This document shows positions 1 through 64,000 of a stretch of 64,000 bases of DNA, piece by piece. This DNA is from Protaetiibacter sp. SSC-01 (lineage in GTDB: Bacteria > Actinomycetota > Actinomycetes > Actinomycetales > Microbacteriaceae). Below the pieces are notes generated by a model. It saw only the letters and a list, made by a program, of their open reading frames with translations. It was not told where the DNA came from and did no database searches. The position numbers and the translations under genes are program-made. The first letter of the stretch is position 1. Each line of letters begins with the position of its first letter. The DNA lies in assembly GCF_014483895.1 (NCBI RefSeq), contig NZ_CP059987.1, positions 2,356,001 through 2,420,000 of the forward strand, written 5' to 3'.

Positions 1-7
1 CCAAGAT

Positions 8-23
8 TCGAACGCTTGTTCTA
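8..23. promoter_or_regulatory. Possible LexA/SOS box
   Basis: The sequence reads TCGAAC, four bases, GTTCTA. This is a GAAC-N4-GTTC palindrome with one mismatch to the mycobacterial form TCGAAC-N4-GTTCGA. It may control a gene lying to the left outside the window, or the very short reading frame at 41-124. It is assigned by eye only; one such box can occur by chance. Confidence 0.4.
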
Positions 24-40
24 CCGCGGAGGGGAGATCA

Positions 41-124
41 GTGGAGAAGTCGCATCCACAGATGGGCACGGGAGAGGAACACGCAATCGCCCCGATACCG
101 CACCCCGCGAACCACCGGGTGTGA
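41..124 (+). CDS. Possible 27-aa ORF behind the SOS-like box (doubtful)
   Basis: A GTG codon follows a purine-rich GGAGGGGAG stretch (28-36) at Shine-Dalgarno distance and opens a 27-codon frame ending in TGA. The peptide has no hydrophobic segment and resembles no family I know. It is listed only because an SOS-like box and a ribosome-binding-type sequence precede it. It could equally be non-coding leader. Nothing else is visible between it and the membrane-protein gene starting at 176. Confidence 0.15.
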   Translation: MEKSHPQMGTGEEHAIAPIPHPANHRV

Positions 125-175
125 CACCATATGCCGCAGGCGGCTGAGCACCGCTCGCGAACGAGAGGGGTCTGC

Positions 176-1285
176 GTGGCGGAGTTCACGGGCGCATTCC
201 CCGCGCCCACGTGGACGCCCCCGGCTCCCGAACCGTTCGTGCCGCTGCGTCCGCTCACGCTCGGGCAGATCCTCGCGGGTGCCTTCCGCGCGCTGCGCCA
301 CAACCCCGGCGTCGTGCTCGTGCCCGCCATCGTGTTCTCGCTCGCCGCGAGCCTCGGCGGCCTCGCGTTCGGGGCGTTCGTGGTCGACCCGCTCGCCGCC
401 TCGATCGGCTCGGGCTACGGCAGCGCCTCGCTCTACGCGTGGGTGAGCGGGTTCGGGGCGGGCGCGCTTGGCTGGCTCGTCATCCAGGCGCTCGTGATCG
501 GCTCGGGCGTCCCGCAACAGGCGGTCGCCGCGGTGGATGTGAGCCACGCGGTCGTCGGGCGCCGTCTCACGCCGCGCGGGTTCCGCCGGCGCACGCGCGG
601 CATCCGCGCCCGCACCTTCGCGTGGACGGGCCTCGTCGTGCTCGCAGTCGTGCTGGGCGGCACGGTCGGCATCGCCGCGATCGGCCTGCTCGAGCCCACG
701 GGCCCCTACGCGGGCCTCTTCACGGGCTTTCTCGTCTACCCCGCGTGCGCCGCCCTGGTGGCGTGGCTCGGCACGAAGCTCGCGTTCGTGCCCTCGGCCC
801 TCGCGGTCGAGCGCCTGCGGTTCGGCGCCGCCCTCGCGCGCTCCTGGCGCCTCACGCGCAAGAGCTTCTGGCGCACCTTCGGCATCCGCCTCCTCGCGTG
901 GGGCATGATCTGGATCGCCACGATGCTCGTGAGCGTGCCCGTCACGCTCCTCGTCGGCTGGCTCGCGAGCATCGTCGCGGGCAACGGCGACCTCGGCGAC
1001 TACCTCGCCGTGACCCGCGCGGGCGACATCGCGGCGGGGGTCGTCTCGGCGGTGATCGCGGCCATCGGGCTCGTCGTCACGACGTCGGTCGACGCGCTGC
1101 TCTACCTCGACCTGCGGATGCGGCGCGAGGGTCTCGACCTCGAGCTCTCGCGCTTCATGGAGCGGCGGCGCCCCACGACGCGCATCGACCCCGACGAGGT
1201 CGACCCGTTCCGTCCGCCGGCCGACCTCGCATCGTCGCGCGTCCCGTCCTCGAGCACCGCGGATGCGGGGTCGCCGTGGGCGTGA
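176..1285 (+). CDS. Multi-span membrane protein heading the MoxR operon
   Basis: A protein of 369 aa with about six hydrophobic segments. The N-terminus is Pro-rich, then LRPLTLGQILAGAFRALRHN leads into the first membrane span. This opening resembles the membrane domain seen in glycerophosphodiester phosphodiesterase-like actinobacterial proteins, but no catalytic domain is present. GTG at 176 is preferred over ATG at 131 because GAGAGGGG (163-170) stands just before it. The stop overlaps the start of the DUF4129 gene, so it is the first gene of a coupled five-gene operon. Its charged C-terminal tail is probably cytoplasmic. Function is unknown; a structural part of the membrane MoxR assembly is an inference from position. 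Confidence 0.8.
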   Translation: MAEFTGAFPAPTWTPPAPEPFVPLRPLTLGQILAGAFRALRHNPGVVLVPAIVFSLAASLGGLAFGAFVVDPLAASIGSGYGSASLYAWVSGFGAGALGWLVIQALVIGSGVPQQAVAAVDVSHAVVGRRLTPRGFRRRTRGIRARTFAWTGLVVLAVVLGGTVGIAAIGLLEPTGPYAGLFTGFLVYPACAALVAWLGTKLAFVPSALAVERLRFGAALARSWRLTRKSFWRTFGIRLLAWGMIWIATMLVSVPVTLLVGWLASIVAGNGDLGDYLAVTRAGDIAAGVVSAVIAAIGLVVTTSVDALLYLDLRMRREGLDLELSRFMERRRPTTRIDPDEVDPFRPPADLASSRVPSSSTADAGSPWA

Positions 1286-1980
1286 AGCTCCCGTTCGACG
1301 TGCCCGTCGACCCCGACCGCGACGAGGCGCGCCGGCTGCTGGAGGATGAGCTCGAGAAGTCGCGCTACCGGCAGGACGACACGCGCGCCGAGACCCCCGA
1401 GTGGCTGCAGGCGTTCTACCGCTGGCTCGAGGACCTCATGAACGGCCTCACGGGCGAGAACTCGATGCCCGGCTGGGTCGTCGTGCTCGTGATCGTGCTC
1501 ATCGCGGTGATCGTCGTGCTGTTCCTCGTGTTCGGGGTGCCGCGGCTGCGGGCGCGGAGCGGCGTCCGCTCGTCGGGCGACGAGCTCTTCGAGGCCGACG
1601 ACCACCGCGACGCCGCGACGATGCGCCGCGACGCCGAGGCCGCCGCCCGCGCGGGGCGCTTCGCGGAGGCGATCGCGGAGCGGTTCCGCGCGATCGCCCG
1701 CTCGCTGCACGAACGCACCCTCGTGTCGACCGTGCCGGGCTCGACGGCGCACGACGTGGCCCGCCGGGCAGCGGCCCCGCTGCCCGAGCACGCCGCTGCC
1801 CTCGACCTCGCCGCCGACGACTTCGACGCCGTGCGCTACCTCGGCGACCCCGGCGACGCCGAGCGCTACGCGCGCATGAGCGCGCTCGACGAGGCCGTGC
1901 AGCGCACGCGTCCCCGCCTCGAGACCGCGGCATCCGCATCCGCCCCCTCCCCTGAGCCGTTCGCGAGGGTCGAGCCGTGA
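1276..1980 (+). CDS. DUF4129 domain membrane protein
   Basis: A protein of 234 aa. Residues 1-60 are charged and probably outside the membrane. One membrane span lies at about 66-88 (SMPGWVVVLVIVLIAVIVV). A cytoplasmic C-terminal DUF4129 region follows, with the family's helical RFRAIARSLHERTL stretch and a TAHDVARRAA motif. Two GTG codons, 1276 and 1282, are possible starts; 1282 would give a GTGA overlap with the upstream stop. It sits between a membrane protein and DUF4350, the usual arrangement in actinobacterial moxR operons. The biochemical role of the family is not known. A Pro/Ser-rich tail ends the protein. Confidence 0.85.
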   Translation: MGVKLPFDVPVDPDRDEARRLLEDELEKSRYRQDDTRAETPEWLQAFYRWLEDLMNGLTGENSMPGWVVVLVIVLIAVIVVLFLVFGVPRLRARSGVRSSGDELFEADDHRDAATMRRDAEAAARAGRFAEAIAERFRAIARSLHERTLVSTVPGSTAHDVARRAAAPLPEHAAALDLAADDFDAVRYLGDPGDAERYARMSALDEAVQRTRPRLETAASASAPSPEPFARVEP

Positions 1981-3167
1981 GCGCGCCCGCCGTCGCCCCC
2001 GCCCCGCCGACCGCCGCCGAGGAGGCGCCGCCGCGCCGTCGCGTCGGCCTCGTCATCGTCTGGATCGCGGTCGCCGTCGTCGTGGTGTTCGGCGCGCTGC
2101 TCGTGTGGGCGGCCGCCTCGGCGTCGGATGTCGGCGAGCACCGCCGCTCCCCCGTCGACCCGGGACCGCGCGGGGCGATGGCCCTCGCGGAGGTGCTGCG
2201 TGCGCAGGGCGTGGAAGTGACCGTCACGAGCTCGTTCGGCGCGACCCAGGCCGCGCTCGGCGAGGGCGCCGACGCGACGCTCGTGCTCGACGACGACTGG
2301 TGGTTGCTCACCGAGGAGACGGCCGCCGAGGTGCTCGCGCTCGGGCGGCATATCGTCGTCGTGCAGCCGAGCGACGACGTGCTCGCGGGTCTCGCGCCGG
2401 GCGTCAAGTACGCGGGCTTCGGCGGCGGCTCCCTCGACGCCGACTGCGAGCTCGGCCCCGCCCAGCGCGCGGGCAGGATCTCCGGATCGGGCGACGGCTA
2501 CACGGCCCCCGCATCCGCGACCACGTGCTACGTCGACGGCGTCGGCAACGCGGCGCTCGTGCGCGTCGAGCGCGGTGTGCGCGAGGTGACGGTGCTCGGC
2601 ACGGGCGACGTGCTCACGAACGAGCGCATCGTCGAGGAGGGCAATGCGGCCCTCGCCCTCGGCCTGCTCGGCGAGCACCCGCGCGTCGTCTGGTACCAGC
2701 CCGACGTCGACGACTACGCCCTCGACGAGTCGGGCCTCGCCGCGCGCCAGGCCGACTGGTACGTGCCGCTCATCGTGCTGCTGCTGCTCGTGGGCGTCGC
2801 CGCCGCGCTGTGGCGGGGGCGGCGGATGGGGCCCGTCGTCGTCGAGGACCTCCCGGTCGAGGTGCGCTCGAGCGAGACGATGGAGGGCCGCGCGCGCCTC
2901 TACGAGCGCGGCGGCGCCCGGGATCACGCCCTCGGCACGCTGCGCGCCGCGACGATCGCGCGCCTCGCCCGCGCGCTCGGCCTCGGCCCGCGCGCGACGG
3001 CCGACGAGGTCATCGCGGCGAGCGCCGCCGTCACGGAGCGCGACCCCGCATCCGTCGACTTCCTGCTGCGCGGCGCGGGTGCCGCCAGCGACTCGGCCTT
3101 CGTGGGCCTCTCCGACAACCTGCTCCGCCTCGAGCGCGACGTCGCTCAGGCGGTGCGACCCGACTGA
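1977..3167 (+). CDS. DUF4350 domain membrane protein
   Basis: A protein of 396 aa starting at a GTG whose GTGA overlaps the stop of the DUF4129 gene, so the two are translationally coupled. It has an N-terminal membrane span at about 24-46 and an extracytoplasmic DUF4350 domain opening with HRRSPVDPGPRGAMALAEVL, a fold related to glutamine amidotransferase-like domains. A second span follows at about 262-280 and a cytoplasmic helical tail ends the protein. Neighbours are DUF4129 and MoxR. The family is thought to act with MoxR/DUF58 at the membrane, but no reaction is established. The domain contains two Cys residues. Confidence 0.88.
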   Translation: MSAPAVAPAPPTAAEEAPPRRRVGLVIVWIAVAVVVVFGALLVWAAASASDVGEHRRSPVDPGPRGAMALAEVLRAQGVEVTVTSSFGATQAALGEGADATLVLDDDWWLLTEETAAEVLALGRHIVVVQPSDDVLAGLAPGVKYAGFGGGSLDADCELGPAQRAGRISGSGDGYTAPASATTCYVDGVGNAALVRVERGVREVTVLGTGDVLTNERIVEEGNAALALGLLGEHPRVVWYQPDVDDYALDESGLAARQADWYVPLIVLLLLVGVAAALWRGRRMGPVVVEDLPVEVRSSETMEGRARLYERGGARDHALGTLRAATIARLARALGLGPRATADEVIAASAAVTERDPASVDFLLRGAGAASDSAFVGLSDNLLRLERDVAQAVRPD

Positions 3168-3201
3168 ACCCGAACCACCGAACGCTGCACCACCGAACAG
3201 A

Positions 3202-4170
3202 ATGGACGACATGGCAACCACCACCGAACTGCGCGACGCGCTGTCGCGGGTCCGCCACGAAGTCGGGAAGGCGGTGGTGGGCCAGGACGGCGCCGTCACG
3301 GGCCTGCTCATCGCCCTGCTCGCGAACGGCCACGTGCTGCTCGAGGGCGTGCCGGGCGTCGCGAAGACCCTGCTCGTGCGCTCCCTCTCGCGCTCGCTGA
3401 GCCTCGAGACGCGACGCGTGCAGTTCACGCCCGACCTCATGCCGGGCGACATCACGGGCTCGGTCGTCTACGACCCGAAGACGGGCGAGTTCGAGTTCCG
3501 CGAGGGCCCGGTGTTCACGAACATCCTGCTCGCGGACGAGATCAACCGCACGCCCCCGAAGACGCAGTCGGCGCTACTCGAGGCGATGGAGGAGCGGCAG
3601 GTGTCTGCCGACGGCGTGACGCGACCGCTGCCCGCCCCGTTCCTCGTCGCCGCCACACAGAACCCGATCGAGTACGAGGGCACCTACACGCTGCCCGAGG
3701 CGCAGCTCGACCGCTTCCTGCTCAAGCTCGTACTCGACCTGCCGGCGCGCGACGCCGAGGTCGAGGTGCTGCAGCGCCACGCCTCGGGCTTCAACCCGCG
3801 CGACCTCGAGGCGGCGGGCGTCACGCCCGTGCTCGACGCCGCGACGCTGCGCGAGGCGCAGGCGGATGTGGCGCGGATGCCCGTGAGCGCCGACGTGCTC
3901 GGCTACGCGGTCGACCTCGCGCGCGGCACCCGCCAGAGCCCCTCGGTACGGCTCGGCGTGAGCCCCCGCGGCGCGACGGCCCTGCTCGCGGCCTCCCGCG
4001 CGTGGGCCTGGCTCTCGGGAGCAGCGGGCGTGACGCCCGACCACATCCAGGCGATGGCGCTGCCGGTGCTGCGCCACCGCATCCAGCTGCGACCCGAGGC
4101 CGAGCTCGAGGGCGTGGGGGCGGATGCCGTGCTGCGGTCCGTCATCCAGCAGGTCCGCGTGCCGATCTGA
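3202..4170 (+). CDS. MoxR family AAA+ ATPase
   Basis: An AAA+ ATPase of 322 aa with Walker A GVPGVAKT (49-56), Walker B ILLADEIN (108-114) and the sensor-1-like ATQNP (151-155). The C-terminal lid domain carries SPRGATALL. MoxR proteins are thought to remodel or activate partner proteins, often von Willebrand-like DUF58 proteins such as the one encoded 4 bp downstream. ATG at 3202 is taken as start; ATG at 3211 is equally possible and neither has a strong ribosome-binding site. It follows DUF4350 after a 34-bp gap. The client protein cannot be deduced from sequence. Confidence 0.95.
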   Translation: MDDMATTTELRDALSRVRHEVGKAVVGQDGAVTGLLIALLANGHVLLEGVPGVAKTLLVRSLSRSLSLETRRVQFTPDLMPGDITGSVVYDPKTGEFEFREGPVFTNILLADEINRTPPKTQSALLEAMEERQVSADGVTRPLPAPFLVAATQNPIEYEGTYTLPEAQLDRFLLKLVLDLPARDAEVEVLQRHASGFNPRDLEAAGVTPVLDAATLREAQADVARMPVSADVLGYAVDLARGTRQSPSVRLGVSPRGATALLAASRAWAWLSGAAGVTPDHIQAMALPVLRHRIQLRPEAELEGVGADAVLRSVIQQVRVPI

Positions 4171-4174
4171 TCCG

Positions 4175-5488
4175 ATGGCGATCTCGGGCTGGTTCGTGGC
4201 GGCGCTCGCTCTGGGCGCCGTGCCCGTCGTGCTGCTCGGCGGCTGGCCGGGGCTCGGCCTGTGGGTCGCCCTCCTGACGCTCGCGGGCGTCGTCGACCTC
4301 GCGCTCGCGGGCTCCCCAGCGGCGCTGCGCGTCACACGCGAGGTGCCCGCGCGCTCGCGCCTCGGCGAGCCGGTCGAGACGACGCTTCTCGTCGTCAACG
4401 CGGGCGGCCGCACGGTGCGCGGCGTCGTGCGCGACGCGTGGCAGCCCTCGGCGGGCGCCCGGCCGACCCGCCAGCGGCTCTCGGTGCCCGCGGGCGAGCG
4501 CCGAGCCATCCGCACGATGCTCACGCCGACGCGTCGCGGCGAGCTGCACGCGGCGGGTGTCACGGTGCGCTCCTCGGGCCCGCTCCACCTCGTCTCGCGC
4601 CAGCGGACGCTGCGCGCCCCCGCGGCGCTGCGCGTGCTGCCGCCGTTCACCTCGCGCCGGCACCTGCCGAGCCGAATCGCACGCCTGCGCGAGCTCGACG
4701 GCCGCACGAGCCTCCTCATCCGGGGCCAGGGCACCGAGTTCGACAGTCTGCGCGAGTACGTGCGCGGCGACGACGTGCGCTCGATCGACTGGCGCGCGAC
4801 GGCCCGGCGCCGCGACCCCGCGGGCGGCGGTGCGAAGCTCGTCGTGCGCACGTGGCGCCCCGAGCGCGACCGCCGCATCGTCATCGTCATCGACTCGGGC
4901 CGCTCGGCGGCTGCGCGCATCGCCGACGAGGTGCGCCTCGACACGGCGTTCGAGGCGAGCCTCCTGCTCGCGGCCCTCGCGACGCGCGCGGGCGACCGCG
5001 TCGACCTCGCCGTGTACGACCGCCGCGTGCGCGGTCGCGTGCAGGGCGCGACGGGCGCGCAGCTACTCGCCCGCATGGTCGACGTGCTCGCGCCGATCGA
5101 GCCCGAGCTCATCGAGCCCGACTGGTACGGCGTGCCGGCGCTCGTGCGCTCGATCACGCCGCACCGCGCCCTCGTCGTGCTGCTCACGACGATCGAGGCG
5201 CCGGGTGCCGCGCAGCCGCTGCTCGCGATGCTGCCCGAGCTCACCCGCCACCACACGGTCGTCGTCGCGTCGGTGACCGACCCGGATGTGCTGGCCGCGG
5301 CCTCGCAGCGCGGCTCGAGCGACGAGGTCTACCGCGCCGCCGCCGCCGAGCGGGCCCTGCTCGACGCGACCCGCGTGGCGGCCGCCATCCGCCGCCTCGG
5401 TGGGGACGTCGTGACCGGAGCGCCGCAGGATCTGCCGCCCGCTCTCGCCGACCACTACCTCGCGCTCAAGGCCTCGGGGCGGCTATAA
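4175..5488 (+). CDS. DUF58 domain protein, MoxR partner
   Basis: A protein of 437 aa with two N-terminal membrane spans (about 5-22 and 24-42), a beta-rich region, and the DUF58 signature at about 187-211 (GTEFDSLREYV, then DDVRSIDWRATARR). A von Willebrand-like strand follows with a degenerate metal site DSGRS at 240-244. The gene begins 4 bp after moxR. Family members work with MoxR ATPases in membrane-linked complexes, an established association; their substrate here is unknown. The stop codon TAA forms part of a TAACCT -10-like element upstream of the aquaporin gene. Confidence 0.93.
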   Translation: MAISGWFVAALALGAVPVVLLGGWPGLGLWVALLTLAGVVDLALAGSPAALRVTREVPARSRLGEPVETTLLVVNAGGRTVRGVVRDAWQPSAGARPTRQRLSVPAGERRAIRTMLTPTRRGELHAAGVTVRSSGPLHLVSRQRTLRAPAALRVLPPFTSRRHLPSRIARLRELDGRTSLLIRGQGTEFDSLREYVRGDDVRSIDWRATARRRDPAGGGAKLVVRTWRPERDRRIVIVIDSGRSAAARIADEVRLDTAFEASLLLAALATRAGDRVDLAVYDRRVRGRVQGATGAQLLARMVDVLAPIEPELIEPDWYGVPALVRSITPHRALVVLLTTIEAPGAAQPLLAMLPELTRHHTVVVASVTDPDVLAAASQRGSSDEVYRAAAAERALLDATRVAAAIRRLGGDVVTGAPQDLPPALADHYLALKASGRL

Positions 5489-5491
5489 CCT
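5486..5491 (+). promoter_or_regulatory. Putative -10 box of the aquaporin gene
   Basis: TAACCT matches TANNNT and overlaps the TAA stop of the DUF58 gene. It predicts transcription starting near 5498 with a leader of about 30 nt containing AAAGGA before the aquaporin ATG. No convincing -35 is visible. Confidence 0.3.
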
Positions 5492-5526
5492 GAGAGTCGT
5501 CTGACCGCCATGAAAGGAATGGACAC

Positions 5527-6234
5527 ATGGCCGAATCCCCTGCACCCGCATCCCTCATCCGCCGTCTCATCGCTGAGACGTTCGGAACCTACCTGCTGGT
5601 CTTCGGCGTCATCGGCGCCGCGCTCTTCTTCGCGCCCGACAACGGGGCCCTCCCCGTCGCGCTGGCGGTCGGCCTCGCGGTGCTCGCCGGCGCCTACGCC
5701 GTCGGCTCCATCTCGGGCGGCCACTTCAACCCGGCCGTCACGATCGGCGCCGCGGCCGCCGGCCGCGCCCGCTGGGCCGACCTGCTGCCCTACTGGGTTG
5801 CCCAGATCGTCGGTGGCGTGCTCGCGACGCTCACGCTCGGCCTCTTCGGCGTGCTGAGCGGCAAGGACCTCGACTTCGGCGCCGTCTCGAACGGCTTCGA
5901 CAGCCACTCGGCGCTCGGCTTCAGCCTGCCCGCCGTGCTCCTCGCCGAGATCGTGGCCACCATGCTCTTCGTGCTCATCATCCTCGGCGTGACCGCCGCG
6001 GGCTCGACGACGGCGGGCTTCGCGCCCCTCGCGATCGGCCTCGCGCTCACGATGTTCCACCTCGTGATGATCCCGGTCAGCAACTCGTCGCTGAACCCCG
6101 CTCGCTCGATCGCGACCGCGGTGCTCGGCGGCCCCGACGCGCTCGCGCAGCTGTGGGTCTTCCTCGTCGCGCCCCTCGTCGGCGGCCTCATCGCCGGCCT
6201 CGTCTATCGCCCGCTCTTCGGCGGCCGCGACTGA
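5527..6234 (+). CDS. AqpZ-like aquaporin (MIP family water channel)
   Basis: A protein of 235 aa with six predicted membrane helices and both NPA boxes: HFNPAVTIG (NPA at 68-70) and SLNPARS (NPA at 191-193). Selectivity-filter residues match AqpZ: His179 in FHLVMIP and Arg194 straight after the second NPA. A glycerol facilitator would have Gly or Asp substitutions here, so a water channel is the better call. The start follows AAAGGA (5513-5518). It is probably its own transcript, since it has a promoter-like element upstream and a hairpin terminator downstream. It lies inside what is normally a continuous moxR-DUF58-SpoIIM-RDD neighbourhood. Confidence 0.94.
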   Translation: MAESPAPASLIRRLIAETFGTYLLVFGVIGAALFFAPDNGALPVALAVGLAVLAGAYAVGSISGGHFNPAVTIGAAAAGRARWADLLPYWVAQIVGGVLATLTLGLFGVLSGKDLDFGAVSNGFDSHSALGFSLPAVLLAEIVATMLFVLIILGVTAAGSTTAGFAPLAIGLALTMFHLVMIPVSNSSLNPARSIATAVLGGPDALAQLWVFLVAPLVGGLIAGLVYRPLFGGRD

Positions 6235-6240
6235 CATCCC

Positions 6241-6283
6241 GAAGGCCCGTCGGGCGCCCGCACACGGCATCCGGCGGGCCTTC
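6241..6283 (+). terminator. Hairpin terminator after the aquaporin
   Basis: An inverted repeat pairs GAAGGCCCGTCG (6241-6252) with CGGCGGGCCTTC (6272-6283), a 12-bp stem with one G-T pair and a 19-nt loop. It begins 6 bp past the aquaporin stop. There is no U-run, which is usual for high-GC actinobacteria. Confidence 0.7.
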
Positions 6284-6353
6284 GTCATGCCCGGGCGCAC
6301 GCCGTCCTGGCCCATGCGAGACGGCACCCCTCGAACGCGGGCCACGGCACGGC

Positions 6354-6365
6354 CATAATCGGGGG
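6354..6365 (+). promoter_or_regulatory. -10 box of a leaderless histidine-kinase transcript
   Basis: CATAAT (6354-6359) is followed by exactly six bases and then the ATG of the kinase gene. This spacing places the transcription start on the A of ATG. The G-run next to the ATG is too close to act as a ribosome-binding site. Confidence 0.55.
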
Positions 6366-7829
6366 ATGGCGAGTCCCCTGCGGCAGATCGCGCGCTCGGC
6401 GCGGGCCCGCATCCTGGGGTCGATGATCCTCGCCGCCGCGATCGGCATGACCGCCGCGGGCGTGAGCGCCTACCTCATCCAGCGCGAACGCGTGCTCGCC
6501 CAGATCGACGACCGCCTCACCGCGAGCGTCGAGGGTCTGCAGTGCATCGCCGAGGGCTGCGACGGCAGCGAGGCGCCCGGCACCGTGCTCGACTTCCTCA
6601 ACCAGTCGATGAAGCGCGTGCTGCCCGACCACAACGAGTCGACGCTCGGACTCATCGACGGCCTCCCGCGCCTGCGACCCTCGAGCGGCATCAGCTTCCG
6701 CCTCGACGACGACCCGGCCTTCGTCGAGCGGGTCGTGGAGGAGGCGGATGCCGAGGCCGTCGTGCGCGGCACGGCGTCGACCGCGTTCGGCACGCTGCGC
6801 TACGTCGTCATCCCCGTCGCGATCCAGACGGATGCGGCCGAGGGCCTCTACGTCTCGGCCTACGACCTCGACGCCGAGCTCGAGGAGATCAGCGAGGCGT
6901 TCCGCACCTACGCCCTCGTCGCGGCGGGCTCGCTCGTGATCGTCGCGCTCGTCGGCTGGTTCGTATCGGGGCGGCTCCTGCGCCCCCTCCGCTCGCTGCA
7001 GCAGACCGCGGCCGGCATCGGCGAGAACGACCTCGAGCGGCGCATCGAGGCGACGGGCAGCGACGACGTCTCCGAGCTCGCGCGCACCTTCAACGCGATG
7101 CTCGACCGCCTGCAACGCTCCTTCGACGCGCAGCGCCGCCTGCTCGACGACGTGAGCCACGAGCTGCGCACCCCCATCACGATCGTGCGCGGGCACCTCG
7201 AGCTGCTCGACCCCGCGAACGCCGCCGAGGTGGATGCCACGCGCGAGCTGTCGATCGACGAGCTCGACCGCATGAACGTGCTCGTCGACGACATCGCCCT
7301 GCTCGTGAAGACGAGCCGCCCCGACTTCCTGCACCGCGAGCCCGTCGACGTCGCCGAGCTCACCGAGCAGGTGCTCGCGAAGGCGCGCGCCCTGAGCCCC
7401 GCGCACGAGTGGCGCACGGCGGGCTCGGCCCACGTCGTCGCGCGCCTCGACGCCGCGCGCATCACCCAGGCCTGGCTGCAGCTCGCGGAGAACGCCGCCA
7501 AGTACGCGCCCGCCGGCACGGCGATCGAGGTCGGCAGCCGCACCGTGCACGAGGACGGCGCCGAGCGCCTCGAGCTGTGGGTGCGCGATCACGGCCCCGG
7601 CATCCCGCAGGAGCAGCTCGACTGGATCTTCGACCGCTTCGCGCGCGTCGAGGTCGGCCGCGGCGTCGAGGGCTCGGGCCTCGGCCTCTCGATCGTCGCC
7701 GCGATCGCGCTCGCGCACGGCGGTCGCGCGTACGCGCAGAACCCCGCCGGCTCGGGGGCCCGCGTCGCGCTCTCGCTGCCCATCGACCCGCCCGAGGAGG
7801 TTCCGGATGCCGCGCATCCTGGTCGCTGA
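6366..7829 (+). CDS. Sensor histidine kinase of a two-component system
   Basis: A protein of 487 aa: membrane span at about 16-38, extracytoplasmic sensor region 39-180, second span 181-201, HAMP linker 202-255, HisKA domain with phospho-acceptor His265 in DDVSHELRTPITI, and an ATPase domain with NAAKYAP (N box), DHGPGIP (G1) and GSGLGLSI (G2). The sensor region contains a C60-x4-C65 pair that could bind metal or form a disulfide (inference). It autophosphorylates on ATP and passes phosphate to the response regulator whose gene overlaps its last 23 bp. A secreted His-rich protein is encoded convergently just beyond the pair and may be a target. Confidence 0.95.
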   Translation: MASPLRQIARSARARILGSMILAAAIGMTAAGVSAYLIQRERVLAQIDDRLTASVEGLQCIAEGCDGSEAPGTVLDFLNQSMKRVLPDHNESTLGLIDGLPRLRPSSGISFRLDDDPAFVERVVEEADAEAVVRGTASTAFGTLRYVVIPVAIQTDAAEGLYVSAYDLDAELEEISEAFRTYALVAAGSLVIVALVGWFVSGRLLRPLRSLQQTAAGIGENDLERRIEATGSDDVSELARTFNAMLDRLQRSFDAQRRLLDDVSHELRTPITIVRGHLELLDPANAAEVDATRELSIDELDRMNVLVDDIALLVKTSRPDFLHREPVDVAELTEQVLAKARALSPAHEWRTAGSAHVVARLDAARITQAWLQLAENAAKYAPAGTAIEVGSRTVHEDGAERLELWVRDHGPGIPQEQLDWIFDRFARVEVGRGVEGSGLGLSIVAAIALAHGGRAYAQNPAGSGARVALSLPIDPPEEVPDAAHPGR

Positions 7830-8487
7830 GGACGAGCGGCGCATCGCGTCGTTCGTCGAGAAGGGTCTCAGGGCCGCCGGCTACGGCGTCGAGACGGTCG
7901 GCGACGGCGTCGACGCTCTCGCTCTCGCACGCGACGGCGGCTTCGACCTCGTGCTGCTCGACATCGGGCTGCCCGGCATCGACGGCTTCGACGTGCTGCG
8001 CCGCCTGCGCGAGGGCGGCAGCACGGTGCCCGTCATCATCCTCACGGCCCGGGACTCGGCCGCCGACACCGTCGCGGGCTTCGAGGGCGGCGCGAACGAC
8101 TACGTCGCGAAGCCGTTCCGCTTCGACGAGCTGCTCGCACGCGTGCGCGTGCGCCTCGCCGACGCCCGCCAGCAGCAGACCCCCGCGCCCGCGCAGTCGC
8201 TCGACTGCGGCCGCGTGAGCCTCGACCTGCGCACGCGGCGCATCACCTCGGCCGCGGGCACCTTCGACCTCTCGGCGCGCGAGTACGCCCTCGCCGAGGA
8301 GTTCATGCGCAACCCCGAGCAGGTTCTCAGCCGCGAGCAGCTGCTGAGCCGCGTGTGGGGGCTCGATTTCGACCCGGGCTCGAACGTCGTCGACGTCTAC
8401 GTGCGCTACCTGCGCCGCAAGATCGGCGCCGGTCACCTCAAGACGGTGCGCGGCATGGGCTACCGCTTCACGGGCGAGCCCGACTAA
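7807..8487 (+). CDS. OmpR-family response regulator
   Basis: A protein of 226 aa. The receiver domain (1-115) has acidic residues near 9, phospho-acceptor Asp52 in LLDIGLPG and Lys102 in VAKPF. The winged-helix Trans_reg_C domain (about 125-222) ends in RRKIGAGHLKTVRGMGYRF, the DNA-contact hairpin. GAGGAGG precedes the ATG inside the kinase gene, so translation is coupled to it. Its gene is followed by a strong bidirectional hairpin. Targets are unknown; paired CATGAGAGC repeats upstream of the nearby secreted-protein gene are candidate binding sites. Confidence 0.96.
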   Translation: MPRILVAEDERRIASFVEKGLRAAGYGVETVGDGVDALALARDGGFDLVLLDIGLPGIDGFDVLRRLREGGSTVPVIILTARDSAADTVAGFEGGANDYVAKPFRFDELLARVRVRLADARQQQTPAPAQSLDCGRVSLDLRTRRITSAAGTFDLSAREYALAEEFMRNPEQVLSREQLLSRVWGLDFDPGSNVVDVYVRYLRRKIGAGHLKTVRGMGYRFTGEPD

Positions 8488-8549
8488 CGGGCGCGGCCCG
8501 CCGCATCCGTCGCTCGGCATCCGTCGCGCCGCACGGGCGCCCGGGCAGA

Positions 8550-8584
8550 CGGATGCCGCGGGGCCCTGCACCCCGCGGCATCCG
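8550..8584. terminator. Bidirectional hairpin terminator
   Basis: A perfect 14-bp inverted repeat (CGGATGCCGCGGGG at 8550-8563 and its complement at 8571-8584) encloses a 7-nt loop. It lies between the convergent response-regulator and secreted-protein genes and can serve both. The rest of the 8488-8641 gap shows nothing else. Confidence 0.8.
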
Positions 8585-8641
8585 CGTCTCGGACGGTCGG
8601 CTCATGCGACCCAGGCGGCCGGGCTCACGCGACCGGGACGG

Positions 8642-9367
8642 TCAGTGGCGACCGCCGCCCCAGCCGCCGCCACCGTGCTTGCCGCCGTGGTGGCCACCGC
8701 CGCCCTTGCCGGATCGGTGCCCGTCGCCGTGACGGTCACCGCCTCGATCCGACGTGCCGTCCCACGACGAGCCGGGGCCGTGCTCACCCGACCGGCTCCC
8801 GTCGACCCAGGACTTGTCGCCCCAGGACTTCTCACCCCGGTTCTTGTCGCCGGAGCGCGCGTCGCCCCAGCCCTCGGAACCGTCCCTCGTCCACGTCTTG
8901 CCGTCGCCGCCGACCGCCGGGTCGCCGTCCTGCGCGGCAAGCCACGCGGCGCGCTCCTGCTTGAACGACCCGCAGCGCTTGTCGCTCTTCTTCCGGTCGT
9001 CGATCACGATCGGGTCGGAGGGGTCGACCTCGTCGACCGCGTCGCCGGAGCCCTGATCGCCCGAGCCCTGATCGCCCGTGCCGTCGTCGTCGACGACCGG
9101 CGGGACGACCTCGTCGCTCTCGACCGGGCCATCGGCGGGCGCGTCGTCCGCGGTCGCCTCATCGCTCGGCTCGGCCGAGGGGTCGAGCTTGGGCGAGTCG
9201 GCGAGCCTCTTCGTGTCGCCGTCGACCGTGCTCACGCCCGCCACGTCGATCGAACGACCCGTCTGCTCGGCGACGTCGAGCGCCGACGCGTAGCCGATCC
9301 CACCGACGAGCGCGGTCGCGCCCATCGCACAGCCTGCGGCGAGGGCGAAGATCCCCGTGCGCTTCAT
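8642..9367 (-). CDS. Secreted His/Gly-rich acidic protein, function unknown
   Basis: A protein of 241 aa with an N-terminal signal sequence (KRTGIFALAAGCAMGATALV, cleavage probably after the Ala-rich stretch near 28). A long acidic Asp/Glu/Pro/Ser region follows (about 45-125), with a duplicated GDQGSGDQGSGD, then a Trp/Lys/Asp/Gly-rich segment with repeated KSWGDKSW. The tail (about 206-241) is almost entirely Gly, His and Lys, ending HHGGKHGGGGWGGGRH. The tail could bind Ni, Zn or Cu (inference). GGGAGG precedes the ATG. Regulation by the adjacent two-component system is suggested by position and by 22-bp-spaced repeats upstream. I recognise no family. Confidence 0.8.
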   Translation of the reverse strand: MKRTGIFALAAGCAMGATALVGGIGYASALDVAEQTGRSIDVAGVSTVDGDTKRLADSPKLDPSAEPSDEATADDAPADGPVESDEVVPPVVDDDGTGDQGSGDQGSGDAVDEVDPSDPIVIDDRKKSDKRCGSFKQERAAWLAAQDGDPAVGGDGKTWTRDGSEGWGDARSGDKNRGEKSWGDKSWVDGSRSGEHGPGSSWDGTSDRGGDRHGDGHRSGKGGGGHHGGKHGGGGWGGGRH

Positions 9368-9408
9368 GGTGAAGCCTCCCTTGCGTCGCCCTCAGCCTCG
9401 CTCGCGAG

Positions 9409-9439
9409 CATGAGAGCGCCGAACGGCTTTCATGAGAGC
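9409..9439 (-). promoter_or_regulatory. Direct repeats upstream of the His-rich protein gene
   Basis: CATGAGAGC occurs at 9409-9417 and again at 9431-9439, exactly 22 bp apart (two helical turns). A partial inverted copy, TCATG, follows at 9444-9448. Tandem half-sites in phase with the helix are typical of OmpR-family regulators. The 113-bp gap contains no other visible feature. Confidence 0.5.
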
Positions 9440-9480
9440 TCTGTCATGTGCGGGGGCCGGTCGGGTCGGGGCGGCGGAGG

Positions 9481-10476
9481 TCACACCGAGACCGCGCGCC
9501 GCGAACCCGTCTCGTACTCCTCGAGGTCGCCCGTCTCCCCCGCGCGGGCGGCGCGTCGGCCGACGACCCACTGGTAGACGAGGAAGGCCGCGAGCGCGAC
9601 CGTGCCGATGCCGATCTTGATCGGCCACGGCCAGTCCTGACGGGTCACGAAGCCCTCGATGACGCCCGAGACGAAGAGCGCCACCACGAGCCCCACGACG
9701 ACCGTGAAGAACGCGCGGCCGTCCTGCGCGAGCGCCTGCGCGCGGGTTCGCGCGCCCGGTGCGATCCACGACCAGAAGATCATGAGCCCCGCGGCCGCCG
9801 CGAGGAAGATCGCGTACAGCTCGAGCTGGCCGTGCGGCGAGATGTAGAGGAAGAACTGGTCGAGCCGGTCGTAGTGGTTCATGACGGCCGCCGACACCCC
9901 GAGGCCCTGCGCGTTCTGGAAGATCACGTACGGCACCCAGAGCCCGAGGATGCCGAACATGACGCACTGCGCCGCGATCCACGCGTTGTTCGTCCAGACC
10001 TGCGCCGCGAAGCCCGCCTCCGAGTAGGCGGAGTAGTAGCCGACGAAGTCCTCCTCCGCGTACTGCTGCAGGTCGGAGGGGAGGCCGAGGGCGGCGAACG
10101 CGCGCGCATCCGTCGACAGCCACACGAAGTAGGCGGCCGAGATCGCGACCGTCGCGGCGGCGACCGCGAGCGTCAGCCACCGCACGCGGTAGAGCGCGGC
10201 CGGCAGCTGCACGACGGCGAAGATCGCGAGCGCGTGCAGCGGATTGCGGCGCACCCCCGTGAAGAGCAGGCGCGCCCGCCAGAGGGCGAGCGAGAGGTGC
10301 TCGCCCTGCGCCGAACCGCCGACGGTCGTGCGGATGGTCGCGAGCTGGGCCGCGCCGGTCTGGTAGCGCTCGATGAGCTCGTCGGCCTCGGGTCCCGACG
10401 GGCGCCGGTTGCGGGCCAGCTGGGCGAGCCGCTGCCACTCCGCACCGTGGGCGGCGGCGTAGGCGTCGAGGTCCAT
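9481..10476 (-). CDS. SpoIIM-family (DUF95) membrane protein
   Basis: A protein of 331 aa. The soluble N-terminus begins MDLDAYAAAHGAEWQRLAQL, then about seven hydrophobic segments follow. The stretch LWRARLLFTGVRRNPLHALA is typical of actinobacterial stage II sporulation protein M homologues. Despite the name these occur in non-sporulating bacteria beside moxR, DUF58 and RDD genes, and their role is unknown. The start lies only 8 bp from an alternative start of the divergent RDD gene, and TATCAT is found 8 nt upstream of the ATG, so the transcript is probably almost leaderless. Its C-terminus is short and polar. Confidence 0.9.
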   Translation of the reverse strand: MDLDAYAAAHGAEWQRLAQLARNRRPSGPEADELIERYQTGAAQLATIRTTVGGSAQGEHLSLALWRARLLFTGVRRNPLHALAIFAVVQLPAALYRVRWLTLAVAAATVAISAAYFVWLSTDARAFAALGLPSDLQQYAEEDFVGYYSAYSEAGFAAQVWTNNAWIAAQCVMFGILGLWVPYVIFQNAQGLGVSAAVMNHYDRLDQFFLYISPHGQLELYAIFLAAAAGLMIFWSWIAPGARTRAQALAQDGRAFFTVVVGLVVALFVSGVIEGFVTRQDWPWPIKIGIGTVALAAFLVYQWVVGRRAARAGETGDLEEYETGSRRAVSV

Positions 10477-10493
10477 CTGCTTGAATGATACGC

Positions 10494-11324
10494 ATGGCGG
10501 CGGAGCCCGACGCGGACTGGGTCGACACCCTCTCCGATGACGATGCGCTCCTCACGGGCGAGGCGGTCGCGCTCGACCTGCGCCCCGCCGGATTCGCGCT
10601 CCGCGCGGCGGGCGCGGTCATCGACTTCGCGGCGTCGCTCATCCTCTTCATCGTGCTGATCCTCGCGTTCTTCGTGCCCGCGGGGCAGCTCGGGCTCGAG
10701 GGCGCCTGGGCGACCGTGTTCACGATCACGAGCCTCGTCACGGCCTTCGTCGTCGCGCCGTGCCTCGTCGAGACGCTCACGCGCGGCAAGTCGCTCGGGC
10801 GCCTCGCGGTCGGCGCGCGCATCGTGCGCGATGACGGCGGTGCGGCGGGCTTCCGGCACGCCGCCATCCGCGCCCTCGTCGGCGTGCTCGAGTTCCTGCT
10901 GACGTTCGGCGGCCTCGCGGCGCTCGTCGGCATCCTCTCCCCCCGCTCGAAGCGGCTCGGCGACCACCTCGCGGGCACGTACGCGCAGTACGAGAGGGCG
11001 CCGCGCGTCGCGACGCCAGTGTTCGGGATGCCGATCGAGCTCGCGGGGTGGGCTCAGGTCGCAGACGTGGCACGGATGCCCGACCCCCTCGCGCGACGCA
11101 TCGCGTCGTTCCTCGCCTCGGCGCGCGACTTCGACTCGGTGCGCCGCGGCTACCTGGCGCAGCAGCTCGCACACGAGGCGTCGCAGTACGTCTCGCCGCT
11201 GCCCGCCGTCGAGCCGGAGCTCTTCCTCGCGGGCGTCACGGTCGCGCGGCGCGACCGCGAGGCGCGTGCGCTGCAGCTCGAGGCCGAGCGCCTCGCGCGG
11301 CTCGCGCCCGTACTGCGCGGCTAG
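10494..11324 (+). CDS. RDD-family membrane protein
   Basis: A protein of 276 aa with the RDD domain. It begins with LRPAGFALRAAGAVIDFAAS (Arg and Asp of the RDD signature), then hydrophobic spans, a GKSLGRLAVGARIV motif and RSKRLGDHLAGTYAQYER at the domain end. A cytoplasmic tail of about 110 aa follows, rich in Arg, Glu and Ala. ATG at 10494 is chosen; ATG at 10485 in frame is an alternative and neither has a ribosome-binding site. It is divergent from the SpoIIM gene, its usual partner. The function of the family is unsettled. Confidence 0.9.
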   Translation: MAAEPDADWVDTLSDDDALLTGEAVALDLRPAGFALRAAGAVIDFAASLILFIVLILAFFVPAGQLGLEGAWATVFTITSLVTAFVVAPCLVETLTRGKSLGRLAVGARIVRDDGGAAGFRHAAIRALVGVLEFLLTFGGLAALVGILSPRSKRLGDHLAGTYAQYERAPRVATPVFGMPIELAGWAQVADVARMPDPLARRIASFLASARDFDSVRRGYLAQQLAHEASQYVSPLPAVEPELFLAGVTVARRDREARALQLEAERLARLAPVLRG

Positions 11325-11329
11325 GTGAC

Positions 11330-11489
11330 CGGGGGCTGGTTTCGACACGCGGCTGCGCCGCTACTCAACCAGCGAGTCAGCCCGCTGGTTGAGGAGCCCG
11401 CGGAGTGTCTACCGCTGGTTGAGCAGCCTGCGGAGTGTCTACCGCTGGTCGAGTAGCCCGCGGAGCGGGCGTGTCGAAACCAGCCCCCG
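11330..11489. repeat. 160-bp inverted repeat with internal 30-bp tandem units
   Basis: Outer arms of 21 bp (11330-11350 and 11469-11489) are perfect inverted complements; each carries CTGGTTTCGACACG. Between them lie three 30-bp direct units at 11382-11411, 11412-11441 and 11442-11471, each starting CCGCTGGT(T/C)GAG. Inverted partial copies (CTACTCAACCAGCG) lie near 11361-11375. It fills the gap between the convergent RDD and ahcY genes. Intergenic repeats of this type recur in Microbacteriaceae genomes (from memory). It may act as a terminator or transcription barrier. Confidence 0.85.
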
Positions 11490-11494
11490 ATGAC

Positions 11495-12979
11495 TCAGTA
11501 GCGGTAGTGCTCCACCTTGTAGGGCCCCTCGACAGGCACCCCGATGTAGGCGGCCTGCTCGGGGGTGAGCTCGGTGAGCTCGACGCCGAGCGACGCGAGG
11601 TGCAGGCGCGCGACCTTCTCGTCGAGCACCTTCGGCAGCACGTAGACCTGCGTCTCGTAGGCGGCGCGGTTGACCCACAGCTCGAGCTGGGCGAGCACCT
11701 GGTTCGAGAACGAGTTGCTCATGACGAAGCTCGGGTGGCCCGTCGCGTTGCCGAGGTTCATGAGGCGGCCCTCAGAGAGCACGAGCACGCTGCGGCCGTT
11801 CGGCAGGCGCCACTCGTGCACCTGCGGCTTGATCTCGACCTTCTCGACGCCCGCGAGCGTCTCGAGCCCGGCCATGTCGATCTCGTTGTCGAAGTGGCCG
11901 ACGTTCGCGATGACGGCGAGGTGCTTCATCGCGAGGATGTGGTCGACGGTCACGACGTTCTTGTTGCCCGTGCCCGTGACGACGAAGTCGACCTCGTCGA
12001 TGACCGACTCGAGGCGCGTCACCTGGAAGCCGTCCATCGCGGCCTGGAGGGCGTTGATGGGGTCGATCTCCGACACGATGACGCGCGCGCCCTGGCCGCG
12101 GAGCGCTTCCGCGGCGCCCTTGCCGACGTCGCCGTAGCCGCACACGAAGGCGACCTTCCCGCCCATGAGCACGTCGGTGGCGCGGTTGAGGCCGTCGGGC
12201 AGCGAGTGGCGGATGCCGTACTTGTTGTCGAACTTCGACTTCGTCACGGAGTCGTTGACGTTGATGGCCGGGAAGAGCAGCCGTCCGTCGCGGTGCAGCT
12301 CGTAGAGGCGGTGCACGCCCGTCGTGGTCTCCTCGGTGACGCCCTGGATGTCGGCCGCGATGCGCGTCCAGCGCCGCGGGTCCTCGGCGAGCGAGGCGCG
12401 CAGGGTGTCGAGCACGATCGACCACTCGTGGCTCGCATCCGCAGGGGTCTCAGGCACGGTGCCCGCGAGCTCGAACTCGCGGCCCGAGTGCACGAGCAGG
12501 GTCGCGTCGCCGCCGTCGTCGAGGATGAGGTTGGGGCCGATCCACTCGGCTCCCGCCTCGGCGGCCTCCGCGGTCCAGTCGAAGATGCGGCTCGTCGCCC
12601 ACCAGTACTCCTCGAGCGTCTCGCCCTTCCAGGCGAAGACGGGCACGCCGGCGGGGGCCTCGACGGTGCCCGCGGGGCCGACGACGACGGCCGCGGCAGC
12701 CTCATCCTGCGTCGAGAAGATGTTGCAGCTCGCCCAGCGCACCTGCGCGCCGAGCGCGACGAGGGTCTCGATGAGCACCGCCGTCTGCACGGTCATGTGC
12801 AGGGAGCCGGCGATGCGCGCGCCCTTCAGAGGCTGCGTGGGGCCGTACTCGGCCCGGAGAGCCATGAGGCCCGGCATCTCGTTCTCGGCGAGGCGGATCT
12901 GGTGACGTCCGGCCTCGGCGAGCGACAGGTCGGCGACCTTGTAGGGCGCGACGGCGGTGACGGGGGTGGCGATGCTCAT
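11495..12979 (-). CDS. ahcY: S-adenosylhomocysteinase
   Basis: A cytosolic, NAD-dependent enzyme of 494 aa that reversibly hydrolyses S-adenosylhomocysteine to adenosine and homocysteine, removing the inhibitor left by SAM-dependent methyltransferases. Visible motifs are [16 protein letters not shown] near the N-terminus, [18 protein letters not shown] in the substrate region, the NAD-binding GYGDVGKG at about 281-288, and the C-terminal [11 protein letters not shown], whose Lys-Tyr tail completes the partner subunit's active site. It has the insertion of the long actinobacterial type. ATG at 12979 is chosen because GACAAT stands exactly six bases upstream (leaderless) and homologues start near here. 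No met genes adjoin it. Confidence 0.98.
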
Positions 12980-12991
12980 CCGTCCATTGTC
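12980..12991 (-). promoter_or_regulatory. Leaderless promoter of ahcY
   Basis: On the minus strand GACAAT is followed by six bases (GGACGG) and the ATG. A large hairpin lies further upstream (13008-13065) and would be outside the transcript if this assignment is right. Confidence 0.45.
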
Positions 12992-13007
12992 GCAGGCCCC
13001 GCTGATT

Positions 13008-13065
13008 GTTTCCGTTCCGCGTGTTCGCACCCGTTCCTTCGGGAACAAACGCGCGGAACGGGAAC
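13008..13065. terminator. Long imperfect hairpin between phosphomannomutase and ahcY
   Basis: Eighteen-base arms (13008-13025 and 13048-13065) pair with only two wobble positions. Inside, GTTCC-TTCG-GGAAC (13033-13046) forms a second stem capped by a UUCG tetraloop. It lies 13 bp beyond the phosphomannomutase stop on the minus strand and upstream of the ahcY start, so it is best read as a terminator. Confidence 0.6.
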
Positions 13066-13078
13066 TATGGCGGGGGTT

Positions 13079-14491
13079 TCAGGCGCGGATGAGCGCCAGG
13101 ACCTCGTCGCGGATGGCGGCCATCTGCTCGGGCGTCGCGGCCTCCACGTTGAGACGCAGGAGCGGCTCGGTGTTCGAGGGGCGCACGTTGAACCACCAGA
13201 AGCCCTCGTCGGGCGCGCCCGTGACGGTCAGACCGTCGAGCTCGTCGAACTCGCCGCGGCCCGTGAAGGCCTCGACGATGCGCGTGTAGGCGGCGGCCAC
13301 GTCGGAGACGGTCGAGTTGATCTCGCCCGAGAGCGCGTACGGGTCGAAGGAGGCCGCGAACTGCGAGAGCGGCGCATCCTGCGCACCGAACTCGGCGAGC
13401 AGGTGCATCGCCGCGAGCATGCCGTTGTCGGCGCCCCAGAAGTCGCGGAAGTAGTAGTGCGCCGAGTGCTCTCCGCCGAAGACGGCGCCCGTCTCGCGCA
13501 TCCGGTCCTTGATGAGCGAGTGACCCACGTTCGTGCGCACGGGGATGGCTCCCGCCGCCTCGATCGCCTCGGGCACGTAGCGCGAGGTGATGAGGTTGTG
13601 GATGACGAACACGTCACCCGTCTCCCCCGCCGCGCGCACACGCGCGACCTCGCGCTGGGCGACGATCGCGGCGACGGCGCTCGGCGACACCGGCGCGCCC
13701 GTCTCGTCGACGACGAAGCAGCGGTCGGCGTCGCCGTCGAAGGCGAGGCCCAGGTCGGCGCCGTGCTCCACAACGGCCGCCTGCAGGTCGCGCAGGTTCT
13801 CGGGCTCGAGCGGGTTCGCCTCGTGGTTCGGGAAGGTGCCGTCGAGCTCGAAGTAGAGCGGCACGATCTCGAGCGGCAGCGCCGAGAGGCCGGCCGCGTC
13901 GCCGAGCACGGCGGGCACGGTCATGCCGCCCATGCCGTTGCCGGCATCCACGACGATCTTGAGGGGACGGATGCCGGAGAGGTCGACGAGCGAGCGCAGG
14001 TGCGCCGCGTAGTCGGCGAGCACGTCGCGCGTCGTCACCGAGCCGGGCGTCTCGACCGATGCGACGGAGCCCGCCTCGAGGTACGCCTGGGCGCGGTCGC
14101 GGATGGCGGCGAGCCCCGTCGCGAGCGAGATGCCCTGCGCGCCCGCGCGGCTGAACTTGATGCCGTTGTAGCGGGCCGGGTTGTGGCTCGCCGTGAACAT
14201 CGCGGCGGGAGCGTCGAAGCGGCCGGACGCGAAGTAGGTCTCGTCGGTCGAGCACAGCCCGATGCCCACCACGTCGGCGCCGCGCGCCGACGCGCCACGC
14301 GCGAAAGCGGCGGCGAACTCGGGGCTCGAGTCGCGCATGTCGTGACCGACGACGACCGTCTGCCCCGCCGCGTCGAGCTCGTCGACGAAGCCCGCCGCGA
14401 GCGCCTCCACGACCTCGGAGGTCAGCTCCGTGCCGACGAGTCCGCGCACGTCGTAGGCCTTCACGAAGGGCGAGAGATCGACGCTAGTCAC
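13079..14491 (-). CDS. manB: Phosphomannomutase/phosphoglucomutase
   Basis: A protein of 470 aa of the alpha-D-phosphohexomutase family, interconverting mannose-6-phosphate and mannose-1-phosphate for GDP-mannose synthesis. It carries the phosphoserine loop TASHNP (100-105, Ser102), the metal loop DGDADR, the sugar-binding GGEHSAHYYFRD and the phosphate-binding RPSNTEPLLRLN. All four family landmarks are intact. The GTG start lies 3 bp after the DUF3499 stop, and a TACAGT element 8 nt upstream may give its own short-leader transcript. Together with manA (22,404-23,561) it routes fructose-6-phosphate into mannose sugars. Phosphoglucomutase activity cannot be excluded. Confidence 0.95.
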   Translation of the reverse strand: MTSVDLSPFVKAYDVRGLVGTELTSEVVEALAAGFVDELDAAGQTVVVGHDMRDSSPEFAAAFARGASARGADVVGIGLCSTDETYFASGRFDAPAAMFTASHNPARYNGIKFSRAGAQGISLATGLAAIRDRAQAYLEAGSVASVETPGSVTTRDVLADYAAHLRSLVDLSGIRPLKIVVDAGNGMGGMTVPAVLGDAAGLSALPLEIVPLYFELDGTFPNHEANPLEPENLRDLQAAVVEHGADLGLAFDGDADRCFVVDETGAPVSPSAVAAIVAQREVARVRAAGETGDVFVIHNLITSRYVPEAIEAAGAIPVRTNVGHSLIKDRMRETGAVFGGEHSAHYYFRDFWGADNGMLAAMHLLAEFGAQDAPLSQFAASFDPYALSGEINSTVSDVAAAYTRIVEAFTGRGEFDELDGLTVTGAPDEGFWWFNVRPSNTEPLLRLNVEAATPEQMAAIRDEVLALIRA

Positions 14492-14494
14492 GGA

Positions 14495-14710
14495 CTACGA
14501 CTGTAGTTCACCGACCGTGACGTGCCGCACGACCTGCCAGCCCTGGGGCGCCGAGAGCCGCTCGGCGTGCCCGACGCACAGGTCGTAGCTGTGCGGCTCG
14601 CGACGGATGGCGAGGGGCCCGAGCACGGCCATCGCGTCGGCGTAGTCGTACGTGAGGGTCGCCACGGCATCCCTGCCGCAGGCCACCTTGCTGCACGGTC
14701 GCGCGCTCAT
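14495..14710 (-). CDS. DUF3499 small protein
   Basis: A protein of 71 aa, an actinobacteria-specific family. It opens SARPCSKVACGRDAVATLTY and continues with YADAMAVLGPLA and SYDLCVGHAERLSAPQGWQV. The residues C6, C11, H40, C45 and H48 have the spacing of a small zinc-binding module (inference). ATG at 14710 is taken as start rather than the earlier in-frame codon at 14734, because TAGGCT lies 7 nt upstream and family members begin near this Met. It lies between a divergent metallopeptidase-fold gene and phosphomannomutase, the same order as in mycobacteria. Function is unknown. Confidence 0.9.
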   Translation of the reverse strand: MSARPCSKVACGRDAVATLTYDYADAMAVLGPLAIRREPHSYDLCVGHAERLSAPQGWQVVRHVTVGELQS

Positions 14711-14751
14711 CGAGGCGAGCCTACCGCCGCGCACCGACCTAGACTCGGGAC
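14711..14751. promoter_or_regulatory. Back-to-back leaderless promoters
   Basis: The 41-bp gap between two divergent genes carries TAGACT (14740-14745) six bases before the plus-strand ATG at 14752. On the minus strand TAGGCT lies seven bases before the DUF3499 ATG. No ribosome-binding site is needed for either. Confidence 0.6.
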
Positions 14752-15186
14752 ATGCCTCGTTCCGCGCGTCGCGTCTCCCCGAGGACGGGCTACCGCGACC
14801 GTCACGGGCGCGGTCCCCGCTCCGCGATCACGGGTCCGCATCTGCCGATGCTGCGCACGCGCGTCGACTTCTTCGACGCGTGCGTCGCATCCGCCGTGGA
14901 GTACCTGCGCGCGCTGTGGCCCGACGAGCTCGTGGGCGTGCGCTTCGACATCGGCGCGGTGCCGCCGGGCGAGCCGGGGCCCGACGGCGTCGACCGCTGG
15001 CGCACCGACCCGCGCACGCGCCGAGTCGTGCTCTACCGGGTGCCGATCGAGCGCCTCGCGCAGCTGCACCGCGACGACGACTGGCACCGCCGCTCGTACA
15101 TCGAGAGCTGCGTGTTCCGCGCGGTCGCCGAGCTGCTCGGCAAGGACCCGTGGGACATCGCCCCCGAGCGGTTCCGCCACTTCTGA
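14752..15186 (+). CDS. Metallopeptidase-fold family protein lacking HExxH
   Basis: A protein of 144 aa related to the small zincin-like family found beside whiB2, DUF3499 and manB in actinobacteria. The N-terminal 30 residues are basic and probably disordered. The core runs FFDACVASAVEYLRALWPDE, then VVLYRVPIERLAQLHRDDD and a final helix IESCVFRAVAELLGKDPWD. Where zinc-binding homologues have HExxH, this protein has IESCVFRAVAE, so the zinc ligands are missing and peptidase activity is unlikely. The start is leaderless. It is convergent with the DUF5719 gene, with a 9-bp gap. Its role is unknown despite its conservation. Confidence 0.85.
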   Translation: MPRSARRVSPRTGYRDRHGRGPRSAITGPHLPMLRTRVDFFDACVASAVEYLRALWPDELVGVRFDIGAVPPGEPGPDGVDRWRTDPRTRRVVLYRVPIERLAQLHRDDDWHRRSYIESCVFRAVAELLGKDPWDIAPERFRHF

Positions 15187-15195
15187 GAGCGGCGC

Positions 15196-16854
15196 CTACG
15201 GGCGCACGACGAGCGGCGCATCCGCTGCCCGCGGCGACACCACGGGGTAGGAGGCGATCGCGCCCGACCCCGCGAAGCTCACCGCCGCCGCGACGCCCTC
15301 GCCACCCCGGATGCGGTAGCCGCTGCCCCCGGGAAGGGTCGCGGCGACCGCGCCGATCGCCGGCACCTCGACCGTGAGCTCACCGTCGCCCTCGAGCGAG
15401 ACGAGCTGGAGGGTGTGCGCCTCGCCGTCGACCGAGACGGCCACGAGCACGGGCGAGGCGGCGGAGGCGACCGCGAGAGCGGCATCCTCGCGGAGCTCGG
15501 CGGCGGAGGCGTACCAGGCGAGGTCGGCGTCGCCCGGCACGAGGCGGCCGTCGCCCCGCTGCGTGGGCGCGTCGATCGTGGACGTGCGCACGCCCGCGAC
15601 GACGGGCACGTCGGAGCGGACGGAGACGAGGTAGGAGCCGTCGGCGAGGATCTCCTCGCCGAGCTCGTGCGCGGCCTCGAGCGGCGTGTCGCTGACCTCC
15701 CCGCCCGCGAGGCTCACCTCGAAGGTCGACGGCGACGCGCCGCCCGTCACGGGCGTGAGGCTCACCTCGACGTTGGCGACCTCGTCGCCGGGGTTGCCGA
15801 GGCGGATGATCGAGGCGAGGTCGTCGTAGCCCTCGATGCCGAGCGAGCCGGCCACGGCCGTGGCGTTGTGGATGCGCACGGCCGGGATGACGAGCTCGCG
15901 CGCGGGCGCGGAGCCCGCGGCCACAAGGTCGACGCCGCCCGGGTCGAGCACGCGCGTGACGGAGGTCTGCAGCCACGCGACGACCTGGCCGCCGCGCGCC
16001 TCGACGTGCACCACGGGGGACGCGAGGTCGGGCGCGAAGCCGCTCAGCGGAAGTGCGAGGCGTCCGCCCGCCGGGACGGTGATGCCCGCCATGCCGGGCG
16101 CGCGCACCTGCCCGGACTCGCTCCACAGCTCGAGCGTGACGTCGGCCGCGACGGCGGTGGGGTTGACGAGATGCAGGATGCTCGTGCGCCCGACGGTCGT
16201 ACCGCCGCCGACGAGCCACGCGGAGCTCGTCGGCTCGGCGCACGCCGTCGCCGCGAGGCCGCTGATGCCGCCCTGCCCGCCCGGGTCCTGCCGCTGAGCG
16301 GCCGCGAGCACAGCACTCTCGGAGGCCGGCAGCACGAGGGTCGTCGGCTGTTGCGCGGTCGAGGAGCCGGATGCGTCGCCACCGGCGAGCGCGGATGCCG
16401 CGGGCTCGCCCGGCTCGGCCGCCGTCGTGAGCGTCGGCGTGCCGACGGGGAAGACGCTGCCGGCCTCCCCGCCGCTCTCGTCGCCGAGGCGCAGAAGAGA
16501 GCCGGGGCACACCGTCTGCAGGTCGGCGGGCTCGGGCTCGACGACCGTGCCGAGCGGCTCGACGCCGAAGGTCGTGAGCGGCACGAGCCCGACCGCTGCC
16601 ACGACGGCGGCGGCGGCCGCGAGGCCCACGATCCCGCGCACGATGCGGAGCGACACGACGGTGGCGCGGCGACCGGCGCCGGGCGTGCGCTTGGGGGCAG
16701 GGACGGGGGTCTCCGCGGGCTCCCCCGTCTCCGGGGCGGCGGCCTCGGCCGCGGGGGTCTCGCCCGTCGGCGTCCCGGGCTCCGGCGTCACCGGCTCCGG
16801 CGTCCCGTGCTCCGGCGTCACCGTCTCGGCATCCATGCGCTCGTCGTCAGCCAT
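15196..16854 (-). CDS. DUF5719 membrane-anchored protein
   Basis: A protein of 552 aa. The N-terminal tail (1-65) is very rich in Pro, Glu, Thr and Gly with near-repeats of the type PE-x-GTPEPVTPEPGTP. One membrane span follows at about 75-100. The large extracytoplasmic part, rich in beta-strand, Ala, Val, Ser and Gly, belongs to DUF5719 and contains DLQTVCPGSLLRLGDESGG. ATG at 16854 has GAGGA before it and overlaps the upstream glycosyltransferase by 8 bp, so the pair is translationally coupled. This pairing is recurrent in actinobacteria. A role supporting envelope glycan assembly is an inference. Confidence 0.85.
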   Translation of the reverse strand: MADDERMDAETVTPEHGTPEPVTPEPGTPTGETPAAEAAAPETGEPAETPVPAPKRTPGAGRRATVVSLRIVRGIVGLAAAAAVVAAVGLVPLTTFGVEPLGTVVEPEPADLQTVCPGSLLRLGDESGGEAGSVFPVGTPTLTTAAEPGEPAASALAGGDASGSSTAQQPTTLVLPASESAVLAAAQRQDPGGQGGISGLAATACAEPTSSAWLVGGGTTVGRTSILHLVNPTAVAADVTLELWSESGQVRAPGMAGITVPAGGRLALPLSGFAPDLASPVVHVEARGGQVVAWLQTSVTRVLDPGGVDLVAAGSAPARELVIPAVRIHNATAVAGSLGIEGYDDLASIIRLGNPGDEVANVEVSLTPVTGGASPSTFEVSLAGGEVSDTPLEAAHELGEEILADGSYLVSVRSDVPVVAGVRTSTIDAPTQRGDGRLVPGDADLAWYASAAELREDAALAVASAASPVLVAVSVDGEAHTLQLVSLEGDGELTVEVPAIGAVAATLPGGSGYRIRGGEGVAAAVSFAGSGAIASYPVVSPRAADAPLVVRP

Positions 16855-19678
16855 CGTTGTCCTCGTCGAAGGTCGTCGCGGCCGGCTCATCGAGCGACGA
16901 GCGCGTCTGCACGACGCGCCGGCGCCGCCCCGTCGGGATCGCGAGCAGGAGCGCCGCGAGCAGCACCGTGAGCTGAACGGCGAGCACGCCGACGCCCCAC
17001 GCGCCGCGAGCGGGCTCGTCGTCCTCCGTGCGCTCGAGGCCCGTGAAGGTCCACAGGGTGCCGTAGCCGCTGTCGCTCGCGGCGGTCATGGCGGGCGAGG
17101 CGTCGAGCGAGGCGACGGCGCGCTGGCGAACGGCCGCCGCATCCGCTCCCGCCCCCGCGTTCTGGGGCGAGACGAGCACGAAGCCCACCTGGAAGCGCTG
17201 CAGCTCGGAGGCGGGGTCGTAGCCGCCCCGCGAGGCGATGTTGCCGGCGAGCTCGGCGAGGGCGAGGTCGTCGTCCGAGAGGCTCGTGCGGCCCGCGTGG
17301 AGCGCCGACTGGTCATCGAGCGTCGCACCCTCGCCGCGCTGCAGCTGCACCGCGAGCGACCCGTCGGGCTGCGGCGTGAGCACGAGCGTGCCGACCCCCG
17401 GGTCGGCGTCGGCCGCGGCATCCGCGAGGGCGGGCAGGATGCGCCCGTCGCCCGCGTGCACGGGCGACGCTCCCACGAGCGAGGCGCCGAGCAGCGGCGC
17501 GACCGCGATGACGGCGGCGGCGACCGCGGCGACGCCCACGGGCACGGCGGCGCGGCGAATGGCGTCGAGCCCGACGACCGCGGCGCCGACGAGGCCGAGC
17601 CAGTAGACGCTCAGCGCGCTGCCCGGCCAGGGGCCCGTGACGGCCGTGCCGACGGTCGTCACGTGCAGGCTGTTCGCGGCCCACGCGGTCGCGAGGCCGC
17701 CCGCCGCGAGCGCGAGGGCCGGGATCGAGCGCCCGGCGCCCGGCAGGAAGAGCGAGAGCAGCGCGACGAGCACGACGAGCGCGAGGAGGGCCGCGGGCAC
17801 GATCGTCTCCCAGCCGGCGGTCGGCAGGCCGAGGAGCGCGAGGATGCCGCCCCATCCGGACGCATCGCCGTCGGCGCGCCCGATGAGCAGCCCCCAGCCG
17901 CTCGTCGGCGTGTACGGCAGCACGACGCCCGGGTCGGCGAGCGCCGCGAGCGGCGAGCCGCTGCGGATCGCGTCGATCACGAGCGGCGCGAAGAGCGCGA
18001 TCGCGGGGATGGGCACGCCGATCGTGCGCACGAAGCCGCGCGGCCGCGCGAACGCCCACGCGATGACGCCCACGAGCAGCACGGGTGCGACTACGGGGGC
18101 CGCGGCCGTGATGGCGGCGAAGAGGAGCGCGGCGGCCGCCGAGGCGCTCCACGATCGCGCGCCCTCGATGAGCGCGAGCGCGAACCACGGAAGCAGGAGG
18201 TGCACGAGCACGGCGCCGACGCGCCCCTCCCCGAGCGCCGAGAGGAACGCGGGTGCGGCGGCCCACAGGATCGCGGCCGCGACGGGCGGCCAGACGCGCT
18301 CGGAGAGTCGGGTCGCCGCCCACCACGCGCCGAGCGCCGCGAACGGCAGCGCCGCGAACCACAGCAGCACGATCGAGAACGACGGGTCCCACCACGTTGC
18401 CGAGCCGAGCAGAGCCCACAGGTAGGTCGCGGGGTCGGCCGCGCCCGCGAAGCCGACGCCGATCTCGCGCCAGCCCCATCCGATCCGCGACCACAGCTCG
18501 GTCGCGCGCGACGCGAGCGGCAGGAGCCCGCCGCCCTCGAGCGTCGCCGCTCCGAGCAGGGGCCAGAAGACGATGACGCCCGCGACGATCACGGCCGCGA
18601 CGACCCACGTGCCGCCGCCGAGGAAGGATGCGCGCACGAGGTCGCGCTCCCGGCCCAGTCGGTCGTCGATGCGGTCGCGCTCGTGCGCACGCTGCTCGCG
18701 CAGGGCGGCCCCCCGCATCCGGAGCGGTGCGATCGCGCGCCAGCCGACCTTGTCCGCGCGGCGCAGGCGGGAGCGGGCACCCGGCACGGTGGGGTCGACG
18801 AGAGCGCGGAGCGCGGCCGAGAGCTCCCCCGGCACGGCGTTCGGCCGCTTCGCGAGCAACTGCCCGAGCGAGCGGATGATCGCGAGCGGCAGGAGCGCGA
18901 GCCAATGCACGGGCACGAGCAGGGCGGGCGCGTAGACGAAGCGGCGGTGCAGCTGCGCGCTGCGGGCGACGCGGCGACGCAGTCGCGGGCTCGCTGGGCG
19001 CCTGCGGCCGATGTCCTCGGGGTTGCGGGCGCGCTCGACGCGCGCGTCGGGCACGCGCACGACGCGGTGGCCCGCGAGGCGGGCGCGGATGCCGAGGTCG
19101 AGCCCGGCGTCGGCGGCCGGCAGCCCGGCGTCGAGCCCGTCGAGCGCGTGCCACACGGGGCGGCGCACGAGCGCCCCGTCGACGGCGACCGCGAGCACGT
19201 CGGTGACCGTGTCGTACTGGGCCTGGTCGAGCTCGTCCTCGACGAGCACGACGGTCGCGCCGAGCTGCGAGATGGTCTCGCCGTAAGAGCGCAGGCGCGC
19301 GTGGTCGGAGGGGTCGACGAGCTTGGGTCCCGCGACGGCGACCGAGGGCGCGACCTCGACGGCCGCGAGCAGGGCGCGCAGCGCATCCGGTTCGGGCGCC
19401 GAGTCGGCGCGGAGCAGCCACAGCCACTCCTCTTCGCCCTCGGCGGGCGGCACGGCGCGCAGGGCGCGGGCGACACCCGTGCCGTAGCTGCCGCCCGTCG
19501 CGGTCACGACCTGCGTGACACCGGCGGCCTCGAGCGTCTCGGTGCGGAACTGCGTCGTCGGCTCGGCCACGACGATGAGCGCGTCGGGGCGTCGCGTCAG
19601 CGCGGCGAGCGCCGTGAGGGTGCCGTCGAGCCAGCCGTCGCCGTCCTGGACGACGAGGATCGCGGTGACTCTGGGCAT
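16847..19678 (-). CDS. Giant GT2 glycosyltransferase/polytopic membrane protein
   Basis: A protein of 943 aa. Residues 1-245 form a GT2-type domain (VTAILVVQDGDGWLDGTLTA, later LWLLRADSAPEPDAL in the DXD position, here ADS). After basic linkers, about a dozen or more hydrophobic segments fill the remainder, with a final Arg-rich cytoplasmic tail. The gene pairs with DUF5719 downstream and whiB upstream. ATG at 19678 is taken because TAGCGT lies seven bases upstream; the GTG three codons earlier would leave no leader. The acceptor is probably a cell-wall polymer, not deducible here. The loss of the second Asp in DXD leaves donor binding uncertain. Confidence 0.85.
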   Translation of the reverse strand: MPRVTAILVVQDGDGWLDGTLTALAALTRRPDALIVVAEPTTQFRTETLEAAGVTQVVTATGGSYGTGVARALRAVPPAEGEEEWLWLLRADSAPEPDALRALLAAVEVAPSVAVAGPKLVDPSDHARLRSYGETISQLGATVVLVEDELDQAQYDTVTDVLAVAVDGALVRRPVWHALDGLDAGLPAADAGLDLGIRARLAGHRVVRVPDARVERARNPEDIGRRRPASPRLRRRVARSAQLHRRFVYAPALLVPVHWLALLPLAIIRSLGQLLAKRPNAVPGELSAALRALVDPTVPGARSRLRRADKVGWRAIAPLRMRGAALREQRAHERDRIDDRLGRERDLVRASFLGGGTWVVAAVIVAGVIVFWPLLGAATLEGGGLLPLASRATELWSRIGWGWREIGVGFAGAADPATYLWALLGSATWWDPSFSIVLLWFAALPFAALGAWWAATRLSERVWPPVAAAILWAAAPAFLSALGEGRVGAVLVHLLLPWFALALIEGARSWSASAAAALLFAAITAAAPVVAPVLLVGVIAWAFARPRGFVRTIGVPIPAIALFAPLVIDAIRSGSPLAALADPGVVLPYTPTSGWGLLIGRADGDASGWGGILALLGLPTAGWETIVPAALLALVVLVALLSLFLPGAGRSIPALALAAGGLATAWAANSLHVTTVGTAVTGPWPGSALSVYWLGLVGAAVVGLDAIRRAAVPVGVAAVAAAVIAVAPLLGASLVGASPVHAGDGRILPALADAAADADPGVGTLVLTPQPDGSLAVQLQRGEGATLDDQSALHAGRTSLSDDDLALAELAGNIASRGGYDPASELQRFQVGFVLVSPQNAGAGADAAAVRQRAVASLDASPAMTAASDSGYGTLWTFTGLERTEDDEPARGAWGVGVLAVQLTVLLAALLLAIPTGRRRRVVQTRSSLDEPAATTFDEDNDG

Positions 19679-19741
19679 CCCTCCCACGCTAAGCGCCGTT
19701 CAACGGATGCGGGGCAGCGCCACGCAGTTCAGCCAGCCTCA

Positions 19742-19786
19742 GGTGGTCGAGGAGCGCCCGCCGTGAGGCGGACGCGTCTCGAGACC
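19742..19786. repeat. Second, diverged copy of the GGTCGAG...GTCTCGAGACC repeat
   Basis: GGTGGTCGAGGAGC leads into a hairpin GCGCCCGCC-GTGA-GGCGGACGC (one mismatch) and ends TCTCGAGACC. Layout and flanking words resemble one arm of the 11,330-11,489 repeat. It sits in the 123-bp gap between whiB and the giant GT2 gene and may terminate whiB. Confidence 0.6.
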
Positions 19787-19801
19787 CGACCCCGCCCCGG
19801 C

Positions 19802-20131
19802 CTACGCCGTACGGCTGCGACGCAGCTTGCGCCGCTCACGCTCGGAGAGCCCGCCCCAGATGCCGAAGCGCTCGTCGTTCTCGAGCGCGTACTCGAGGCA
19901 CTGGGCGCGCACCGAGCAGCCGGTGCAGATGCGCTTCGCGTCGCGCGTGGAGCCGCCCTTCTCGGGGAAGAAGGCCTCGGGGTCGGTCTGCGCGCACAGC
20001 GCGTCGGTCTGCCACGCGAGGGGGTTGTCGTCGTCCTCGACGGTGGCGGGGCGCAGGCCCGGCATGCCGAGCTTGACAGGGTCGACGAACCAGTCCTCGG
20101 GGACCGAGGGACGATACTCATTCCTCGTCAT
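19802..20131 (-). CDS. WhiB-family iron-sulfur transcription factor, WhiB2-like
   Basis: A protein of 109 aa. Cys46, Cys69, Cys72 and Cys78 (C-x22-C-x2-C-x5-C) would ligate a [4Fe-4S] cluster. GIWGG (90-94) is followed by the basic SERERRKLRRSR tail for DNA binding. Similarity, and neighbours manB, DUF3499 and the metallopeptidase-fold gene, point to the WhiB2/WhmD branch, which controls septation and division genes with the principal sigma factor. ATG at 20131 is chosen over the codon at 20152 because GGGGAGGG lies just upstream. The promoter is TTGACG-N17-TGTAAT with a palindrome over the -10. Confidence 0.96.
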   Translation of the reverse strand: MTRNEYRPSVPEDWFVDPVKLGMPGLRPATVEDDDNPLAWQTDALCAQTDPEAFFPEKGGSTRDAKRICTGCSVRAQCLEYALENDERFGIWGGLSERERRKLRRSRTA

Positions 20132-20172
20132 TCCGCCCTCCCCTCGCGACACCGGCCGTCACGTTCCTGCTA

Positions 20173-20201
20173 ATTACACTCGTGTGATTCCCCCGCGTCA
20201 A
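20173..20201 (-). promoter_or_regulatory. whiB promoter with overlapping palindrome
   Basis: On the minus strand TTGACG (20196-20201), a 17-bp spacer and TGTAAT (20173-20178) form a housekeeping-type promoter. The near-palindrome TTACACTCGTGTGA (20174-20187, plus strand) covers the -10 and part of the spacer and is a candidate operator. The remaining gap to galE shows nothing else. Confidence 0.6.
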
Positions 20202-20265
20202 GTCGCGGAATGGTAGCGGGGGCGGGTCCGGGCGTGTCGCGACTCGCCGGGCTACGAGATCTCGA

Positions 20266-21234
20266 TCAGGACTCGACACTCGCCGTGCGCGCAGCCCACG
20301 CGCTCGCGACCATCTCGTCGAGCGTGTGCCGCATCCGCCAGTCCAGGTCGCGGGCCGCGAGCTCGCCCGACGCGACGATGCGGGCAGGGTCGCCGGGGCG
20401 CCGCGGGGCGATCTCGGGCGTGAACTCGATGCCCGTCACGCGCGCCATCGCCTCCATGATCTGGCGGACGGATGCGCCCTCGCCGCTGCCGAGGTTGTAT
20501 GCGGCCTCGAGGGGCCGTCGGTCGGCGAGCGCTTGGGCCGCGGCCACATGCGCGAGCGCGAGGTCGGCCACGTGCAGGTAGTCGCGGACGTTCGTGCCGT
20601 CGGGCGTCGGGTAGTCGTCGCCGAAGATGCGCGGCGTGCGGCCGTCGACGAGCGCGTCGAACACGAGCGGGAAGAGGTTGTGGGGGCTCGCGTCGTAGAC
20701 GTCGGGGTAGCCCGAGCCGACGACGTTGAAGTAGCGCAGCGAGGTGTGCTTGAGGCCCGCAGCGACGCCCTGGTCGCGCAGCAGCCACTCGCCGATGAGC
20801 TTCGACTCGCCGTACGGCGAGGTGGGGTTCTTCGGGGTGTCCTCGGTCACAAGGTCCTGGTCCGTGTTGCCATAGACGGCAGCTGACGACGAGAACACGA
20901 TCTTGTCGACGCCCGCCTCGGCCATCGCGGCGAGCAGCACGCGCGTGCCCTCCACGTTCTGCTGGTAGGTGTGCAGCGGGCGCTCGACCGAGACGCCCGC
21001 GTACTTGAAGCCCGCGACGTGGATGACGCCCGTGACCTGGTGTTCGCGGAGCACGTCGAGCAGCAGTCCGCCGTCGAGGATCGTCCCCTCGACGAAGGTG
21101 ACGCCCGGCGTCACGAACCTGCGTCGGCCGCTCGAGAGGTCGTCGACGACGACCGCGCCGAGGCCGGCCTCCTGGAGTGCGCGCACCACGTGCGCGCCGA
21201 TGTAGCCGGCACCGCCGGTCACGAGCCACGTCAT
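20266..21234 (-). CDS. galE: UDP-glucose 4-epimerase
   Basis: An extended short-chain dehydrogenase of 322 aa that interconverts UDP-glucose and UDP-galactose using tightly bound NAD. It has the Rossmann motif TGGAGYIG (6-13), the catalytic serine region VFSSSAAVYG, and Tyr141-x3-Lys145 in SPYGESKLIGEW. Further landmarks are RYFNVVGSGYPDVYD and DGTNVRDYLHVADLALAH. UDP-galactose made here would feed the UDP-galactopyranose mutase at 46,318-47,478. TAGCCT six bases before the ATG indicates a leaderless transcript independent of whiB. Length is normal for bacterial GalE. Confidence 0.96.
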   Translation of the reverse strand: MTWLVTGGAGYIGAHVVRALQEAGLGAVVVDDLSSGRRRFVTPGVTFVEGTILDGGLLLDVLREHQVTGVIHVAGFKYAGVSVERPLHTYQQNVEGTRVLLAAMAEAGVDKIVFSSSAAVYGNTDQDLVTEDTPKNPTSPYGESKLIGEWLLRDQGVAAGLKHTSLRYFNVVGSGYPDVYDASPHNLFPLVFDALVDGRTPRIFGDDYPTPDGTNVRDYLHVADLALAHVAAAQALADRRPLEAAYNLGSGEGASVRQIMEAMARVTGIEFTPEIAPRRPGDPARIVASGELAARDLDWRMRHTLDEMVASAWAARTASVES

Positions 21235-21256
21235 GGCTCCAGGCTAGTGGCCCTGT

Positions 21257-21358
21257 TCAGGCGTGACGGATGCGGCGCCCCTCGCGCACGACGGAGACGA
21301 CGCTTCCGGCGACGCCCGCCGCGGCGAGGCCGCCGAGGATGAGCATGAGAAGGATCAT
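21257..21358 (-). CDS. 33-aa single-span membrane peptide (small, easily missed)
   Basis: A 33-aa frame on the minus strand. It opens with a hydrophobic helix (MILLMLILGGLAAAGVAGSV) and ends with a basic tail (REGRRIRHA). The pattern of one membrane span followed by an Arg-rich cytoplasmic tail is common among short hypothetical proteins of related genera (from memory). TAGATT lies seven bases before the ATG, the same leaderless layout as neighbouring genes. Codon use is G/C-ending like the flanking genes. It ends 22 bp before galE and is divergent from the GlxA-type regulator. Function unknown. Confidence 0.65.
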   Translation of the reverse strand: MILLMLILGGLAAAGVAGSVVSVVREGRRIRHA

Positions 21359-21365
21359 GGCAGGA

Positions 21366-21418
21366 AATCTACGACTTGGCGAAAAGCGTCACGAGTGGCA
21401 TGATCGACACAAGTCGTA
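21366..21418. promoter_or_regulatory. Divergent promoters with flanking 9-bp inverted repeat
   Basis: Plus strand: TTGGCG (21376-21381), 17-bp spacer, CATGAT (21399-21404), start near 21411. Minus strand: TAGATT (21366-21371) for the 33-aa gene. TACGACTTG (21370-21378) and its complement CAAGTCGTA (21410-21418) bracket the plus-strand promoter and are possible half-sites for the adjacent AraC-type regulator. Confidence 0.55.
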
Positions 21419-21440
21419 CAAAAACTGCCAAGGAGTCCGG

Positions 21441-22394
21441 ATGCTCAAGAAGGTCGTGTGCCTTGCCCTCCCCGGCACCGCCCCGTTCGAGTTCGGGGTC
21501 GTGTGCGAGGTCTTCGGGATCGACCGCAGCGAGATGGGCGGCCCGCGCTTCGAGTTCGCGATCGCGACCGCCGACCCGGGTCCCGTGCCGACGAGCATGG
21601 GCTTCGACATGCTCATCGAGAACGACCTCTCGATCGCATCCGACGCCGACCTCGTGGCTGTGCCCGCGCACACGATCGGCCCCGTCGACGAGCGCTACCT
21701 CGACGTCATCCGCGAGGCCGAGGCGCGCGGGGCATGGGTCATGAGCGTGTGCTCGGGCGCCTTCGTGCTCGCCCAGGCGGGCGTGCTCGACGGCCGCCGG
21801 GCGACGACCCACTGGATGCACACCGACCGGCTCGCCCGCGACTTCCCGAACACCGAGGTCGACCCCGACGTGCTCTTCGTGCAGGACGGGAAGGTCGTCA
21901 CGGGCGCGGGCACCGCGGCGGGCATCGACGCCGCGCTGCACATCGTGCGCGAGGAGTACGGCGCCGCCGCCACCAACGTCATCGCGCGCCGCATGGTCGT
22001 GCCGCCGCAGCGCGACGGAGGGCAGTCGCAGTACATCCCGACCCCGGTGCCCGAGTGCCGCACCGACAGCTTCGCGCTCGTGATCGAGTGGATGCTCGAG
22101 AACCTCGACCAGGACCTCACGGTCGACCAGCTCGCCCGCCGCGCCCTCATGTCGAGCCGCACCTTCGCCCGACGCTTCCGCGCCGAGACGGGCACGACGC
22201 CCGCCGCGTGGCTCAACCGCCAGCGCATCCTGCGGGCGCAGCAGGAGCTCGAGCAGACGGATGACGGCCTCGAGCAGATCGCGCAGCGCTCGGGCTTCGG
22301 CACTGCGGCGGTCATGCGGCACCACTTCCTCAAGGTGCTCGGCACGACGCCGACCGCCTACCGTCGCGCGTTCGGCGAGCGCGTCGCGGTCTGA
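21441..22394 (+). CDS. GlxA-type transcriptional regulator (DJ-1/PfpI + AraC HTH)
   Basis: A protein of 317 aa. The N-terminal DJ-1/PfpI-like domain (about 1-180) carries ALPGTAPFEFGVVCEVFGID and the nucleophile-elbow motif VMSVCSGAFVLAQAGVLDG. The C-terminal AraC domain has two helix-turn-helix motifs (LTVDQLARRALMSSRTFARR and EQIAQRSGFGTAAVMRHHF). AAGGAG lies five bases before the ATG. GlxA-type regulators sense small metabolites and often control nitrogen or amine catabolism, but no target operon is evident here. A housekeeping promoter and a 9-bp inverted repeat upstream suggest autoregulation. Confidence 0.93.
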   Translation: MLKKVVCLALPGTAPFEFGVVCEVFGIDRSEMGGPRFEFAIATADPGPVPTSMGFDMLIENDLSIASDADLVAVPAHTIGPVDERYLDVIREAEARGAWVMSVCSGAFVLAQAGVLDGRRATTHWMHTDRLARDFPNTEVDPDVLFVQDGKVVTGAGTAAGIDAALHIVREEYGAAATNVIARRMVVPPQRDGGQSQYIPTPVPECRTDSFALVIEWMLENLDQDLTVDQLARRALMSSRTFARRFRAETGTTPAAWLNRQRILRAQQELEQTDDGLEQIAQRSGFGTAAVMRHHFLKVLGTTPTAYRRAFGERVAV

Positions 22395-22403
22395 CCGCGA
22401 GCG

Positions 22404-23561
22404 CTACCCGGACTGGCGAGCGCTGCCGTCGTGCGGGGCGCGCTCGCCGGATTCGCCAGCGCTCGCGACGAAGACGGTTCCGGATCCTCGCACGCCGAGC
22501 CACGTCTCCCCCTCGACGTAGACCGCGCCGCCGCGCGCGAGACGCGGCCCGCCCTCGAGGGCGACGTCGCCATCCGTGCAGAGCGCGATCGCGGGACCCT
22601 CGAGCCGCACCTCGACACCGCGCGCCGCGGCATCCGGTTCGATCACCGTGAGCGCGAAGTCGGGCACGTTGGGGCGGAAGACGTGCACACCCGGCTCGGG
22701 TTCGTGGGGGTGCAGGTAGGGCGCCGGGAGAGGGCGGAAGTCGAGCACCCGCAGCAGCTCCGGCACGTCGACGTGCTTCGGTGTGAGGCCCCCGCGCAGC
22801 ACGTTGTCGCTCGCGGCCATGAGCTCGATGCCGAGGCCCTCGAGGTAGGCGTGGATGTTGCCCGCTGGCAGGTAGAGCACCTCGCCCGGGCGCAGCTCGA
22901 CCGTGTGCAGCAGGAGCGAGATCGCGATTCCGGGGTCGCCCGGGTAGTGGTCGGCGAGGGTGCGGACCGTCTGCCAGCTCGGCCCGTCGGCGATGGCCGA
23001 GGCCTCGACGACCGCGTCCACGAGGTCGACGACGCCCTCCCCGCGCCCGATGAGCCACGAGAACACGTCGCGCAGCGCACCGTCGTCGGTCAGCCGGTCG
23101 AGGAGCGGCGCGATGCGCGGATCGTCGGCGACGGGCGCGAGCACGGCGCGCGTCTCGGCGACCGGTCGGAAACCCGACAGGGCGCGGAACGGGTCGGAGA
23201 GGGCGTAGATGATCTCGGGCTTGTGGAACGCGTCTTTGTAGTTGCGCTCGGGCGCGTCGAGCGGCACCCCCGCGGCGTTCTCACGCGCGAAGCCCTCGGC
23301 CGCCTGGGCGGGCGTCGGATGCGCCTGCAGCGAGAGCGGGGACGCCGCCGCGAGCACCTTCATGAGGAACGGGAGGCGCCCGTCGACGACGTCGAGGAGG
23401 CTGCGCTCCTTGCCCACGACCTCCGCGGGCGAGCCCGGATGCGCGCCGAGCCACAGCTCGGCCTCCGGCTGACCGGTCGGCTGCCGACCGAGCAACTCCG
23501 CGATCGCGGTCGTCGACCCCCACGCGTAGCCGCGCGGCGTGTTGGTGATCGGCACGAACAT
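22404..23561 (-). CDS. manA: Mannose-6-phosphate isomerase, class I
   Basis: A type I phosphomannose isomerase of 385 aa (cupin fold, one zinc), converting fructose-6-phosphate to mannose-6-phosphate. Zinc-binding regions are visible: LSLQAHPTPAQA (Gln, His), FHKPEIIYAL (Glu) and YLPAGNIHAYLEG (His). N-terminal NTPRGYAWGSTTAIAELLG is typical. GGGGAGG precedes the ATG and a TAGTTT -10 lies further upstream, so this gene has a leader, unlike many neighbours. It acts before the phosphomannomutase at 13,079-14,491 in the route to GDP-mannose. It is convergent with the GlxA-type regulator, 9 bp apart. Confidence 0.96.
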   Translation of the reverse strand: MFVPITNTPRGYAWGSTTAIAELLGRQPTGQPEAELWLGAHPGSPAEVVGKERSLLDVVDGRLPFLMKVLAAASPLSLQAHPTPAQAAEGFARENAAGVPLDAPERNYKDAFHKPEIIYALSDPFRALSGFRPVAETRAVLAPVADDPRIAPLLDRLTDDGALRDVFSWLIGRGEGVVDLVDAVVEASAIADGPSWQTVRTLADHYPGDPGIAISLLLHTVELRPGEVLYLPAGNIHAYLEGLGIELMAASDNVLRGGLTPKHVDVPELLRVLDFRPLPAPYLHPHEPEPGVHVFRPNVPDFALTVIEPDAAARGVEVRLEGPAIALCTDGDVALEGGPRLARGGAVYVEGETWLGVRGSGTVFVASAGESGERAPHDGSARQSG

Positions 23562-23591
23562 GGAGCCTCCCCTCGGCAGACGGATTGGTTC

Positions 23592-23636
23592 AAACTACCA
23601 ACCGCTTTGGACACGCCCCTAGCCCGCCCGTAGGCT
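23592..23636. promoter_or_regulatory. Divergent manA and acyl-CoA dehydrogenase promoters
   Basis: Minus strand: TAGTTT (23592-23597) for manA. Plus strand: TTGGAC (23607-23612), an 18-bp spacer and TAGGCT (23631-23636) for the acyl-CoA dehydrogenase, giving a leader of about 60 nt. Nothing else is evident in the 143-bp gap. Confidence 0.5.
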
Positions 23637-23704
23637 CCGGATGCCCGCATCCGACACGGCGACCCGACCGGCGGATGCCCATCCGGAACAAGGGAGTGAC
23701 CCGC

Positions 23705-24883
23705 ATGTCCTTCTCGCAGCTCGCCAGCGACTTCTACGGCTTCGAGACGAAGCTCACCGAGACCGAGCGCGAGGCGCTCGCGGGCCTCCGCGCCTGGCTC
23801 GAGGCCGACGTCAAGCCCCTCGTGAACGACTACTGGGATCGCGCCGAGTTCCCGAAGGAGATCCTTCCCGCATTCCACCAGCAGCCCGTCTTCGGCATGC
23901 AGTGGGACGAGACGAAGAGCTTCGAGAACTCCGCCGTCTACCGCGGCTGGGCCGCGCTCGAGCTCGCGCGCGTCGACGCATCCGTCGCCACCTACGTGGG
24001 CGTGCAGAACGGCCTCGCGCTCGGCGCGATCGGCGTGTGCGGCTCGCCCGAGCAGCGCGCCGAGTGGCTGCCGAAGCTCGCCGACGGCTCCGTCATCGGC
24101 GCGTTCGGCCTCACCGAGCCGCTCTCGGGCTCCGACTCGGCGCAGGGCCTCCGCACGACGGCCACGCGCGACGGCGACGAGTGGGTGCTCAACGGCGCGA
24201 AGCGCTGGATCGGCAACGCCACCTTCAGCGACATCGTCGTCATCTGGGCGAAGGACACCGCCGACGGCCAGGTCAAGGGCTTCATCGTGCCGACCGCGAC
24301 GCCCGGCTACACGGCCACCAAGATCGAGCGCAAGCAGGCCCTCCGCATCGTGCAGAACGCCGACATCGTGCTCGACGACGTGCGCGTGCCCGAGAGCCTG
24401 CGCCTGCAGAACGCGAACTCGTTCCGCGACACCGCCGCCGTGCTGCGGCTCACGCGCGCCGAGGTGGCGTGGGCGGCCGTCGGCGTCGCGATCGGCGCCT
24501 ACGAGGCCGCCCTCGCCTACACGCAGGAGCGCATCCAGTTCGGCAAGCCCATCGCATCCCACCAGCTCGTGCAGCAGCACCTCGCCGAGATGATCGGCGG
24601 CATCACCGCCTCGATCGCGATGTGCACGCGCGTCTCGGAGATGCTCGACGAGGGCACCCAGAAGGACGAGCACGCGGCCCTCGCGAAGGCCTACGCGACG
24701 AGCCGGATGCGCGAGGTCGTCGCGCGCGCCCGCGAGGTCATGGGCGGCAACGGCATCGTGCTCGACTACGACGCGGCGCGGTTCTTCAACGACGCCGAGG
24801 CGCTGTACTCCTACGAGGGCACGCGCGAGATGAACACCCTCATCGTGGGCCGCGCGTTGACGGGCAAGGCCGCGTTCGTCTGA
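23705..24883 (+). CDS. Acyl-CoA dehydrogenase family protein
   Basis: A protein of 392 aa with the three-domain acyl-CoA dehydrogenase layout. An N-terminal helical domain is followed by the FAD region FGLTEPLSGSDSAQGL and WVLNGAKRWIGNATFSDIVV. The C-terminal helical domain has RIQFGKPIASHQLVQQHLAE and MGGNGIVLDYDAARFFNDAE, with the likely catalytic Glu in YEGTREMN. The ending resembles glutaryl-CoA dehydrogenases, but substrate cannot be assigned. It removes alpha/beta hydrogens of an acyl-CoA, passing electrons to ETF. AAGGGAG precedes the ATG. No other beta-oxidation gene is adjacent. Confidence 0.93.
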   Translation: MSFSQLASDFYGFETKLTETEREALAGLRAWLEADVKPLVNDYWDRAEFPKEILPAFHQQPVFGMQWDETKSFENSAVYRGWAALELARVDASVATYVGVQNGLALGAIGVCGSPEQRAEWLPKLADGSVIGAFGLTEPLSGSDSAQGLRTTATRDGDEWVLNGAKRWIGNATFSDIVVIWAKDTADGQVKGFIVPTATPGYTATKIERKQALRIVQNADIVLDDVRVPESLRLQNANSFRDTAAVLRLTRAEVAWAAVGVAIGAYEAALAYTQERIQFGKPIASHQLVQQHLAEMIGGITASIAMCTRVSEMLDEGTQKDEHAALAKAYATSRMREVVARAREVMGGNGIVLDYDAARFFNDAEALYSYEGTREMNTLIVGRALTGKAAFV

Positions 24884-24923
24884 CGTTCGTCGGTCGAGCG
24901 GTCGCGCCCCCGCGGATGCCGCC

Positions 24924-26258
24924 CTACTGCCGCCCTGTGAACTGCCAGAGCGGCTCGACGACGACCTTCCGCCACGGACGGCGACGAGGCCTGCGGGTCA
25001 CGGGACGGGCCGCTTCCAGGCTCACACGGCGCGACCGCGGCGTGTCATCCCACGTGGCGACGAGCGCGCGGGCCTCGTCGATCCACGCCTCGCGGGCCGC
25101 GAGCTCGGGCCCGAAGTCGCGGACATGGGCGCGCGGATCGGCGAGGAACAGTTCGAGGTCGACCGCCGGGCCGAAGATGGTCGACTTCTGTCGGTAGTAG
25201 TCGTTCAGGGAGATGATGCGCGTCGGCACCCCCTGCAGCGTGAGGAAGAGCGCCGTGTGGTAGGACGAGGTGATCCCGAACTCGACGTCGAAGGCGCCCC
25301 GACCGCGAACCTCGCCCGGCGCGAGCTGCAGAGCCATGCGCGCGAGGTCCGCGACCGCGTAGGAGTCGAACGGGAAGAAGGCATCGAAGCCCTTGAGCGA
25401 GGGCAACGAATCACGGATGACCTCGCGCACGTCGTCATACGCATGGAGCACGACGACATCGTGATCCGGGCGAGCAGCCTGCACCTGGCCGACGAGGTTG
25501 CGGGCCTGATCGTGCTGCTCCCGGCTCGCGGTGTACTCCGCCGTCGTGTTCAGGTGAAGCGCGAACGCTGTCGGCTTCGCCGAGCGGACGGCGGCGAGCG
25601 CATCCGCCCATGGCTTCATGGTCTCGATCGTGTCGTCGAACGAGAACCGTGCGGCGTCCGCGAACGGGGTCCCGCGAACGAGCTCCAGGCTCGGATGGTC
25701 ACGCAGCCCGATGAGACCGGGCGGGAGGACGGAGAAGATGCTGCAGAGCTCGGGGAGGATGTCGGCGTCGAGTTGGATACCCGAGAGCAGGTAGTTCTCG
25801 ACCCCGACGGTCTCGATGAGGTCGCGGATGATCCGCACATGCCGTGCGCCCCACATGGCGTTCAGATGGCCACCGCCGTACAGATGCATCGCGCCGCCCC
25901 GCGCGACGCGACTCACTGCCTCGAGCCCCATGAGGCTCGCGTCCATCGCGTCGAAGCTCGTGTAGAGCACGTGCTCCACGCCGAGCCAGCGCTCCAGAGC
26001 CAGCGTGTAGTCGGCATCGATGACCGACTCGAGGGCGACCATCGCCACGACCTCGAACCGCCCATCGGCCCGATGGAACGCGATCGTGTTCTTCAGTTGC
26101 AGGATGTCGCCGAAGTTGTTGTAGCCCTCGTAGCTGCCGTAGAGGTACACGCGAGGAGTGGAGGATTCGAGAAGGCGGCGGGTGGCCTCGCGGGCGTAGT
26201 AGTACACGGACGCTGCAGGCGCGCGGGTTCCCTCGGCCACCGGGGTCGGGTGCGGCAT
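24924..26258 (-). CDS. Polysaccharide pyruvyl transferase family protein
   Basis: A 444-aa protein of the PS_pyruv_trans (CsaB/WcaK-like) family, which adds ketal-linked pyruvate from phosphoenolpyruvate to glycans. Visible features are the N-terminal VYLYGSYEGYNNFGDILQLK (family YxNxGD motif), AMHLYGGGHLNAMWGARHVR, GLRDHPSLELV and the C-terminal ITSSYHTALFLTLQGVPTRI. A basic tail (RRPRRRPWRK) could touch the membrane. TAGCAT six bases before the ATG implies a leaderless transcript starting in the 16-bp gap after the methyltransferase gene. It marks the left edge of the glycan island. Acceptor sugar unknown. Confidence 0.85.
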   Translation of the reverse strand: MPHPTPVAEGTRAPAASVYYYAREATRRLLESSTPRVYLYGSYEGYNNFGDILQLKNTIAFHRADGRFEVVAMVALESVIDADYTLALERWLGVEHVLYTSFDAMDASLMGLEAVSRVARGGAMHLYGGGHLNAMWGARHVRIIRDLIETVGVENYLLSGIQLDADILPELCSIFSVLPPGLIGLRDHPSLELVRGTPFADAARFSFDDTIETMKPWADALAAVRSAKPTAFALHLNTTAEYTASREQHDQARNLVGQVQAARPDHDVVVLHAYDDVREVIRDSLPSLKGFDAFFPFDSYAVADLARMALQLAPGEVRGRGAFDVEFGITSSYHTALFLTLQGVPTRIISLNDYYRQKSTIFGPAVDLELFLADPRAHVRDFGPELAAREAWIDEARALVATWDDTPRSRRVSLEAARPVTRRPRRRPWRKVVVEPLWQFTGRQ

Positions 26259-26270
26259 CCTGCGATGCTA
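26259..26270 (-). promoter_or_regulatory. Leaderless promoter of the pyruvyl transferase
   Basis: TAGCAT on the minus strand (26265-26270), six bases, then ATG. It follows the upstream methyltransferase stop at once, so the two adjacent genes can be transcribed separately. Confidence 0.5.
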
Positions 26271-26274
26271 CAGG

Positions 26275-27075
26275 CTAGCCCCGCGCGAGGATCTCGCCGT
26301 GCGGCATGACCATCCAGCCGCTGTCGTCGTCCCGCCACCCGAGCCAGCCCTCGCGCACGAGGTCGAGGGCTGCTCGGTCGCCGATGCCGGTCGCGAGCAC
26401 GCCCGAGGCGTACTCCGACTCGACGGCGCGGTCGGCCCACAGCCCGCCCCACCAGTCGCGCGTCGGCTGATCCGTCCAGCACCAGACGGATGCGCCCGCC
26501 TCGACCTCGGTGAAGCCCGCCTCCTGCGCCCACGACTTGAGGCGACGCCCCGCATCCGGGTTGCCGCCGTTGTGGCGCGAGAGGCGCACGTAGGTGTCGC
26601 GCCACGCGTCGAGGCCCTCCGAGTCGGGGAAGACGATCGAGCCGACGTAGTCGCAGTCGCGCGCCGCGACGATGCCATCGGGCGAGACGAGTCCGCGCCA
26701 CGCTCGCAGTGCCTCGACGGGGCGGCCGAGGTGCTGCAGCACCTGGTGCGCGTGCACGACGTCGAACGAGCCGTCGTCGAAGCCGGGCGCGTAGGCGTCG
26801 GCCACGCGGAACTCGACGTTGTCGACACCCTGCGCCTCGGCGAGGCGGGAGGCCTCCGCCACGACTGCCTCCGAGGCGTCGATGCCGATGACCTTGCCCG
26901 GGTACACGAGGCGCGCGAGGTCGACCGTGATCGTGCCGGGGCCCGCGCCCACGTCGAGCACGTTCATGCCCTCGCGCAGGTGCGGCACGAGGTAGGCGGC
27001 GGAGTTCGCGGCGGTGCGCCACCGGTGGGAGCGCAGCACGCTCTCGTGGTGGCCGAGGGTGTAGCGCTCGGGCAT
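26275..27075 (-). CDS. Class I SAM-dependent methyltransferase
   Basis: A protein of 266 aa. Motif I MNVLDVGAGPGTITVDLARL lies at about 37-56, with an acidic motif II in GIDASEAVVAE and FDVVHAHQVLQHLGRP as the post-motif. The C-terminus is Trp-rich. The fold resembles UbiE/arsenite-type methyltransferases; a small-molecule or glycan substrate is possible. TAGGCT six bases before the ATG indicates a leaderless transcript, divergent from the first Wzy-like gene. SAH released here would be recycled by AhcY. Placement at the island edge suggests sugar O-methylation, which is inference. Confidence 0.85.
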   Translation of the reverse strand: MPERYTLGHHESVLRSHRWRTAANSAAYLVPHLREGMNVLDVGAGPGTITVDLARLVYPGKVIGIDASEAVVAEASRLAEAQGVDNVEFRVADAYAPGFDDGSFDVVHAHQVLQHLGRPVEALRAWRGLVSPDGIVAARDCDYVGSIVFPDSEGLDAWRDTYVRLSRHNGGNPDAGRRLKSWAQEAGFTEVEAGASVWCWTDQPTRDWWGGLWADRAVESEYASGVLATGIGDRAALDLVREGWLGWRDDDSGWMVMPHGEILARG

Positions 27076-27181
27076 GGGGAAAGCCTAGGCGGGGAAGCTG
27101 GACTGTTACCGCCGCCTCGGGCGACCGGCGCGACCGCGCGAGGCTCGGGAACCGCGCCCACCCAACCGCTAGCCTGAACGC
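27076..27181. promoter_or_regulatory. Divergent leaderless promoters
   Basis: Minus strand TAGGCT (27082-27087) plus six bases to the methyltransferase ATG. Plus strand TAGCCT (27170-27175) plus six bases to the Wzy-like ATG at 27182. Nothing else is evident in the gap. Confidence 0.55.
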
Positions 27182-28510
27182 ATGAAGACGGCGAGCGTGT
27201 ACCAGCGCGCGCTCGGCATCCTCGCCTTCTTCACCCTCGCGGCCGGCGAGTTCTGGCGCCACCTGCTCGGATGGTGGGGCTGGGGCGCGATCACGGGCAT
27301 CCTGCTCGTGCTCGCCATCGTCGAGCTCGTGCGCGGACGCGTCGACGTGCGACGCCTGCCGATCACGCTCATCGCCTTCCTCGCCCTGTGCACCGCGTCG
27401 ATCATCTGGTCGGCGTACCCCGGCGCATCCGTGCTCGGGGTGCTCGCGACGCTCGCGACGACCGTCGGCGCCGGGTTCCTCGCGAGCTGCTACCGCTGGG
27501 ACGAGGTGCGCGGCATGCTGACCGCCGCGCTGCGCTGGGTGCTCGGTCTCTCGCTGCTCTTCGAGCTCTTCGTCTCGGTCGTCATCCGCGAGAAGCTCCT
27601 GCCCTTCTGGGTCGACTACAGCCACCTCGAGAAAATCCCCAACGCGTTCTACTGGTCGCGCAACCTGCTCTTCGAGGGCGGACGCATCCAGGGCATCGTC
27701 GGCAACTCCAACATCCTCGGGATGCTGTCGGTCCTCGCGCTCGTGCTCTTCGCCCTGCGCCTCGCGCTGCGCAAGGGCTCCCCGATCTGGGGCTGGGTGT
27801 GGATCGTCGTCGCGGTCGCGATGATCGCCCTCACGCGCTCCTCGACCGCGCTCGTCGCGCTCGGCGTCATGGTGCTCGTCGGGGCCTACGTCGTGCTCGT
27901 GCGGCGCACGAGCGGCCGGGCCCGGCTCGCGACCTACCTCGGCGGAGCGCTCGGCGCCGCCGCGCTCGTCACGATCGCGATCGTGTTCCGCGCCCCGCTG
28001 CTCGCGCTGCTCGGCAAGCGCAGCGACCTCACCTACCGGCTCGAGATCTGGGACAGCGTGTGGGCGCTCGCCTCCGAGCGTCCAGCCGCGGGATGGGGCT
28101 GGGTGAGCTACTGGGCGCCGTGGGTCGAGCCGTTCGACGACCTCGTCGTCATCCGCGGCGTCACCTACCTGCAGGCCCACAACGCGTGGCTCGACGTCTT
28201 CCTGCAGCTCGGCATCCTCGGGCTCATCGCGTTCGGCGCGCTCGTCGCGACGGCCGTCGCTCGCAGCTGGCTCCTCGCAATCGACGTGCGCGGGGAGCGC
28301 AGCGAAGGGCACGGGCTGCGCTGGCCGGCATCCGCTCTCCCCCTCGTGCTGCTCGCGGGCCTGCTGACCCAGAGCCTCGCCGAGAGCCGCCTCATCGTCG
28401 AGCTCGGGTGGGTGCTGCTCGTCATCATCCTCATCAAGACGGCGTGGCCCGACACCGTGCGCGACGACCGGCCCGACCCGACCCAGATCGTGGGGCGCGC
28501 GTCGCGATGA
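27182..28510 (+). CDS. O-antigen ligase/polymerase-like (Wzy/WaaL) membrane protein 1
   Basis: A protein of 442 aa with about eleven hydrophobic segments and the large periplasmic-side loop of the Wzy_C/O-antigen ligase superfamily. That loop contains GRIQGIVGNSNILGMLSVLA, then RLEIWDSVWAL and VTYLQAHNAWLDVFLQLGIL, the conserved polar and His-bearing loop residues. Such proteins polymerise or ligate lipid-linked oligosaccharides outside the membrane. The start codon is leaderless. Its stop overlaps the next gene (ATGA), which encodes a paralogue. The acceptor is unknown. Confidence 0.88.
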   Translation: MKTASVYQRALGILAFFTLAAGEFWRHLLGWWGWGAITGILLVLAIVELVRGRVDVRRLPITLIAFLALCTASIIWSAYPGASVLGVLATLATTVGAGFLASCYRWDEVRGMLTAALRWVLGLSLLFELFVSVVIREKLLPFWVDYSHLEKIPNAFYWSRNLLFEGGRIQGIVGNSNILGMLSVLALVLFALRLALRKGSPIWGWVWIVVAVAMIALTRSSTALVALGVMVLVGAYVVLVRRTSGRARLATYLGGALGAAALVTIAIVFRAPLLALLGKRSDLTYRLEIWDSVWALASERPAAGWGWVSYWAPWVEPFDDLVVIRGVTYLQAHNAWLDVFLQLGILGLIAFGALVATAVARSWLLAIDVRGERSEGHGLRWPASALPLVLLAGLLTQSLAESRLIVELGWVLLVIILIKTAWPDTVRDDRPDPTQIVGRASR

Positions 28511-29817
28511 CGTCCGACGGGCCCCGGCTGCTCGACCCCTGGCTGGGGTTCCTGCGCTCGCGCCCGCTCTCGGCGGCGCTCGTCACGACCGGCATCCTGC
28601 TCATCGCCACGAGCTACCTGTGGATCCGGCTCACCGGATGGGCGGGCTACCTCGGCGCGCTGTCGGTGCTCGTGCTCGTCATGGGGCTCGTGCTGATCGC
28701 CCGGCGCGACGAGATCGAAGGCATCGTCGTGCCGCCCATCTCGATGCTCGCCTACCTCGGCTGGGCCACGCTCTCGATCGTGTGGAGCTCGTACCAGTGG
28801 GTGACGGCGGGCGGACTCGCGTACCTCTATGCCGTGACCGCGGTCGCCCTCTTCATCGCCTTCACGCGCGACACCATCCAGATCGTGCGCTCGATGGGCG
28901 ACGCTCTGCGCTGGGTGCTCGGCCTCTCGCTCGGCATCGAGCTCTTCGCGGGGCTCATCATCGACATCCCCATCCCCTACCTGAGCGTCGGGGCCCGCAT
29001 CGCCGAGCTGGGGCCGATCTCCGGCATCCTGCAGACCCGCAACCAGCTCGGCGTCGTCGCGATCATCGCGGCCATCAGCTTCGCGACCGAGCTGCGCACG
29101 CGATCCGTGAACCGGCTCACGGGCATCCTGTCGCTCACGGCCGCGGGGCTCTGCATCGCGCTCACCCGCTCCCCCGTCATCCTCATCACGGCAGGGGTCG
29201 TGTTCGTCGCCGCGGCGGTGCTCTACGGAGTGCGCCGCGTGCGGCCCGAGCGTCGGCAGCGCTGGCAGTTCATCCTGCTCGGGGCGGCTGTCGTGCTGCT
29301 CGCCCTCGCGTGGTTCTTCCGCGCTCGCATCATCTCGATCACGAACGCCGGCGGGCAGCTCGACTACCGCCTGCGGGTGTGGAACAAGATGCTCGAGTTC
29401 CTCGGCGGCAGCTGGCTGCAGGGGTGGGGCTGGACGGGCCGCTGGCATCCCGACGTGGCGCCGTACTCGGCCATCACCACGTCATCCGACAAGCCGCCGG
29501 GCTCGGCGCTCAACGCGTTCTACGACGTGCTCTTCCAGGTCGGCGCCATCGGCCTCGTGATCTTCGTCGGGATGGTGGGGCTCGCGTTCGCGCGCTCGTG
29601 GCTGCTCGCGGGTCGCCGCCGCAGCATCATCTACGCGTGGCCGGCGCTCGTGCTCATCGCGCTCATCCTCGTGTCGCTCATGGAGAGCTCGATCCTCGTC
29701 GAGTTCGGCTGGCTCGTGTTCGTGATCTGCTGCGTGAAGGCCTCGCAGGAGCTCAGCTGGCGCACCGCGCTCTCGCGCGTGCCGCCGCCCGCCCCCGTTT
29801 CGGATACCGGGTCCTGA
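28507..29817 (+). CDS. O-antigen ligase/polymerase-like (Wzy/WaaL) membrane protein 2
   Basis: A protein of 436 aa and a paralogue of the preceding gene. Both have ALRWVLGLSL after the first four spans and the same loop order, here GPISGILQTRNQLGVVAIIA, then DYRLRVWNKMLEFLGGSWLQ and PPGSALNAFYDVLFQVGAIG. The loop His of the first copy (AHNAW) is Leu-Asn-Ala-Phe here (ALNAF), so the two may differ in activity. ATG at 28507 overlaps the upstream stop by 4 bp, giving translational coupling. It is convergent with the acyltransferase gene, 9 bp apart. Confidence 0.87.
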   Translation: MTSDGPRLLDPWLGFLRSRPLSAALVTTGILLIATSYLWIRLTGWAGYLGALSVLVLVMGLVLIARRDEIEGIVVPPISMLAYLGWATLSIVWSSYQWVTAGGLAYLYAVTAVALFIAFTRDTIQIVRSMGDALRWVLGLSLGIELFAGLIIDIPIPYLSVGARIAELGPISGILQTRNQLGVVAIIAAISFATELRTRSVNRLTGILSLTAAGLCIALTRSPVILITAGVVFVAAAVLYGVRRVRPERRQRWQFILLGAAVVLLALAWFFRARIISITNAGGQLDYRLRVWNKMLEFLGGSWLQGWGWTGRWHPDVAPYSAITTSSDKPPGSALNAFYDVLFQVGAIGLVIFVGMVGLAFARSWLLAGRRRSIIYAWPALVLIALILVSLMESSILVEFGWLVFVICCVKASQELSWRTALSRVPPPAPVSDTGS

Positions 29818-29826
29818 GCCCGGGAG

Positions 29827-31938
29827 TCAGGGGAGATCGCGCACGGCGCTCGCGAGGAACGGCGCGATCGAGCGGGCGAAGAAGCTCGACATGTGGTTCG
29901 CGTCCCCGTACGCGACGAACCCGCCGATGACCGAGTGGCACAGCTCCGCGTCGCAGAAGTGACCCGTCAGGTCGAGGGGCAGCACCCCCTCCTGACCCTC
30001 GGCCGCGGCGAGCAGCGGGTCGGTGGTGAGCGCCGTGGCCGCGTCGGCCGTGCACGGGTCGACCGTCGAGCGCGCCTTCGCGACGCACTCGGGGATGTCA
30101 CCCACGCCCATCTGCGGAAGGTCGGCGAGCACGACCACCGTCTTGCCCGCCTCCGCGAGCGCCGCCCAGGTCTCGCGGTAGCCCGCCGCCTGCGCCTCGT
30201 GGGTGTCGGCCGGGGCTCCCCCGTCCACCGTGTACTCGCGGCTGATGCTCGAGGTGAACACGATCGAGATCTCCGGGTCGGCGACGATGCGCTGCAGCAC
30301 GGCGTCGTTCCACGCCCGGCAGCTCTCGGCGCCCGCGGGATAGAACACGGCGCTGAGCCCGTCGGAGGCGTTGAAGGCGCACGACGATTTCGCGATCATG
30401 TCGACCCGCCACCCGCGCTCCGCGGCGACCGCGCCCAGAGCGCTCGACCAGTGACCGGCGTGGGAGTCGCCCACGAGCGCGACCCGCGTCGTCGCCCGGT
30501 CCTCCGGCGCGCCGAACGTGCACTCGAGGATCGCGTCGATGTCGCGGTCCTGCTGGCAGGTGTCGCCGTTCGGCACCACGTTGCGGGTGTTGACCGCGTT
30601 GACGAGCACCGAGTCGGGGAAGGTGAGAAGGTGCGGATCCGCGCAGTCCGCGTCGGCCGCCGTGGCCGCGGCGCCGAAGCACGCCGCGCCGCTGTCGAGC
30701 TCCTGCTCGAGCTGCGCGGTGACCGACTCGAACCGCTGCTGCACCGACAGCCACACGCCCCCGGCGGCGCCGACCACGAGGGCCATCGTCGCGACCGATG
30801 CGACGAGGGTACGGACGCCGCCCTGCAGCCACGGCGCCGCGCGGAAGGGGTCCTCGACGAAGCGCTTGGTCACGGCGGAGAGCACGAGCGCCACGACGAG
30901 GAGCGCGAGCTTGTAGACCGTTCCCGCCTGCGGGATGACCGCGAGGAGCAGGATGACGAGCGGCCAGTGCCAGAGATAGAGGGAGTACGAGATGTCGCCG
31001 ACCCACTGCACCGGGCGAAGACTCACGAGACGATCGGGGGCGAAGCGGGTCCCCGAAGTGCCGGACCAGATGACGGCCGCGGTCGCGACGACGGGGAGCG
31101 CCGCGACCCACCCGGGGAAGGGCAGGGTGTCGCGATAGATCAGGACGCATCCGACGAGGACGACCCACGCGGCCCACGCGAGCACCGTGCGTGCGCGTGC
31201 CGACGGGACGACGGCTGCGGGCACCAGGGCGAGCAGGCCGCCGACGCCGAACTCCCACGCACGCGTCGGCGTGATGAAGTAGGCCGCGAGGGGGTCCGCG
31301 GCCGTCCACCAGATCGAGAACGCGAACGAGGCGGCGACCACGACACCGAGCACGATCGCCACGACCCTCTCGCGCCGGGCGGCGAGCCGGGCGGCGAGCA
31401 CGATCGCGCCGATGATGATGAGCGGCCAGACGATGTAGAACTGCTCCTCGGCCGAGAGCGACCAGTAGTGAGTCACGGGCGAGGGCGAGGCCGCCGAGGC
31501 GAAGTAGTCGGTCGCGTCTGCGGCGAGCGCCCAGTTCTCGACGTAGAGCGCGGCGGCGCCGACGTGCCGCATGACGTTCTGCCAACTGCTCACGGGGAGC
31601 GCGACGGCCGTGATGACGAGGGAGGCGAGCAGCACGAGGAGGCTCGCGGGGAGCAGGCGCCGCGCGCGGCGAGCCCAGAATGCGCCGAGCCGGATGCGGC
31701 CGCTGCGCGTCGACTCTCGGATGAGGTGTCCTGTGATGAGGAAGCCCGAGATCACGAAGAAGATGTCGACGCCGATGAACCCGCCGTGCACGAGTCCCGG
31801 CCAGAAGTGGTTGCCGACGACCGCGAGCACCGCGAGGGCGCGCAAGGCCTGGATCTCGGGACGGACCTCGCGGCGCGACGGCGCGACGATGCCGGCTGTC
31901 GGGCGCGGCTCGGCACCCTTGAGGTCACGCCGGCTCAC
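29827..31938 (-). CDS. OafA-type acyltransferase with C-terminal SGNH domain
   Basis: A protein of 703 aa. The N-terminal acyltransferase-3 domain (about 27-400, ten or more spans) begins EIQALRALAVLAVVGNHFWP (His44), followed by GGFIGVDIFFVISGFLI and the VEDPFR motif near 361. The C-terminal extracytoplasmic SGNH domain has VALVGDSHAGHW (Ser492) and the distal pair GDANH (Asp679, His682). This architecture O-acetylates surface glycans: the membrane domain moves the acyl group across and the SGNH domain attaches it. AGGAAGG precedes the GTG start. It is 37 bp downstream of the LGFP gene and probably co-transcribed. Confidence 0.94.
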   Translation of the reverse strand: MSRRDLKGAEPRPTAGIVAPSRREVRPEIQALRALAVLAVVGNHFWPGLVHGGFIGVDIFFVISGFLITGHLIRESTRSGRIRLGAFWARRARRLLPASLLVLLASLVITAVALPVSSWQNVMRHVGAAALYVENWALAADATDYFASAASPSPVTHYWSLSAEEQFYIVWPLIIIGAIVLAARLAARRERVVAIVLGVVVAASFAFSIWWTAADPLAAYFITPTRAWEFGVGGLLALVPAAVVPSARARTVLAWAAWVVLVGCVLIYRDTLPFPGWVAALPVVATAAVIWSGTSGTRFAPDRLVSLRPVQWVGDISYSLYLWHWPLVILLLAVIPQAGTVYKLALLVVALVLSAVTKRFVEDPFRAAPWLQGGVRTLVASVATMALVVGAAGGVWLSVQQRFESVTAQLEQELDSGAACFGAAATAADADCADPHLLTFPDSVLVNAVNTRNVVPNGDTCQQDRDIDAILECTFGAPEDRATTRVALVGDSHAGHWSSALGAVAAERGWRVDMIAKSSCAFNASDGLSAVFYPAGAESCRAWNDAVLQRIVADPEISIVFTSSISREYTVDGGAPADTHEAQAAGYRETWAALAEAGKTVVVLADLPQMGVGDIPECVAKARSTVDPCTADAATALTTDPLLAAAEGQEGVLPLDLTGHFCDAELCHSVIGGFVAYGDANHMSSFFARSIAPFLASAVRDLP

Positions 31939-31975
31939 TCGAACACCTTCCTGTCGGCGTCACCGACGTTCCCGC

Positions 31976-34876
31976 TCAGCGGACCAGGACGGCCCCGACT
32001 CCCGCACGCCACTCGATGCGGCCGGATTGGAAGTACTGGACGAAGTCGCCCCCGCCCGTCGCGGTCTGCCAGCCACGGGGGTAGCCGATCTCGGATCCGA
32101 CCGGCCCGCCGACCTTGAGATAGTAGTCGCCGATTCCGCCGCTCACGAAATATCCGCCGAGGCCCGACCAATAGATGCGGCCGCTCTGGAAGGCCTGCAC
32201 CCAGCCGCCGTCGGACAGCTCGTACTGGGGACCGACGGGGAAGCCGAGGCCAGAGCCGCTGCGACCGCCGCGGGCCACGTAGAGCTGCCCGATGCCGCCG
32301 GGCACGAGATACGCCGGCTGGCCGTCCTGCATGTAGATCCGGCCGCCCGAGAACGACTGATAGAGCCCTCCCGGGGTGTCGCCGACCGGCGCCGTCGGGT
32401 ACCCGACGGTGGAGGCCGGCCCGCCTGCGGCCTCGTAGGCCTCACCGAGCGGCCCCGTGACGATCTGCGACCCGGTGGATCCGCTCCAGTAGATCGAGCC
32501 GTTCTGGAACCTCTGCACCCAGCCGGCGCTCGTGGGCTGGTACTGGCCCGAGGTCGGGAAGCCGAGGCTCGATCCGGTCGCTCCCCAGCGCGCGTAGTCG
32601 AGGCCGATGCCGCCGGGCACGCCCCACGCACCCGTCTGCGAGGACCAGTACATCGTCCCGTTCTGGAACTTCTGCGAGACGCCGTTCGCGATGTTCGTCG
32701 CTCCAGCCGTGGGGTAGCGGAGCGGATCCGCGGTCGGCCCGCCGTTGCGGTCATACGCCTGCGCGATCTCTCCCGTCACGACGACCGCGCCCGTCCCCGG
32801 AGCCCAGTAGATGGCGCCGCTCTGGAACCTCTGCATCCAGCCGCCCGCGCTGTCGCCGAGCTGGAACTGCTGGCCGATCGGGTACCCGAGACCCGACCCG
32901 AGCGGACCACCGGCGGCCGTGTACTTCTCACCGATGCCGCCCGAGACACGCTGCGGCGCGAGACCGTCGGCGCCGTAGATGCGGCCGTTGACGTACGAGT
33001 CGTACCAGCCGTTGCCCGCGCCACCGATCGAGGTGCGCCCGCCGACCTTGGCGCCGAGGGATCCCTGCGGACCGCCGTTCGCGTAGTGGGACGCGCGCGT
33101 GGGGTCCGAGATCGTGGTCGTCGCGGTGCCGTTCTCCCAGCGGATCGTGCCGTACTCGAACTGCTGCGTCGTCACGGCGCCCGAGGTCACGGCGTCGGCC
33201 GTGGGGTAGCCGAGACCGCTGCCGAGGGGCCCGCCCGCGGCCTCATAGGCGATGCGGATGCCGCCCGTCACAATGCGGGAAGCGCCCGACCAGTACACGG
33301 CACCGTTCTCGAACGGCTGCATCCATCCCCAGGAGCTGATCTGTCGCTGCGCACCGGCGGGGTAACCGAGGCTCGCGACCGTCGGCCCGCCCCACGCCGC
33401 GTAGTCGATGCCGATGCCGCCGGGAACCTGCCAGGCGCCCGTCGACTCGGACCAGTACAGCCTGCCGTTCTGGAACTGCTGGATGGCTCCGCCTCGCGGC
33501 CCCGCGACCTGATCCGCGGTCGGGTAGCCGAGGCCGCTGCCGACGGGACCGCCCGCGAGCTCGTACGCGTCGCCGAGCTTGCCCGGGACGAGCCGCCCGC
33601 CGCCCGCGGAGCTGTAGTAAAGGCGTCCGATCTGGAACTCCTGGATGGTGCCGCCGCCCACGGAGTACTCGGGATCCACCGGGTAGCCAAGGCCGGAGCC
33701 GAGCGGGCCGCCCATGCGCTCATACGTGGTGCTGATCCCGCCGCGCACGGGTACGGACCCGAGCGCGGGGGTCCAGTAGATCCTGCCGTTCTCGAAGTCC
33801 TGAACCCAGCCGTACGCGGCGTCGTCGAAGAGCCGCTGCTCGGAGGTCGGATAACCGAGGCCGGTGCCGTGCGGTCCGCCGCGGTTCGTGTAGTAGATGC
33901 CGATGCCACCCGATGCCGTTCGGGCCCCGGTCTGAGACGACCAGTAGACCTGGCCGTTCTCGAAGTTCTGCATCCAGCTCCACCGGGCGCGGTCGACCAG
34001 GAACTGATTGCTCGTGGGCGCCCCGAGCGCCGCGTTCGTCGCGCCGCCCTTCGCGACCCAGTACTCGCCAATCGCACCTGAGACGCTGTAGCCCTCGATC
34101 GTGCCGAACCAGTCGCTCCACAGCCGCCAGAAGTTGCGGTTGCCGTAGGAGCTGCACCCGTCGCCCGTGCCGTAGAGGTTGCCGAGCGCCGCGGCGTTCG
34201 GCTGGTAGGGCGTGTAGATGTAGAGGCCCGCGGTGGCCTGGTTCTGGATGTAGACGCTGCCCGCACCGCACGCGGAGTTGGGGTGCCACTTGATGGTGTT
34301 CCAGCGGCCGGCCTGATAGTTCCAGGAGGTCGGAGTGGCCTGATAGATCTTGAACTGTCGCGCGGCCTGATAGACCTGGTTGAAGAAGCCGTAGAACTGG
34401 GCGTCGCAGGGCGCCGTGTCGGGGCACCCGTAACCGGTCGCCGAGCGGTAGCGACCCGTCGTGGGGACCGTCGTCGTGACGAGGCTCTGCTCCTTCTCGA
34501 GGAGCACCAGCAGCACGCGGGCCGAGATGCCACAGCTGCGTTGCACGCCCTCGATGATCTGCGCGGCCGTGTGCCACACCGCGCCGTAGCCCGAGCAGTA
34601 CCGGTCCGGAGACTTGGCGACGGTCGTCACCGCGTAGTTCTTGAGGCAGAGCGAGCCGCCGCACGCGGCACCCTTCTGGTCGAGGAACGCCTGGATGGCG
34701 TCGACCGTCATGTCGGAGCCGTTGTAGAAGGCGGCGTCGCTGATGAGGTAGCCGGGGTTGAAGAGGGACGCATCAGCCGCCTCGGCCCGTTGGGTCTGCG
34801 GCGGGAACAGTCCTACGACGAGCGCGACGGCCAGCCCGCCGATCAACCACTTGCCGATCCTCTTCCCGGTGCGCAC
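31976..34876 (-). CDS. Secreted protein with 13 LGFP repeats and a lysozyme-like N-terminal domain
   Basis: A protein of 966 aa. Signal sequence 1-33 (IGKWLIGGLAVALVVGLF) ends at about ERAEA. Residues about 35-285 form a Cys-rich domain with VQRSCGISARVLLVLLEKEQ and NQVYQAARQFKIYQATPTSW. The Glu-bearing helix resembles a transglycosylase/lysozyme-like catalytic helix (inference). From about residue 288 to the end I count thirteen repeats of 52-56 aa with the core GGP-GSGLGYP and F-NGRIYW, the LGFP family. One repeat has LGAKVGG instead of LGYPT. GTG start with GGGGAGG upstream. LGFP repeats are thought to bind cell-wall polymers. Confidence 0.9.
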   Translation of the reverse strand: MRTGKRIGKWLIGGLAVALVVGLFPPQTQRAEAADASLFNPGYLISDAAFYNGSDMTVDAIQAFLDQKGAACGGSLCLKNYAVTTVAKSPDRYCSGYGAVWHTAAQIIEGVQRSCGISARVLLVLLEKEQSLVTTTVPTTGRYRSATGYGCPDTAPCDAQFYGFFNQVYQAARQFKIYQATPTSWNYQAGRWNTIKWHPNSACGAGSVYIQNQATAGLYIYTPYQPNAAALGNLYGTGDGCSSYGNRNFWRLWSDWFGTIEGYSVSGAIGEYWVAKGGATNAALGAPTSNQFLVDRARWSWMQNFENGQVYWSSQTGARTASGGIGIYYTNRGGPHGTGLGYPTSEQRLFDDAAYGWVQDFENGRIYWTPALGSVPVRGGISTTYERMGGPLGSGLGYPVDPEYSVGGGTIQEFQIGRLYYSSAGGGRLVPGKLGDAYELAGGPVGSGLGYPTADQVAGPRGGAIQQFQNGRLYWSESTGAWQVPGGIGIDYAAWGGPTVASLGYPAGAQRQISSWGWMQPFENGAVYWSGASRIVTGGIRIAYEAAGGPLGSGLGYPTADAVTSGAVTTQQFEYGTIRWENGTATTTISDPTRASHYANGGPQGSLGAKVGGRTSIGGAGNGWYDSYVNGRIYGADGLAPQRVSGGIGEKYTAAGGPLGSGLGYPIGQQFQLGDSAGGWMQRFQSGAIYWAPGTGAVVVTGEIAQAYDRNGGPTADPLRYPTAGATNIANGVSQKFQNGTMYWSSQTGAWGVPGGIGLDYARWGATGSSLGFPTSGQYQPTSAGWVQRFQNGSIYWSGSTGSQIVTGPLGEAYEAAGGPASTVGYPTAPVGDTPGGLYQSFSGGRIYMQDGQPAYLVPGGIGQLYVARGGRSGSGLGFPVGPQYELSDGGWVQAFQSGRIYWSGLGGYFVSGGIGDYYLKVGGPVGSEIGYPRGWQTATGGGDFVQYFQSGRIEWRAGVGAVLVR

Positions 34877-34956
34877 GTTACCTCCCCGTTCCGAGCCCCT
34901 TCTTCCAGGCTAACCTCGCCGGCCCGGATCATCGGGGAAGCTGCGGCGCGGGTCGG

Positions 34957-34970
34957 TAGGCTTGATCGCC
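34957..34970 (+). promoter_or_regulatory. Near-leaderless promoter of the three-gene membrane operon
   Basis: TAGGCT (34957-34962) is followed by eight bases and the ATG at 34971, predicting a leader of one or two nucleotides. The 94-bp gap to the divergent LGFP gene holds nothing else I can identify. Confidence 0.45.
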
Positions 34971-36527
34971 ATGCGATCCCCCGACGCGACGCCCTCGCGC
35001 CTGCCCGATGAAACCGCCCCGGCGACAAGCGCCCTGCTGCGGATCGGGGCCCTCACCACGGTCGCAGCAGCCGTCGTCGTCGTCGTGCTCATCCTGGATC
35101 TCGTCTCGCGCCCGATCGCCGACGACTACAGCTGGCTCGCCGCAGGCCGGGATCGAGGCGTCGGGGGCTTCACGATCTGGTTCCTCACCGACGTCACCGG
35201 CCGCTTCTCCAATGCGGCCCTCATGGGCGCGACCACGGGCATCCTGGGCGACCTCGCCGTTCCGGTCGTGCCGGCGGGCCTTCTCGTGCTGCTCGTCGCC
35301 GCGACCGCCTGGCTCGCGACGACGGTGCTGCGCGTGACTCTCGGGTGGGCGCGCCGTGAGGCGATCGCAGGCGGTGCGGCGCTCGCGCTCGTCGCGACCG
35401 CCGCACTCGTCATCGCGACGCCGAGCATCTACGACGCCTTCGTCTGGTACAACTCGGCGTGCATCTTCCTCGCGTCCCTGGCGGCGCTCGTCGCCGTCGG
35501 CGCGGGATGGCTCCGCCTCGAGACGTCGGAGCGTTCGCCGCTGCGCCCCGCGACCGGGGCACTCGCCCTCGCGGCGCTGCTCGCGGCGGGCTTCGCCGAG
35601 TCGACCGCCGCCGTCGCCGCCGCCATCGCGATCCTCGCGCTCACCGCCCGTCTGGTCGCGAAGCGCGGAGGGGCGCGTCTCATCCCCTCGGCAGCCGTCC
35701 TCGCGGGCACGCTCGTGGGCACGCTCATCGTGTTCTTCCTCCCGGGCACGTTCCGCCGCCTGCAGATCCAGGACGAGATCTTCGAGCCGCTCACTCTCGG
35801 CGGGTTCGTCAAGGGCACCCTGACGGGCGGGCTCATGCCGTGGTCGCTCGTGAGCACCTGGCGGGTCGTGGCCGTGCTGCTCGTGGCTGCCGCCGTATGG
35901 GCCGTCTGGCACGCACAGCTGCGTCGTCACGCCCGCCTCGTCGCGGCATCCGCCGCCTTCCTCGCGATCGTGCCCGCGTTCGCGAACGCGGCGCTCACGA
36001 TGTACACCGTGCACAGCGTGCCCTATCGCTCCCAGCTCGTCGTGACGATGTTGACGGTCGTCGGCCTCGGCGTGGTCGTCGCGGTGGGCCTCAGCCTGCT
36101 CGGCGAGCGCGTCCGAGCGCGGGCCGGCACGGTCTCGTGGGCTGTGGCTGCTGTGACCGTGCTCGCCGTAGCCCTCCCGCTCACGAGCGTCGCGGAGGCG
36201 ACCTTCGCACGCCACGGCCTCGAGACCTTCCGCGACGCCGACATCCTGCAGCAGGTCGACGGCGACGGGCCGGTCGAAGTCGTGCCCGCGCCTCTCCTGC
36301 TCGCGACGACGGAGGCGACCGAGTTCGGCTTCGCGGGGGCCGGGGGCACCTCGGGCTGGTACTTCGGGTCCATCGCCTCCTACTACGGCATCGACAGCGA
36401 GCGGATCGTCGTCGTCGAGGAGCAGCCCCCCGGCTACTGCGTCAACCGCGACTGGTCGCGATTCATCGACGGACGCGACCTCGCCGGCTACTATTCCGTC
36501 GCGTCGTGCACGGATCTGGCCCGATGA
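34971..36527 (+). CDS. Polytopic membrane protein, possibly DUF6056/GT-C-like
   Basis: A protein of 518 aa with about eleven predicted spans. The first extracytoplasmic loop has DLVSRPIADDYSWLAAGRDR: the acidic DD pair after the first span resembles GT-C glycosyltransferases and DUF6056 proteins. A soluble C-terminal stretch contains VVEEQPPGYCVNRDWSRFI. ATG at 34971 is chosen over the TTG at 34962. Its stop overlaps the next start (ATGA), so it leads a coupled three-gene operon. Sugar donor, acceptor and even transferase activity are unproven. Confidence 0.7.
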   Translation: MRSPDATPSRLPDETAPATSALLRIGALTTVAAAVVVVVLILDLVSRPIADDYSWLAAGRDRGVGGFTIWFLTDVTGRFSNAALMGATTGILGDLAVPVVPAGLLVLLVAATAWLATTVLRVTLGWARREAIAGGAALALVATAALVIATPSIYDAFVWYNSACIFLASLAALVAVGAGWLRLETSERSPLRPATGALALAALLAAGFAESTAAVAAAIAILALTARLVAKRGGARLIPSAAVLAGTLVGTLIVFFLPGTFRRLQIQDEIFEPLTLGGFVKGTLTGGLMPWSLVSTWRVVAVLLVAAAVWAVWHAQLRRHARLVAASAAFLAIVPAFANAALTMYTVHSVPYRSQLVVTMLTVVGLGVVVAVGLSLLGERVRARAGTVSWAVAAVTVLAVALPLTSVAEATFARHGLETFRDADILQQVDGDGPVEVVPAPLLLATTEATEFGFAGAGGTSGWYFGSIASYYGIDSERIVVVEEQPPGYCVNRDWSRFIDGRDLAGYYSVASCTDLAR

Positions 36528-38665
36528 CCCTTTTCCGCGAGGACACGATCCGGCGCGCCACGACGGTCTCGACGTGGGCAGCCGCGGTCTACCTCGCTGC
36601 CATCGCGATCTCCGCCGTCGTCATCGCCGTCGCCACGGCGGCGAACTTCTCCGGCTACGGCGTCGACGGCCCGTTCCAGCTCTACAACCCACTCCGCCGG
36701 ATGGCCGAAGGAGAACTGCCGGGGCGCGACTTCCCGTTCTTCCACGGACCGGGCGTCGTCGCCATCCACTATCCCTTGTTCAGCATGCTGGGGGGCAACA
36801 TCTTCGCGTCCGAGATCGCGCGGTGGCTCGTGTCGCCCGCACTGTTTCTGGGCAGCGGCTACCTCTTCTTCTGGTCTGCGCTGCGCGGGAAGCGGGCGGC
36901 CCTCATAGCGATCGCCGTCGCGACGGCGATCGTCCTGCCCTTCGACCGCATGGTCGACCCGAGCAACTCCCTCCTCGGCATCCGCACGACCTTCCCGCTC
37001 CTCGCGGCGGCCGCGTACTTCTGGACGCCGCGTCGCCACCGGATGCTCGGTCCGATCCGGATCGACTGGTCGCGCGTCCTGGTGATCGTCGCGCTCGGCG
37101 TCGCCGTGCCGATGGGGACCGAGCAGGGAGCGGCAGCGATCGGCGCCTACCTCCTCGTCTCCACCGTCCGCCAGGCGATCACCTCCCGTTCGGTCGTCCG
37201 CACGCTCGCGTCGACCGCGTTCGACACCTTCGCCCTCCTCGTCGCCGTGCTTCTCGCGACCGCCGCTTTCACGGGGGGCCACGCCATGGAGGCGCTCCGC
37301 TACGCCTTCATCGACGTCCCCGCCGACCAGGGGTGGGTGTTCGGAGCGCCGCCGAACACCAATCTCACGTGGGAGGCGCTCCGCATCGAACTCCTCGGCG
37401 GATGGACGTTCCGCCTATCCCCCGTGCCCGTCTATTGGCTGATGGCGCTCCTCGCGATCGCGAGCCTCGTCGTGCTGCGACGGCTGCGCGTGATCGGTCC
37501 GCGCATCCTGTGGCCGGCAGCCTTTCTCCTCGTATACGGGCTCGCGACGCTCGCGTCGGTCGTCGGCTACGTCAATCTGCGGGACCAGATGGCGCCCCTC
37601 GCGCGCGTCTCGGCCATGCTCCTCGTCCTGCTGGCCATGCTCACGATCATGCGCGCGGACCGCCTCGCCACACTCCCCTCGGGTCGAGTGATGCGGACGG
37701 GCATCGTGCGCGGCATCACCGGGGGCATCGTCGTCGTCATGGTCGTACTGATCGGGGCGTCATCGGCGCACCGCGCTCAGACGGTGCTCTCGGTGCCGGT
37801 GCGCAGCTCCTTCGCCGCCGCACCCGCATCGTTCGGCGCACCCGACGCCGACATCGTCGGCGAGGGGTGGCGCATGGCACTCGACGCGTTCGCCCCGCAC
37901 ATCGCTGACGACGAGATCGTCTGGTCGACCTACCAGGGGCTCTATCAGAGCGTGCGGGGGCAGCTGACTCCGGCCGCGGGCGGCGAGGACTACATCATCC
38001 ACGCCGTCGGTGCAGAGCGCCGCGACGCCTACACCGCCTCTTTCGTCGAGGTCGACCCGCGGTACGTCATCACGCTCAACCCGAACTACTCCATCTACGA
38101 GGAATGGCTCTGGTCGCGCTTCCCGCAGTTCTACGAGCGGGTCTTCACGCACTACCGGATCGTCGCCGTGAACGGCACCAACTATCTGTGGGAGCGGCTC
38201 GACGAGGACGCGCGTGCTACGTCCTGGACCGCGCTCGACCTCACCGACGGCGTCGCCGAGCTGCCCGCCGCGGACGATGAGGTGCGGCTCTTCGAGGTCG
38301 AGGTGGAGTACGAGGCCGGCACGAGCATCGGCCCTCTCGACCGACTCCCCCGCTATCTCGTCGACATCGAGGATTCGGGGCTCGCCTATCCGGTCGCCGT
38401 GCCGCCCCAGCGCGCGAGCTGGACCTTCTTCGTCCCGTCCCTCCCCGGCCAGGGAGGACCTCAGCTGAGTGCGTCGACGATCGGCATCGTGCCGTCGGCG
38501 GAACTCGACATCACGGGTATCCGGTACCGCGAGGTCGACGTCGACAGCGACTCGCGCGAGCTCTTCGTGCACAACTTCTGCATCACGAGCGTGGAACAGC
38601 GTCCGGAAGCCTTCTGCGACGACTACCGCGACGCCCGCGAGGAGCGCTATGGGTCCCGTGACTGA
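36524..38665 (+). CDS. Giant membrane protein, tandem paralogue A
   Basis: A protein of 713 aa. An N-terminal span leads to a first loop with GYGVDGPFQLYNPLRRMAEG and PFFHGPGV, which looks like the acidic donor-binding loop of GT-C enzymes. About nine more spans follow. An extracytoplasmic C-terminal domain of some 300 aa carries AAGGEDYIIHAVGAERRDAY and YEEWLWSRFPQFYERVF. The downstream gene encodes a protein with the same order of motifs. ATG at 36524 overlaps the upstream stop by 4 bp. I do not recognise a named family; a lipid-linked-sugar transferase is an inference from topology and context. Confidence 0.8.
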   Translation: MTLFREDTIRRATTVSTWAAAVYLAAIAISAVVIAVATAANFSGYGVDGPFQLYNPLRRMAEGELPGRDFPFFHGPGVVAIHYPLFSMLGGNIFASEIARWLVSPALFLGSGYLFFWSALRGKRAALIAIAVATAIVLPFDRMVDPSNSLLGIRTTFPLLAAAAYFWTPRRHRMLGPIRIDWSRVLVIVALGVAVPMGTEQGAAAIGAYLLVSTVRQAITSRSVVRTLASTAFDTFALLVAVLLATAAFTGGHAMEALRYAFIDVPADQGWVFGAPPNTNLTWEALRIELLGGWTFRLSPVPVYWLMALLAIASLVVLRRLRVIGPRILWPAAFLLVYGLATLASVVGYVNLRDQMAPLARVSAMLLVLLAMLTIMRADRLATLPSGRVMRTGIVRGITGGIVVVMVVLIGASSAHRAQTVLSVPVRSSFAAAPASFGAPDADIVGEGWRMALDAFAPHIADDEIVWSTYQGLYQSVRGQLTPAAGGEDYIIHAVGAERRDAYTASFVEVDPRYVITLNPNYSIYEEWLWSRFPQFYERVFTHYRIVAVNGTNYLWERLDEDARATSWTALDLTDGVAELPAADDEVRLFEVEVEYEAGTSIGPLDRLPRYLVDIEDSGLAYPVAVPPQRASWTFFVPSLPGQGGPQLSASTIGIVPSAELDITGIRYREVDVDSDSRELFVHNFCITSVEQRPEAFCDDYRDAREERYGSRD

Positions 38666-40730
38666 CGCCCGCGCCGGCCGCATCCTGCGCGGCACCGTCG
38701 TCGGCCTCGCGGTCGCGTACCTTGCGACGCTTCTCATCGCCTCGGTCGCGCGCGCGCTTGCGATGGCGACGGGCTTCGACGGCTTTGGCGTCGACGGCCC
38801 ATTCCAGCTCTACAACCCCCTGCGTCGGCTTGCCGAGGGGGGCGTACCGGGCGTCGACGTGCCGTTCTTCCACGGAGTCGGGGTGCTCGCGCTCCACTTC
38901 CCGCTCTTCGCGCTGCTCGGCGAGAACATCTTCGCGTCGGAGATGTCGCGCTGGCTCGTCTCGCCGATCGTCTTCCTCGGCACGGGGCTCATCGCGATGC
39001 GGATCGTGCTCCGCCGTTGGCTCCCGGCGATCGTCGGCCTCGCCGTGTACACGATGATCGTGCTGCCGCTCGACCGCATGGTCGACCCGAGCAACTCGCT
39101 GCTCGGCATCCGCACGACGCTCCCCGTGCTCGCCGCGGCCCTGCTTGCGGCGACCCCCCGCCGCGGGTGGCGGCTCGGCTCCATCTCGATCGACCTGCCG
39201 GTCGTGGGCGCGATCATCGCTCTGGGATTCGCCGTGTCGTTCGGCACCGAGCAGGGAGCGGCGGCTTGCGGGGCGTTCCTCGTGATCCGCGCGATCATGC
39301 TGCTGCGAGCCCGTGCGCGCTGGCGCACGCTGCTCCAGCTTTTCGTCGAGGCGGTCGCCCTCGTCGTCGCGATCGTCGGGGCGTCGGCGCTGCTCACGGG
39401 GGGACACCCGCTCGAGGCGTTGCGCTACGCGCTCGTCGACATCCCCGGCGACCAGGGCTGGGTGTTCGGCGCGCCGCCCAACGTCAGCCTCACGTGGGAC
39501 GCGCTCCTGTGGGAGCTGCGAGGCGGGCCGACCTTCCAGCTCACGGCCGTGCCCGTGTACTGGATGCTGGCCCTCGCGGCCCTCGTCGCCGTCGTCGTCG
39601 CCCGCCGCCTGCGCGCTCTCCGCTCGCGGGCCATGTGGGCGGCCTCGATGATGGGTCTCTACGGACTCGCGGTGCTCGCATCGATCACGGGCTACCTCAA
39701 TCTCATCGACCAGATGAGCCCGCTCGCGCGGGTCGCCGGCTTCTGGCTCGGCGCGTCGCTCGTCGCGATCGGGTGGCGTCTGCCCGCCCTCGTCCGGGTC
39801 GGAGCCCCCCGGCGGTGGGCGACCGCCGGGATCGCCGGTGTCGCGGCCCTCGCGCTCGTCGCGAGCACGGTCGGCAGCGCGACGCGCGCGATGCGCGATG
39901 CGTCGGCCGTCGACACGACGCAGCTCGCGGGCGCGACCACCGCGAGCGACGACGAGCTCCTCGGCGAGCGCTGGCGGGAGCGGGCCGACGCCTTTCTGCC
40001 TCTGATCCCTGACGACGCGACCGTGTGGAGCGAATACAGCGGGCTCATCGACAGCATCCGTGGCGACCTCACGCCCGCCCCCGGTGGCGAGGACTACGCG
40101 ATCCATGCGCTCGGCGAACGCAGGGGGCCCTATGAGGACGCCTTCCTCGAGGTGCGTCCGGACTTCGTCGTGACGTCGCGATCGGGGTACAACCTGTTCT
40201 CGGAGTGGCTGTGGTCGCGCTGGCCGCGGATGTACGGCGAGCTGTTCCGCTCCTACACGCCCGTCGCCGAGTCCGACGCCTACGTGCTCTGGGAGCGCGG
40301 CACCGCCGCGGAGACCCACGCCCTCGGGTCGGTGCTCTCGGACGGCGCCATCCGGCTGCCGAGGAACGACTCGGACGAGGTGGTCGTCTATCGCGTCACC
40401 GTGACCTACGACGCGCAGCTGACGCGGCTGCCCCTGGCGTCGCGCCTTCCTCGCTATCTGCTCGAACCCGCGGGAACCTCGCTCGTCTTCCCCATCTCGC
40501 TGCAGCCGGGGCTCGGCGAGACCTGGGCCTTCCTCGTGCCCGTGCTGCCAGGTGCCGAGGAGCCGAGCCTCGCCCCCCGCACGAGCGGCATCGTGCCGTC
40601 AGCGCGGCTCACCATCACGTCGGCGGTGGCGGAGCAGATCTCGATCCCGACGGAGACGCAGAGGTTCTTCGTCGACTCGCTGTGCGACAACATGCTGACG
40701 GACGTCGAGACGACGCCCGCGTGCCGCTGA
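38649..40730 (+). CDS. Giant membrane protein, tandem paralogue B
   Basis: A protein of 693 aa, colinear with the preceding gene product: GFGVDGPFQLYNPLRRLAEG, PFFHGVGVLALHFPLF, DRMVDPSNSLLGIRTTLP in the membrane part, and APGGEDYAIHALGERRGPY and FSEWLWSRWPRMYGELF in the C-terminal domain. By hand alignment about three quarters of 67 residues at the first loop are identical to paralogue A. GAGGAG precedes ATG 38649, giving a 17-bp overlap with the upstream gene; GTG at 38658 is an alternative. It is convergent with the GT2-GT4 gene, with only 4 bp between stops. Function unknown. Confidence 0.8.
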   Translation: MGPVTDARAGRILRGTVVGLAVAYLATLLIASVARALAMATGFDGFGVDGPFQLYNPLRRLAEGGVPGVDVPFFHGVGVLALHFPLFALLGENIFASEMSRWLVSPIVFLGTGLIAMRIVLRRWLPAIVGLAVYTMIVLPLDRMVDPSNSLLGIRTTLPVLAAALLAATPRRGWRLGSISIDLPVVGAIIALGFAVSFGTEQGAAACGAFLVIRAIMLLRARARWRTLLQLFVEAVALVVAIVGASALLTGGHPLEALRYALVDIPGDQGWVFGAPPNVSLTWDALLWELRGGPTFQLTAVPVYWMLALAALVAVVVARRLRALRSRAMWAASMMGLYGLAVLASITGYLNLIDQMSPLARVAGFWLGASLVAIGWRLPALVRVGAPRRWATAGIAGVAALALVASTVGSATRAMRDASAVDTTQLAGATTASDDELLGERWRERADAFLPLIPDDATVWSEYSGLIDSIRGDLTPAPGGEDYAIHALGERRGPYEDAFLEVRPDFVVTSRSGYNLFSEWLWSRWPRMYGELFRSYTPVAESDAYVLWERGTAAETHALGSVLSDGAIRLPRNDSDEVVVYRVTVTYDAQLTRLPLASRLPRYLLEPAGTSLVFPISLQPGLGETWAFLVPVLPGAEEPSLAPRTSGIVPSARLTITSAVAEQISIPTETQRFFVDSLCDNMLTDVETTPACR

Positions 40731-40734
40731 CGCG

Positions 40735-43002
40735 TCAGACGGTGTAGGAGTCGCGCTCGCGCACGGTGCGGGCGAAGGCCGTCCAGCTGTGCCGCTCGTC
40801 CACGAGCTCTCGTGCGGCGCGCCCGCGCGAACGCACTCCCTCCGGGTCGCCGACCATCGAGGCGATCTGGTCGACGTACGCGGCGGCGTCGTCGAATCGC
40901 TCGACGATGTAGCCGGTGGCGGGACCTACGAACTCCGCGACACCTCCCACGCGCGGCGCCAGGGCGGGCAGCTCGTAGGTCGCCGCCTCGAGAATCGTGT
41001 TGGGCAGGCCCTCCCACTGCGAGGTGAGCATGATCACGTCGTACCGGTCAGGCTCGAGCACCTCGAGACCCCCGTCGAAAGCGCCGCGATAGCGCACATG
41101 CGACGAGCGCGTGACCTCGCGGGCGGCCGAGTCGACCTCGATGCCCGCACTGCCGAAGACGTGGAACTCGACCGGCAGCCCCCGTTCCGAGGCGATGCGG
41201 GCGACGTCGAGCAGCACGTCGAGACGCTTCTGGCGGTCGAAGCGGGCGGCCCACAGCACACGCAGCGGTTCGTCGGCTGTGAAGGGCCGAACCTCGCGAG
41301 CGCGGGGCTCGAGCTCCGGAGGATCGACCGGCTGGTAGTGCACGGCGAACTCGCGCTCGGGGTAGTCGTAGGTCTCGCGCAGGAATCGCACGATGTCCGC
41401 GTTGTCGGTGAAAACTGCGTCGACGTGCTCCATGTACTGCCGAAGGCCCTTGAGCATGTAGTGCGTGAGGCGCCCCTCCTCGGTCTCGTCGATGCAGAAG
41501 ACCGAGAGGAAGAGGCGACTGCGCTGGGCGAGTGCGGCGGAGTTCTTCGTGTAGACGCGGTAGCCGACGTTCGAGTTGACGAGGTGGATGATGCGCGGCG
41601 CGAGCTGCGTCATCGCCAGGCCGAGCACGCGGTCCTGCCGCTCGGGCTGCATCCCGTGGAACGCCTCCGGCACCTGGACGAAGCTCACCTCCGCGGGCAG
41701 GCGCGAGGCCCACTCCGACTCGCCGGGCTCGGTGCCGAGAACGACGATGCGGGCGTCGGTGTCGGCCTCGAGGATGGCGCGCACGTAGTTGAGGATGACC
41801 TTGTCGGCGCCTCCGCGGCGCAGCCACGGCACGACGAAGAGGTAGTCGGGGGTCGCACCCACGCTGTCGACGAGCTGCCAGTAGACGTCGGTGAACACCG
41901 ATCGCTGGGGCGCGTAGTACTGCATGCGGGCGAGGGTGCGCTTCTCGGGGAACACGTGCGGCTCGATGCGGTGCATCGCGCGCCACTCCTCGCGCAGCTG
42001 GTCGGGGATATCGCCCCACGGCGCACCGCCGCGCGCGTTGTTGACGCGCCAGACGAGTTCTCGGAGCTCCTCCTGCACCATCGGGAACTGCGGGTGCCCG
42101 CCGACGACGCGGCGCACGGCGCGGAAGCCGGTCTTCGCGACCTGGACGACCGCTCGACGCCCGAGGCCCTTGACGCGTGCGCCGACGCCCGGGCGCGAGG
42201 CGGGCTCGGCGGAGCCGACGAGCGCGCCGCGGTTGCGCGCGTTGATGCCCTCGGGGATCGAGCGATCGGCGAAGTAGACGCTGTGAGGGAGCATCGCGGC
42301 TCCCGCGACGTGGCGGGCGAGGAGCGAGCCGACACGCTTGATGCGGTAGAAGAGCGAGGTGCCCGGCACGGGAAGGTGATCGATGCCCTTCGCGAGGGTC
42401 TCGGCGTTCCACTGCCAGTCCTCGGGACCGGTTCCCGTCTGCGCGTAGGTCGCGATGTAGGGCACGTCGACGAACGTCTGCCTGCGGGCGATGCACGTCG
42501 CGTCCCAGAGGTTGTCCTCGGCGAGCGCGAGCGCGTCGAACTGCGGGTCGCGGGAGGACACGATCTTCCACAGCACGTCGAGGGCGTCGAAGGACACGAT
42601 GTACTCGGGGTGCGCGACGACGGGCTCCTCATGCGCCGCGACGAAGGCGACCGCGTTGCGGAACCAGTCGAGCGAGACCATGTTGTCGCCGTCGCACATC
42701 GCGACGAACTCGCCGCGCGCGAGGCGCACGCCGTCGTTGCGCGAGAGACCGAGGTCTCCGTTGTCCACGACCACGATGTCGTGCGGGATGTCGCCGAGCA
42801 CGCGCGGCGCGGCGTCTCGGATGTACTCCTCGGTCGCCGGATCGGGACGGTCGAGCACGATGAGGACGTCGACGGCGAGCTCGCCCTCGGCCGCGCGGAT
42901 GGCGCGCTCGATGCTGCGCAGCGTCGGGTAGGCGAGCCGCAGCTCGCGGTGGAGGTTGAGAACTGCGGTCAACGTCCGGTCCGGCGTCACCGAATCCGCC
43001 AT
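40735..43002 (-). CDS. Two-domain glycosyltransferase (GT2-like N-terminus, GT4 C-terminus)
   Basis: A protein of 755 aa. The N-terminal part (about 1-260) is GT2-like: LTAVLNLHRELRLAYPTLRS, then DLGLSRNDGVRLARGEF and VAMCDGDNMVSLDWF, where DGD is the DXD motif. After a linker, a GT-B/GT4 domain (about 370-755) has VVPWLRRGGADKVILNYV, LWAARFDRQKRLDVLLDVAR and the EX7E-type SQWEGLPNTILEAATYELPA. Two active sites in one chain suggest sequential addition of two sugars. ATG at 43002 is preferred, overlapping the upstream gene by 16 bp; GTG at 43026 is possible. It is the last gene of the galactofuranose operon. Confidence 0.88.
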   Translation of the reverse strand: MADSVTPDRTLTAVLNLHRELRLAYPTLRSIERAIRAAEGELAVDVLIVLDRPDPATEEYIRDAAPRVLGDIPHDIVVVDNGDLGLSRNDGVRLARGEFVAMCDGDNMVSLDWFRNAVAFVAAHEEPVVAHPEYIVSFDALDVLWKIVSSRDPQFDALALAEDNLWDATCIARRQTFVDVPYIATYAQTGTGPEDWQWNAETLAKGIDHLPVPGTSLFYRIKRVGSLLARHVAGAAMLPHSVYFADRSIPEGINARNRGALVGSAEPASRPGVGARVKGLGRRAVVQVAKTGFRAVRRVVGGHPQFPMVQEELRELVWRVNNARGGAPWGDIPDQLREEWRAMHRIEPHVFPEKRTLARMQYYAPQRSVFTDVYWQLVDSVGATPDYLFVVPWLRRGGADKVILNYVRAILEADTDARIVVLGTEPGESEWASRLPAEVSFVQVPEAFHGMQPERQDRVLGLAMTQLAPRIIHLVNSNVGYRVYTKNSAALAQRSRLFLSVFCIDETEEGRLTHYMLKGLRQYMEHVDAVFTDNADIVRFLRETYDYPEREFAVHYQPVDPPELEPRAREVRPFTADEPLRVLWAARFDRQKRLDVLLDVARIASERGLPVEFHVFGSAGIEVDSAAREVTRSSHVRYRGAFDGGLEVLEPDRYDVIMLTSQWEGLPNTILEAATYELPALAPRVGGVAEFVGPATGYIVERFDDAAAYVDQIASMVGDPEGVRSRGRAARELVDERHSWTAFARTVRERDSYTV

Positions 43003-44477
43003 CGGCTCACGATTCCTCTCAGCCACGTCGTGGCGTCGTCCAAGTCACGGAAGGCCTCGAGCTTGCGCTCCTGGTCGGATCGCGCTGCCTCGACGGCCGC
43101 GGGATCGGCGGACAGTTTCAGGACCGCCACCTCCGCGTCGCGCAGCAACCGCCGCGGTGCCCGCGGGACGAGCAGAGCGTCCGAGACGAGGGTGCGCTGG
43201 GCCCCCACATCCGCCGAGATGACCACGGCGCCCGCGGCATGACCCTCCATCGCGGTCAACGCTAGCCCCTCATTCTGGGAGGTCACGATGAGGCAGTCCG
43301 CCTCCGCGAAGGTGTGGTCTACCGGCACATCGGAACCCCGCAGCTCGATCACGTCCCCGAGGCCGTAGCGCGCGACGAGCGAGCGGATGCGGGGCTCGGC
43401 GGGGCCGGACCCGTGAAGCACCGCGCGCAGCCGCGGCATCCGCCCCGACCGCCGGAGCCGCCGCACGAGCTCGATGAAGAGCTCCGGCCGTTTCTGCTTC
43501 ACGAGCCTGCCGACGAAGACGAGCGTCTGCGTGTCCGCGAACGGTCGACGCCGGTGTGCTTCGACCTCCCCCGCGACGCCGAGAAGCGTCGCGACGTGGA
43601 TGCGATCTCGCGCCATGCCGGACAGCTCGGCGAGCTGCTCCGCGAGCGGCGGGGAGATCACGTGGTGGGCGGTGATCTGCGCGTCATGCTGGGCGGAGAG
43701 GAGCGGGAAGCCTCCGTCCTCCCACTCGACGAGGTGCAGCGAGTCGATGACGGGCACGTCGGGACGCAGGGCGGCGAGGCGCGGGAGCCAGCGGTAGACG
43801 GCACGGGCGTGGTGGATGAGCACGCCCCGTACGTCGAACGCGCCGAGCAGGGCGTCGAGGGCGCGATCCGCGTCGGCGGACGCGAGGTCGTCGAGCGGCA
43901 GGTGCAGGGCGCCGAGGGCGGCGGCCTGCGCAGCGAGCGGGTGCGCCGAGCGCTGATCCGTCACCAGGATGGGGACGAGCCCCGCCTCGGCGACGATGCG
44001 TGCGCTCGCGAGCGCCCAGCGCTCAGCACCCCCGACCTCGAGCCAGTACATGCCGACGATGACGGCCGGGCGACCGGCGCCGGGGGCGACGGGGTCGAGC
44101 CGCTCCGTGGCAACGCGCGCGCGGAAGGCCGGCGCGGCGGCACGCATCATGGCGCTGAGCCGCCGCTGGGCGATCTCGTCGGCGAGCACGGGGAAGCGGT
44201 CGTTGAGGGCCCTCCAGGAGCGTCGCAGCGCCGACGGCGCGGGCGGAACGGGCGGCTCCGGGAGCGCGAGCTCGACGCGGGCGGCCGGGCCGCCGCCCAG
44301 GGCGGACCGCGCGCGGACGCGGTCCCCGCCGAGCCCGAGCTCCAGTTCGGCGGCGGGGTGCAGCAGCGCCTCGCGCGAGAGGCGGCCGAGGGCGAGCATC
44401 CGCTCCCCGGGCTCGAGGCCGTCGAGCGTCGCCCGCGCGGGATCGTCGAGGGCGAGGAGCTCGGGCACCTCGATCAT
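42987..44477 (-). CDS. GT4-family glycosyltransferase
   Basis: A protein of 496 aa. The N-terminal 95 residues form an unusual non-catalytic extension (acidic, Leu-rich, starting MIEVPELLALDDPARATLDG). The GT-B fold follows with VGMYWLEVGGAERWALASAR, a central VFVGRLVKQKRPELFIELVR and the nucleotide-sugar EX7E motif SQNEGLALTAMEGHAAGAVV. The ATG overlaps the GlfT2-like stop (ATGA), so translation is coupled. The sugar transferred cannot be read from sequence. Its relation to the neighbouring galactofuranosyltransferases suggests later elongation or branching of the same chain. Confidence 0.88.
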   Translation of the reverse strand: MIEVPELLALDDPARATLDGLEPGERMLALGRLSREALLHPAAELELGLGGDRVRARSALGGGPAARVELALPEPPVPPAPSALRRSWRALNDRFPVLADEIAQRRLSAMMRAAAPAFRARVATERLDPVAPGAGRPAVIVGMYWLEVGGAERWALASARIVAEAGLVPILVTDQRSAHPLAAQAAALGALHLPLDDLASADADRALDALLGAFDVRGVLIHHARAVYRWLPRLAALRPDVPVIDSLHLVEWEDGGFPLLSAQHDAQITAHHVISPPLAEQLAELSGMARDRIHVATLLGVAGEVEAHRRRPFADTQTLVFVGRLVKQKRPELFIELVRRLRRSGRMPRLRAVLHGSGPAEPRIRSLVARYGLGDVIELRGSDVPVDHTFAEADCLIVTSQNEGLALTAMEGHAAGAVVISADVGAQRTLVSDALLVPRAPRRLLRDAEVAVLKLSADPAAVEAARSDQERKLEAFRDLDDATTWLRGIVSRWRIR

Positions 44478-46306
44478 GCATCCCTCGCCGTGTCGGCGAA
44501 GATCCGCTCCCACGTCGCCCGCGAGGCGACACCGAAGCGGTCCGCGCGGAAGTCGGCGGCGAGAGCGTCCCAGCGTGAGCGGTAGGCGCGGTTGAGTCGG
44601 ATGCTGCGCCGCACAGCCGCGCGGAACGCGCTGCGGTCGCGCGTGCGCACGACCCAGGCGCGCCCGTCGGCGGTGCGGGTCTGGATGACGTCCTGCGCCG
44701 CGATGTGCCACCAGCGCGCCGTGCCGTCCGTCACCCGCACGGGGCGTCCGCTCCCGGGCCGTGCGATCAGGTGGCGCAGCAGCTGCCCGCCGAATCGCGC
44801 GACGCGCCCGAACCGACCGGGCTCCGCACCCCCGATCGCGATTTCGCGCGCGGGCGCGAGCTCGTCCTCCGTCCGGACCCGCGTCTCCGGATGCTCGGAC
44901 GCGAGCGCCCGGATGTCGCGCAGGCGCGTGCCGAGCTCGGCGACGAGCGCATCCGGTCCCGCGAGCACGGCCTCGAAGGCGAGGTGCCGAAGGGCGACGG
45001 CGTAGTAGTCCATCGAGAGCAGGTAGCGCAGGTCGATCGCCAGGTTGTGCAGCCACAGGCTGCCACCGCGACGACGACGCGCGTGCAGGAGCGCCGTCAC
45101 GAGCCTGTTGCGAGCGTGGTAGAACGCCTGCCAGTCGGTCGTGTCGTCCTTGTTCGCCCATGCGACATGCCAGGCGGCCACGCCCGGCAGCGAGACGACG
45201 GATGCGCCGTCGGCCTGGGCGCGCAGGCCGAACTCGGCATCATCCCACTTGATGAAGAACGGCATCGAGTAGCCGATGCGCTCGACGAGGTCGACCGGGA
45301 TGAGGCACATCCACCAGCCCGAGTAGTCGGGGCGGTACACGCGGTGCATCCAGGGCGTCTCGGCGAGGCCGCTCTCGGCGAGGTCGTGCCGCAGCGGCGT
45401 GAGCGATCGCCACACGAAGGAGCGCTGCTCGATGCCCTCGGCGAATGAGTGCACGACGGTCGGGTGTGCGATGTCGAGCATGTGGCCGCCGACGACCGTC
45501 GGCTCGCGGCAGTAGGAGGCGAAGGCGACCGCGCGCAGGATCGACTCGGGGTCGAGGCGGATGTCGTCGTCGAGCAGGATGACGAAGTCGCTGCGGCCGG
45601 CGACAAGCGTCTCGTGCATGCCGCGCGAGAAGCCGCCCGACCCGCCGAGGTTGGCCTGCTCGATGAGCTGCAGCATGTCGCCGAGTGCGGCGGCGACCTC
45701 GGGGAAGCCGTCGGCGGCTCGCACGTGGTCGGTGCCCTGGTCGACGACGTACACGGCGTCGACGACGCCGCGCAGAGCGGGCTCGTCGGCGAGAGCGCGG
45801 AGCACGTCGAGGCAGTAGGGCACGCGGTTGAGCGTGGTGATCGCCAGGCTCGCCGTCGCGTCATGGCGCGCGGGCACTGCCTCGGTCGACCATGCGATGC
45901 GGCTCGCGCGGACAGGCACGTCGCCCGCCTCGAGCTCGACCCAACACCATCCGCCGTCTGGGAAGCCGGTCAGATCGACGCGGTGCGTCCAGGCGCCCGC
46001 GGGCGCGTCGGACTCCACGATCGTGCGCGGCGCCCCCGTGCCGTCCGTCGCGACGACACGGACGCGGGCGGGCGCGCCGAGCTCGACGCCGAGGTCGACC
46101 GTCTCGACGACCGTCGCGGCGCGCCACTGCCCCGCCGGGAGCGCCGCGGAGTACCCGCTCAGCGCGAGCCGGGCACGGGGCGCGAGCTCGAGGGCGTCGC
46201 GCGACACGACGCGCACCCCTTCCGGAAGGTGCGGACGGTCGAAGACGAGGGCGAGGTCCGACTCCCGCTCGGGGAACCGGACCCGTGCGATCGCGGTCGG
46301 CGTCAC
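44474..46306 (-). CDS. Galactofuranosyltransferase, GlfT2-like
   Basis: A protein of 610 aa. The N-terminal beta-rich domain (about 1-150) is typical of GlfT2. The GT2 domain has ITTLNRVPYCLDVLRAL, GGSGGFSRGMHETL, the metal site LLDDDIR (Asp246-248), the catalytic WDDAEFG (364-370) and His380 in WHVAWANKDD, followed by HARNRLVTALLHARRRR. All these match mycobacterial GlfT2, which builds linear galactofuranan from UDP-galactofuranose. GTG at 46306 starts 11 bp after the glf stop. Linkage specificity in this organism, which shows no mycolate genes here, is unknown. Confidence 0.92.
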   Translation of the reverse strand: MTPTAIARVRFPERESDLALVFDRPHLPEGVRVVSRDALELAPRARLALSGYSAALPAGQWRAATVVETVDLGVELGAPARVRVVATDGTGAPRTIVESDAPAGAWTHRVDLTGFPDGGWCWVELEAGDVPVRASRIAWSTEAVPARHDATASLAITTLNRVPYCLDVLRALADEPALRGVVDAVYVVDQGTDHVRAADGFPEVAAALGDMLQLIEQANLGGSGGFSRGMHETLVAGRSDFVILLDDDIRLDPESILRAVAFASYCREPTVVGGHMLDIAHPTVVHSFAEGIEQRSFVWRSLTPLRHDLAESGLAETPWMHRVYRPDYSGWWMCLIPVDLVERIGYSMPFFIKWDDAEFGLRAQADGASVVSLPGVAAWHVAWANKDDTTDWQAFYHARNRLVTALLHARRRRGGSLWLHNLAIDLRYLLSMDYYAVALRHLAFEAVLAGPDALVAELGTRLRDIRALASEHPETRVRTEDELAPAREIAIGGAEPGRFGRVARFGGQLLRHLIARPGSGRPVRVTDGTARWWHIAAQDVIQTRTADGRAWVVRTRDRSAFRAAVRRSIRLNRAYRSRWDALAADFRADRFGVASRATWERIFADTARDA

Positions 46307-46317
46307 GGGCGCGCGCC

Positions 46318-48374
<2,057 letters not shown>

Positions 48375-48382
<8 letters not shown>

Positions 48383-49325
48383 GGCCGCCTCGGCTCGCGA
48401 AGGCCGTGATCGCGTCGACGGCCGGCGGGAGGTCCGCCATCGAGGCCCCGTTCGGCCGTGGCGCACTGCGGGTGCCGTCACGCCAGCCGCGGGCGCGTGC
48501 CTCACGCAACACTCCCGGCTCGGCAGACCGGCGCACGGTGCGCATCCAGCGACGCACCGTCGAGCCACCGTAGACGAGCTTCTCCCATGCCGTCAGCCCG
48601 TCCGAGAAGCGGAAGAGCCAGAGCTTGTTGCGCACCTCGTAGTAGAAGCGGGGGCCCGGGTCGGCATCCGTCGAGCCGAGCACCTTCGTCTTGTGCACGA
48701 CGACGCTGCCCGGGCAGTAGACACCCAGGCGACCGCGGATGAGGCGCGTCGAGTACTCGAAGTCGTCGTTCCAGATGAAGTAGTCGGCGATCGGCAGGCC
48801 ACGCTCGCGCACGACGGCGGCGTCGACGAGTAGCGACACGAAGGAGGCGCTGCGCACGGGGACGAGGCCGAGCCCCTCGATCCGCGCGCGGGCCTTGCGC
48901 GAGGCGAACGGATCGCGTCGCGGCGTGTTCATCGGGTGGTCGGTGCCGTCGTGCCAGACGACGCGCGAGGCGTAGACGGATGCGGCGCTGCCGACCGCCT
49001 GCCGCGCGGCGAGGAGCTCGGCGAGGGCCGTCTCCGTCGGCACCGTGTCGTCGTCCATGATCCAGACGAGGTCGGCGCCGTGGGTGCCGATCGCGTCCGC
49101 GATCCCCACGGCGAAGCCGCCGGCGCCGCCCGTGTTCCGCTCGAGGCGGATGACGTTCGCACGTGGGCTCGCGGCGCGCGCGACATCCGAGGAGTCGTCG
49201 TCGGACGCGTTGTCGACCACGACGATGTCGTCGACGGGTCGCGTCTGAGCCTCGAGGGCCTCGAGGGCCTCTCGGAGGAGGTCGCGCCGATTCCAGGCGA
49301 CGACGACAGCAGTGACACGGACCAC
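48375..49325 (-). CDS. GT2 glycosyltransferase, GlfT1-like
   Basis: A protein of 316 aa resembling mycobacterial GlfT1, the enzyme that starts galactofuranan on a lipid-linked acceptor. Motifs are VTAVVVAWNRRDLLREALEA, VVDNASDDDSSD, the diagnostic NTGGAGGFAVGIADAIG, metal site WIMDDDTVP (Asp91-93) and WNDDFEYSTRLIRGRLG. The C-terminal helical region is basic. GTG at 49325 is chosen because GGAG lies six bases upstream; GTG at 49349 is an alternative. It is the first gene of the minus-strand operon ending at 40,735, and its TAGACT promoter is back to back with that of gtrA. Confidence 0.87.
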
Positions 49326-49385
49326 AACGACTCCGGGTTCTTCCGGCACTCGAGACGAGGCCGCGACGGACGCACAAGCCCCGCT

Positions 49386-49420
49386 AGTCTACGAGGCGCC
49401 CATCCATGCCCGGTTACAGT
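49386..49420. promoter_or_regulatory. Divergent promoters between GlfT1-like and GtrA genes
   Basis: Minus strand TAGACT (49386-49391) precedes the GlfT1-like gene. Plus strand TACAGT (49415-49420) precedes gtrA. Both leave leaders of 30 nt or more, unlike the leaderless genes nearby. Confidence 0.45.
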
Positions 49421-49456
49421 GGAGGGTCAGCCAGACGAGACGAAGAGGCGGGGACC

Positions 49457-49921
49457 GTGCGGCACGTGAAGGCGATCCTCGGCATCCTACGGACGCGCGA
49501 GTTCTGGACCTTCTTCGGCGGCTCCGCCGCGGGCCTCGCCGTCGATCTGGTCGGCTTCCAACTGCTCGTGTGGGCGGGTCTGCCCCCCTGGCTCGCCAAC
49601 GGCACGAGCTCGGTCGTATCGATCACCGTCGTGTACCTGCTCGTGACGCGCTACACCTTCGGCGTCGGAACGCGGCTCTCGACCTACGTGCTCTTCGTCG
49701 GCTGGTACCTGACGTCGATCGTCGTCTTCTCGAGCCTCATCCAGCTCGCGGTGTCGCTCACCGACTGGGTGCCGTTCGCGTGGAAGCTCGTGACGGTCCC
49801 GATCTCGTTCTCGCTCAACTACCTCTTCAGCCGGTTCCTGTTCCTGCCGAAGCAGAAGCACGACGCCGAGCTGCTCGAGGAGGAGACCCCCGACGACGGC
49901 CCGGAGGGTCAGCCGGCGTAG
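49457..49921 (+). CDS. GtrA-family membrane protein
   Basis: A protein of 154 aa with four membrane helices. FFGGSAAGLAVDLVGFQLLV and WLANGTSSVVSITVVYLLVT form the first pair; FSLNYLFSRFLFLPKQK ends the last helix with the family's basic signature. GtrA proteins are thought to flip polyprenyl-phosphate-linked sugars made by a GtrB-type transferase. A GtrB-like protein is encoded in the convergent operon (52,293-53,291), so the pair may cooperate. GTG at 49457 follows AGGCGGGG. The 3' end overlaps the sugar-isomerase gene on the other strand by 13 bp. The tail is acidic. Confidence 0.9.
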   Translation: MRHVKAILGILRTREFWTFFGGSAAGLAVDLVGFQLLVWAGLPPWLANGTSSVVSITVVYLLVTRYTFGVGTRLSTYVLFVGWYLTSIVVFSSLIQLAVSLTDWVPFAWKLVTVPISFSLNYLFSRFLFLPKQKHDAELLEEETPDDGPEGQPA

Positions 49922-50727
49922 TAGCGCCTCGCGAGCTCGACGGCTGCTGCGGCGCGCGCCGGCCCTTCGCCCGCGTCGCCCGGGCGCATCTCGATCGACA
50001 CCGCGCCCGTGTAGCCGATCGCCGCGAGCGCGGACGCCGCGGATGCGTGATCGACCTCCGTGTCCTCGAGCGCGCCGAGGTAGGGCGCGCTCGCGTGGAA
50101 ATGCCGCAGAAGGCCGCCCGCCGCGCGCACCGACGCTCCGACATCGTCGCCGGCGAGCGTCATCCCGGCGGCGTCGAGGTGCAGGCCGAAGCCGGGGTGG
50201 TCGACGCGCGCGACGAGCTCGATCCCCTGCTGGGCGTTCACGACGTAGTTGCAGTCATACGCCGTCGGGTTCGGCTCGATGCAGAAGACCGTGCCGTGAT
50301 CGACGGCGACGCGGCCGAGCCCACGGAAGAACTCCTCCGCGATCGCATGCGCCTCCTGGAGGTCCATTCCCTCAGGCACGCGACGGTTCTTCGGCGAGCC
50401 GAACACCATCCGCTCGGCGCCCAGCTGCCCGGCGAGCTCGATGAAGCCCTCGAGATATCGGGCCGTCTGCTCGCGCACCTGCGGGCTGCCGAAGACCTCC
50501 AGGTCGAGGCGCCCGAAGAGCATCGACTGGAAGGCGCTCACGCGGATGCCGTGGTCGGCCCAGAACCCGAGGTACTCCGCGCGTTCTGTCTCGCTCGTCG
50601 CGAGCGGGTCGGTGAAGGTCTTGGTGGGGGCGATCTCGACCTCGGTCACGTCGGCTGCCTGCAGGGCGGCGGCGACGTCGGCCTCCTCCTCGGCGGGCCA
50701 CGCGATGTTGCTGATCGCGAGCCTCAC
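49909..50727 (-). CDS. Sugar phosphate isomerase/epimerase-like TIM barrel
   Basis: A 272-aa protein of the AP-endonuclease-2/xylose-isomerase-like superfamily. Strand motifs include MRLAISNIAWPAEEEADVAA, SAFQSMLFGRLDLEVFG, ERMVFGSPKNRRVPEG, FCIEPNPTAYDCNYVVN (metal-ligand Glu), FGLHLDAAGMTL (Asp), LLRHFHASAPYLG (His) and AVSIEMRPG (Glu), the usual four-ligand metal site. It would isomerise or epimerise a keto/aldo sugar. GTG start overlaps the SDR stop (GTGA). It is the last gene of a five-gene coupled operon. The real substrate is unknown. Confidence 0.88.
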   Translation of the reverse strand: MRLAISNIAWPAEEEADVAAALQAADVTEVEIAPTKTFTDPLATSETERAEYLGFWADHGIRVSAFQSMLFGRLDLEVFGSPQVREQTARYLEGFIELAGQLGAERMVFGSPKNRRVPEGMDLQEAHAIAEEFFRGLGRVAVDHGTVFCIEPNPTAYDCNYVVNAQQGIELVARVDHPGFGLHLDAAGMTLAGDDVGASVRAAGGLLRHFHASAPYLGALEDTEVDHASAASALAAIGYTGAVSIEMRPGDAGEGPARAAAAVELARRYYAG

Positions 50728-51494
50728 CGGGCGCGCTCCGCTGCGACGAACTCGACGAGGTCGGCGAGCGTCTGCTCGCGCGAGAAGGTGTAGCCGTCGA
50801 CCCCGCCGAACGCATCCGCGTGCACCGATCGCACGTCGTAGCTGCCGGGCTTCACGCCCTCGGGCTCATTGTCGAAGTCGATGCCGAAGGCGACGCGCGC
50901 GATCTCGTCCGTGCGCAGCGGCGGGCTCGAGAGGTTGACGAGGCGCAGCCCGGCGTCATGGGCGGTGCCGAGGTCGTGCCACAGGCGCGCGACGTTGTAG
51001 TACTGGAAGCTCCCCGCGCGGTGGATGCGGTCGACGTTGTTGTCGTGCAGGAGGTCGTAGATGACGTTCTTCTTGAGGCCCGGTCCGAAGAGCCCCGGCA
51101 GTCGCACGATGAGCGCCTCCGGGTGGTGCTCACGCACGAAGGATTCGAGCTGCAGGCGGTGCAGACCGTAGGGGTGCAGACCCTCGGTCGGGATGACCGT
51201 CGTCTCGTCGACACCGACCGGGTTCCCATAGACGTCGACCGTCGAGACGAGCACGAAGCGGTCGGCGCGCACACCGGCGACGAGCTCCTCGAGGTCGCGG
51301 ATGTGGGCGAGGTCGGACTCCGGGTCCTGGTTGATGCGCCACTTCTCCGCACGTGCGGCGGCGAACACGACGAGTCCGAACTCGCGCCCGATCGCCTCGC
51401 GCGAATTCGCGGAGCCGTAGTGCTCGTCGAAGTCGCCAGCCGCGGCGAGGTTGCTCCCGACGAACCCCGATGCTCCGAACAGTGCTGACGTCAT
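50724..51494 (-). CDS. NAD-dependent epimerase/dehydratase-like SDR with Lys-to-Arg change
   Basis: A protein of 256 aa. Rossmann motif FGASGFVGSNL (6-16), serine region LVSTVDVYGNP and Tyr109-x3-Arg113 in HPYGLHRLQLE. In nearly all extended SDRs the last residue is Lys, so catalysis may be altered or lost. The C-terminal part (IVRLPGLFGPGLKKNVIYDL and FQYYNVARLWHDLG) resembles sugar-nucleotide reductases. It is short for an epimerase (usually over 300 aa). The ATG overlaps the upstream GT2 stop (ATGA) and has AAGGAGG before it. It is the fourth gene of the coupled operon. Confidence 0.85.
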   Translation of the reverse strand: MTSALFGASGFVGSNLAAAGDFDEHYGSANSREAIGREFGLVVFAAARAEKWRINQDPESDLAHIRDLEELVAGVRADRFVLVSTVDVYGNPVGVDETTVIPTEGLHPYGLHRLQLESFVREHHPEALIVRLPGLFGPGLKKNVIYDLLHDNNVDRIHRAGSFQYYNVARLWHDLGTAHDAGLRLVNLSSPPLRTDEIARVAFGIDFDNEPEGVKPGSYDVRSVHADAFGGVDGYTFSREQTLADLVEFVAAERAR

Positions 51495-52306
51495 GCGCGT
51501 CGATCCTCCTTCAGCCGGTACTTCCCGGCGGCGGCGCGGAACAGCACGCCGAGCACGTGGATGTTGCCCTTGACGGGGCTGATCTTGGTGGGCGTCTTGC
51601 CCTTCGGGTAGGCGCGCGTCACCGGCGTCTCCGTCGTGCGGAAGCCCGGCCGGCGCGACGACTCGATCGCGAGGTGATAGTGCAGCTCGTAGGTCTGGAA
51701 CACGTCGCGGAACACGCCGATCTGAGGCGACGCGAGCAGTCGCGCACTGTAGGCACGGAATCCGTTCGTCGTATCGGTGTGCCGACGGCCCGCCGCGAGG
51801 CTGATGAGCGGCGCATGCAGCACCTTGAGACCGATGAGCCTCGAGAGGGGGGTGTTGATGGCCTTGCCGCCGGGGATGAAGCGGGAGCCCTGGACGTGGT
51901 CGTAGCCCTCGTCGAGCAGGCGGAGGAAGTCCGGGATCGCCGCGACGTCGTCCTTGCCATTGCCGTCGACCACCACGACCCCGGCGTAGCCCTCGCGCAG
52001 CGCCCACGCGAAGGCCATCCGCATCTGCGCGCTGAGCTTGCCCGGTCCCGTCTTCGTGAGGAGTGCGCGTACGCCGTTCGCCCCGAGGTACTCGAGGTCG
52101 AGAGAGCCGTCGGTGCTGCCGCCGTCGGCGACGACGGTGTCGGCGTCGTAGCCGAGCTCGTTCATGCGGGCGAGCTGCTTCCGCACCTTCTCGCCCTCGT
52201 TGATGACGAAGACGACGACGCAGTAGCGGTGCGCCTTCGGGGCGAGCACGTCGATGCGCGACGCCGGCACCTGCCAGCCGGCGTCGTCGAGGTCAGTTGC
52301 TGACAT
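51491..52306 (-). CDS. GT2-family glycosyltransferase (dolichyl/polyprenyl-phosphate type)
   Basis: A soluble GT2 protein of 271 aa. HRYCVVVFVINEGEKVRKQL opens the domain, TVVADGGSTDGSLD carries the nucleotide-binding aspartate, VVVVDGNGKDDVAAIPDFL occupies the DXD position (DGNGKDD), and DHVQGSRFIPGGKAINTPL is typical of polyprenyl-phosphate sugar synthases. DTTNGFRAYSARLL follows. No membrane span is present. Overlaps of 14 bp upstream and 4 bp downstream show translational coupling. It is probably the catalytically active transferase of the operon, because its neighbour has lost the DXD motif. Confidence 0.87.
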   Translation of the reverse strand: MSATDLDDAGWQVPASRIDVLAPKAHRYCVVVFVINEGEKVRKQLARMNELGYDADTVVADGGSTDGSLDLEYLGANGVRALLTKTGPGKLSAQMRMAFAWALREGYAGVVVVDGNGKDDVAAIPDFLRLLDEGYDHVQGSRFIPGGKAINTPLSRLIGLKVLHAPLISLAAGRRHTDTTNGFRAYSARLLASPQIGVFRDVFQTYELHYHLAIESSRRPGFRTTETPVTRAYPKGKTPTKISPVKGNIHVLGVLFRAAAGKYRLKEDRRA

Positions 52307-53291
52307 TGCGGCGCTCGAGGTCGGCGATGAGCGTCTCGCTCTCGAGTTCCTCCATCACGAAGTAGCTGGGCTCGCGTCGCGTCTCGGTGAGGATCCGCCC
52401 GAGGTACTCGGCTTGCACCGCGATGATGACGGAGATCACGAAGAACATGAGGGAGAGCTGGAGCGACGTTGTCGTCCAGCCCTCCGCGACGCGGTCGGCG
52501 ACGAGGCGCACGACGATGACGTACACGGCGTAGAGCAGGTTGAAGAGGCCCCCGAGCACGCCCACGATGGTGACGACGCGCAGCGGGTGGGTCGAGTAGC
52601 TCGACACCATCTCGATGGCCTCCATGTAGCCCGCCTTGAAGGTGCGGCGTCGCGAGGGCCCCTCGATCGGCGTGTACGAGTACTCGGTGAGGCGGAAGCC
52701 GATGAAGCGGATGAGATGACGCAGGTAGCGGTGGCTGCGCTGCGACGCCGTGAGCGAGTTGACCGCGCGGCGTGTGAGCCCCGTGAGGTAGGTCGCCTGC
52801 AGCGGGATGTCGACCCCGAGGTAGCGGCGGTTGTACCAGTAAAAGAGACGCCGCCCCATCCGACCGATGAAGTTGCTGTCGATCGGCAGGGTGCTGACGC
52901 CCTGGATGATGTCGTTGCCCTCCCGGCCGAGCTTCACGATCTCGGGGATCGTCTCGACCGGGTCGTGGGCGGGCGACATGACGACGACGTAGTCGCCGAC
53001 CGCCGACTCGATGCCGGCGAAGATCGCCGTGTCGATCGTCGTGGGCCGCGAGAGGCGGAGGATGCGGATGCAGGGCACGGTCGCGAGCAGCTCGCGCAGC
53101 TGCACGAGCTCGCCCGGCTCGGCGCCGTTGTCGACGAGGATCACCTCGTAGTTGGCGTAGCGCGTGCTGAGCTCGGCGTGAACGCGGCGCACGAAGTCGC
53201 CCCCGCCGCGCAGGGTGGGGTCGAGCACCGCGACTACCGAGACGAAGACGTCGGAGAGCACCGGAGTCGACGTGGCAGGTGAATCAGCCAT
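52293..53291 (-). CDS. GtrB-like GT2 protein with degenerate DXD
   Basis: A protein of 332 aa. A GT2 domain (about 14-225) is followed by two membrane helices (about 238-262 and 275-298), the GtrB/ArnC topology. VSVVAVLDPTLRGGGDFVRR and YEVILVDNGAEPGELVQL are normal. At the expected DADLQDP motif the sequence is MSPAHDP (105-111), so the first two metal-binding residues are Ser and Pro-Ala instead of Asp. RMGRRLFYWYNRRYLG follows as in polyprenyl-phosphate transferases. It may be inactive or use a different mechanism. Start overlaps the oxidoreductase stop by 8 bp. Confidence 0.85.
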   Translation of the reverse strand: MADSPATSTPVLSDVFVSVVAVLDPTLRGGGDFVRRVHAELSTRYANYEVILVDNGAEPGELVQLRELLATVPCIRILRLSRPTTIDTAIFAGIESAVGDYVVVMSPAHDPVETIPEIVKLGREGNDIIQGVSTLPIDSNFIGRMGRRLFYWYNRRYLGVDIPLQATYLTGLTRRAVNSLTASQRSHRYLRHLIRFIGFRLTEYSYTPIEGPSRRRTFKAGYMEAIEMVSSYSTHPLRVVTIVGVLGGLFNLLYAVYVIVVRLVADRVAEGWTTTSLQLSLMFFVISVIIAVQAEYLGRILTETRREPSYFVMEELESETLIADLERRNVSN

Positions 53292-54396
53292 ACAGAATGG
53301 TCAGCTCCTGAAGTACGTCATAGATGTTGTCTAGTTTGCCACCCATGATGCAGGTGTAGTTGCGGAGGCCGTGATCCGGCCGGAAGAGGATGGGGCGGGA
53401 GTCGTCGGACGCGCTCTTGGGCAGCACCGTCTTGACCTCCCAGATCGAGTCCTTCTGCTCCATGCCGACGAAGCCCGGGAGGAACCGCAGAAGGTCGGCC
53501 CGCATCGCCTGGTAGCGCGACACGGCGGGCAGCGAGGCGAGCACCTCGTGAGGGTCGAGCTCGCGCGGCAGCTCGTCGTCGCGCCAACGGTGGTGCGGTG
53601 TGTAGCGCACGTGGCTCAGGGTGTGCAGTCCGCGGCTAGGGAACGGCATGACGGAGAAGAACGGGCCGTCCATCACGGTGACCGCGGTCTTGCGCAACTC
53701 GTCCGGCAGCTCGACGAGGGCCATCTCGGTGATCTCGTGCTGGAGCGGCACCGTGGGGATGCCGGAGCGTCGGTGAAGGGGGTTGAGCTCCGAGTAGGTG
53801 GCGCTCACGACGGCGTGAGCACGTCGGGTTCCGCTCTGAGCGTGCACATCGATGTCGGTCTCACCCGCCTGCTCGATCGACTCCACCCGGTCGCCGTAGC
53901 GCACCTCGATGCCACCCGCGACCTCGATCCGGTCGAGCAGGACGCGACGCAGCACGCGCGAGTCGAAGGCCGGCTCGGTGACATGGTAGACCGCCTCGAC
54001 CGCGAGGGGGTTGAAGAGCTCGGCGACCTCGGACTCGGCCGGCTCGAGGAAGGCGCCGACGCGCGCACAGAACAGCTCGAACTGCCGGGCGTTGACCTTC
54101 GAGAGGGTGCGGGCGATCGCGTAGTAGTGCTCGAAGTCGTCGACGACGGCATCGCCGAACTCGCGCACGAACACCGGGAAGTTCACCTGCGAGCGGTACG
54201 CCGTCAGGATGCTCCGCGGGTAGTGATATCCCCCGTGGACGCGCGCCTGGTTGACGTAGCTCGCGCGATCCATCGCGGCGTCCTCTTTCTCGAAGACGAC
54301 GACGGAGTTGAAGCCGAGGCTCTCGCGCAGGTGGAGTGCGATGCGCAGTCCGTAGAAGCCGGCGCCGATCACGACTGCGTCGGTCGGCCGCTGCAT
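53284..54396 (-). CDS. FAD-dependent oxidoreductase (DAO-like) of a glycan operon
   Basis: A protein of 370 aa. An N-terminal Rossmann fold with AVVIGAGFYGLRIALHLRES (GxGxxG at 11-16) and Glu36 in VVVFEKE binds FAD. The unusual block NQARVHGGYHYPRS (49-62) would line the flavin site. The C-terminal GKLDNIYDVLQELT closes the domain. It is related to D-amino-acid-oxidase-type flavoproteins and distantly to UDP-galactopyranose mutase, yet its operon partners are sugar enzymes, so the substrate may be a sugar nucleotide or lipid-linked sugar (inference). TAGTCT six bases before the ATG gives a leaderless start of the five-gene operon. Confidence 0.88.
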   Translation of the reverse strand: MQRPTDAVVIGAGFYGLRIALHLRESLGFNSVVVFEKEDAAMDRASYVNQARVHGGYHYPRSILTAYRSQVNFPVFVREFGDAVVDDFEHYYAIARTLSKVNARQFELFCARVGAFLEPAESEVAELFNPLAVEAVYHVTEPAFDSRVLRRVLLDRIEVAGGIEVRYGDRVESIEQAGETDIDVHAQSGTRRAHAVVSATYSELNPLHRRSGIPTVPLQHEITEMALVELPDELRKTAVTVMDGPFFSVMPFPSRGLHTLSHVRYTPHHRWRDDELPRELDPHEVLASLPAVSRYQAMRADLLRFLPGFVGMEQKDSIWEVKTVLPKSASDDSRPILFRPDHGLRNYTCIMGGKLDNIYDVLQELTILYG

Positions 54397-54441
54397 CCGT
54401 TCAGACTAACAGCCGAGCCCTCGCCGGATAGGGTCGAGGTC
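54397..54441. promoter_or_regulatory. Divergent leaderless promoters
   Basis: Minus strand TAGTCT (54403-54408), six bases, ATG of the flavin oxidoreductase. Plus strand TAGGGT (54429-54434), seven bases, GTG at 54442. The whole intergenic space is 45 bp, so a bound regulator would affect both operons. Confidence 0.55.
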
Positions 54442-56448
54442 GTGCTGCTCGACTGGTCCGCGGTGGCCCCGCCGTTCGTCGTCGCACTCGTGTGCGTCCT
54501 GCTGCCCGGGGGGCTCGTGGCGACGCTGTTGCGCGTGCGCGGGACGGCCGCGATCGCCATCGCGGGGCCGATCTCGGTCGCGATCATCGGGGTGACCGGC
54601 GTCCTCGCCGACCTCGTGGGCGCGCCGTTCGGCGCCGGCGCTGTCGCGGTCTGCACCGCCCTCGCCGCCGCGGCCGCGTTCGTGCTGCGCCGCTTCACGC
54701 CGCTTGTGCGGCGGGCGACCGACCGCTGGGCCCGTCCGTCCCTCGCGCTCGTCGGCGGCCTCGTCGTGGGCTCCGGCGTCATCGGGCTCACGGCTCTGGC
54801 GTGGCTGCCGTCCCTGCCGATCGATCAGAGCTACGACGGCGTCTTCCACGCGAACGCGATCGCGTCGATCCTCGACGGCGGCTCCGCCTCCTCGTTCCGC
54901 CTCTACGCGATCACGCACCCGAGCGACGGCGTCGAGTTCTATCCGGCCGGGTGGCATTCGCTCGCGGCTCTCTCCGCCCAGCTCACGGGGGCACCGGTGC
55001 CGTTCGCGTCGATCGCGACGTGGTGGGCCGTCGCCTCCGCGGTATGGCTGCCGGGGATCGCCTGGCTGAGCGAGCTGCTCGTACGCGGCCCTCGGATGCT
55101 CGTGCTGCCTGCTGCCGCCGTGGCGGGATCCGCCTTCACGATATTCCCCGCGCTCCTGCTCGACTGGGGTGTCATCTATCCCACCTTTCTCGCCTACTCG
55201 CTCCTGCCAGCGGGGGTCGCGCTGACGGTCGCCGCCTTCGGCGCCACCCGCAGCGAGGCGGCACCGCGGATCCCGCTCGCGTGGGCCGCCCTCATCGTGT
55301 GGTTCGCCGGCGCGTGCTTCGCGCATCCGCGCTCGCTGCCCACGGGCCTCGTCGTGCTCGCGCCGTTCCTGGTCTGGCGCGTCGCGCGCTGGGTCGCGCC
55401 GCGCCTGCGCGACCCAGCCAGGCGCCGACGGTGGCTCACGTGGCTCGCCGCGGGGGCGACCGCGCTCGTGCTCGCGGGCGTCGGCGCGGTGGTCTTCGCC
55501 TTCCGCTACTTCGACGTGGCGAACCGCCCGATCTCGGACCGTCTCAACGGAGGCCCCGCCCTCGCGACGATGACCCCCGGCGAGGCCGTCTGGTCGGTGC
55601 TCGCGCAGTCGACCCCCACCTCGACATGGGCACTCCCCGCCTCCCTCGTCCTCGCCGCGCTCGTGCTGAGCGGTGTCGTGCTCGCGATCGTCCGCCCCTC
55701 GCTGCGGTGGGTCGCCGTCGCCTACGCGCTCGTCGCGCTGCTGTTCTGCCTCGCCGCATCCTCCGATTCGGACATCGCCAAGCTGGCCACGGCGCTCTGG
55801 TACAAGGACAAGTTCCGCCTGATCACCGCGCTCCCGTTGCTCGGTGTCCCTCTCGTCGCACTCGCTCTCGTCGGCCTGCGCGGCCTCATCGTGCGCCTCA
55901 CGCGTCGCCGGCTCCCCCGCATCGCCCGCAACGTGCTCGCAGCGCTCGTGGCGGGCGCGCTCCTCGTGCTCACGGTCGAGTCGCCCGCGCTCGCCGCGAT
56001 GCGCGGGACGCTCGCGGCGTCGTTCGACGTCGGCGACGAGAAGGATGGGCGCCTCATCGACCGCGACGACGTCGCGCTCCTCACGCGTCTCCCCGACCTC
56101 GTGCCCGAAGGGGAGCTCGTCGTCGGCAACCCGTGGAACGGATCCGTGCTCACCTGGTCGGTCGGCCGGCGCGAGGCGCTCTTCCCCCACCTCGTCGGCA
56201 TGTGGGACCCTGACCGTCTGCTCGTCGCCGCCGGGCTGTCGCAGGCGGCCGAGAACCCGATCGTGTGCGACGCCCTCGAGCGCCTCGGCGTCGGCTACGC
56301 GTACTACTCCGAGGGCCTCCTGTGGGACGGGGATCCGCAGGCGCAGGCGTTCCCGGGCGTCGACGCGGCGCACGGCGACCCGCGCGTCATGGAGCTCGTG
56401 GCCCGCGAAGGGGATGCCGAGCTGTACCGCATCACCGCCTGCGGATGA
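54442..56448 (+). CDS. DUF6541-type polytopic membrane protein
   Basis: A protein of 668 aa with about fourteen spans. The first large loop has LPIDQSYDGVFHANAIASIL (acidic, GT-C-like) and GVEFYPAGWHSLAALSAQLT, both characteristic of DUF6541 proteins. Later loops carry FAHPRSLPTGLVVLAPFLVW and KLATALWYKDKFRLITALPL. The C-terminus is a soluble extracytoplasmic domain ending with ELYRITACG. It starts at a leaderless GTG. DUF6541 members are found in wall-glycan clusters and may be glycosyltransferases, but the reaction is unproven. It precedes the ABC exporter by 82 bp. Confidence 0.83.
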   Translation: MLLDWSAVAPPFVVALVCVLLPGGLVATLLRVRGTAAIAIAGPISVAIIGVTGVLADLVGAPFGAGAVAVCTALAAAAAFVLRRFTPLVRRATDRWARPSLALVGGLVVGSGVIGLTALAWLPSLPIDQSYDGVFHANAIASILDGGSASSFRLYAITHPSDGVEFYPAGWHSLAALSAQLTGAPVPFASIATWWAVASAVWLPGIAWLSELLVRGPRMLVLPAAAVAGSAFTIFPALLLDWGVIYPTFLAYSLLPAGVALTVAAFGATRSEAAPRIPLAWAALIVWFAGACFAHPRSLPTGLVVLAPFLVWRVARWVAPRLRDPARRRRWLTWLAAGATALVLAGVGAVVFAFRYFDVANRPISDRLNGGPALATMTPGEAVWSVLAQSTPTSTWALPASLVLAALVLSGVVLAIVRPSLRWVAVAYALVALLFCLAASSDSDIAKLATALWYKDKFRLITALPLLGVPLVALALVGLRGLIVRLTRRRLPRIARNVLAALVAGALLVLTVESPALAAMRGTLAASFDVGDEKDGRLIDRDDVALLTRLPDLVPEGELVVGNPWNGSVLTWSVGRREALFPHLVGMWDPDRLLVAAGLSQAAENPIVCDALERLGVGYAYYSEGLLWDGDPQAQAFPGVDAAHGDPRVMELVAREGDAELYRITACG

Positions 56449-56465
56449 CGCCCGGGCACGACGGG

Positions 56466-56471
56466 TAGAAT
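56466..56471 (+). promoter_or_regulatory. -10 box of the ABC exporter operon
   Basis: TAGAAT lies 18 bp after the DUF6541 stop and predicts a start near 56478 with a leader of about 50 nt before the GTG at 56531. The leader is very G+C-rich with possible hairpins (CCGCGGCC repeats). No -35 is obvious. Confidence 0.45.
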
Positions 56472-56530
56472 CGCTCGAGCCCGCGCGGCCCGCGGCCGCG
56501 TCCGGCCGCCCGATCCCCGAATGAGGTCCC

Positions 56531-57394
56531 GTGACAACTGATGCGTCGGTCGGCGGTTTCGTGCGCCCTGGCGATAGCGCCGGGCTCATCGACGTCTTCC
56601 GTCGCCGCTATCTGCTGAGCCTTCTCATCCGCAAGGAGGTGCAGGTCCGCTACCGCGGATCGGTGCTCGGCTGGCTGTGGTCGTACGTGAAGCCCACCGC
56701 GCAGTTCATCGTCTTCTTCCTCGCGCTCGGCGTCTTCCTCCGCCTCAACGCGAGCATGGACGTCTACCCGATCTACCTCTTCAGCGGCCTGATCGCCGTG
56801 AACTTCTTCACGGAGGCGTTCTCGAACGGCACGAAGTCGATCGTCGACAACGGCCCGCTGATCAAGAAGATCTACCTGCCACGCGAGATGTTCCCCGTCG
56901 CGTCGACGATCGTGGCGTTCATCAACTTCCTCCCGCAGCTGCTCGTGACCGTCGTCGTCGCACTCTTCGTCGGGTGGCACCCCGAGCCGCTCCAGCTCCT
57001 CGGCGTGCTCATCGGCATCCTCATCATCGCCGTGCTCGCGACCGGCCTCGGGATGCTGTTCGGCGCCATCAACGTGTCGTTCCGCGACTCGCAGAACTTC
57101 GTCGAGCTCATCGCGCTCGTCGTGACGTGGGCATCACCCGTGCTCTACCCGTGGACCACCGTGCGCGACGCGTTCCCCGACTGGCTCGTGCAGGTCTACC
57201 TCATGAACCCCGTCACGGTCGCGGTCGAGCTCTTCCATGCGGGCCTGTGGTTCCCGACCACGCCCGGCACCTTCGAGCTGCCGCCTGACCTCTACCTGCG
57301 CGCCGGAGTCGGCGTGCTCATCGCGGTCGCGGTGCTGCTCCTCGGCCAGCTCGTCTTCCGTCGTTTGGAGGGTCGTTTTGCCCAAGACCTCTGA
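56531..57394 (+). CDS. ABC-2 type polysaccharide exporter permease (Wzm/TagG-like)
   Basis: A protein of 287 aa with six membrane helices. The N-terminal cytoplasmic helix has RRYLLSLLIRKEVQVRYRGS and GWLWSYVKPTAQFIVFF, the classic TagG/Wzm signature. IDNGPLIKKIYLPREMFPVAS is close to the coupling helix (here VDNGPLIKKIYLPREMFPV). The C-terminal NPVTVAVELFHAGLW completes the fold. It moves an undecaprenyl-linked polymer across the membrane with the ATPase encoded next. GAGG precedes the GTG start. The 3' end overlaps the ATPase gene by 17 bp. Confidence 0.95.
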   Translation: MTTDASVGGFVRPGDSAGLIDVFRRRYLLSLLIRKEVQVRYRGSVLGWLWSYVKPTAQFIVFFLALGVFLRLNASMDVYPIYLFSGLIAVNFFTEAFSNGTKSIVDNGPLIKKIYLPREMFPVASTIVAFINFLPQLLVTVVVALFVGWHPEPLQLLGVLIGILIIAVLATGLGMLFGAINVSFRDSQNFVELIALVVTWASPVLYPWTTVRDAFPDWLVQVYLMNPVTVAVELFHAGLWFPTTPGTFELPPDLYLRAGVGVLIAVAVLLLGQLVFRRLEGRFAQDL

Positions 57395-58118
57395 CGCGGA
57401 GGCGCGCATCATCGTCAAGGACGTCAGCAAGCGCTTCGTCCTGCGCCACACGCACTCCTTCAAGGAGACCTTCGTCGCACTCGTGCGCCGGAAGAGGCTC
57501 GCGACGACCTTCGACGCACTGCACGACGTCTCGGTGACCATCCGCGAGGGCGAGTCCGTCGCTCTGTTCGGGTTCAACGGCTCCGGCAAGTCGACGCTGC
57601 TCAAGCTCATCTCAGGGGTCCTTCGACCGGACGGCGGCGAGCTGCTCACGCGCGGTCGAGTCGCGGGTCTCATCGAGGTCGGTGCAGGCTTCCACCCTGA
57701 CCTGAGCGGTCGCGAGAACATCTACCTCAACGCGGCCATCCTCGGCATGTCCAAGAAGGAGATCGACGAGCGCTACGACGAGATCGTCGAGTTCAGCGAG
57801 ATCGCGGACTTCATCGACACCGAGGTCAAGCACTACTCCTCGGGCATGTTCGTGCGCCTCGCCTTCGCGGTCGCGATCCACACGACCGTCGACATCCTGC
57901 TGGTCGACGAGATCCTCGCGGTCGGCGACGAGCCGTTCCAGCGCAAGTGTCTCGACAAGATCCGCGAGCTGCAGAGCCAGGGCAAGACGATGGTCGTCGT
58001 GAGCCACGCGCTCGACACGGTCGCCGACCTGTGCCCACGCGGTGTGCTGCTCCGGAAGGGCCGCGTGGTCTTCGACGGCCCCTCGCACGAGGCGGTCGCG
58101 ATGCTGAGGGCGAAGTAG
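57378..58118 (+). CDS. ABC exporter ATPase (Wzt/TagH-like)
   Basis: An ATPase of 246 aa: Walker A GFNGSGKS (65-72), Q-loop region GLIEVGAGFHPDLSGRENIY, signature YSSGM (153-157) in place of LSGGQ, Walker B ILLVDE (about 173-178) and switch His in VVVSHALD. The SSGM signature and HPDLSGRENI are typical of polysaccharide exporters. The carbohydrate-binding C-terminal domain of Wzt is absent, so substrate recognition must lie elsewhere. It starts at TTG 57378 with GGAGGG five bases upstream, inside the permease gene. Residue 18 onward KRFVLRHTHSFKETF is standard. Confidence 0.95.
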   Translation: MPKTSDAEARIIVKDVSKRFVLRHTHSFKETFVALVRRKRLATTFDALHDVSVTIREGESVALFGFNGSGKSTLLKLISGVLRPDGGELLTRGRVAGLIEVGAGFHPDLSGRENIYLNAAILGMSKKEIDERYDEIVEFSEIADFIDTEVKHYSSGMFVRLAFAVAIHTTVDILLVDEILAVGDEPFQRKCLDKIRELQSQGKTMVVVSHALDTVADLCPRGVLLRKGRVVFDGPSHEAVAMLRAK

Positions 58119-58126
58119 GCGGAGCG

Positions 58127-59242
58127 GTGGCGATCTCACTCCGGTACGTGCTGGACGAGATCCTCGACGCAGCGCTCCCCGCGACGGGGAGCGCTGCGGA
58201 GCAGCTGGCCCGCGCCCTCATCCGCACAGCCCCCGAGGGGGCGGAGGTCATCGGACTCGTGTCGGCGTCGCCCGAACCCGAGTACGCGGAGCTCGCCGAA
58301 CGTCTGCCCGGTCTCGCGGGGCTCGAGAAATCGGCGCTCGCCCGCCGCGAACTCGCGTCAGCCTGGCGCCGTGGACTCGTCTCGGCGCCGAGGGGGATGC
58401 TGCACTCGCCGAGCCTGCTGGCCCCGCTCGGCCGACACGACCGCGTCAACGACCCCGGTACGCAGGTGGCGGTGACGCTGCACGACGCACTTCTCTGGAC
58501 CGATCCCGAGACGGTCATGGGCCGCTCGCTCGCGTGGCAGCGCGCGATGATTCGGCGCGCGGAGCGCTACGCCGACGCCCTTGTCGTGCCCAGCCACGCC
58601 GTCGCTGCGGCCGTCGCCGAGCACGCCGACTTCGGCGACCGCGTCCGCGTCATCCCGCTCGCGCCGGCCGAGGGGCTCACGATCCCCCACGACGCTCTCG
58701 CGCGCTTGCGCGAGCTCGGGCTGCCGAACAGCTACGTGCTGTCTTTCGCCACACCCAACCCTCGCCACCGCCTCGGCGATCTGCTCGAGGCCTTGCTCCC
58801 GCTCGACGTGCCGCTCGTGCTCGCGGGCGACTCGGACGAGACGACGATCGAGGCGCTTCGCGAGACTGCAGGCTTTCCGGCCCACCGGCTCGTGCGCCTC
58901 GGCCGTCTCGGGGCGCACGACCGCGCAGCCGTACAGGCCGGAGCCGCGGTGTTCGTCCAGCCGAGCCGCGAGGAGGGCTTCGGCCTCGGAATCCTCGAGT
59001 CGTTCGCGCTCGGCGCGCCCGTCGTCTGCTCGGACGCGCCCGCGTTCGTTGAGCTCGTCGACGACGCCGCGGAGGTCGTATCGGGTGACGGCTTCGCCGA
59101 GGGACTGCGCAGCGCGATCGCGCGCGTGCTCGACGACGAGGGGCACGCCGAGCGCCTCAGTGTCGCGGGCCGCGACCGCGCGCGTGCCTTCAGCTGGCGC
59201 GACTCCGCCGAGAAGGTCTGGCAGCTGCACGCTGACCTCTGA
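58127..59242 (+). CDS. GT4-family glycosyltransferase
   Basis: A protein of 371 aa with a GT-B fold. N-terminal VAISLRYVLDEILDAALPAT leads to ADALVVPSHAVAAAVAEHAD and VLSFATPNPRHRLGDLLEAL, the link region. The donor-binding EX7E motif is PSREEGFGLGILESFALGAP. It begins 8 bp after the ATPase stop, so it is third in the ABC exporter operon. The layout matches GT4 enzymes such as WbaZ/RfaB-like mannosyl- or rhamnosyltransferases, but the sugar is unassigned. It may add the cap or first sugar of the exported polymer. Confidence 0.9.
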   Translation: MAISLRYVLDEILDAALPATGSAAEQLARALIRTAPEGAEVIGLVSASPEPEYAELAERLPGLAGLEKSALARRELASAWRRGLVSAPRGMLHSPSLLAPLGRHDRVNDPGTQVAVTLHDALLWTDPETVMGRSLAWQRAMIRRAERYADALVVPSHAVAAAVAEHADFGDRVRVIPLAPAEGLTIPHDALARLRELGLPNSYVLSFATPNPRHRLGDLLEALLPLDVPLVLAGDSDETTIEALRETAGFPAHRLVRLGRLGAHDRAAVQAGAAVFVQPSREEGFGLGILESFALGAPVVCSDAPAFVELVDDAAEVVSGDGFAEGLRSAIARVLDDEGHAERLSVAGRDRARAFSWRDSAEKVWQLHADL

Positions 59243-59287
59243 CGAGGGGACTTCCCCCCAGGCTTGGCGACTGCTACTTTTCGGCTG

Positions 59288-59303
59288 ATCGCCGTCGGGC
59301 GAT
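59288..59303 (+). promoter_or_regulatory. Small hairpin in the leader of the SLH-like gene
   Basis: ATCGCC-GTCG-GGCGAT forms a six-base stem with a tetraloop 37 bp before the ATG. It may shape the leader RNA or help end the upstream transcript. The rest of the 97-bp gap has a GGGG-ACTT-CCCC stem and nothing else. Confidence 0.3.
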
Positions 59304-59339
59304 GACCGCCGACAGCACATCCCGATCGAACAGGCGCTG

Positions 59340-61166
59340 ATGACCACCACCCGTCCCCGCTTCGCGGCATGGTCCCTCGTCGCAGCGATCGCCGTCGCCT
59401 CGACCCTCCTCAGCGCCACGCCGGCCGCTGCCGAGCCTGCCTCTATCACGGGGCACGTCGACCTCGGAACCCCCGGCGTCTCTGCGGGGGAGGGTGAGGT
59501 GCGCGTCCAGGCATCGCTCTCCCGGTCGATGATCAACCCTCTCACGACGTTCACCGACGCCTCCGGGCACTACGCCGTGCCGGGGGCGACGACCACCAAC
59601 CGCTACTACGTGATGTTCGAGTACCTCGGGGATCAGCCCCTCGCGAGCACGACCCAGGTGTACGGCACGCGCGGTGGCGAGGTGCTCGATCACGTCATCC
59701 CGCCGGGCTACATCGTGTCGGGCCACGTCGGATTGCACGAGGCGGGGACACCCGCCGCCGGCGTGACGGTCGAGCTGCGCCCGAACGACGGCAGCGTGGG
59801 TTTCGCGACCCACCGCACGACCACCGGCTCGGACGGGAGCTACGCCTTCCCGCGCGTCGAGGCCGTCGACATGATCCTCGCGTTCTCGTTCGTGCCCGGC
59901 CAGCTGCAGCCGCCCATCGACTGGTACTTCGATACGGACGGGATCGGCTCGTCTCGCCCGGGTCCCGGCCGTATCATCCATCCGACCGCCGACCGCACCG
60001 ACTACGACGTCGTACTGCGCGGTGGCGCCGGTATCACCGGCATCATCACGGACTCGAGCGGCGAGCCCATCGCGAACATGCCCGCCAACGCGGCGTGCAT
60101 CCTGCCCGACTACTCCGCAGGACCGCGCTACACCGCGCACTCCGACGAGGACGGGCGCTACATCTTCCGCGGGATCCCGAAGGTCTGCCGGATGTCCGTC
60201 GCCGTGGGCGGATACGGCGGGCCGAACGGACGGTGGCCCTCCTACGTCGACATGTCCGGAAACGTCATCGTGGAGGGCGTCGACATCGTCGTCTACGAGC
60301 AGACGTCGTTCACGGTCGCCTTCGACGGGCCCGGCTCCGCCGCCTCCTACGACGACGTCTACGGTCAGCTCCAGGTCGCGTACTCGGCGTGGGACGAGGA
60401 CGCGGAGGAGTGGTCCGAGTGGTCGACCATCCACCGCGCGGGGGCTGGCTTGTGGAACATGCCGGACCTTCGACCCGGCTACTACTACATCGACATCTAC
60501 CGCTTCCAGAACCCGTACTTCCCCGGCGTCGAGGCGCTCGTCTACCTCGAGGAAGGCGACACCCCGCGCTACGAGGTCTGGATGCCGAACCCCATGTCGG
60601 TGCAACTGCTGACCTTCGCGGACGTCGACCCGTCGAACGGGTTCTACGAGGAGATCGAGTGGCTCTATCGCGCGGGAATCACGCGCGGCACCGTGGGCAC
60701 GGACGGTGTGCGCCGATTCGACCCCGCGCAGAACGTGTCGCGCGGCGCGATGGCGGCCTTCCTCTACCGCGCCGCCGGCGAGCCCGCATTCACGCCCCCT
60801 GCAACGCCGAGCTTCATCGATGTGCCGAAGAGCTATCAGTTCTACAAGGAGATCGAGTGGATGAAGGCCCAGGGCATCGCGATGGGCACCCGGGCCGGAG
60901 CCGTGACCTACTACAAGCCGTACGACGACGTCATCCGTCGCGATATGGCGGCCTTCATCTACCGTGCCCAGGGCTCGCCAGCATTCGACGCCCCCACGAC
61001 GCCGCCTTTCACCGACATCCCTGTGTGGTCCACCTACGCGAGGGAGATCGCGTGGATGAAGGCGGAGGGGATCACGCGCGGTAACGCCGACGGCAGCTTC
61101 GCGGCCGAGGCACCTGTCTACCGGGCCGCCATGGCGGCGTTCCTCTATCGCATCTACGGCGACTGA
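59340..61166 (+). CDS. Secreted protein with carboxypeptidase-regulatory-like repeats and three SLH-like domains
   Basis: A protein of 608 aa. The signal peptide ends near residue 31 (SATPAAAEPAS). Two or three beta-sandwich modules follow (ITGHVDLGTPGVSAGEGEVR, IVSGHVGLHEAGTPAAGVTV, ITGIITDSSGEPIANMPANA) of the carboxypeptidase-regulatory/Cna-B type. From about 425 three SLH-like repeats begin FADVDPSNGFYEEIEWLYRA, FIDVPKSYQFYKEIEWMKAQ and FTDIPVWSTYAREIAWMKAE, each with RAAMAAFLYR-type ends. Such repeats anchor proteins to wall polymers, classically to pyruvylated ones. It may bind the glycan made by this island. No sortase motif is present. Confidence 0.9.
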   Translation: MTTTRPRFAAWSLVAAIAVASTLLSATPAAAEPASITGHVDLGTPGVSAGEGEVRVQASLSRSMINPLTTFTDASGHYAVPGATTTNRYYVMFEYLGDQPLASTTQVYGTRGGEVLDHVIPPGYIVSGHVGLHEAGTPAAGVTVELRPNDGSVGFATHRTTTGSDGSYAFPRVEAVDMILAFSFVPGQLQPPIDWYFDTDGIGSSRPGPGRIIHPTADRTDYDVVLRGGAGITGIITDSSGEPIANMPANAACILPDYSAGPRYTAHSDEDGRYIFRGIPKVCRMSVAVGGYGGPNGRWPSYVDMSGNVIVEGVDIVVYEQTSFTVAFDGPGSAASYDDVYGQLQVAYSAWDEDAEEWSEWSTIHRAGAGLWNMPDLRPGYYYIDIYRFQNPYFPGVEALVYLEEGDTPRYEVWMPNPMSVQLLTFADVDPSNGFYEEIEWLYRAGITRGTVGTDGVRRFDPAQNVSRGAMAAFLYRAAGEPAFTPPATPSFIDVPKSYQFYKEIEWMKAQGIAMGTRAGAVTYYKPYDDVIRRDMAAFIYRAQGSPAFDAPTTPPFTDIPVWSTYAREIAWMKAEGITRGNADGSFAAEAPVYRAAMAAFLYRIYGD

Positions 61167-61184
61167 GGTCGACCCGGCTCCCGC

Positions 61185-62534
61185 TCAGCCCGCAGGCGTC
61201 TCCGTCGGCTTCGGCCCGACGAGCTCCTGCACCTTCGCGCGGATGAACGCGTAGTCCGGGTTCTCGGGGTCGACATCCGGCGGCGTGAGGTCGTACGAGA
61301 CGACCTCCTGCTCCTTCGCCTTCTCGCCGAGCTGCACGAAGTACGACAGCATCTGCTTCGGGATGTCGGTCTTCACGACCTGCTTGCCGGCCTCCGCGAT
61401 CCCCACGAAGTTGGAGAGCACGTTGCCGGGCGTGAACTGGTCGAGGATCGCCTCCTGCACCTGGCGCTGGCGCTGCATGCGCGTGTAGTCGCTCGTGCCG
61501 TAGCGCGTGCGGGCGTAGGTGAGGGCCCAGCCGCCGTCCATGTGGTAGTCGCCGGGCTCGAAGTAGCCGGCGGGCGGCAGGGAGTTGCCGTGCTCGTCCT
61601 CGTTCGCGCCGTACGGCACGCGCTCGGTGACGGTGATGTCGATGCCGCCCATCGCGTCGATGAGGTCGGCGAAGCCCTGCATGTCGATGATGACGAAGAA
61701 GGGGATCTCGAGGCCCGTCACGCCTTCGACGGCGTCGCGCATCGCCTCGATGCCGGGGCTCGAGCCGTTCGCCTCGGCGTCCGGGTAGAGGTAGGCCCAG
61801 TCGAGCTCGCCGTACGTGTAGAGGTAGTCGATAATGCAGCCGCTGCCGCAGTCGTAGCCGTTCGGCAGCACCTCCCACATGGGCGAGCCCTCCGAGAACG
61901 GCACGTTCTCGAGGTTGCGCGGGATGCCGATGAGCGTCACCTGGCCGGTCTCGGCGTCGACGCTCGCGACCGAGATGCTGTCGGGCCGCATCCCCTGGCG
62001 GTCGGGTCCGGCATCCCCGCCGAGCAGCAGGATGTTGTAGCGGCCGTCGACGGGCTCGACGGTGGGACGCTCAGCGAAGATCGCGTCGAGCAGGCCGATG
62101 CCCGAGGTCGAGACGACGGCGCCGTACGCGGCCGTGCCCGAGACGGCGGCGAGCGCGACGACCGAGAGGCCGGCGACGAACGCGCGCGCCGCGGGGGCGA
62201 CGCGCACGAGCACGACGAGCCGCAGGGTGTCGAGCGTCAGCACGACCCACAGCACGGCGTAGAACACGAGCGCGGCCGCCCCGCCCGCGAGCACCCACGT
62301 GTTGGTCGCGATCGTGAGCAGCAGGCCGCGCGCGAAGAGCAGCAGCGCGAGGGCGACGAGCGCGATCGCCCAGAGCACGAGCGTCGCGCCGAGGCCGAAG
62401 CGGCCGAGGCGGCGGTTGCCCGCGAGCACCTGCGCCGAGCCGGGCACGAGCAGGTTGAGCCCGACGAGCCACCAGGCGCGCTTCGTCATGAAGTCGGTGT
62501 CGGTGCGATCCGGGTCGCGCAGCACGCTCGCCAT
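61185..62534 (-). CDS. LCP-family (LytR-CpsA-Psr) wall polymer ligase
   Basis: A protein of 449 aa. Three or four N-terminal membrane spans (VGLNLLVPGSAQVLAGNRRL, then two hydrophobic hairpins) precede an extracytoplasmic LCP domain at about 165-400. It has NILLLGGDAGPDRQGMRPDS and SISVASVDAETGQVTLIGIP, an RTRYGTSDYTRMQRQRQVQE stretch with the Arg residues that bind polyprenyl phosphate, and PEDGFEPGDYHM-like loops. LCP enzymes move glycans from lipid carrier to peptidoglycan. The extra membrane hairpins are longer than in canonical LCP proteins. It starts 2 bp after purE. It is a natural end step for this cluster. Confidence 0.92.
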   Translation of the reverse strand: MASVLRDPDRTDTDFMTKRAWWLVGLNLLVPGSAQVLAGNRRLGRFGLGATLVLWAIALVALALLLFARGLLLTIATNTWVLAGGAAALVFYAVLWVVLTLDTLRLVVLVRVAPAARAFVAGLSVVALAAVSGTAAYGAVVSTSGIGLLDAIFAERPTVEPVDGRYNILLLGGDAGPDRQGMRPDSISVASVDAETGQVTLIGIPRNLENVPFSEGSPMWEVLPNGYDCGSGCIIDYLYTYGELDWAYLYPDAEANGSSPGIEAMRDAVEGVTGLEIPFFVIIDMQGFADLIDAMGGIDITVTERVPYGANEDEHGNSLPPAGYFEPGDYHMDGGWALTYARTRYGTSDYTRMQRQRQVQEAILDQFTPGNVLSNFVGIAEAGKQVVKTDIPKQMLSYFVQLGEKAKEQEVVSYDLTPPDVDPENPDYAFIRAKVQELVGPKPTETPAG

Positions 62535-62536
62535 GC

Positions 62537-63037
62537 TCAGAGCTTCTGCTGCAGCGCCGCGTTCTTCTCCTCGACGAGCACCTCGAGCGAGGCGGCGAAG
62601 TCGGCGAGACGGGCGGTGAGCTCGGGGTCGCCGGAGGCGAGGATGCGCGCCGCGAGGATGCCGGCGTTGCGGGCTCCGCCGATCGACACGGTCGCGACGG
62701 GGATGCCCGCGGGCATCTGCACGATCGAGAGCAGCGAGTCGAGGCCGTCGAGCTTCGCGAGCGGCACGGGCACGCCGACGACGGGGAGGGTCGTGACGGA
62801 TGCGAGCATGCCCGGCAGGTGGGCCGCTCCCCCGGCGCCCGCGATGATGACGCGCAGGCCGCGGTCGGCTGCCTCGCCTCCGTAGCTCATGAGCTTGCGC
62901 GGGGTGCGGTGAGCCGAGACGACCTCGACCTCGTAGGGGATGCCGAACTCCGCGAGCACGGTGGCCGCGTCCTGCATGACCGACCAGTCGGAGTCGGAAC
63001 CCATGACGACGCCGACGAGGGGCTTCAGCTCAGGCAC
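62537..63037 (-). CDS. purE: N5-carboxyaminoimidazole ribonucleotide mutase
   Basis: A class I PurE of 166 aa that converts N5-CAIR to CAIR in purine synthesis. Signature residues are GSDSDWSVM (13-21), [18 protein letters not shown] and [20 protein letters not shown] with [20 protein letters not shown]. Length and motifs are normal. TAGCAT six bases before the GTG start predicts a leaderless transcript even though purK ends only 16 bp upstream, so it can be expressed separately. It is followed directly by the LCP gene. Confidence 0.97.
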
Positions 63038-63049
63038 CCCTCGATGCTA
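63038..63049 (-). promoter_or_regulatory. Leaderless promoter of purE
   Basis: TAGCAT (63044-63049, minus strand), six bases, GTG. It overlaps the short purK-purE gap. Confidence 0.5.
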
Positions 63050-63053
63050 CGGG

Positions 63054-64000
63054 TCAGTCCTGGAAGAAGGCCGCCGCGGCACGCGCTCGGGCGACGACGT
63101 CGTCGAGCTCGGCGCCCGTCGCCGTCACGTGCCCGACCTTGCGACCGGGCCGCGACTCCTTGCCGTAGGAGTGCAGCTTGACCTCGGGCCGGTCGGCCAT
63201 GGCGCGCGCGTAGCGGTCCGGCATCCGCTCGCCCGAGGGGCCGCCGAGGATGTTGACCATGACGCTCACGGGCGCGAGCGGCTCGGTGTCGCCGAGGGGC
63301 AGGTCGAGCACGGCGCGCAGGTGCTGCTCGAACTGGCTCGTGACGGCGCCGTCGATCGTCCAGTGGCCCGTGTTGTGCGGGCGCATGGCGAGCTCGTTGA
63401 CGAGCAGGCGCCCGTCCTCGGCCTCGAAGAGCTCGACGGCGAGTACGCCCGTGACGTCGAGCTCGGATGCGATGCGCTCGGCGAGCGCGCGCGCCTCCTC
63501 CGGCAGGCCCCCGGCCCGCGGCGCGGGCGCGAACACCTCGGCGCACACGCCGTCGCGCTGCACGGTCTCGACGAGCGGCCACGCGCGCACCTCGCCCGAG
63601 GGGCGTCGCGCGACGAGCTGCGCGAGCTCACGGCGGAAGGGCACGAACTCCTCGACGAGGAGGCCGTCGGCCGCGTCCGCGAACCAGTCGTCGGCTCCGG
63701 ATGCGTCGCGCACGACCCGCACGCCCTTGCCGTCGTAGCCGCCGCGCGGGGTCTTCACGACCGCGATCCCGCCGTGCGCGTCGAGGAACGCGCCGAGCTC
63801 GGCGGCATCCGCGATGCGTGCCCAGTCGGGCACGGGGGCGCCGATCGCGCTCAGGCGCTCGCGCATGACGGTCTTGTCCTGGGCCACCGCGAGCGCGTGC
63901 GGCCCGGGGTGCACGGCCACGCCGGAGGCGACGAGCCGGTCGAGCACGTCCTGCGGAACGTGCTCGTGGTCGAAGGTGACGACGTCGACGTCGGCCGCGA
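63054..64000 (-). CDS. purK: N5-carboxyaminoimidazole ribonucleotide synthase (5' end missing)
   Basis: A partial gene: the N-terminus lies beyond position 64000, and the frame stays open to the edge, reading DVDVVTFDHEHVPQDVL before the first visible start-like codon. It belongs to the ATP-grasp family and uses ATP, bicarbonate and AIR to make N5-CAIR. Visible motifs are HPGPHALAVAQDKTVMRERL, VVKTPRGGYDGKGVRVVRD, LLVEEFVPFRRELAQLVARR, LLVNELAMRPHNTGHWTIDG and the C-terminal HSYGKESRPGRKVGHVTATG. All fit PurK. The gene is upstream of purE in the same orientation. Confidence 0.96.
   Translation of the reverse strand, partial: AADVDVVTFDHEHVPQDVLDRLVASGVAVHPGPHALAVAQDKTVMRERLSAIGAPVPDWARIADAAELGAFLDAHGGIAVVKTPRGGYDGKGVRVVRDASGADDWFADAADGLLVEEFVPFRRELAQLVARRPSGEVRAWPLVETVQRDGVCAEVFAPAPRAGGLPEEARALAERIASELDVTGVLAVELFEAEDGRLLVNELAMRPHNTGHWTIDGAVTSQFEQHLRAVLDLPLGDTEPLAPVSVMVNILGGPSGERMPDRYARAMADRPEVKLHSYGKESRPGRKVGHVTATGAELDDVVARARAAAAFFQD

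Follow-up and report, generated by a model that had tools for sequence, protein, structure and literature searches.

Mycobacteria, which decorate a galactan, possess in DprE1 and DprE2 an FAD enzyme and an SDR that convert a lipid-linked sugar by way of a 2-keto intermediate. The product is arabinose, and the DprE1 oxidase belongs to the VAO/FAD_binding_4 family. The oxidoreductases of YcjQ/YcjR/YcjS of Escherichia coli are both of the NAD type and not flavoproteins. Systems of the gtr type carry out the same kind of branching as gmlABC of Klebsiella pneumoniae O2. As described in the part of PMC12797948 that deals with gmlABC, a predicted flippase, a polyprenyl phosphosugar synthetase and a glycosyltransferase add a side branch. 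These three genes add ordinary galactose, and include no DAO-type flavoprotein, TIM barrel, SDR or second GT2. The Ycj proteins, in the account given by PMC11543891 (see also 6wn6), comprise two sugar dehydrogenases and an epimerase/isomerase acting on 3-keto-glucosides, and belong to a carbohydrate import and metabolism cluster, unlike the cassette described here.

We have analysed a stretch of 64,000 nucleotides from Protaetiibacter sp. SSC-01 (the window), in which genes for a flavoprotein (DAO), two GT2 proteins (GT2a and GT2b), an SDR and a TIM barrel (TIM) are part of a portable cassette also present in bacteria only distantly related to one another. The cassette probably makes a rare sugar and delivers it to a surface polysaccharide, and this sugar is likely to be 4-deoxy-D-arabino-hexose or a close relative.

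The five-gene row and its neighbours

All five reading frames are open and lie on the minus strand in the order previously described, and the overlaps given in the first-pass annotation, 8 bp (DAO/GT2a), 14 bp (GT2a/GT2b), 4 bp (GT2b/SDR) and 4 bp (SDR/TIM), were reproduced from the coordinates (Table 1). The GtrA gene converges on the end of this row, as had been claimed, and overlaps the TIM gene by 13 bp. Upstream of DAO, inspection by eye finds a TAGTCT box approximately 8–13 bases before the ATG and no clear Shine-Dalgarno sequence, and a leaderless start is plausible on this reading.

Both membrane functions of gtr/gml-type systems may have a counterpart here, the GtrA protein in place of the small flippase and the adjoining DUF6541 protein in place of the GT-C transferase. 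The DUF6541 gene, whose start codon was picked in this analysis, is divergent from DAO, a position that makes its product a candidate GT-C transferase acting onto the polymer. The GlfT2-like and Glf genes would probably provide a galactan backbone.

Table 1 Cassette genes and neighbouring features, numbered from the first letter of the window.
Feature	Position	Strand	Length and start	Assignment
DAO	53284..54396	-	370 aa	DAO-fold FAD-dependent oxidoreductase, proposed sugar-hydroxyl oxidase; PF01266 E 9.2e-21
GT2a	52293..53291	-	332 aa	ArnC/PgfS-like GT2, proposed lipid-carrier or anchor subunit; Pfam Glycos_transf_2
GT2b	51491..52306	-	271 aa	Soluble AglJ/dolichyl-phosphate-hexose-transferase-type GT2, proposed polyprenyl-phosphate sugar synthase
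SDR	50724..51494	-	256 aa	Extended SDR (Epimerase type), proposed keto reductase; PF01370 E 1.8e-8
TIM	49909..50727	-	272 aa, GTG start	Xylose-isomerase-like barrel, proposed keto-sugar dehydratase or epimerase; PF01261 (AP_endonuc_2) E 9.6e-22
GtrA-like membrane protein	49406..49921	+		Proposed flippase of lipid-linked sugar; PF04138 E 4.7e-10
DUF6541 protein	54442..56448	+		PF20176 E 3.8e-139; ~11 TM helices (hydropathy)
Wzm/Wzt-type ABC exporter genes	56531..58118	+		ABC2_membrane and ABC_tran
GlfT2-like galactofuranosyltransferase and UDP-galactopyranose mutase	44477..47634	-		GlfT2_domain3, Glft2_N, GLF

Co-occurrence and spread of the gene set

The first-pass annotation had read the five genes as one unit and had named conserved co-occurrence beforehand as a test of its claim of novelty. 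The genes do travel together: among the 52 of 90 DAO loci flanked by 7 kb or more on each side, GT2a was found in 51, SDR in 50, TIM in 48 and GT2b in 46 (bit-score minima: DAO 400, GT2a 190, GT2b 140, SDR 270, TIM 200), so that TIM was not found in 4 and GT2b in 6. The GT2b count is a lower bound, because an ORF fitting two families was assigned to one and fusions, such as those of Cereibacter and Psychrobacter, lower it. Over all 90 loci, which were chosen by DAO (limit 300) and some of which are cut short, 23 gene arrangements were seen in which the order is shuffled and the gene set kept; DAO is accompanied by GT2a in 85, SDR in 79, GT2b in 74 and TIM in 73, and by GT2a as sole other member in 3. 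The distance matrices of the five proteins in 65 loci correlate with r 0.75 to 0.94, a value reached for no pair in 1000 permutations, which together with the co-occurrence and the arrangements argues for one functional unit.

Of 72,556 plasmid records, 12 are matched by DAO, and SDR matches exactly these; of 150 family genomes, DAO, GT2b and TIM likewise single out one set of 4. Judging from record titles, the cassette is found in actinobacteria, proteobacteria, planctomycetes, verrucomicrobia, cyanobacteria and Saccharibacteria, and would be one rare-sugar module common to all of them. A viral origin was rejected, as a viral_contigs scan with a single protein gave no relative and the phage collection a single record with a partial match.

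GtrA or SMR proteins accompany the flavoprotein in 35 of the 52 loci and GT-C-like proteins in 28, while 12 showed no GtrA, SMR or GT-C-like gene; this anatomy agrees with the oxidised intermediate and lipid-linked delivery suggested previously. Of three family relatives, L099 and L012 likewise have a convergent GtrA gene after TIM, and none was seen in L101; no relative of DUF6541, GlfT2, Glf or Wzm was found in the ~20 kb around the cassette in any of the three. Because Wzm-like permeases are also rare (only 3 of 54 long loci), ABC export or galactan was not supported as a general partner of the cassette, and the galactan/ABC link is special to the window and the Enterobacteriaceae. On a 10.8-kb Psychrobacter plasmid the annotation shows neither a nucleotidyltransferase nor a kinase next to the cassette, and the starting sugar is therefore probably a housekeeping one.

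Folds and conserved residues

Residues were counted over rows scoring at least 400 (DAO), 190 (GT2a), 220 (GT2b), 270 (SDR) or 200 bits (TIM). In the DAO block NQARVHGGYHYPRS, proposed earlier as a good tag for finding relatives, N49, Q50, A51, R52, H54, G56, H58, Y59, P60 and R61 each occur in 90 of 90 rows, all scoring at least 400 bits, and the block serves that purpose well. DAO matches PF01266 in the Pfam search, which gave no FAD_binding_4 match at E 0.01, and membership of the DprE1/DprE2 system was rejected on this ground; that system uses a different flavoprotein family and has no TIM barrel. The predicted model of DAO (pLDDT 91.4) matches structures of the DAO fold, mostly amine oxidases. 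The top match in a profile search of the PDB was L-alpha-glycerophosphate oxidase (4x9m, E 1.3e-8), and in a single-sequence search dimethylglycine dehydrogenase (E 0.0026). The amine oxidases and the latter match count against the proposed sugar oxidase.

GT2a matches the PgfS model with E 2.7e-30, below the model cut-off, and has two C-terminal TM helices by hydropathy. Any DxD at the expected place is seen in at most 8 of 88 rows, yet this DxD-less protein is kept in 51 of the 52 well-flanked cassette copies; on the Psychrobacter plasmid it shares one reading frame with GT2b. GT2b, in which hydropathy finds no TM helix, falls slightly under the Pfam cut-off (20.7 bits against 23.3), and matches both NCBIfam AglJ, over residues 29-259 (E 3.9e-17), and the dolichyl-phosphate hexose transferase model with scores under their cut-offs. 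Its DGNxKD motif is invariant, with D114, G115, N116, K118 and D119 each in 71 of 71 rows. In SDR, GxxGxxG is intact (G7, G10 and G13, each 78/78) and YxxxR replaces YxxxK (S84, Y109 and R113, each 80/80). The changed catalytic motifs pointed out in the first-pass annotation are thus present, but they are no anomaly, since YxxxR, DGNxKD and the scarcity of DxD are family-wide, which rules out decay.

In ketose 3-epimerases, E, D, H and E have metal and acid/base roles, and enzymes of this type deprotonate C3 adjacent to a C2 ketone. TIM has the fold and residue set of D-tagatose or D-psicose 3-epimerase: E151, D185 and E246 (each 75/75 rows) and H211 (74/75) align with E, D, H and E residues that are conserved in D-tagatose 3-epimerase (4pgl). 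Its predicted model has a pLDDT of 97, and most of the 50 PDB structural matches listed are ketose 3-epimerases, with a putative sugar isomerase at rank 1 and identities to those 50 of only 15–21%; its profile also matches 3-keto-D-glucoside 4-epimerase (6wn6). Among NCBIfam models, TIM reached no curated ketose 3-epimerase cut-off (the best being IolO, 49.2 bits against 300, with 37.3 against 300 for D-psicose 3-epimerase) and did not match inosose dehydratase IolE (TIGR04379) up to E 0.01, a model that its E. coli relative matches weakly (E 0.003, 17.2 bits against 290).

The O162 branch and candidate routes

The cassette is present in 7 of 5,426 E. coli genomes, and in five of these seven it lies behind gnd in an O101/O162-type O-antigen locus. 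A 2026 paper (PMC13168486, citing Liu et al. 2020) states, in the part concerned with this locus, that a 4-deoxy-D-arabino-hexose branch distinguishes O162 from O101, that the genes behind gnd are hypothesised to modify O162, and that O101 has a transposon insertion there. In 3 of the 5 O101/O162-type genomes the flavoprotein gene is disrupted at its start by an IS4 element. The earlier claim that the gene set fits no known pathway is not supported, as the E. coli genes had already been proposed as the likely source of the O162 branch (PMC13168486), and their locus together with that hypothesis makes a lipid-linked 4-deoxyhexose or close relative the likely product. Identities between the window and one E. 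coli locus (L092) are 46% for DAO, 33% for GT2a, 47% for GT2b, 44% for SDR and 31% for TIM, the component least like its counterpart. The checked residues of TIM, SDR, DAO and GT2b are nevertheless common to both, only N181 of GT2b differing (Q). At the O162 genes, too, relatives of all five proteins stand in one row together with a small transporter and a membrane protein of several spans, and the polymer is exported by an ABC system; the row has, however, a different order (DAO-GT2a-SDR-TIM-SMR-GT2b-membrane protein), with SMR in place of GtrA, other backbone genes, and a membrane protein that is not DUF6541 and has no Pfam match.

The analysis establishes the gene set, its conservation, the folds and conserved residues and the place in the O101/O162 locus; we infer all of the reactions, the carrier and acceptor, and which sugar Protaetiibacter sp. 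SSC-01 makes. GT2b would use a common nucleotide sugar to make a polyprenyl-phosphate hexose, and GT2a, lacking catalytic aspartates and having membrane helices, may hold or anchor it. The flavoprotein would oxidise a ring hydroxyl, most likely O-2, after which the TIM barrel would abstract the proton at C3, in the manner of ketose 3-epimerases, and expel O-4, and the SDR would reduce the resulting dicarbonyl. GtrA would then flip the polyprenyl-phosphate 4-deoxy-D-arabino-hexose or close relative. Its attachment as a side branch to the polymer, here probably the ABC-exported galactan, would be the task of a GT-C protein, in the window perhaps the neighbouring DUF6541 product. We consider this reading, taken whole, about evenly balanced between right and wrong. 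The wider proposal of a pan-bacterial, horizontally moving 4-deoxyhexose route on a lipid carrier, with C2 oxidation, O-4 elimination to a 2,3-dicarbonyl, reduction by a YxxxR-SDR and a dead GT2 as holder, is tentative and on the doubtful side. It would account together for the missing O-4 of the product and for its inversion, compared with glucose, at both C2 and C3. Against the 4-deoxy route count the two reductions that a 2,3-dicarbonyl needs, with one SDR present, and the fact that a plain 3-epimerase outcome, with no deoxygenation, would leave identical TIM residues. The low identity of TIM between the window and E. coli, its poor agreement with the inosose dehydratase model, the rarity of Wzm-like permeases, and the loci in which TIM, GT2b or any GtrA, SMR or GT-C-like gene was not found also weigh against the preferred reading. 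We know of no glycan structure from Protaetiibacter sp. SSC-01. Loss of O-4 by way of a C6 aldehyde was rejected by reasoning, as it leaves the inversion at C2 and C3 unexplained, and a xylulofuranose idea led nowhere.

An alternative to which we give appreciable weight, at rather less than an even chance, is that DAO, TIM and SDR act on a nucleotide sugar and the GT2s only transfer the finished product. Most known deoxysugar pathways act on nucleotide sugars, and the residue set of GT2b is complete and conserved; however, the distances of DAO closely track those of the membrane protein GT2a (r 0.94), which is also its commonest partner (85/90, with few loci, 3/90, having DAO and GT2a only, in a DAO-chosen set including loci cut short). 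This possibility is compatible with the preferred product or with a different one in the window, namely an altrose-, gulose- or allose-type branch in which O-4 is kept. The latter would arise by oxidation at C2 (or C3), epimerisation of the neighbouring carbon by TIM and reduction, following the logic of E. coli ycjQRS, only with the sugar bound to a lipid carrier. True 3-epimerases make up most of the TIM structural matches listed, the TIM profile also matches 3-keto-D-glucoside 4-epimerase, the E. coli ycj cluster, as presented in PMC11543891, has an epimerase/isomerase alongside two sugar dehydrogenases, and TIM has a lower mean identity (0.43) than DAO (0.51) or SDR (0.50) over 65 loci. 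Nevertheless, the one cassette for which a link to a known structure exists, through the published hypothesis on E. coli O162, goes with a 4-deoxy sugar, and the checked TIM residues are all identical in the window and E. coli, so that we regard such a product as unlikely, if well short of negligible.

That the product of TIM and SDR is a polyol or ketose moiety instead of a sugar ring appears highly improbable. SDR relatives (45% and 43% identical) do adjoin an IspD-type gene (IspD-like cytidylyltransferase) in two family genomes, at loci with no DAO or TIM in 17–18 kb and only one generic GT2, in L102, but GT2b and GtrA/SMR point to a polyprenyl-phosphate monosaccharide, and no cytidylyltransferase is annotated in the parts inspected of seven regions from E. 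coli and seven from plasmids. Each of the families is common on its own, and a chance neighbourhood with no joint function might be imagined; the co-occurrence in plasmid records, family genomes and the 52 and 90 loci, and the correlated distances, refute it and leave it a negligible probability.

4-Deoxy-D-arabino-hexose is described in the O antigens of E. coli O162 and Franconibacter (O1) and, by the title of a cited paper, in a Citrobacter O antigen. No biosynthesis of this sugar is described in the literature searched, and the cassette supplies named candidate enzymes for it. Further enterobacterial loci also carry the cassette, and the O89 reference strain, described as rough in the relevant part of PMC6128206, has ten polysaccharide genes behind gnd.

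Conservation of the five-gene set

The first-pass annotation had described five window genes, encoding a flavoprotein (DAO), two glycosyltransferases (GT2a and GT2b), an SDR and an isomerase-like barrel (TIM), as one operon with a GtrA gene converging on its end. Both points were borne out in the window, where all five minus-strand reading frames are open, with overlaps of 8, 14, 4 and 4 bp, and where the GtrA gene overlaps that of TIM (see table). It had also suggested mapping whether homologues of the five proteins travel together, and they do. We collected 90 loci (80 contigs, 7 plasmids and 3 short Microbacteriaceae loci), 52 of which extend 7 kb or more to each side of DAO. Among these 52, DAO is accompanied by GT2a in 51, SDR in 50, TIM in 48 and GT2b in 46.

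Gene order varies. GT2a-DAO-SDR-TIM-GT2b is found in 28 of the 90 loci, the window order in 15 and SDR-TIM-DAO-GT2a-GT2b in 8, and there are 20 more arrangements, several of which stem from truncated loci. Pairwise protein distances across the 65 loci containing all five proteins correlated with r between 0.75 and 0.94 (highest for DAO-GT2a, 0.94, and SDR-TIM, 0.93), and none of 1000 permutations was as high for any pair, although these loci are not independent, because several are closely related (for example in Pseudomonas), and common ancestry of the host organisms would by itself raise r too.

Reduced versions of the set were also seen. Akkermansiaceae loci L078, L079 and L083 keep DAO, GT2a and SDR, with TIM not found, while L080, L085 and L090 keep DAO and GT2a, with neither SDR nor TIM found. 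Such loci could reveal the role of DAO and GT2a alone.

Coordinates of the features discussed
Feature	Locus	Coordinates	Strand	Remark
GtrA	window	49406-49921	+	converges on TIM, overlap 13 bp
DUF6541 membrane protein	window			668 aa from the start we picked; divergent from DAO, gap 45 bp
Cassette with flanking genes	window	44477-58118
SDR relative with IspD-type gene	L102	7701-9244
SDR relative with IspD-type gene	L103	7876-10156
Psychrobacter plasmid	L006	1-10782
Divergent cassette, pCUPF09A	L095	11887-18746
Extended GT2b, Cereibacter	L007	10588-13146

Distribution across genomes and plasmids

The genome containing the window comprises 2,958,807 bases. Within its family, the same four of 150 genomes match DAO (E up to 1e-15), GT2b (E up to 1e-40) and TIM (E up to 1e-25), and SDR (E up to 1e-15) matches those four and two further genomes. 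In these two further genomes, the SDR relatives adjoin an IspD-type cytidylyltransferase (L102 and L103); the stretches fetched around them contain no DAO or TIM, and L102 contains one generic GT2. This pairing possibly belongs to a separate CDP-linked pathway.

A scan of genome contigs with the DAO alignment returned at least 587 relatives, and the best 80, which we retained, belong by their record titles to actinobacteria, Saccharibacteria, planctomycetes, verrucomicrobia, cyanobacteria, proteobacteria, myxobacteria and others. A search of 72,556 plasmid records gave 12 with a DAO match, and SDR matches the identical 12. Seven of these plasmids were inspected. All seven carry SDR and TIM no more than a few kb from DAO, and six carry GT2b. 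On a Mesorhizobium plasmid, SDR and TIM are found near DAO amid insertion sequences, with the orientation of TIM reversed. A 10.8-kb Psychrobacter plasmid carries the cassette, an SMR gene and a gene for a multi-span membrane protein, together with mobC and a relaxase gene, and is typed as non-mobilizable in PLSDB. The E. coli plasmid pCUPF09A holds a more divergent copy near insertion sequences and resistance genes.

The likely sugar and its proposed synthesis

Searching 5,426 E. coli genomes at the DNA level yielded seven with the cassette, and we inspected all seven. Five cassettes sit behind gnd in an O101/O162-type locus, and these are exactly the genomes with wzm-wzt at least 99% identical to NCTC10973; a near-identical cassette is missing in all 309 E. 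coli genomes whose wzm-wzt is 90-99% identical to that strain. In three of the five, gnd and the cassette are separated by an IS4 element, which interrupts the start of the flavoprotein gene. The sixth cassette is again behind gnd, in a different ABC-transporter locus, and the seventh is on a plasmid. In the family of a Phytobacter genome, the flavoprotein occurs in 9 of 392 genomes, that genome included; the cassette is behind gnd in three of four regions fetched, wzm and wzt are seen in two of these three (L113 and L115), no gnd match was found in the L116 region, and the contig of genome G337 stops just beyond gnd.

The O89/O101/O162 loci are treated in PMC4732683 and PMC6128206, and the latter describes a reference strain of O89 in which gnd is followed by ten additional genes. 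O162 differs from O101 by a 4-deoxy-D-arabino-hexose branch, and PMC13168486 notes the hypothesis that behind-gnd genes modify O162. Two residues of this sugar form a side chain in Franconibacter pulveris O1, according to PMC11231755, which calls their mode of synthesis unclear for want of a locus sequence; a title in the reference list of PMC5530964 names Citrobacter braakii as a further source. In the literature available to us, a search on the sugar and the gene set found no paper on 4-deoxy-D-arabino-hexose biosynthesis. The earlier interpretation holds in its broad lines, but the set occurs in other organisms as well and has received some mention before. Our analysis adds a description of the cassette in many phyla, motifs shared throughout each family, and a proposal, open to testing, for how three enzymes could make a 4-deoxyhexose.

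By our own derivation from sugar nomenclature, 4-deoxy-D-arabino-hexose is 4-deoxy-D-altrose, which compared with glucose has C2 and C3 inverted and lacks O-4. DAO has the DAO fold, and its closest solved relative by sequence profile is L-alpha-glycerophosphate oxidase, which oxidises a secondary alcohol; amine-oxidising enzymes are nearest by fold and by single-sequence search. TIM has the E-D-H-E residue set. A putative sugar isomerase ranks first among its 50 listed structural matches, the rest being mostly D-psicose, D-tagatose and L-ribulose 3-epimerases, enzymes which take a proton from C3 adjoining a C2 ketone, and its profile matches include 3-keto-D-glucoside 4-epimerase. The match of TIM to IolE is weak or absent and gives no support for the route proposed here. 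SDR has GxxGxxG in 78 of 78 aligned rows and retains Ser and Tyr, with Arg replacing the usual Lys in 80 of 80. With a ketone at C2, the proton on C3 would become acidic and O-4 would be a leaving group in the beta position; its elimination would yield a 2,3-dicarbonyl, and reduction of the latter would set C2 and C3 afresh, so that an oxidase, a barrel and a reductase would suffice.

Proposed lipid-linked delivery and probable acceptor

In the window, the cassette is flanked by genes for GlfT2, UDP-galactopyranose mutase (Glf), GtrA and Wzm/Wzt, a content which recalls mycobacterial galactan genes. From these neighbours (GlfT2, Glf and Wzm/Wzt), the acceptor in the window is probably an ABC-exported galactan. 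A parallel exists in mycobacteria, whose galactan is decorated with a sugar made by a FAD enzyme and an SDR. The link to an ABC-exported galactan is not general among cassette loci: of 54 long loci, 3 contain Wzm-like permeases, and relatives of GlfT2, Glf, DUF6541 or Wzm are not found in approximately 20 kb around the cassette in three relatives from the family.

Both glycosyltransferases score below model cut-offs, GT2a, which has two TM helices, resembling PgfS and ArnC, and GT2b resembling archaeal dolichyl-phosphate hexose and AglJ-type transferases. GT2a keeps DxD in at most 8 of 88 rows, one of the eight being a GT2 outside the cassette. Candidate delivery genes in the 52 well-flanked loci are SMR (25), GtrA (10), never together with SMR, and GT-C-like (28, probably too low a count because the six seeds recovered few of each other's matches); all three are missing in 12. 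Together with GtrA or SMR and a GT-C, the cassette would have the layout of gml-type branching, as outlined in PMC12797948. The Cereibacter GT2b is extended at its C-terminus by a long stretch, hydrophobic by eye, which matches the GT-C-like profile and hints that GT2b may feed GT-C directly. On the Psychrobacter plasmid, a single reading frame spans GT2a and GT2b, of which the record annotates only the GT2b part.
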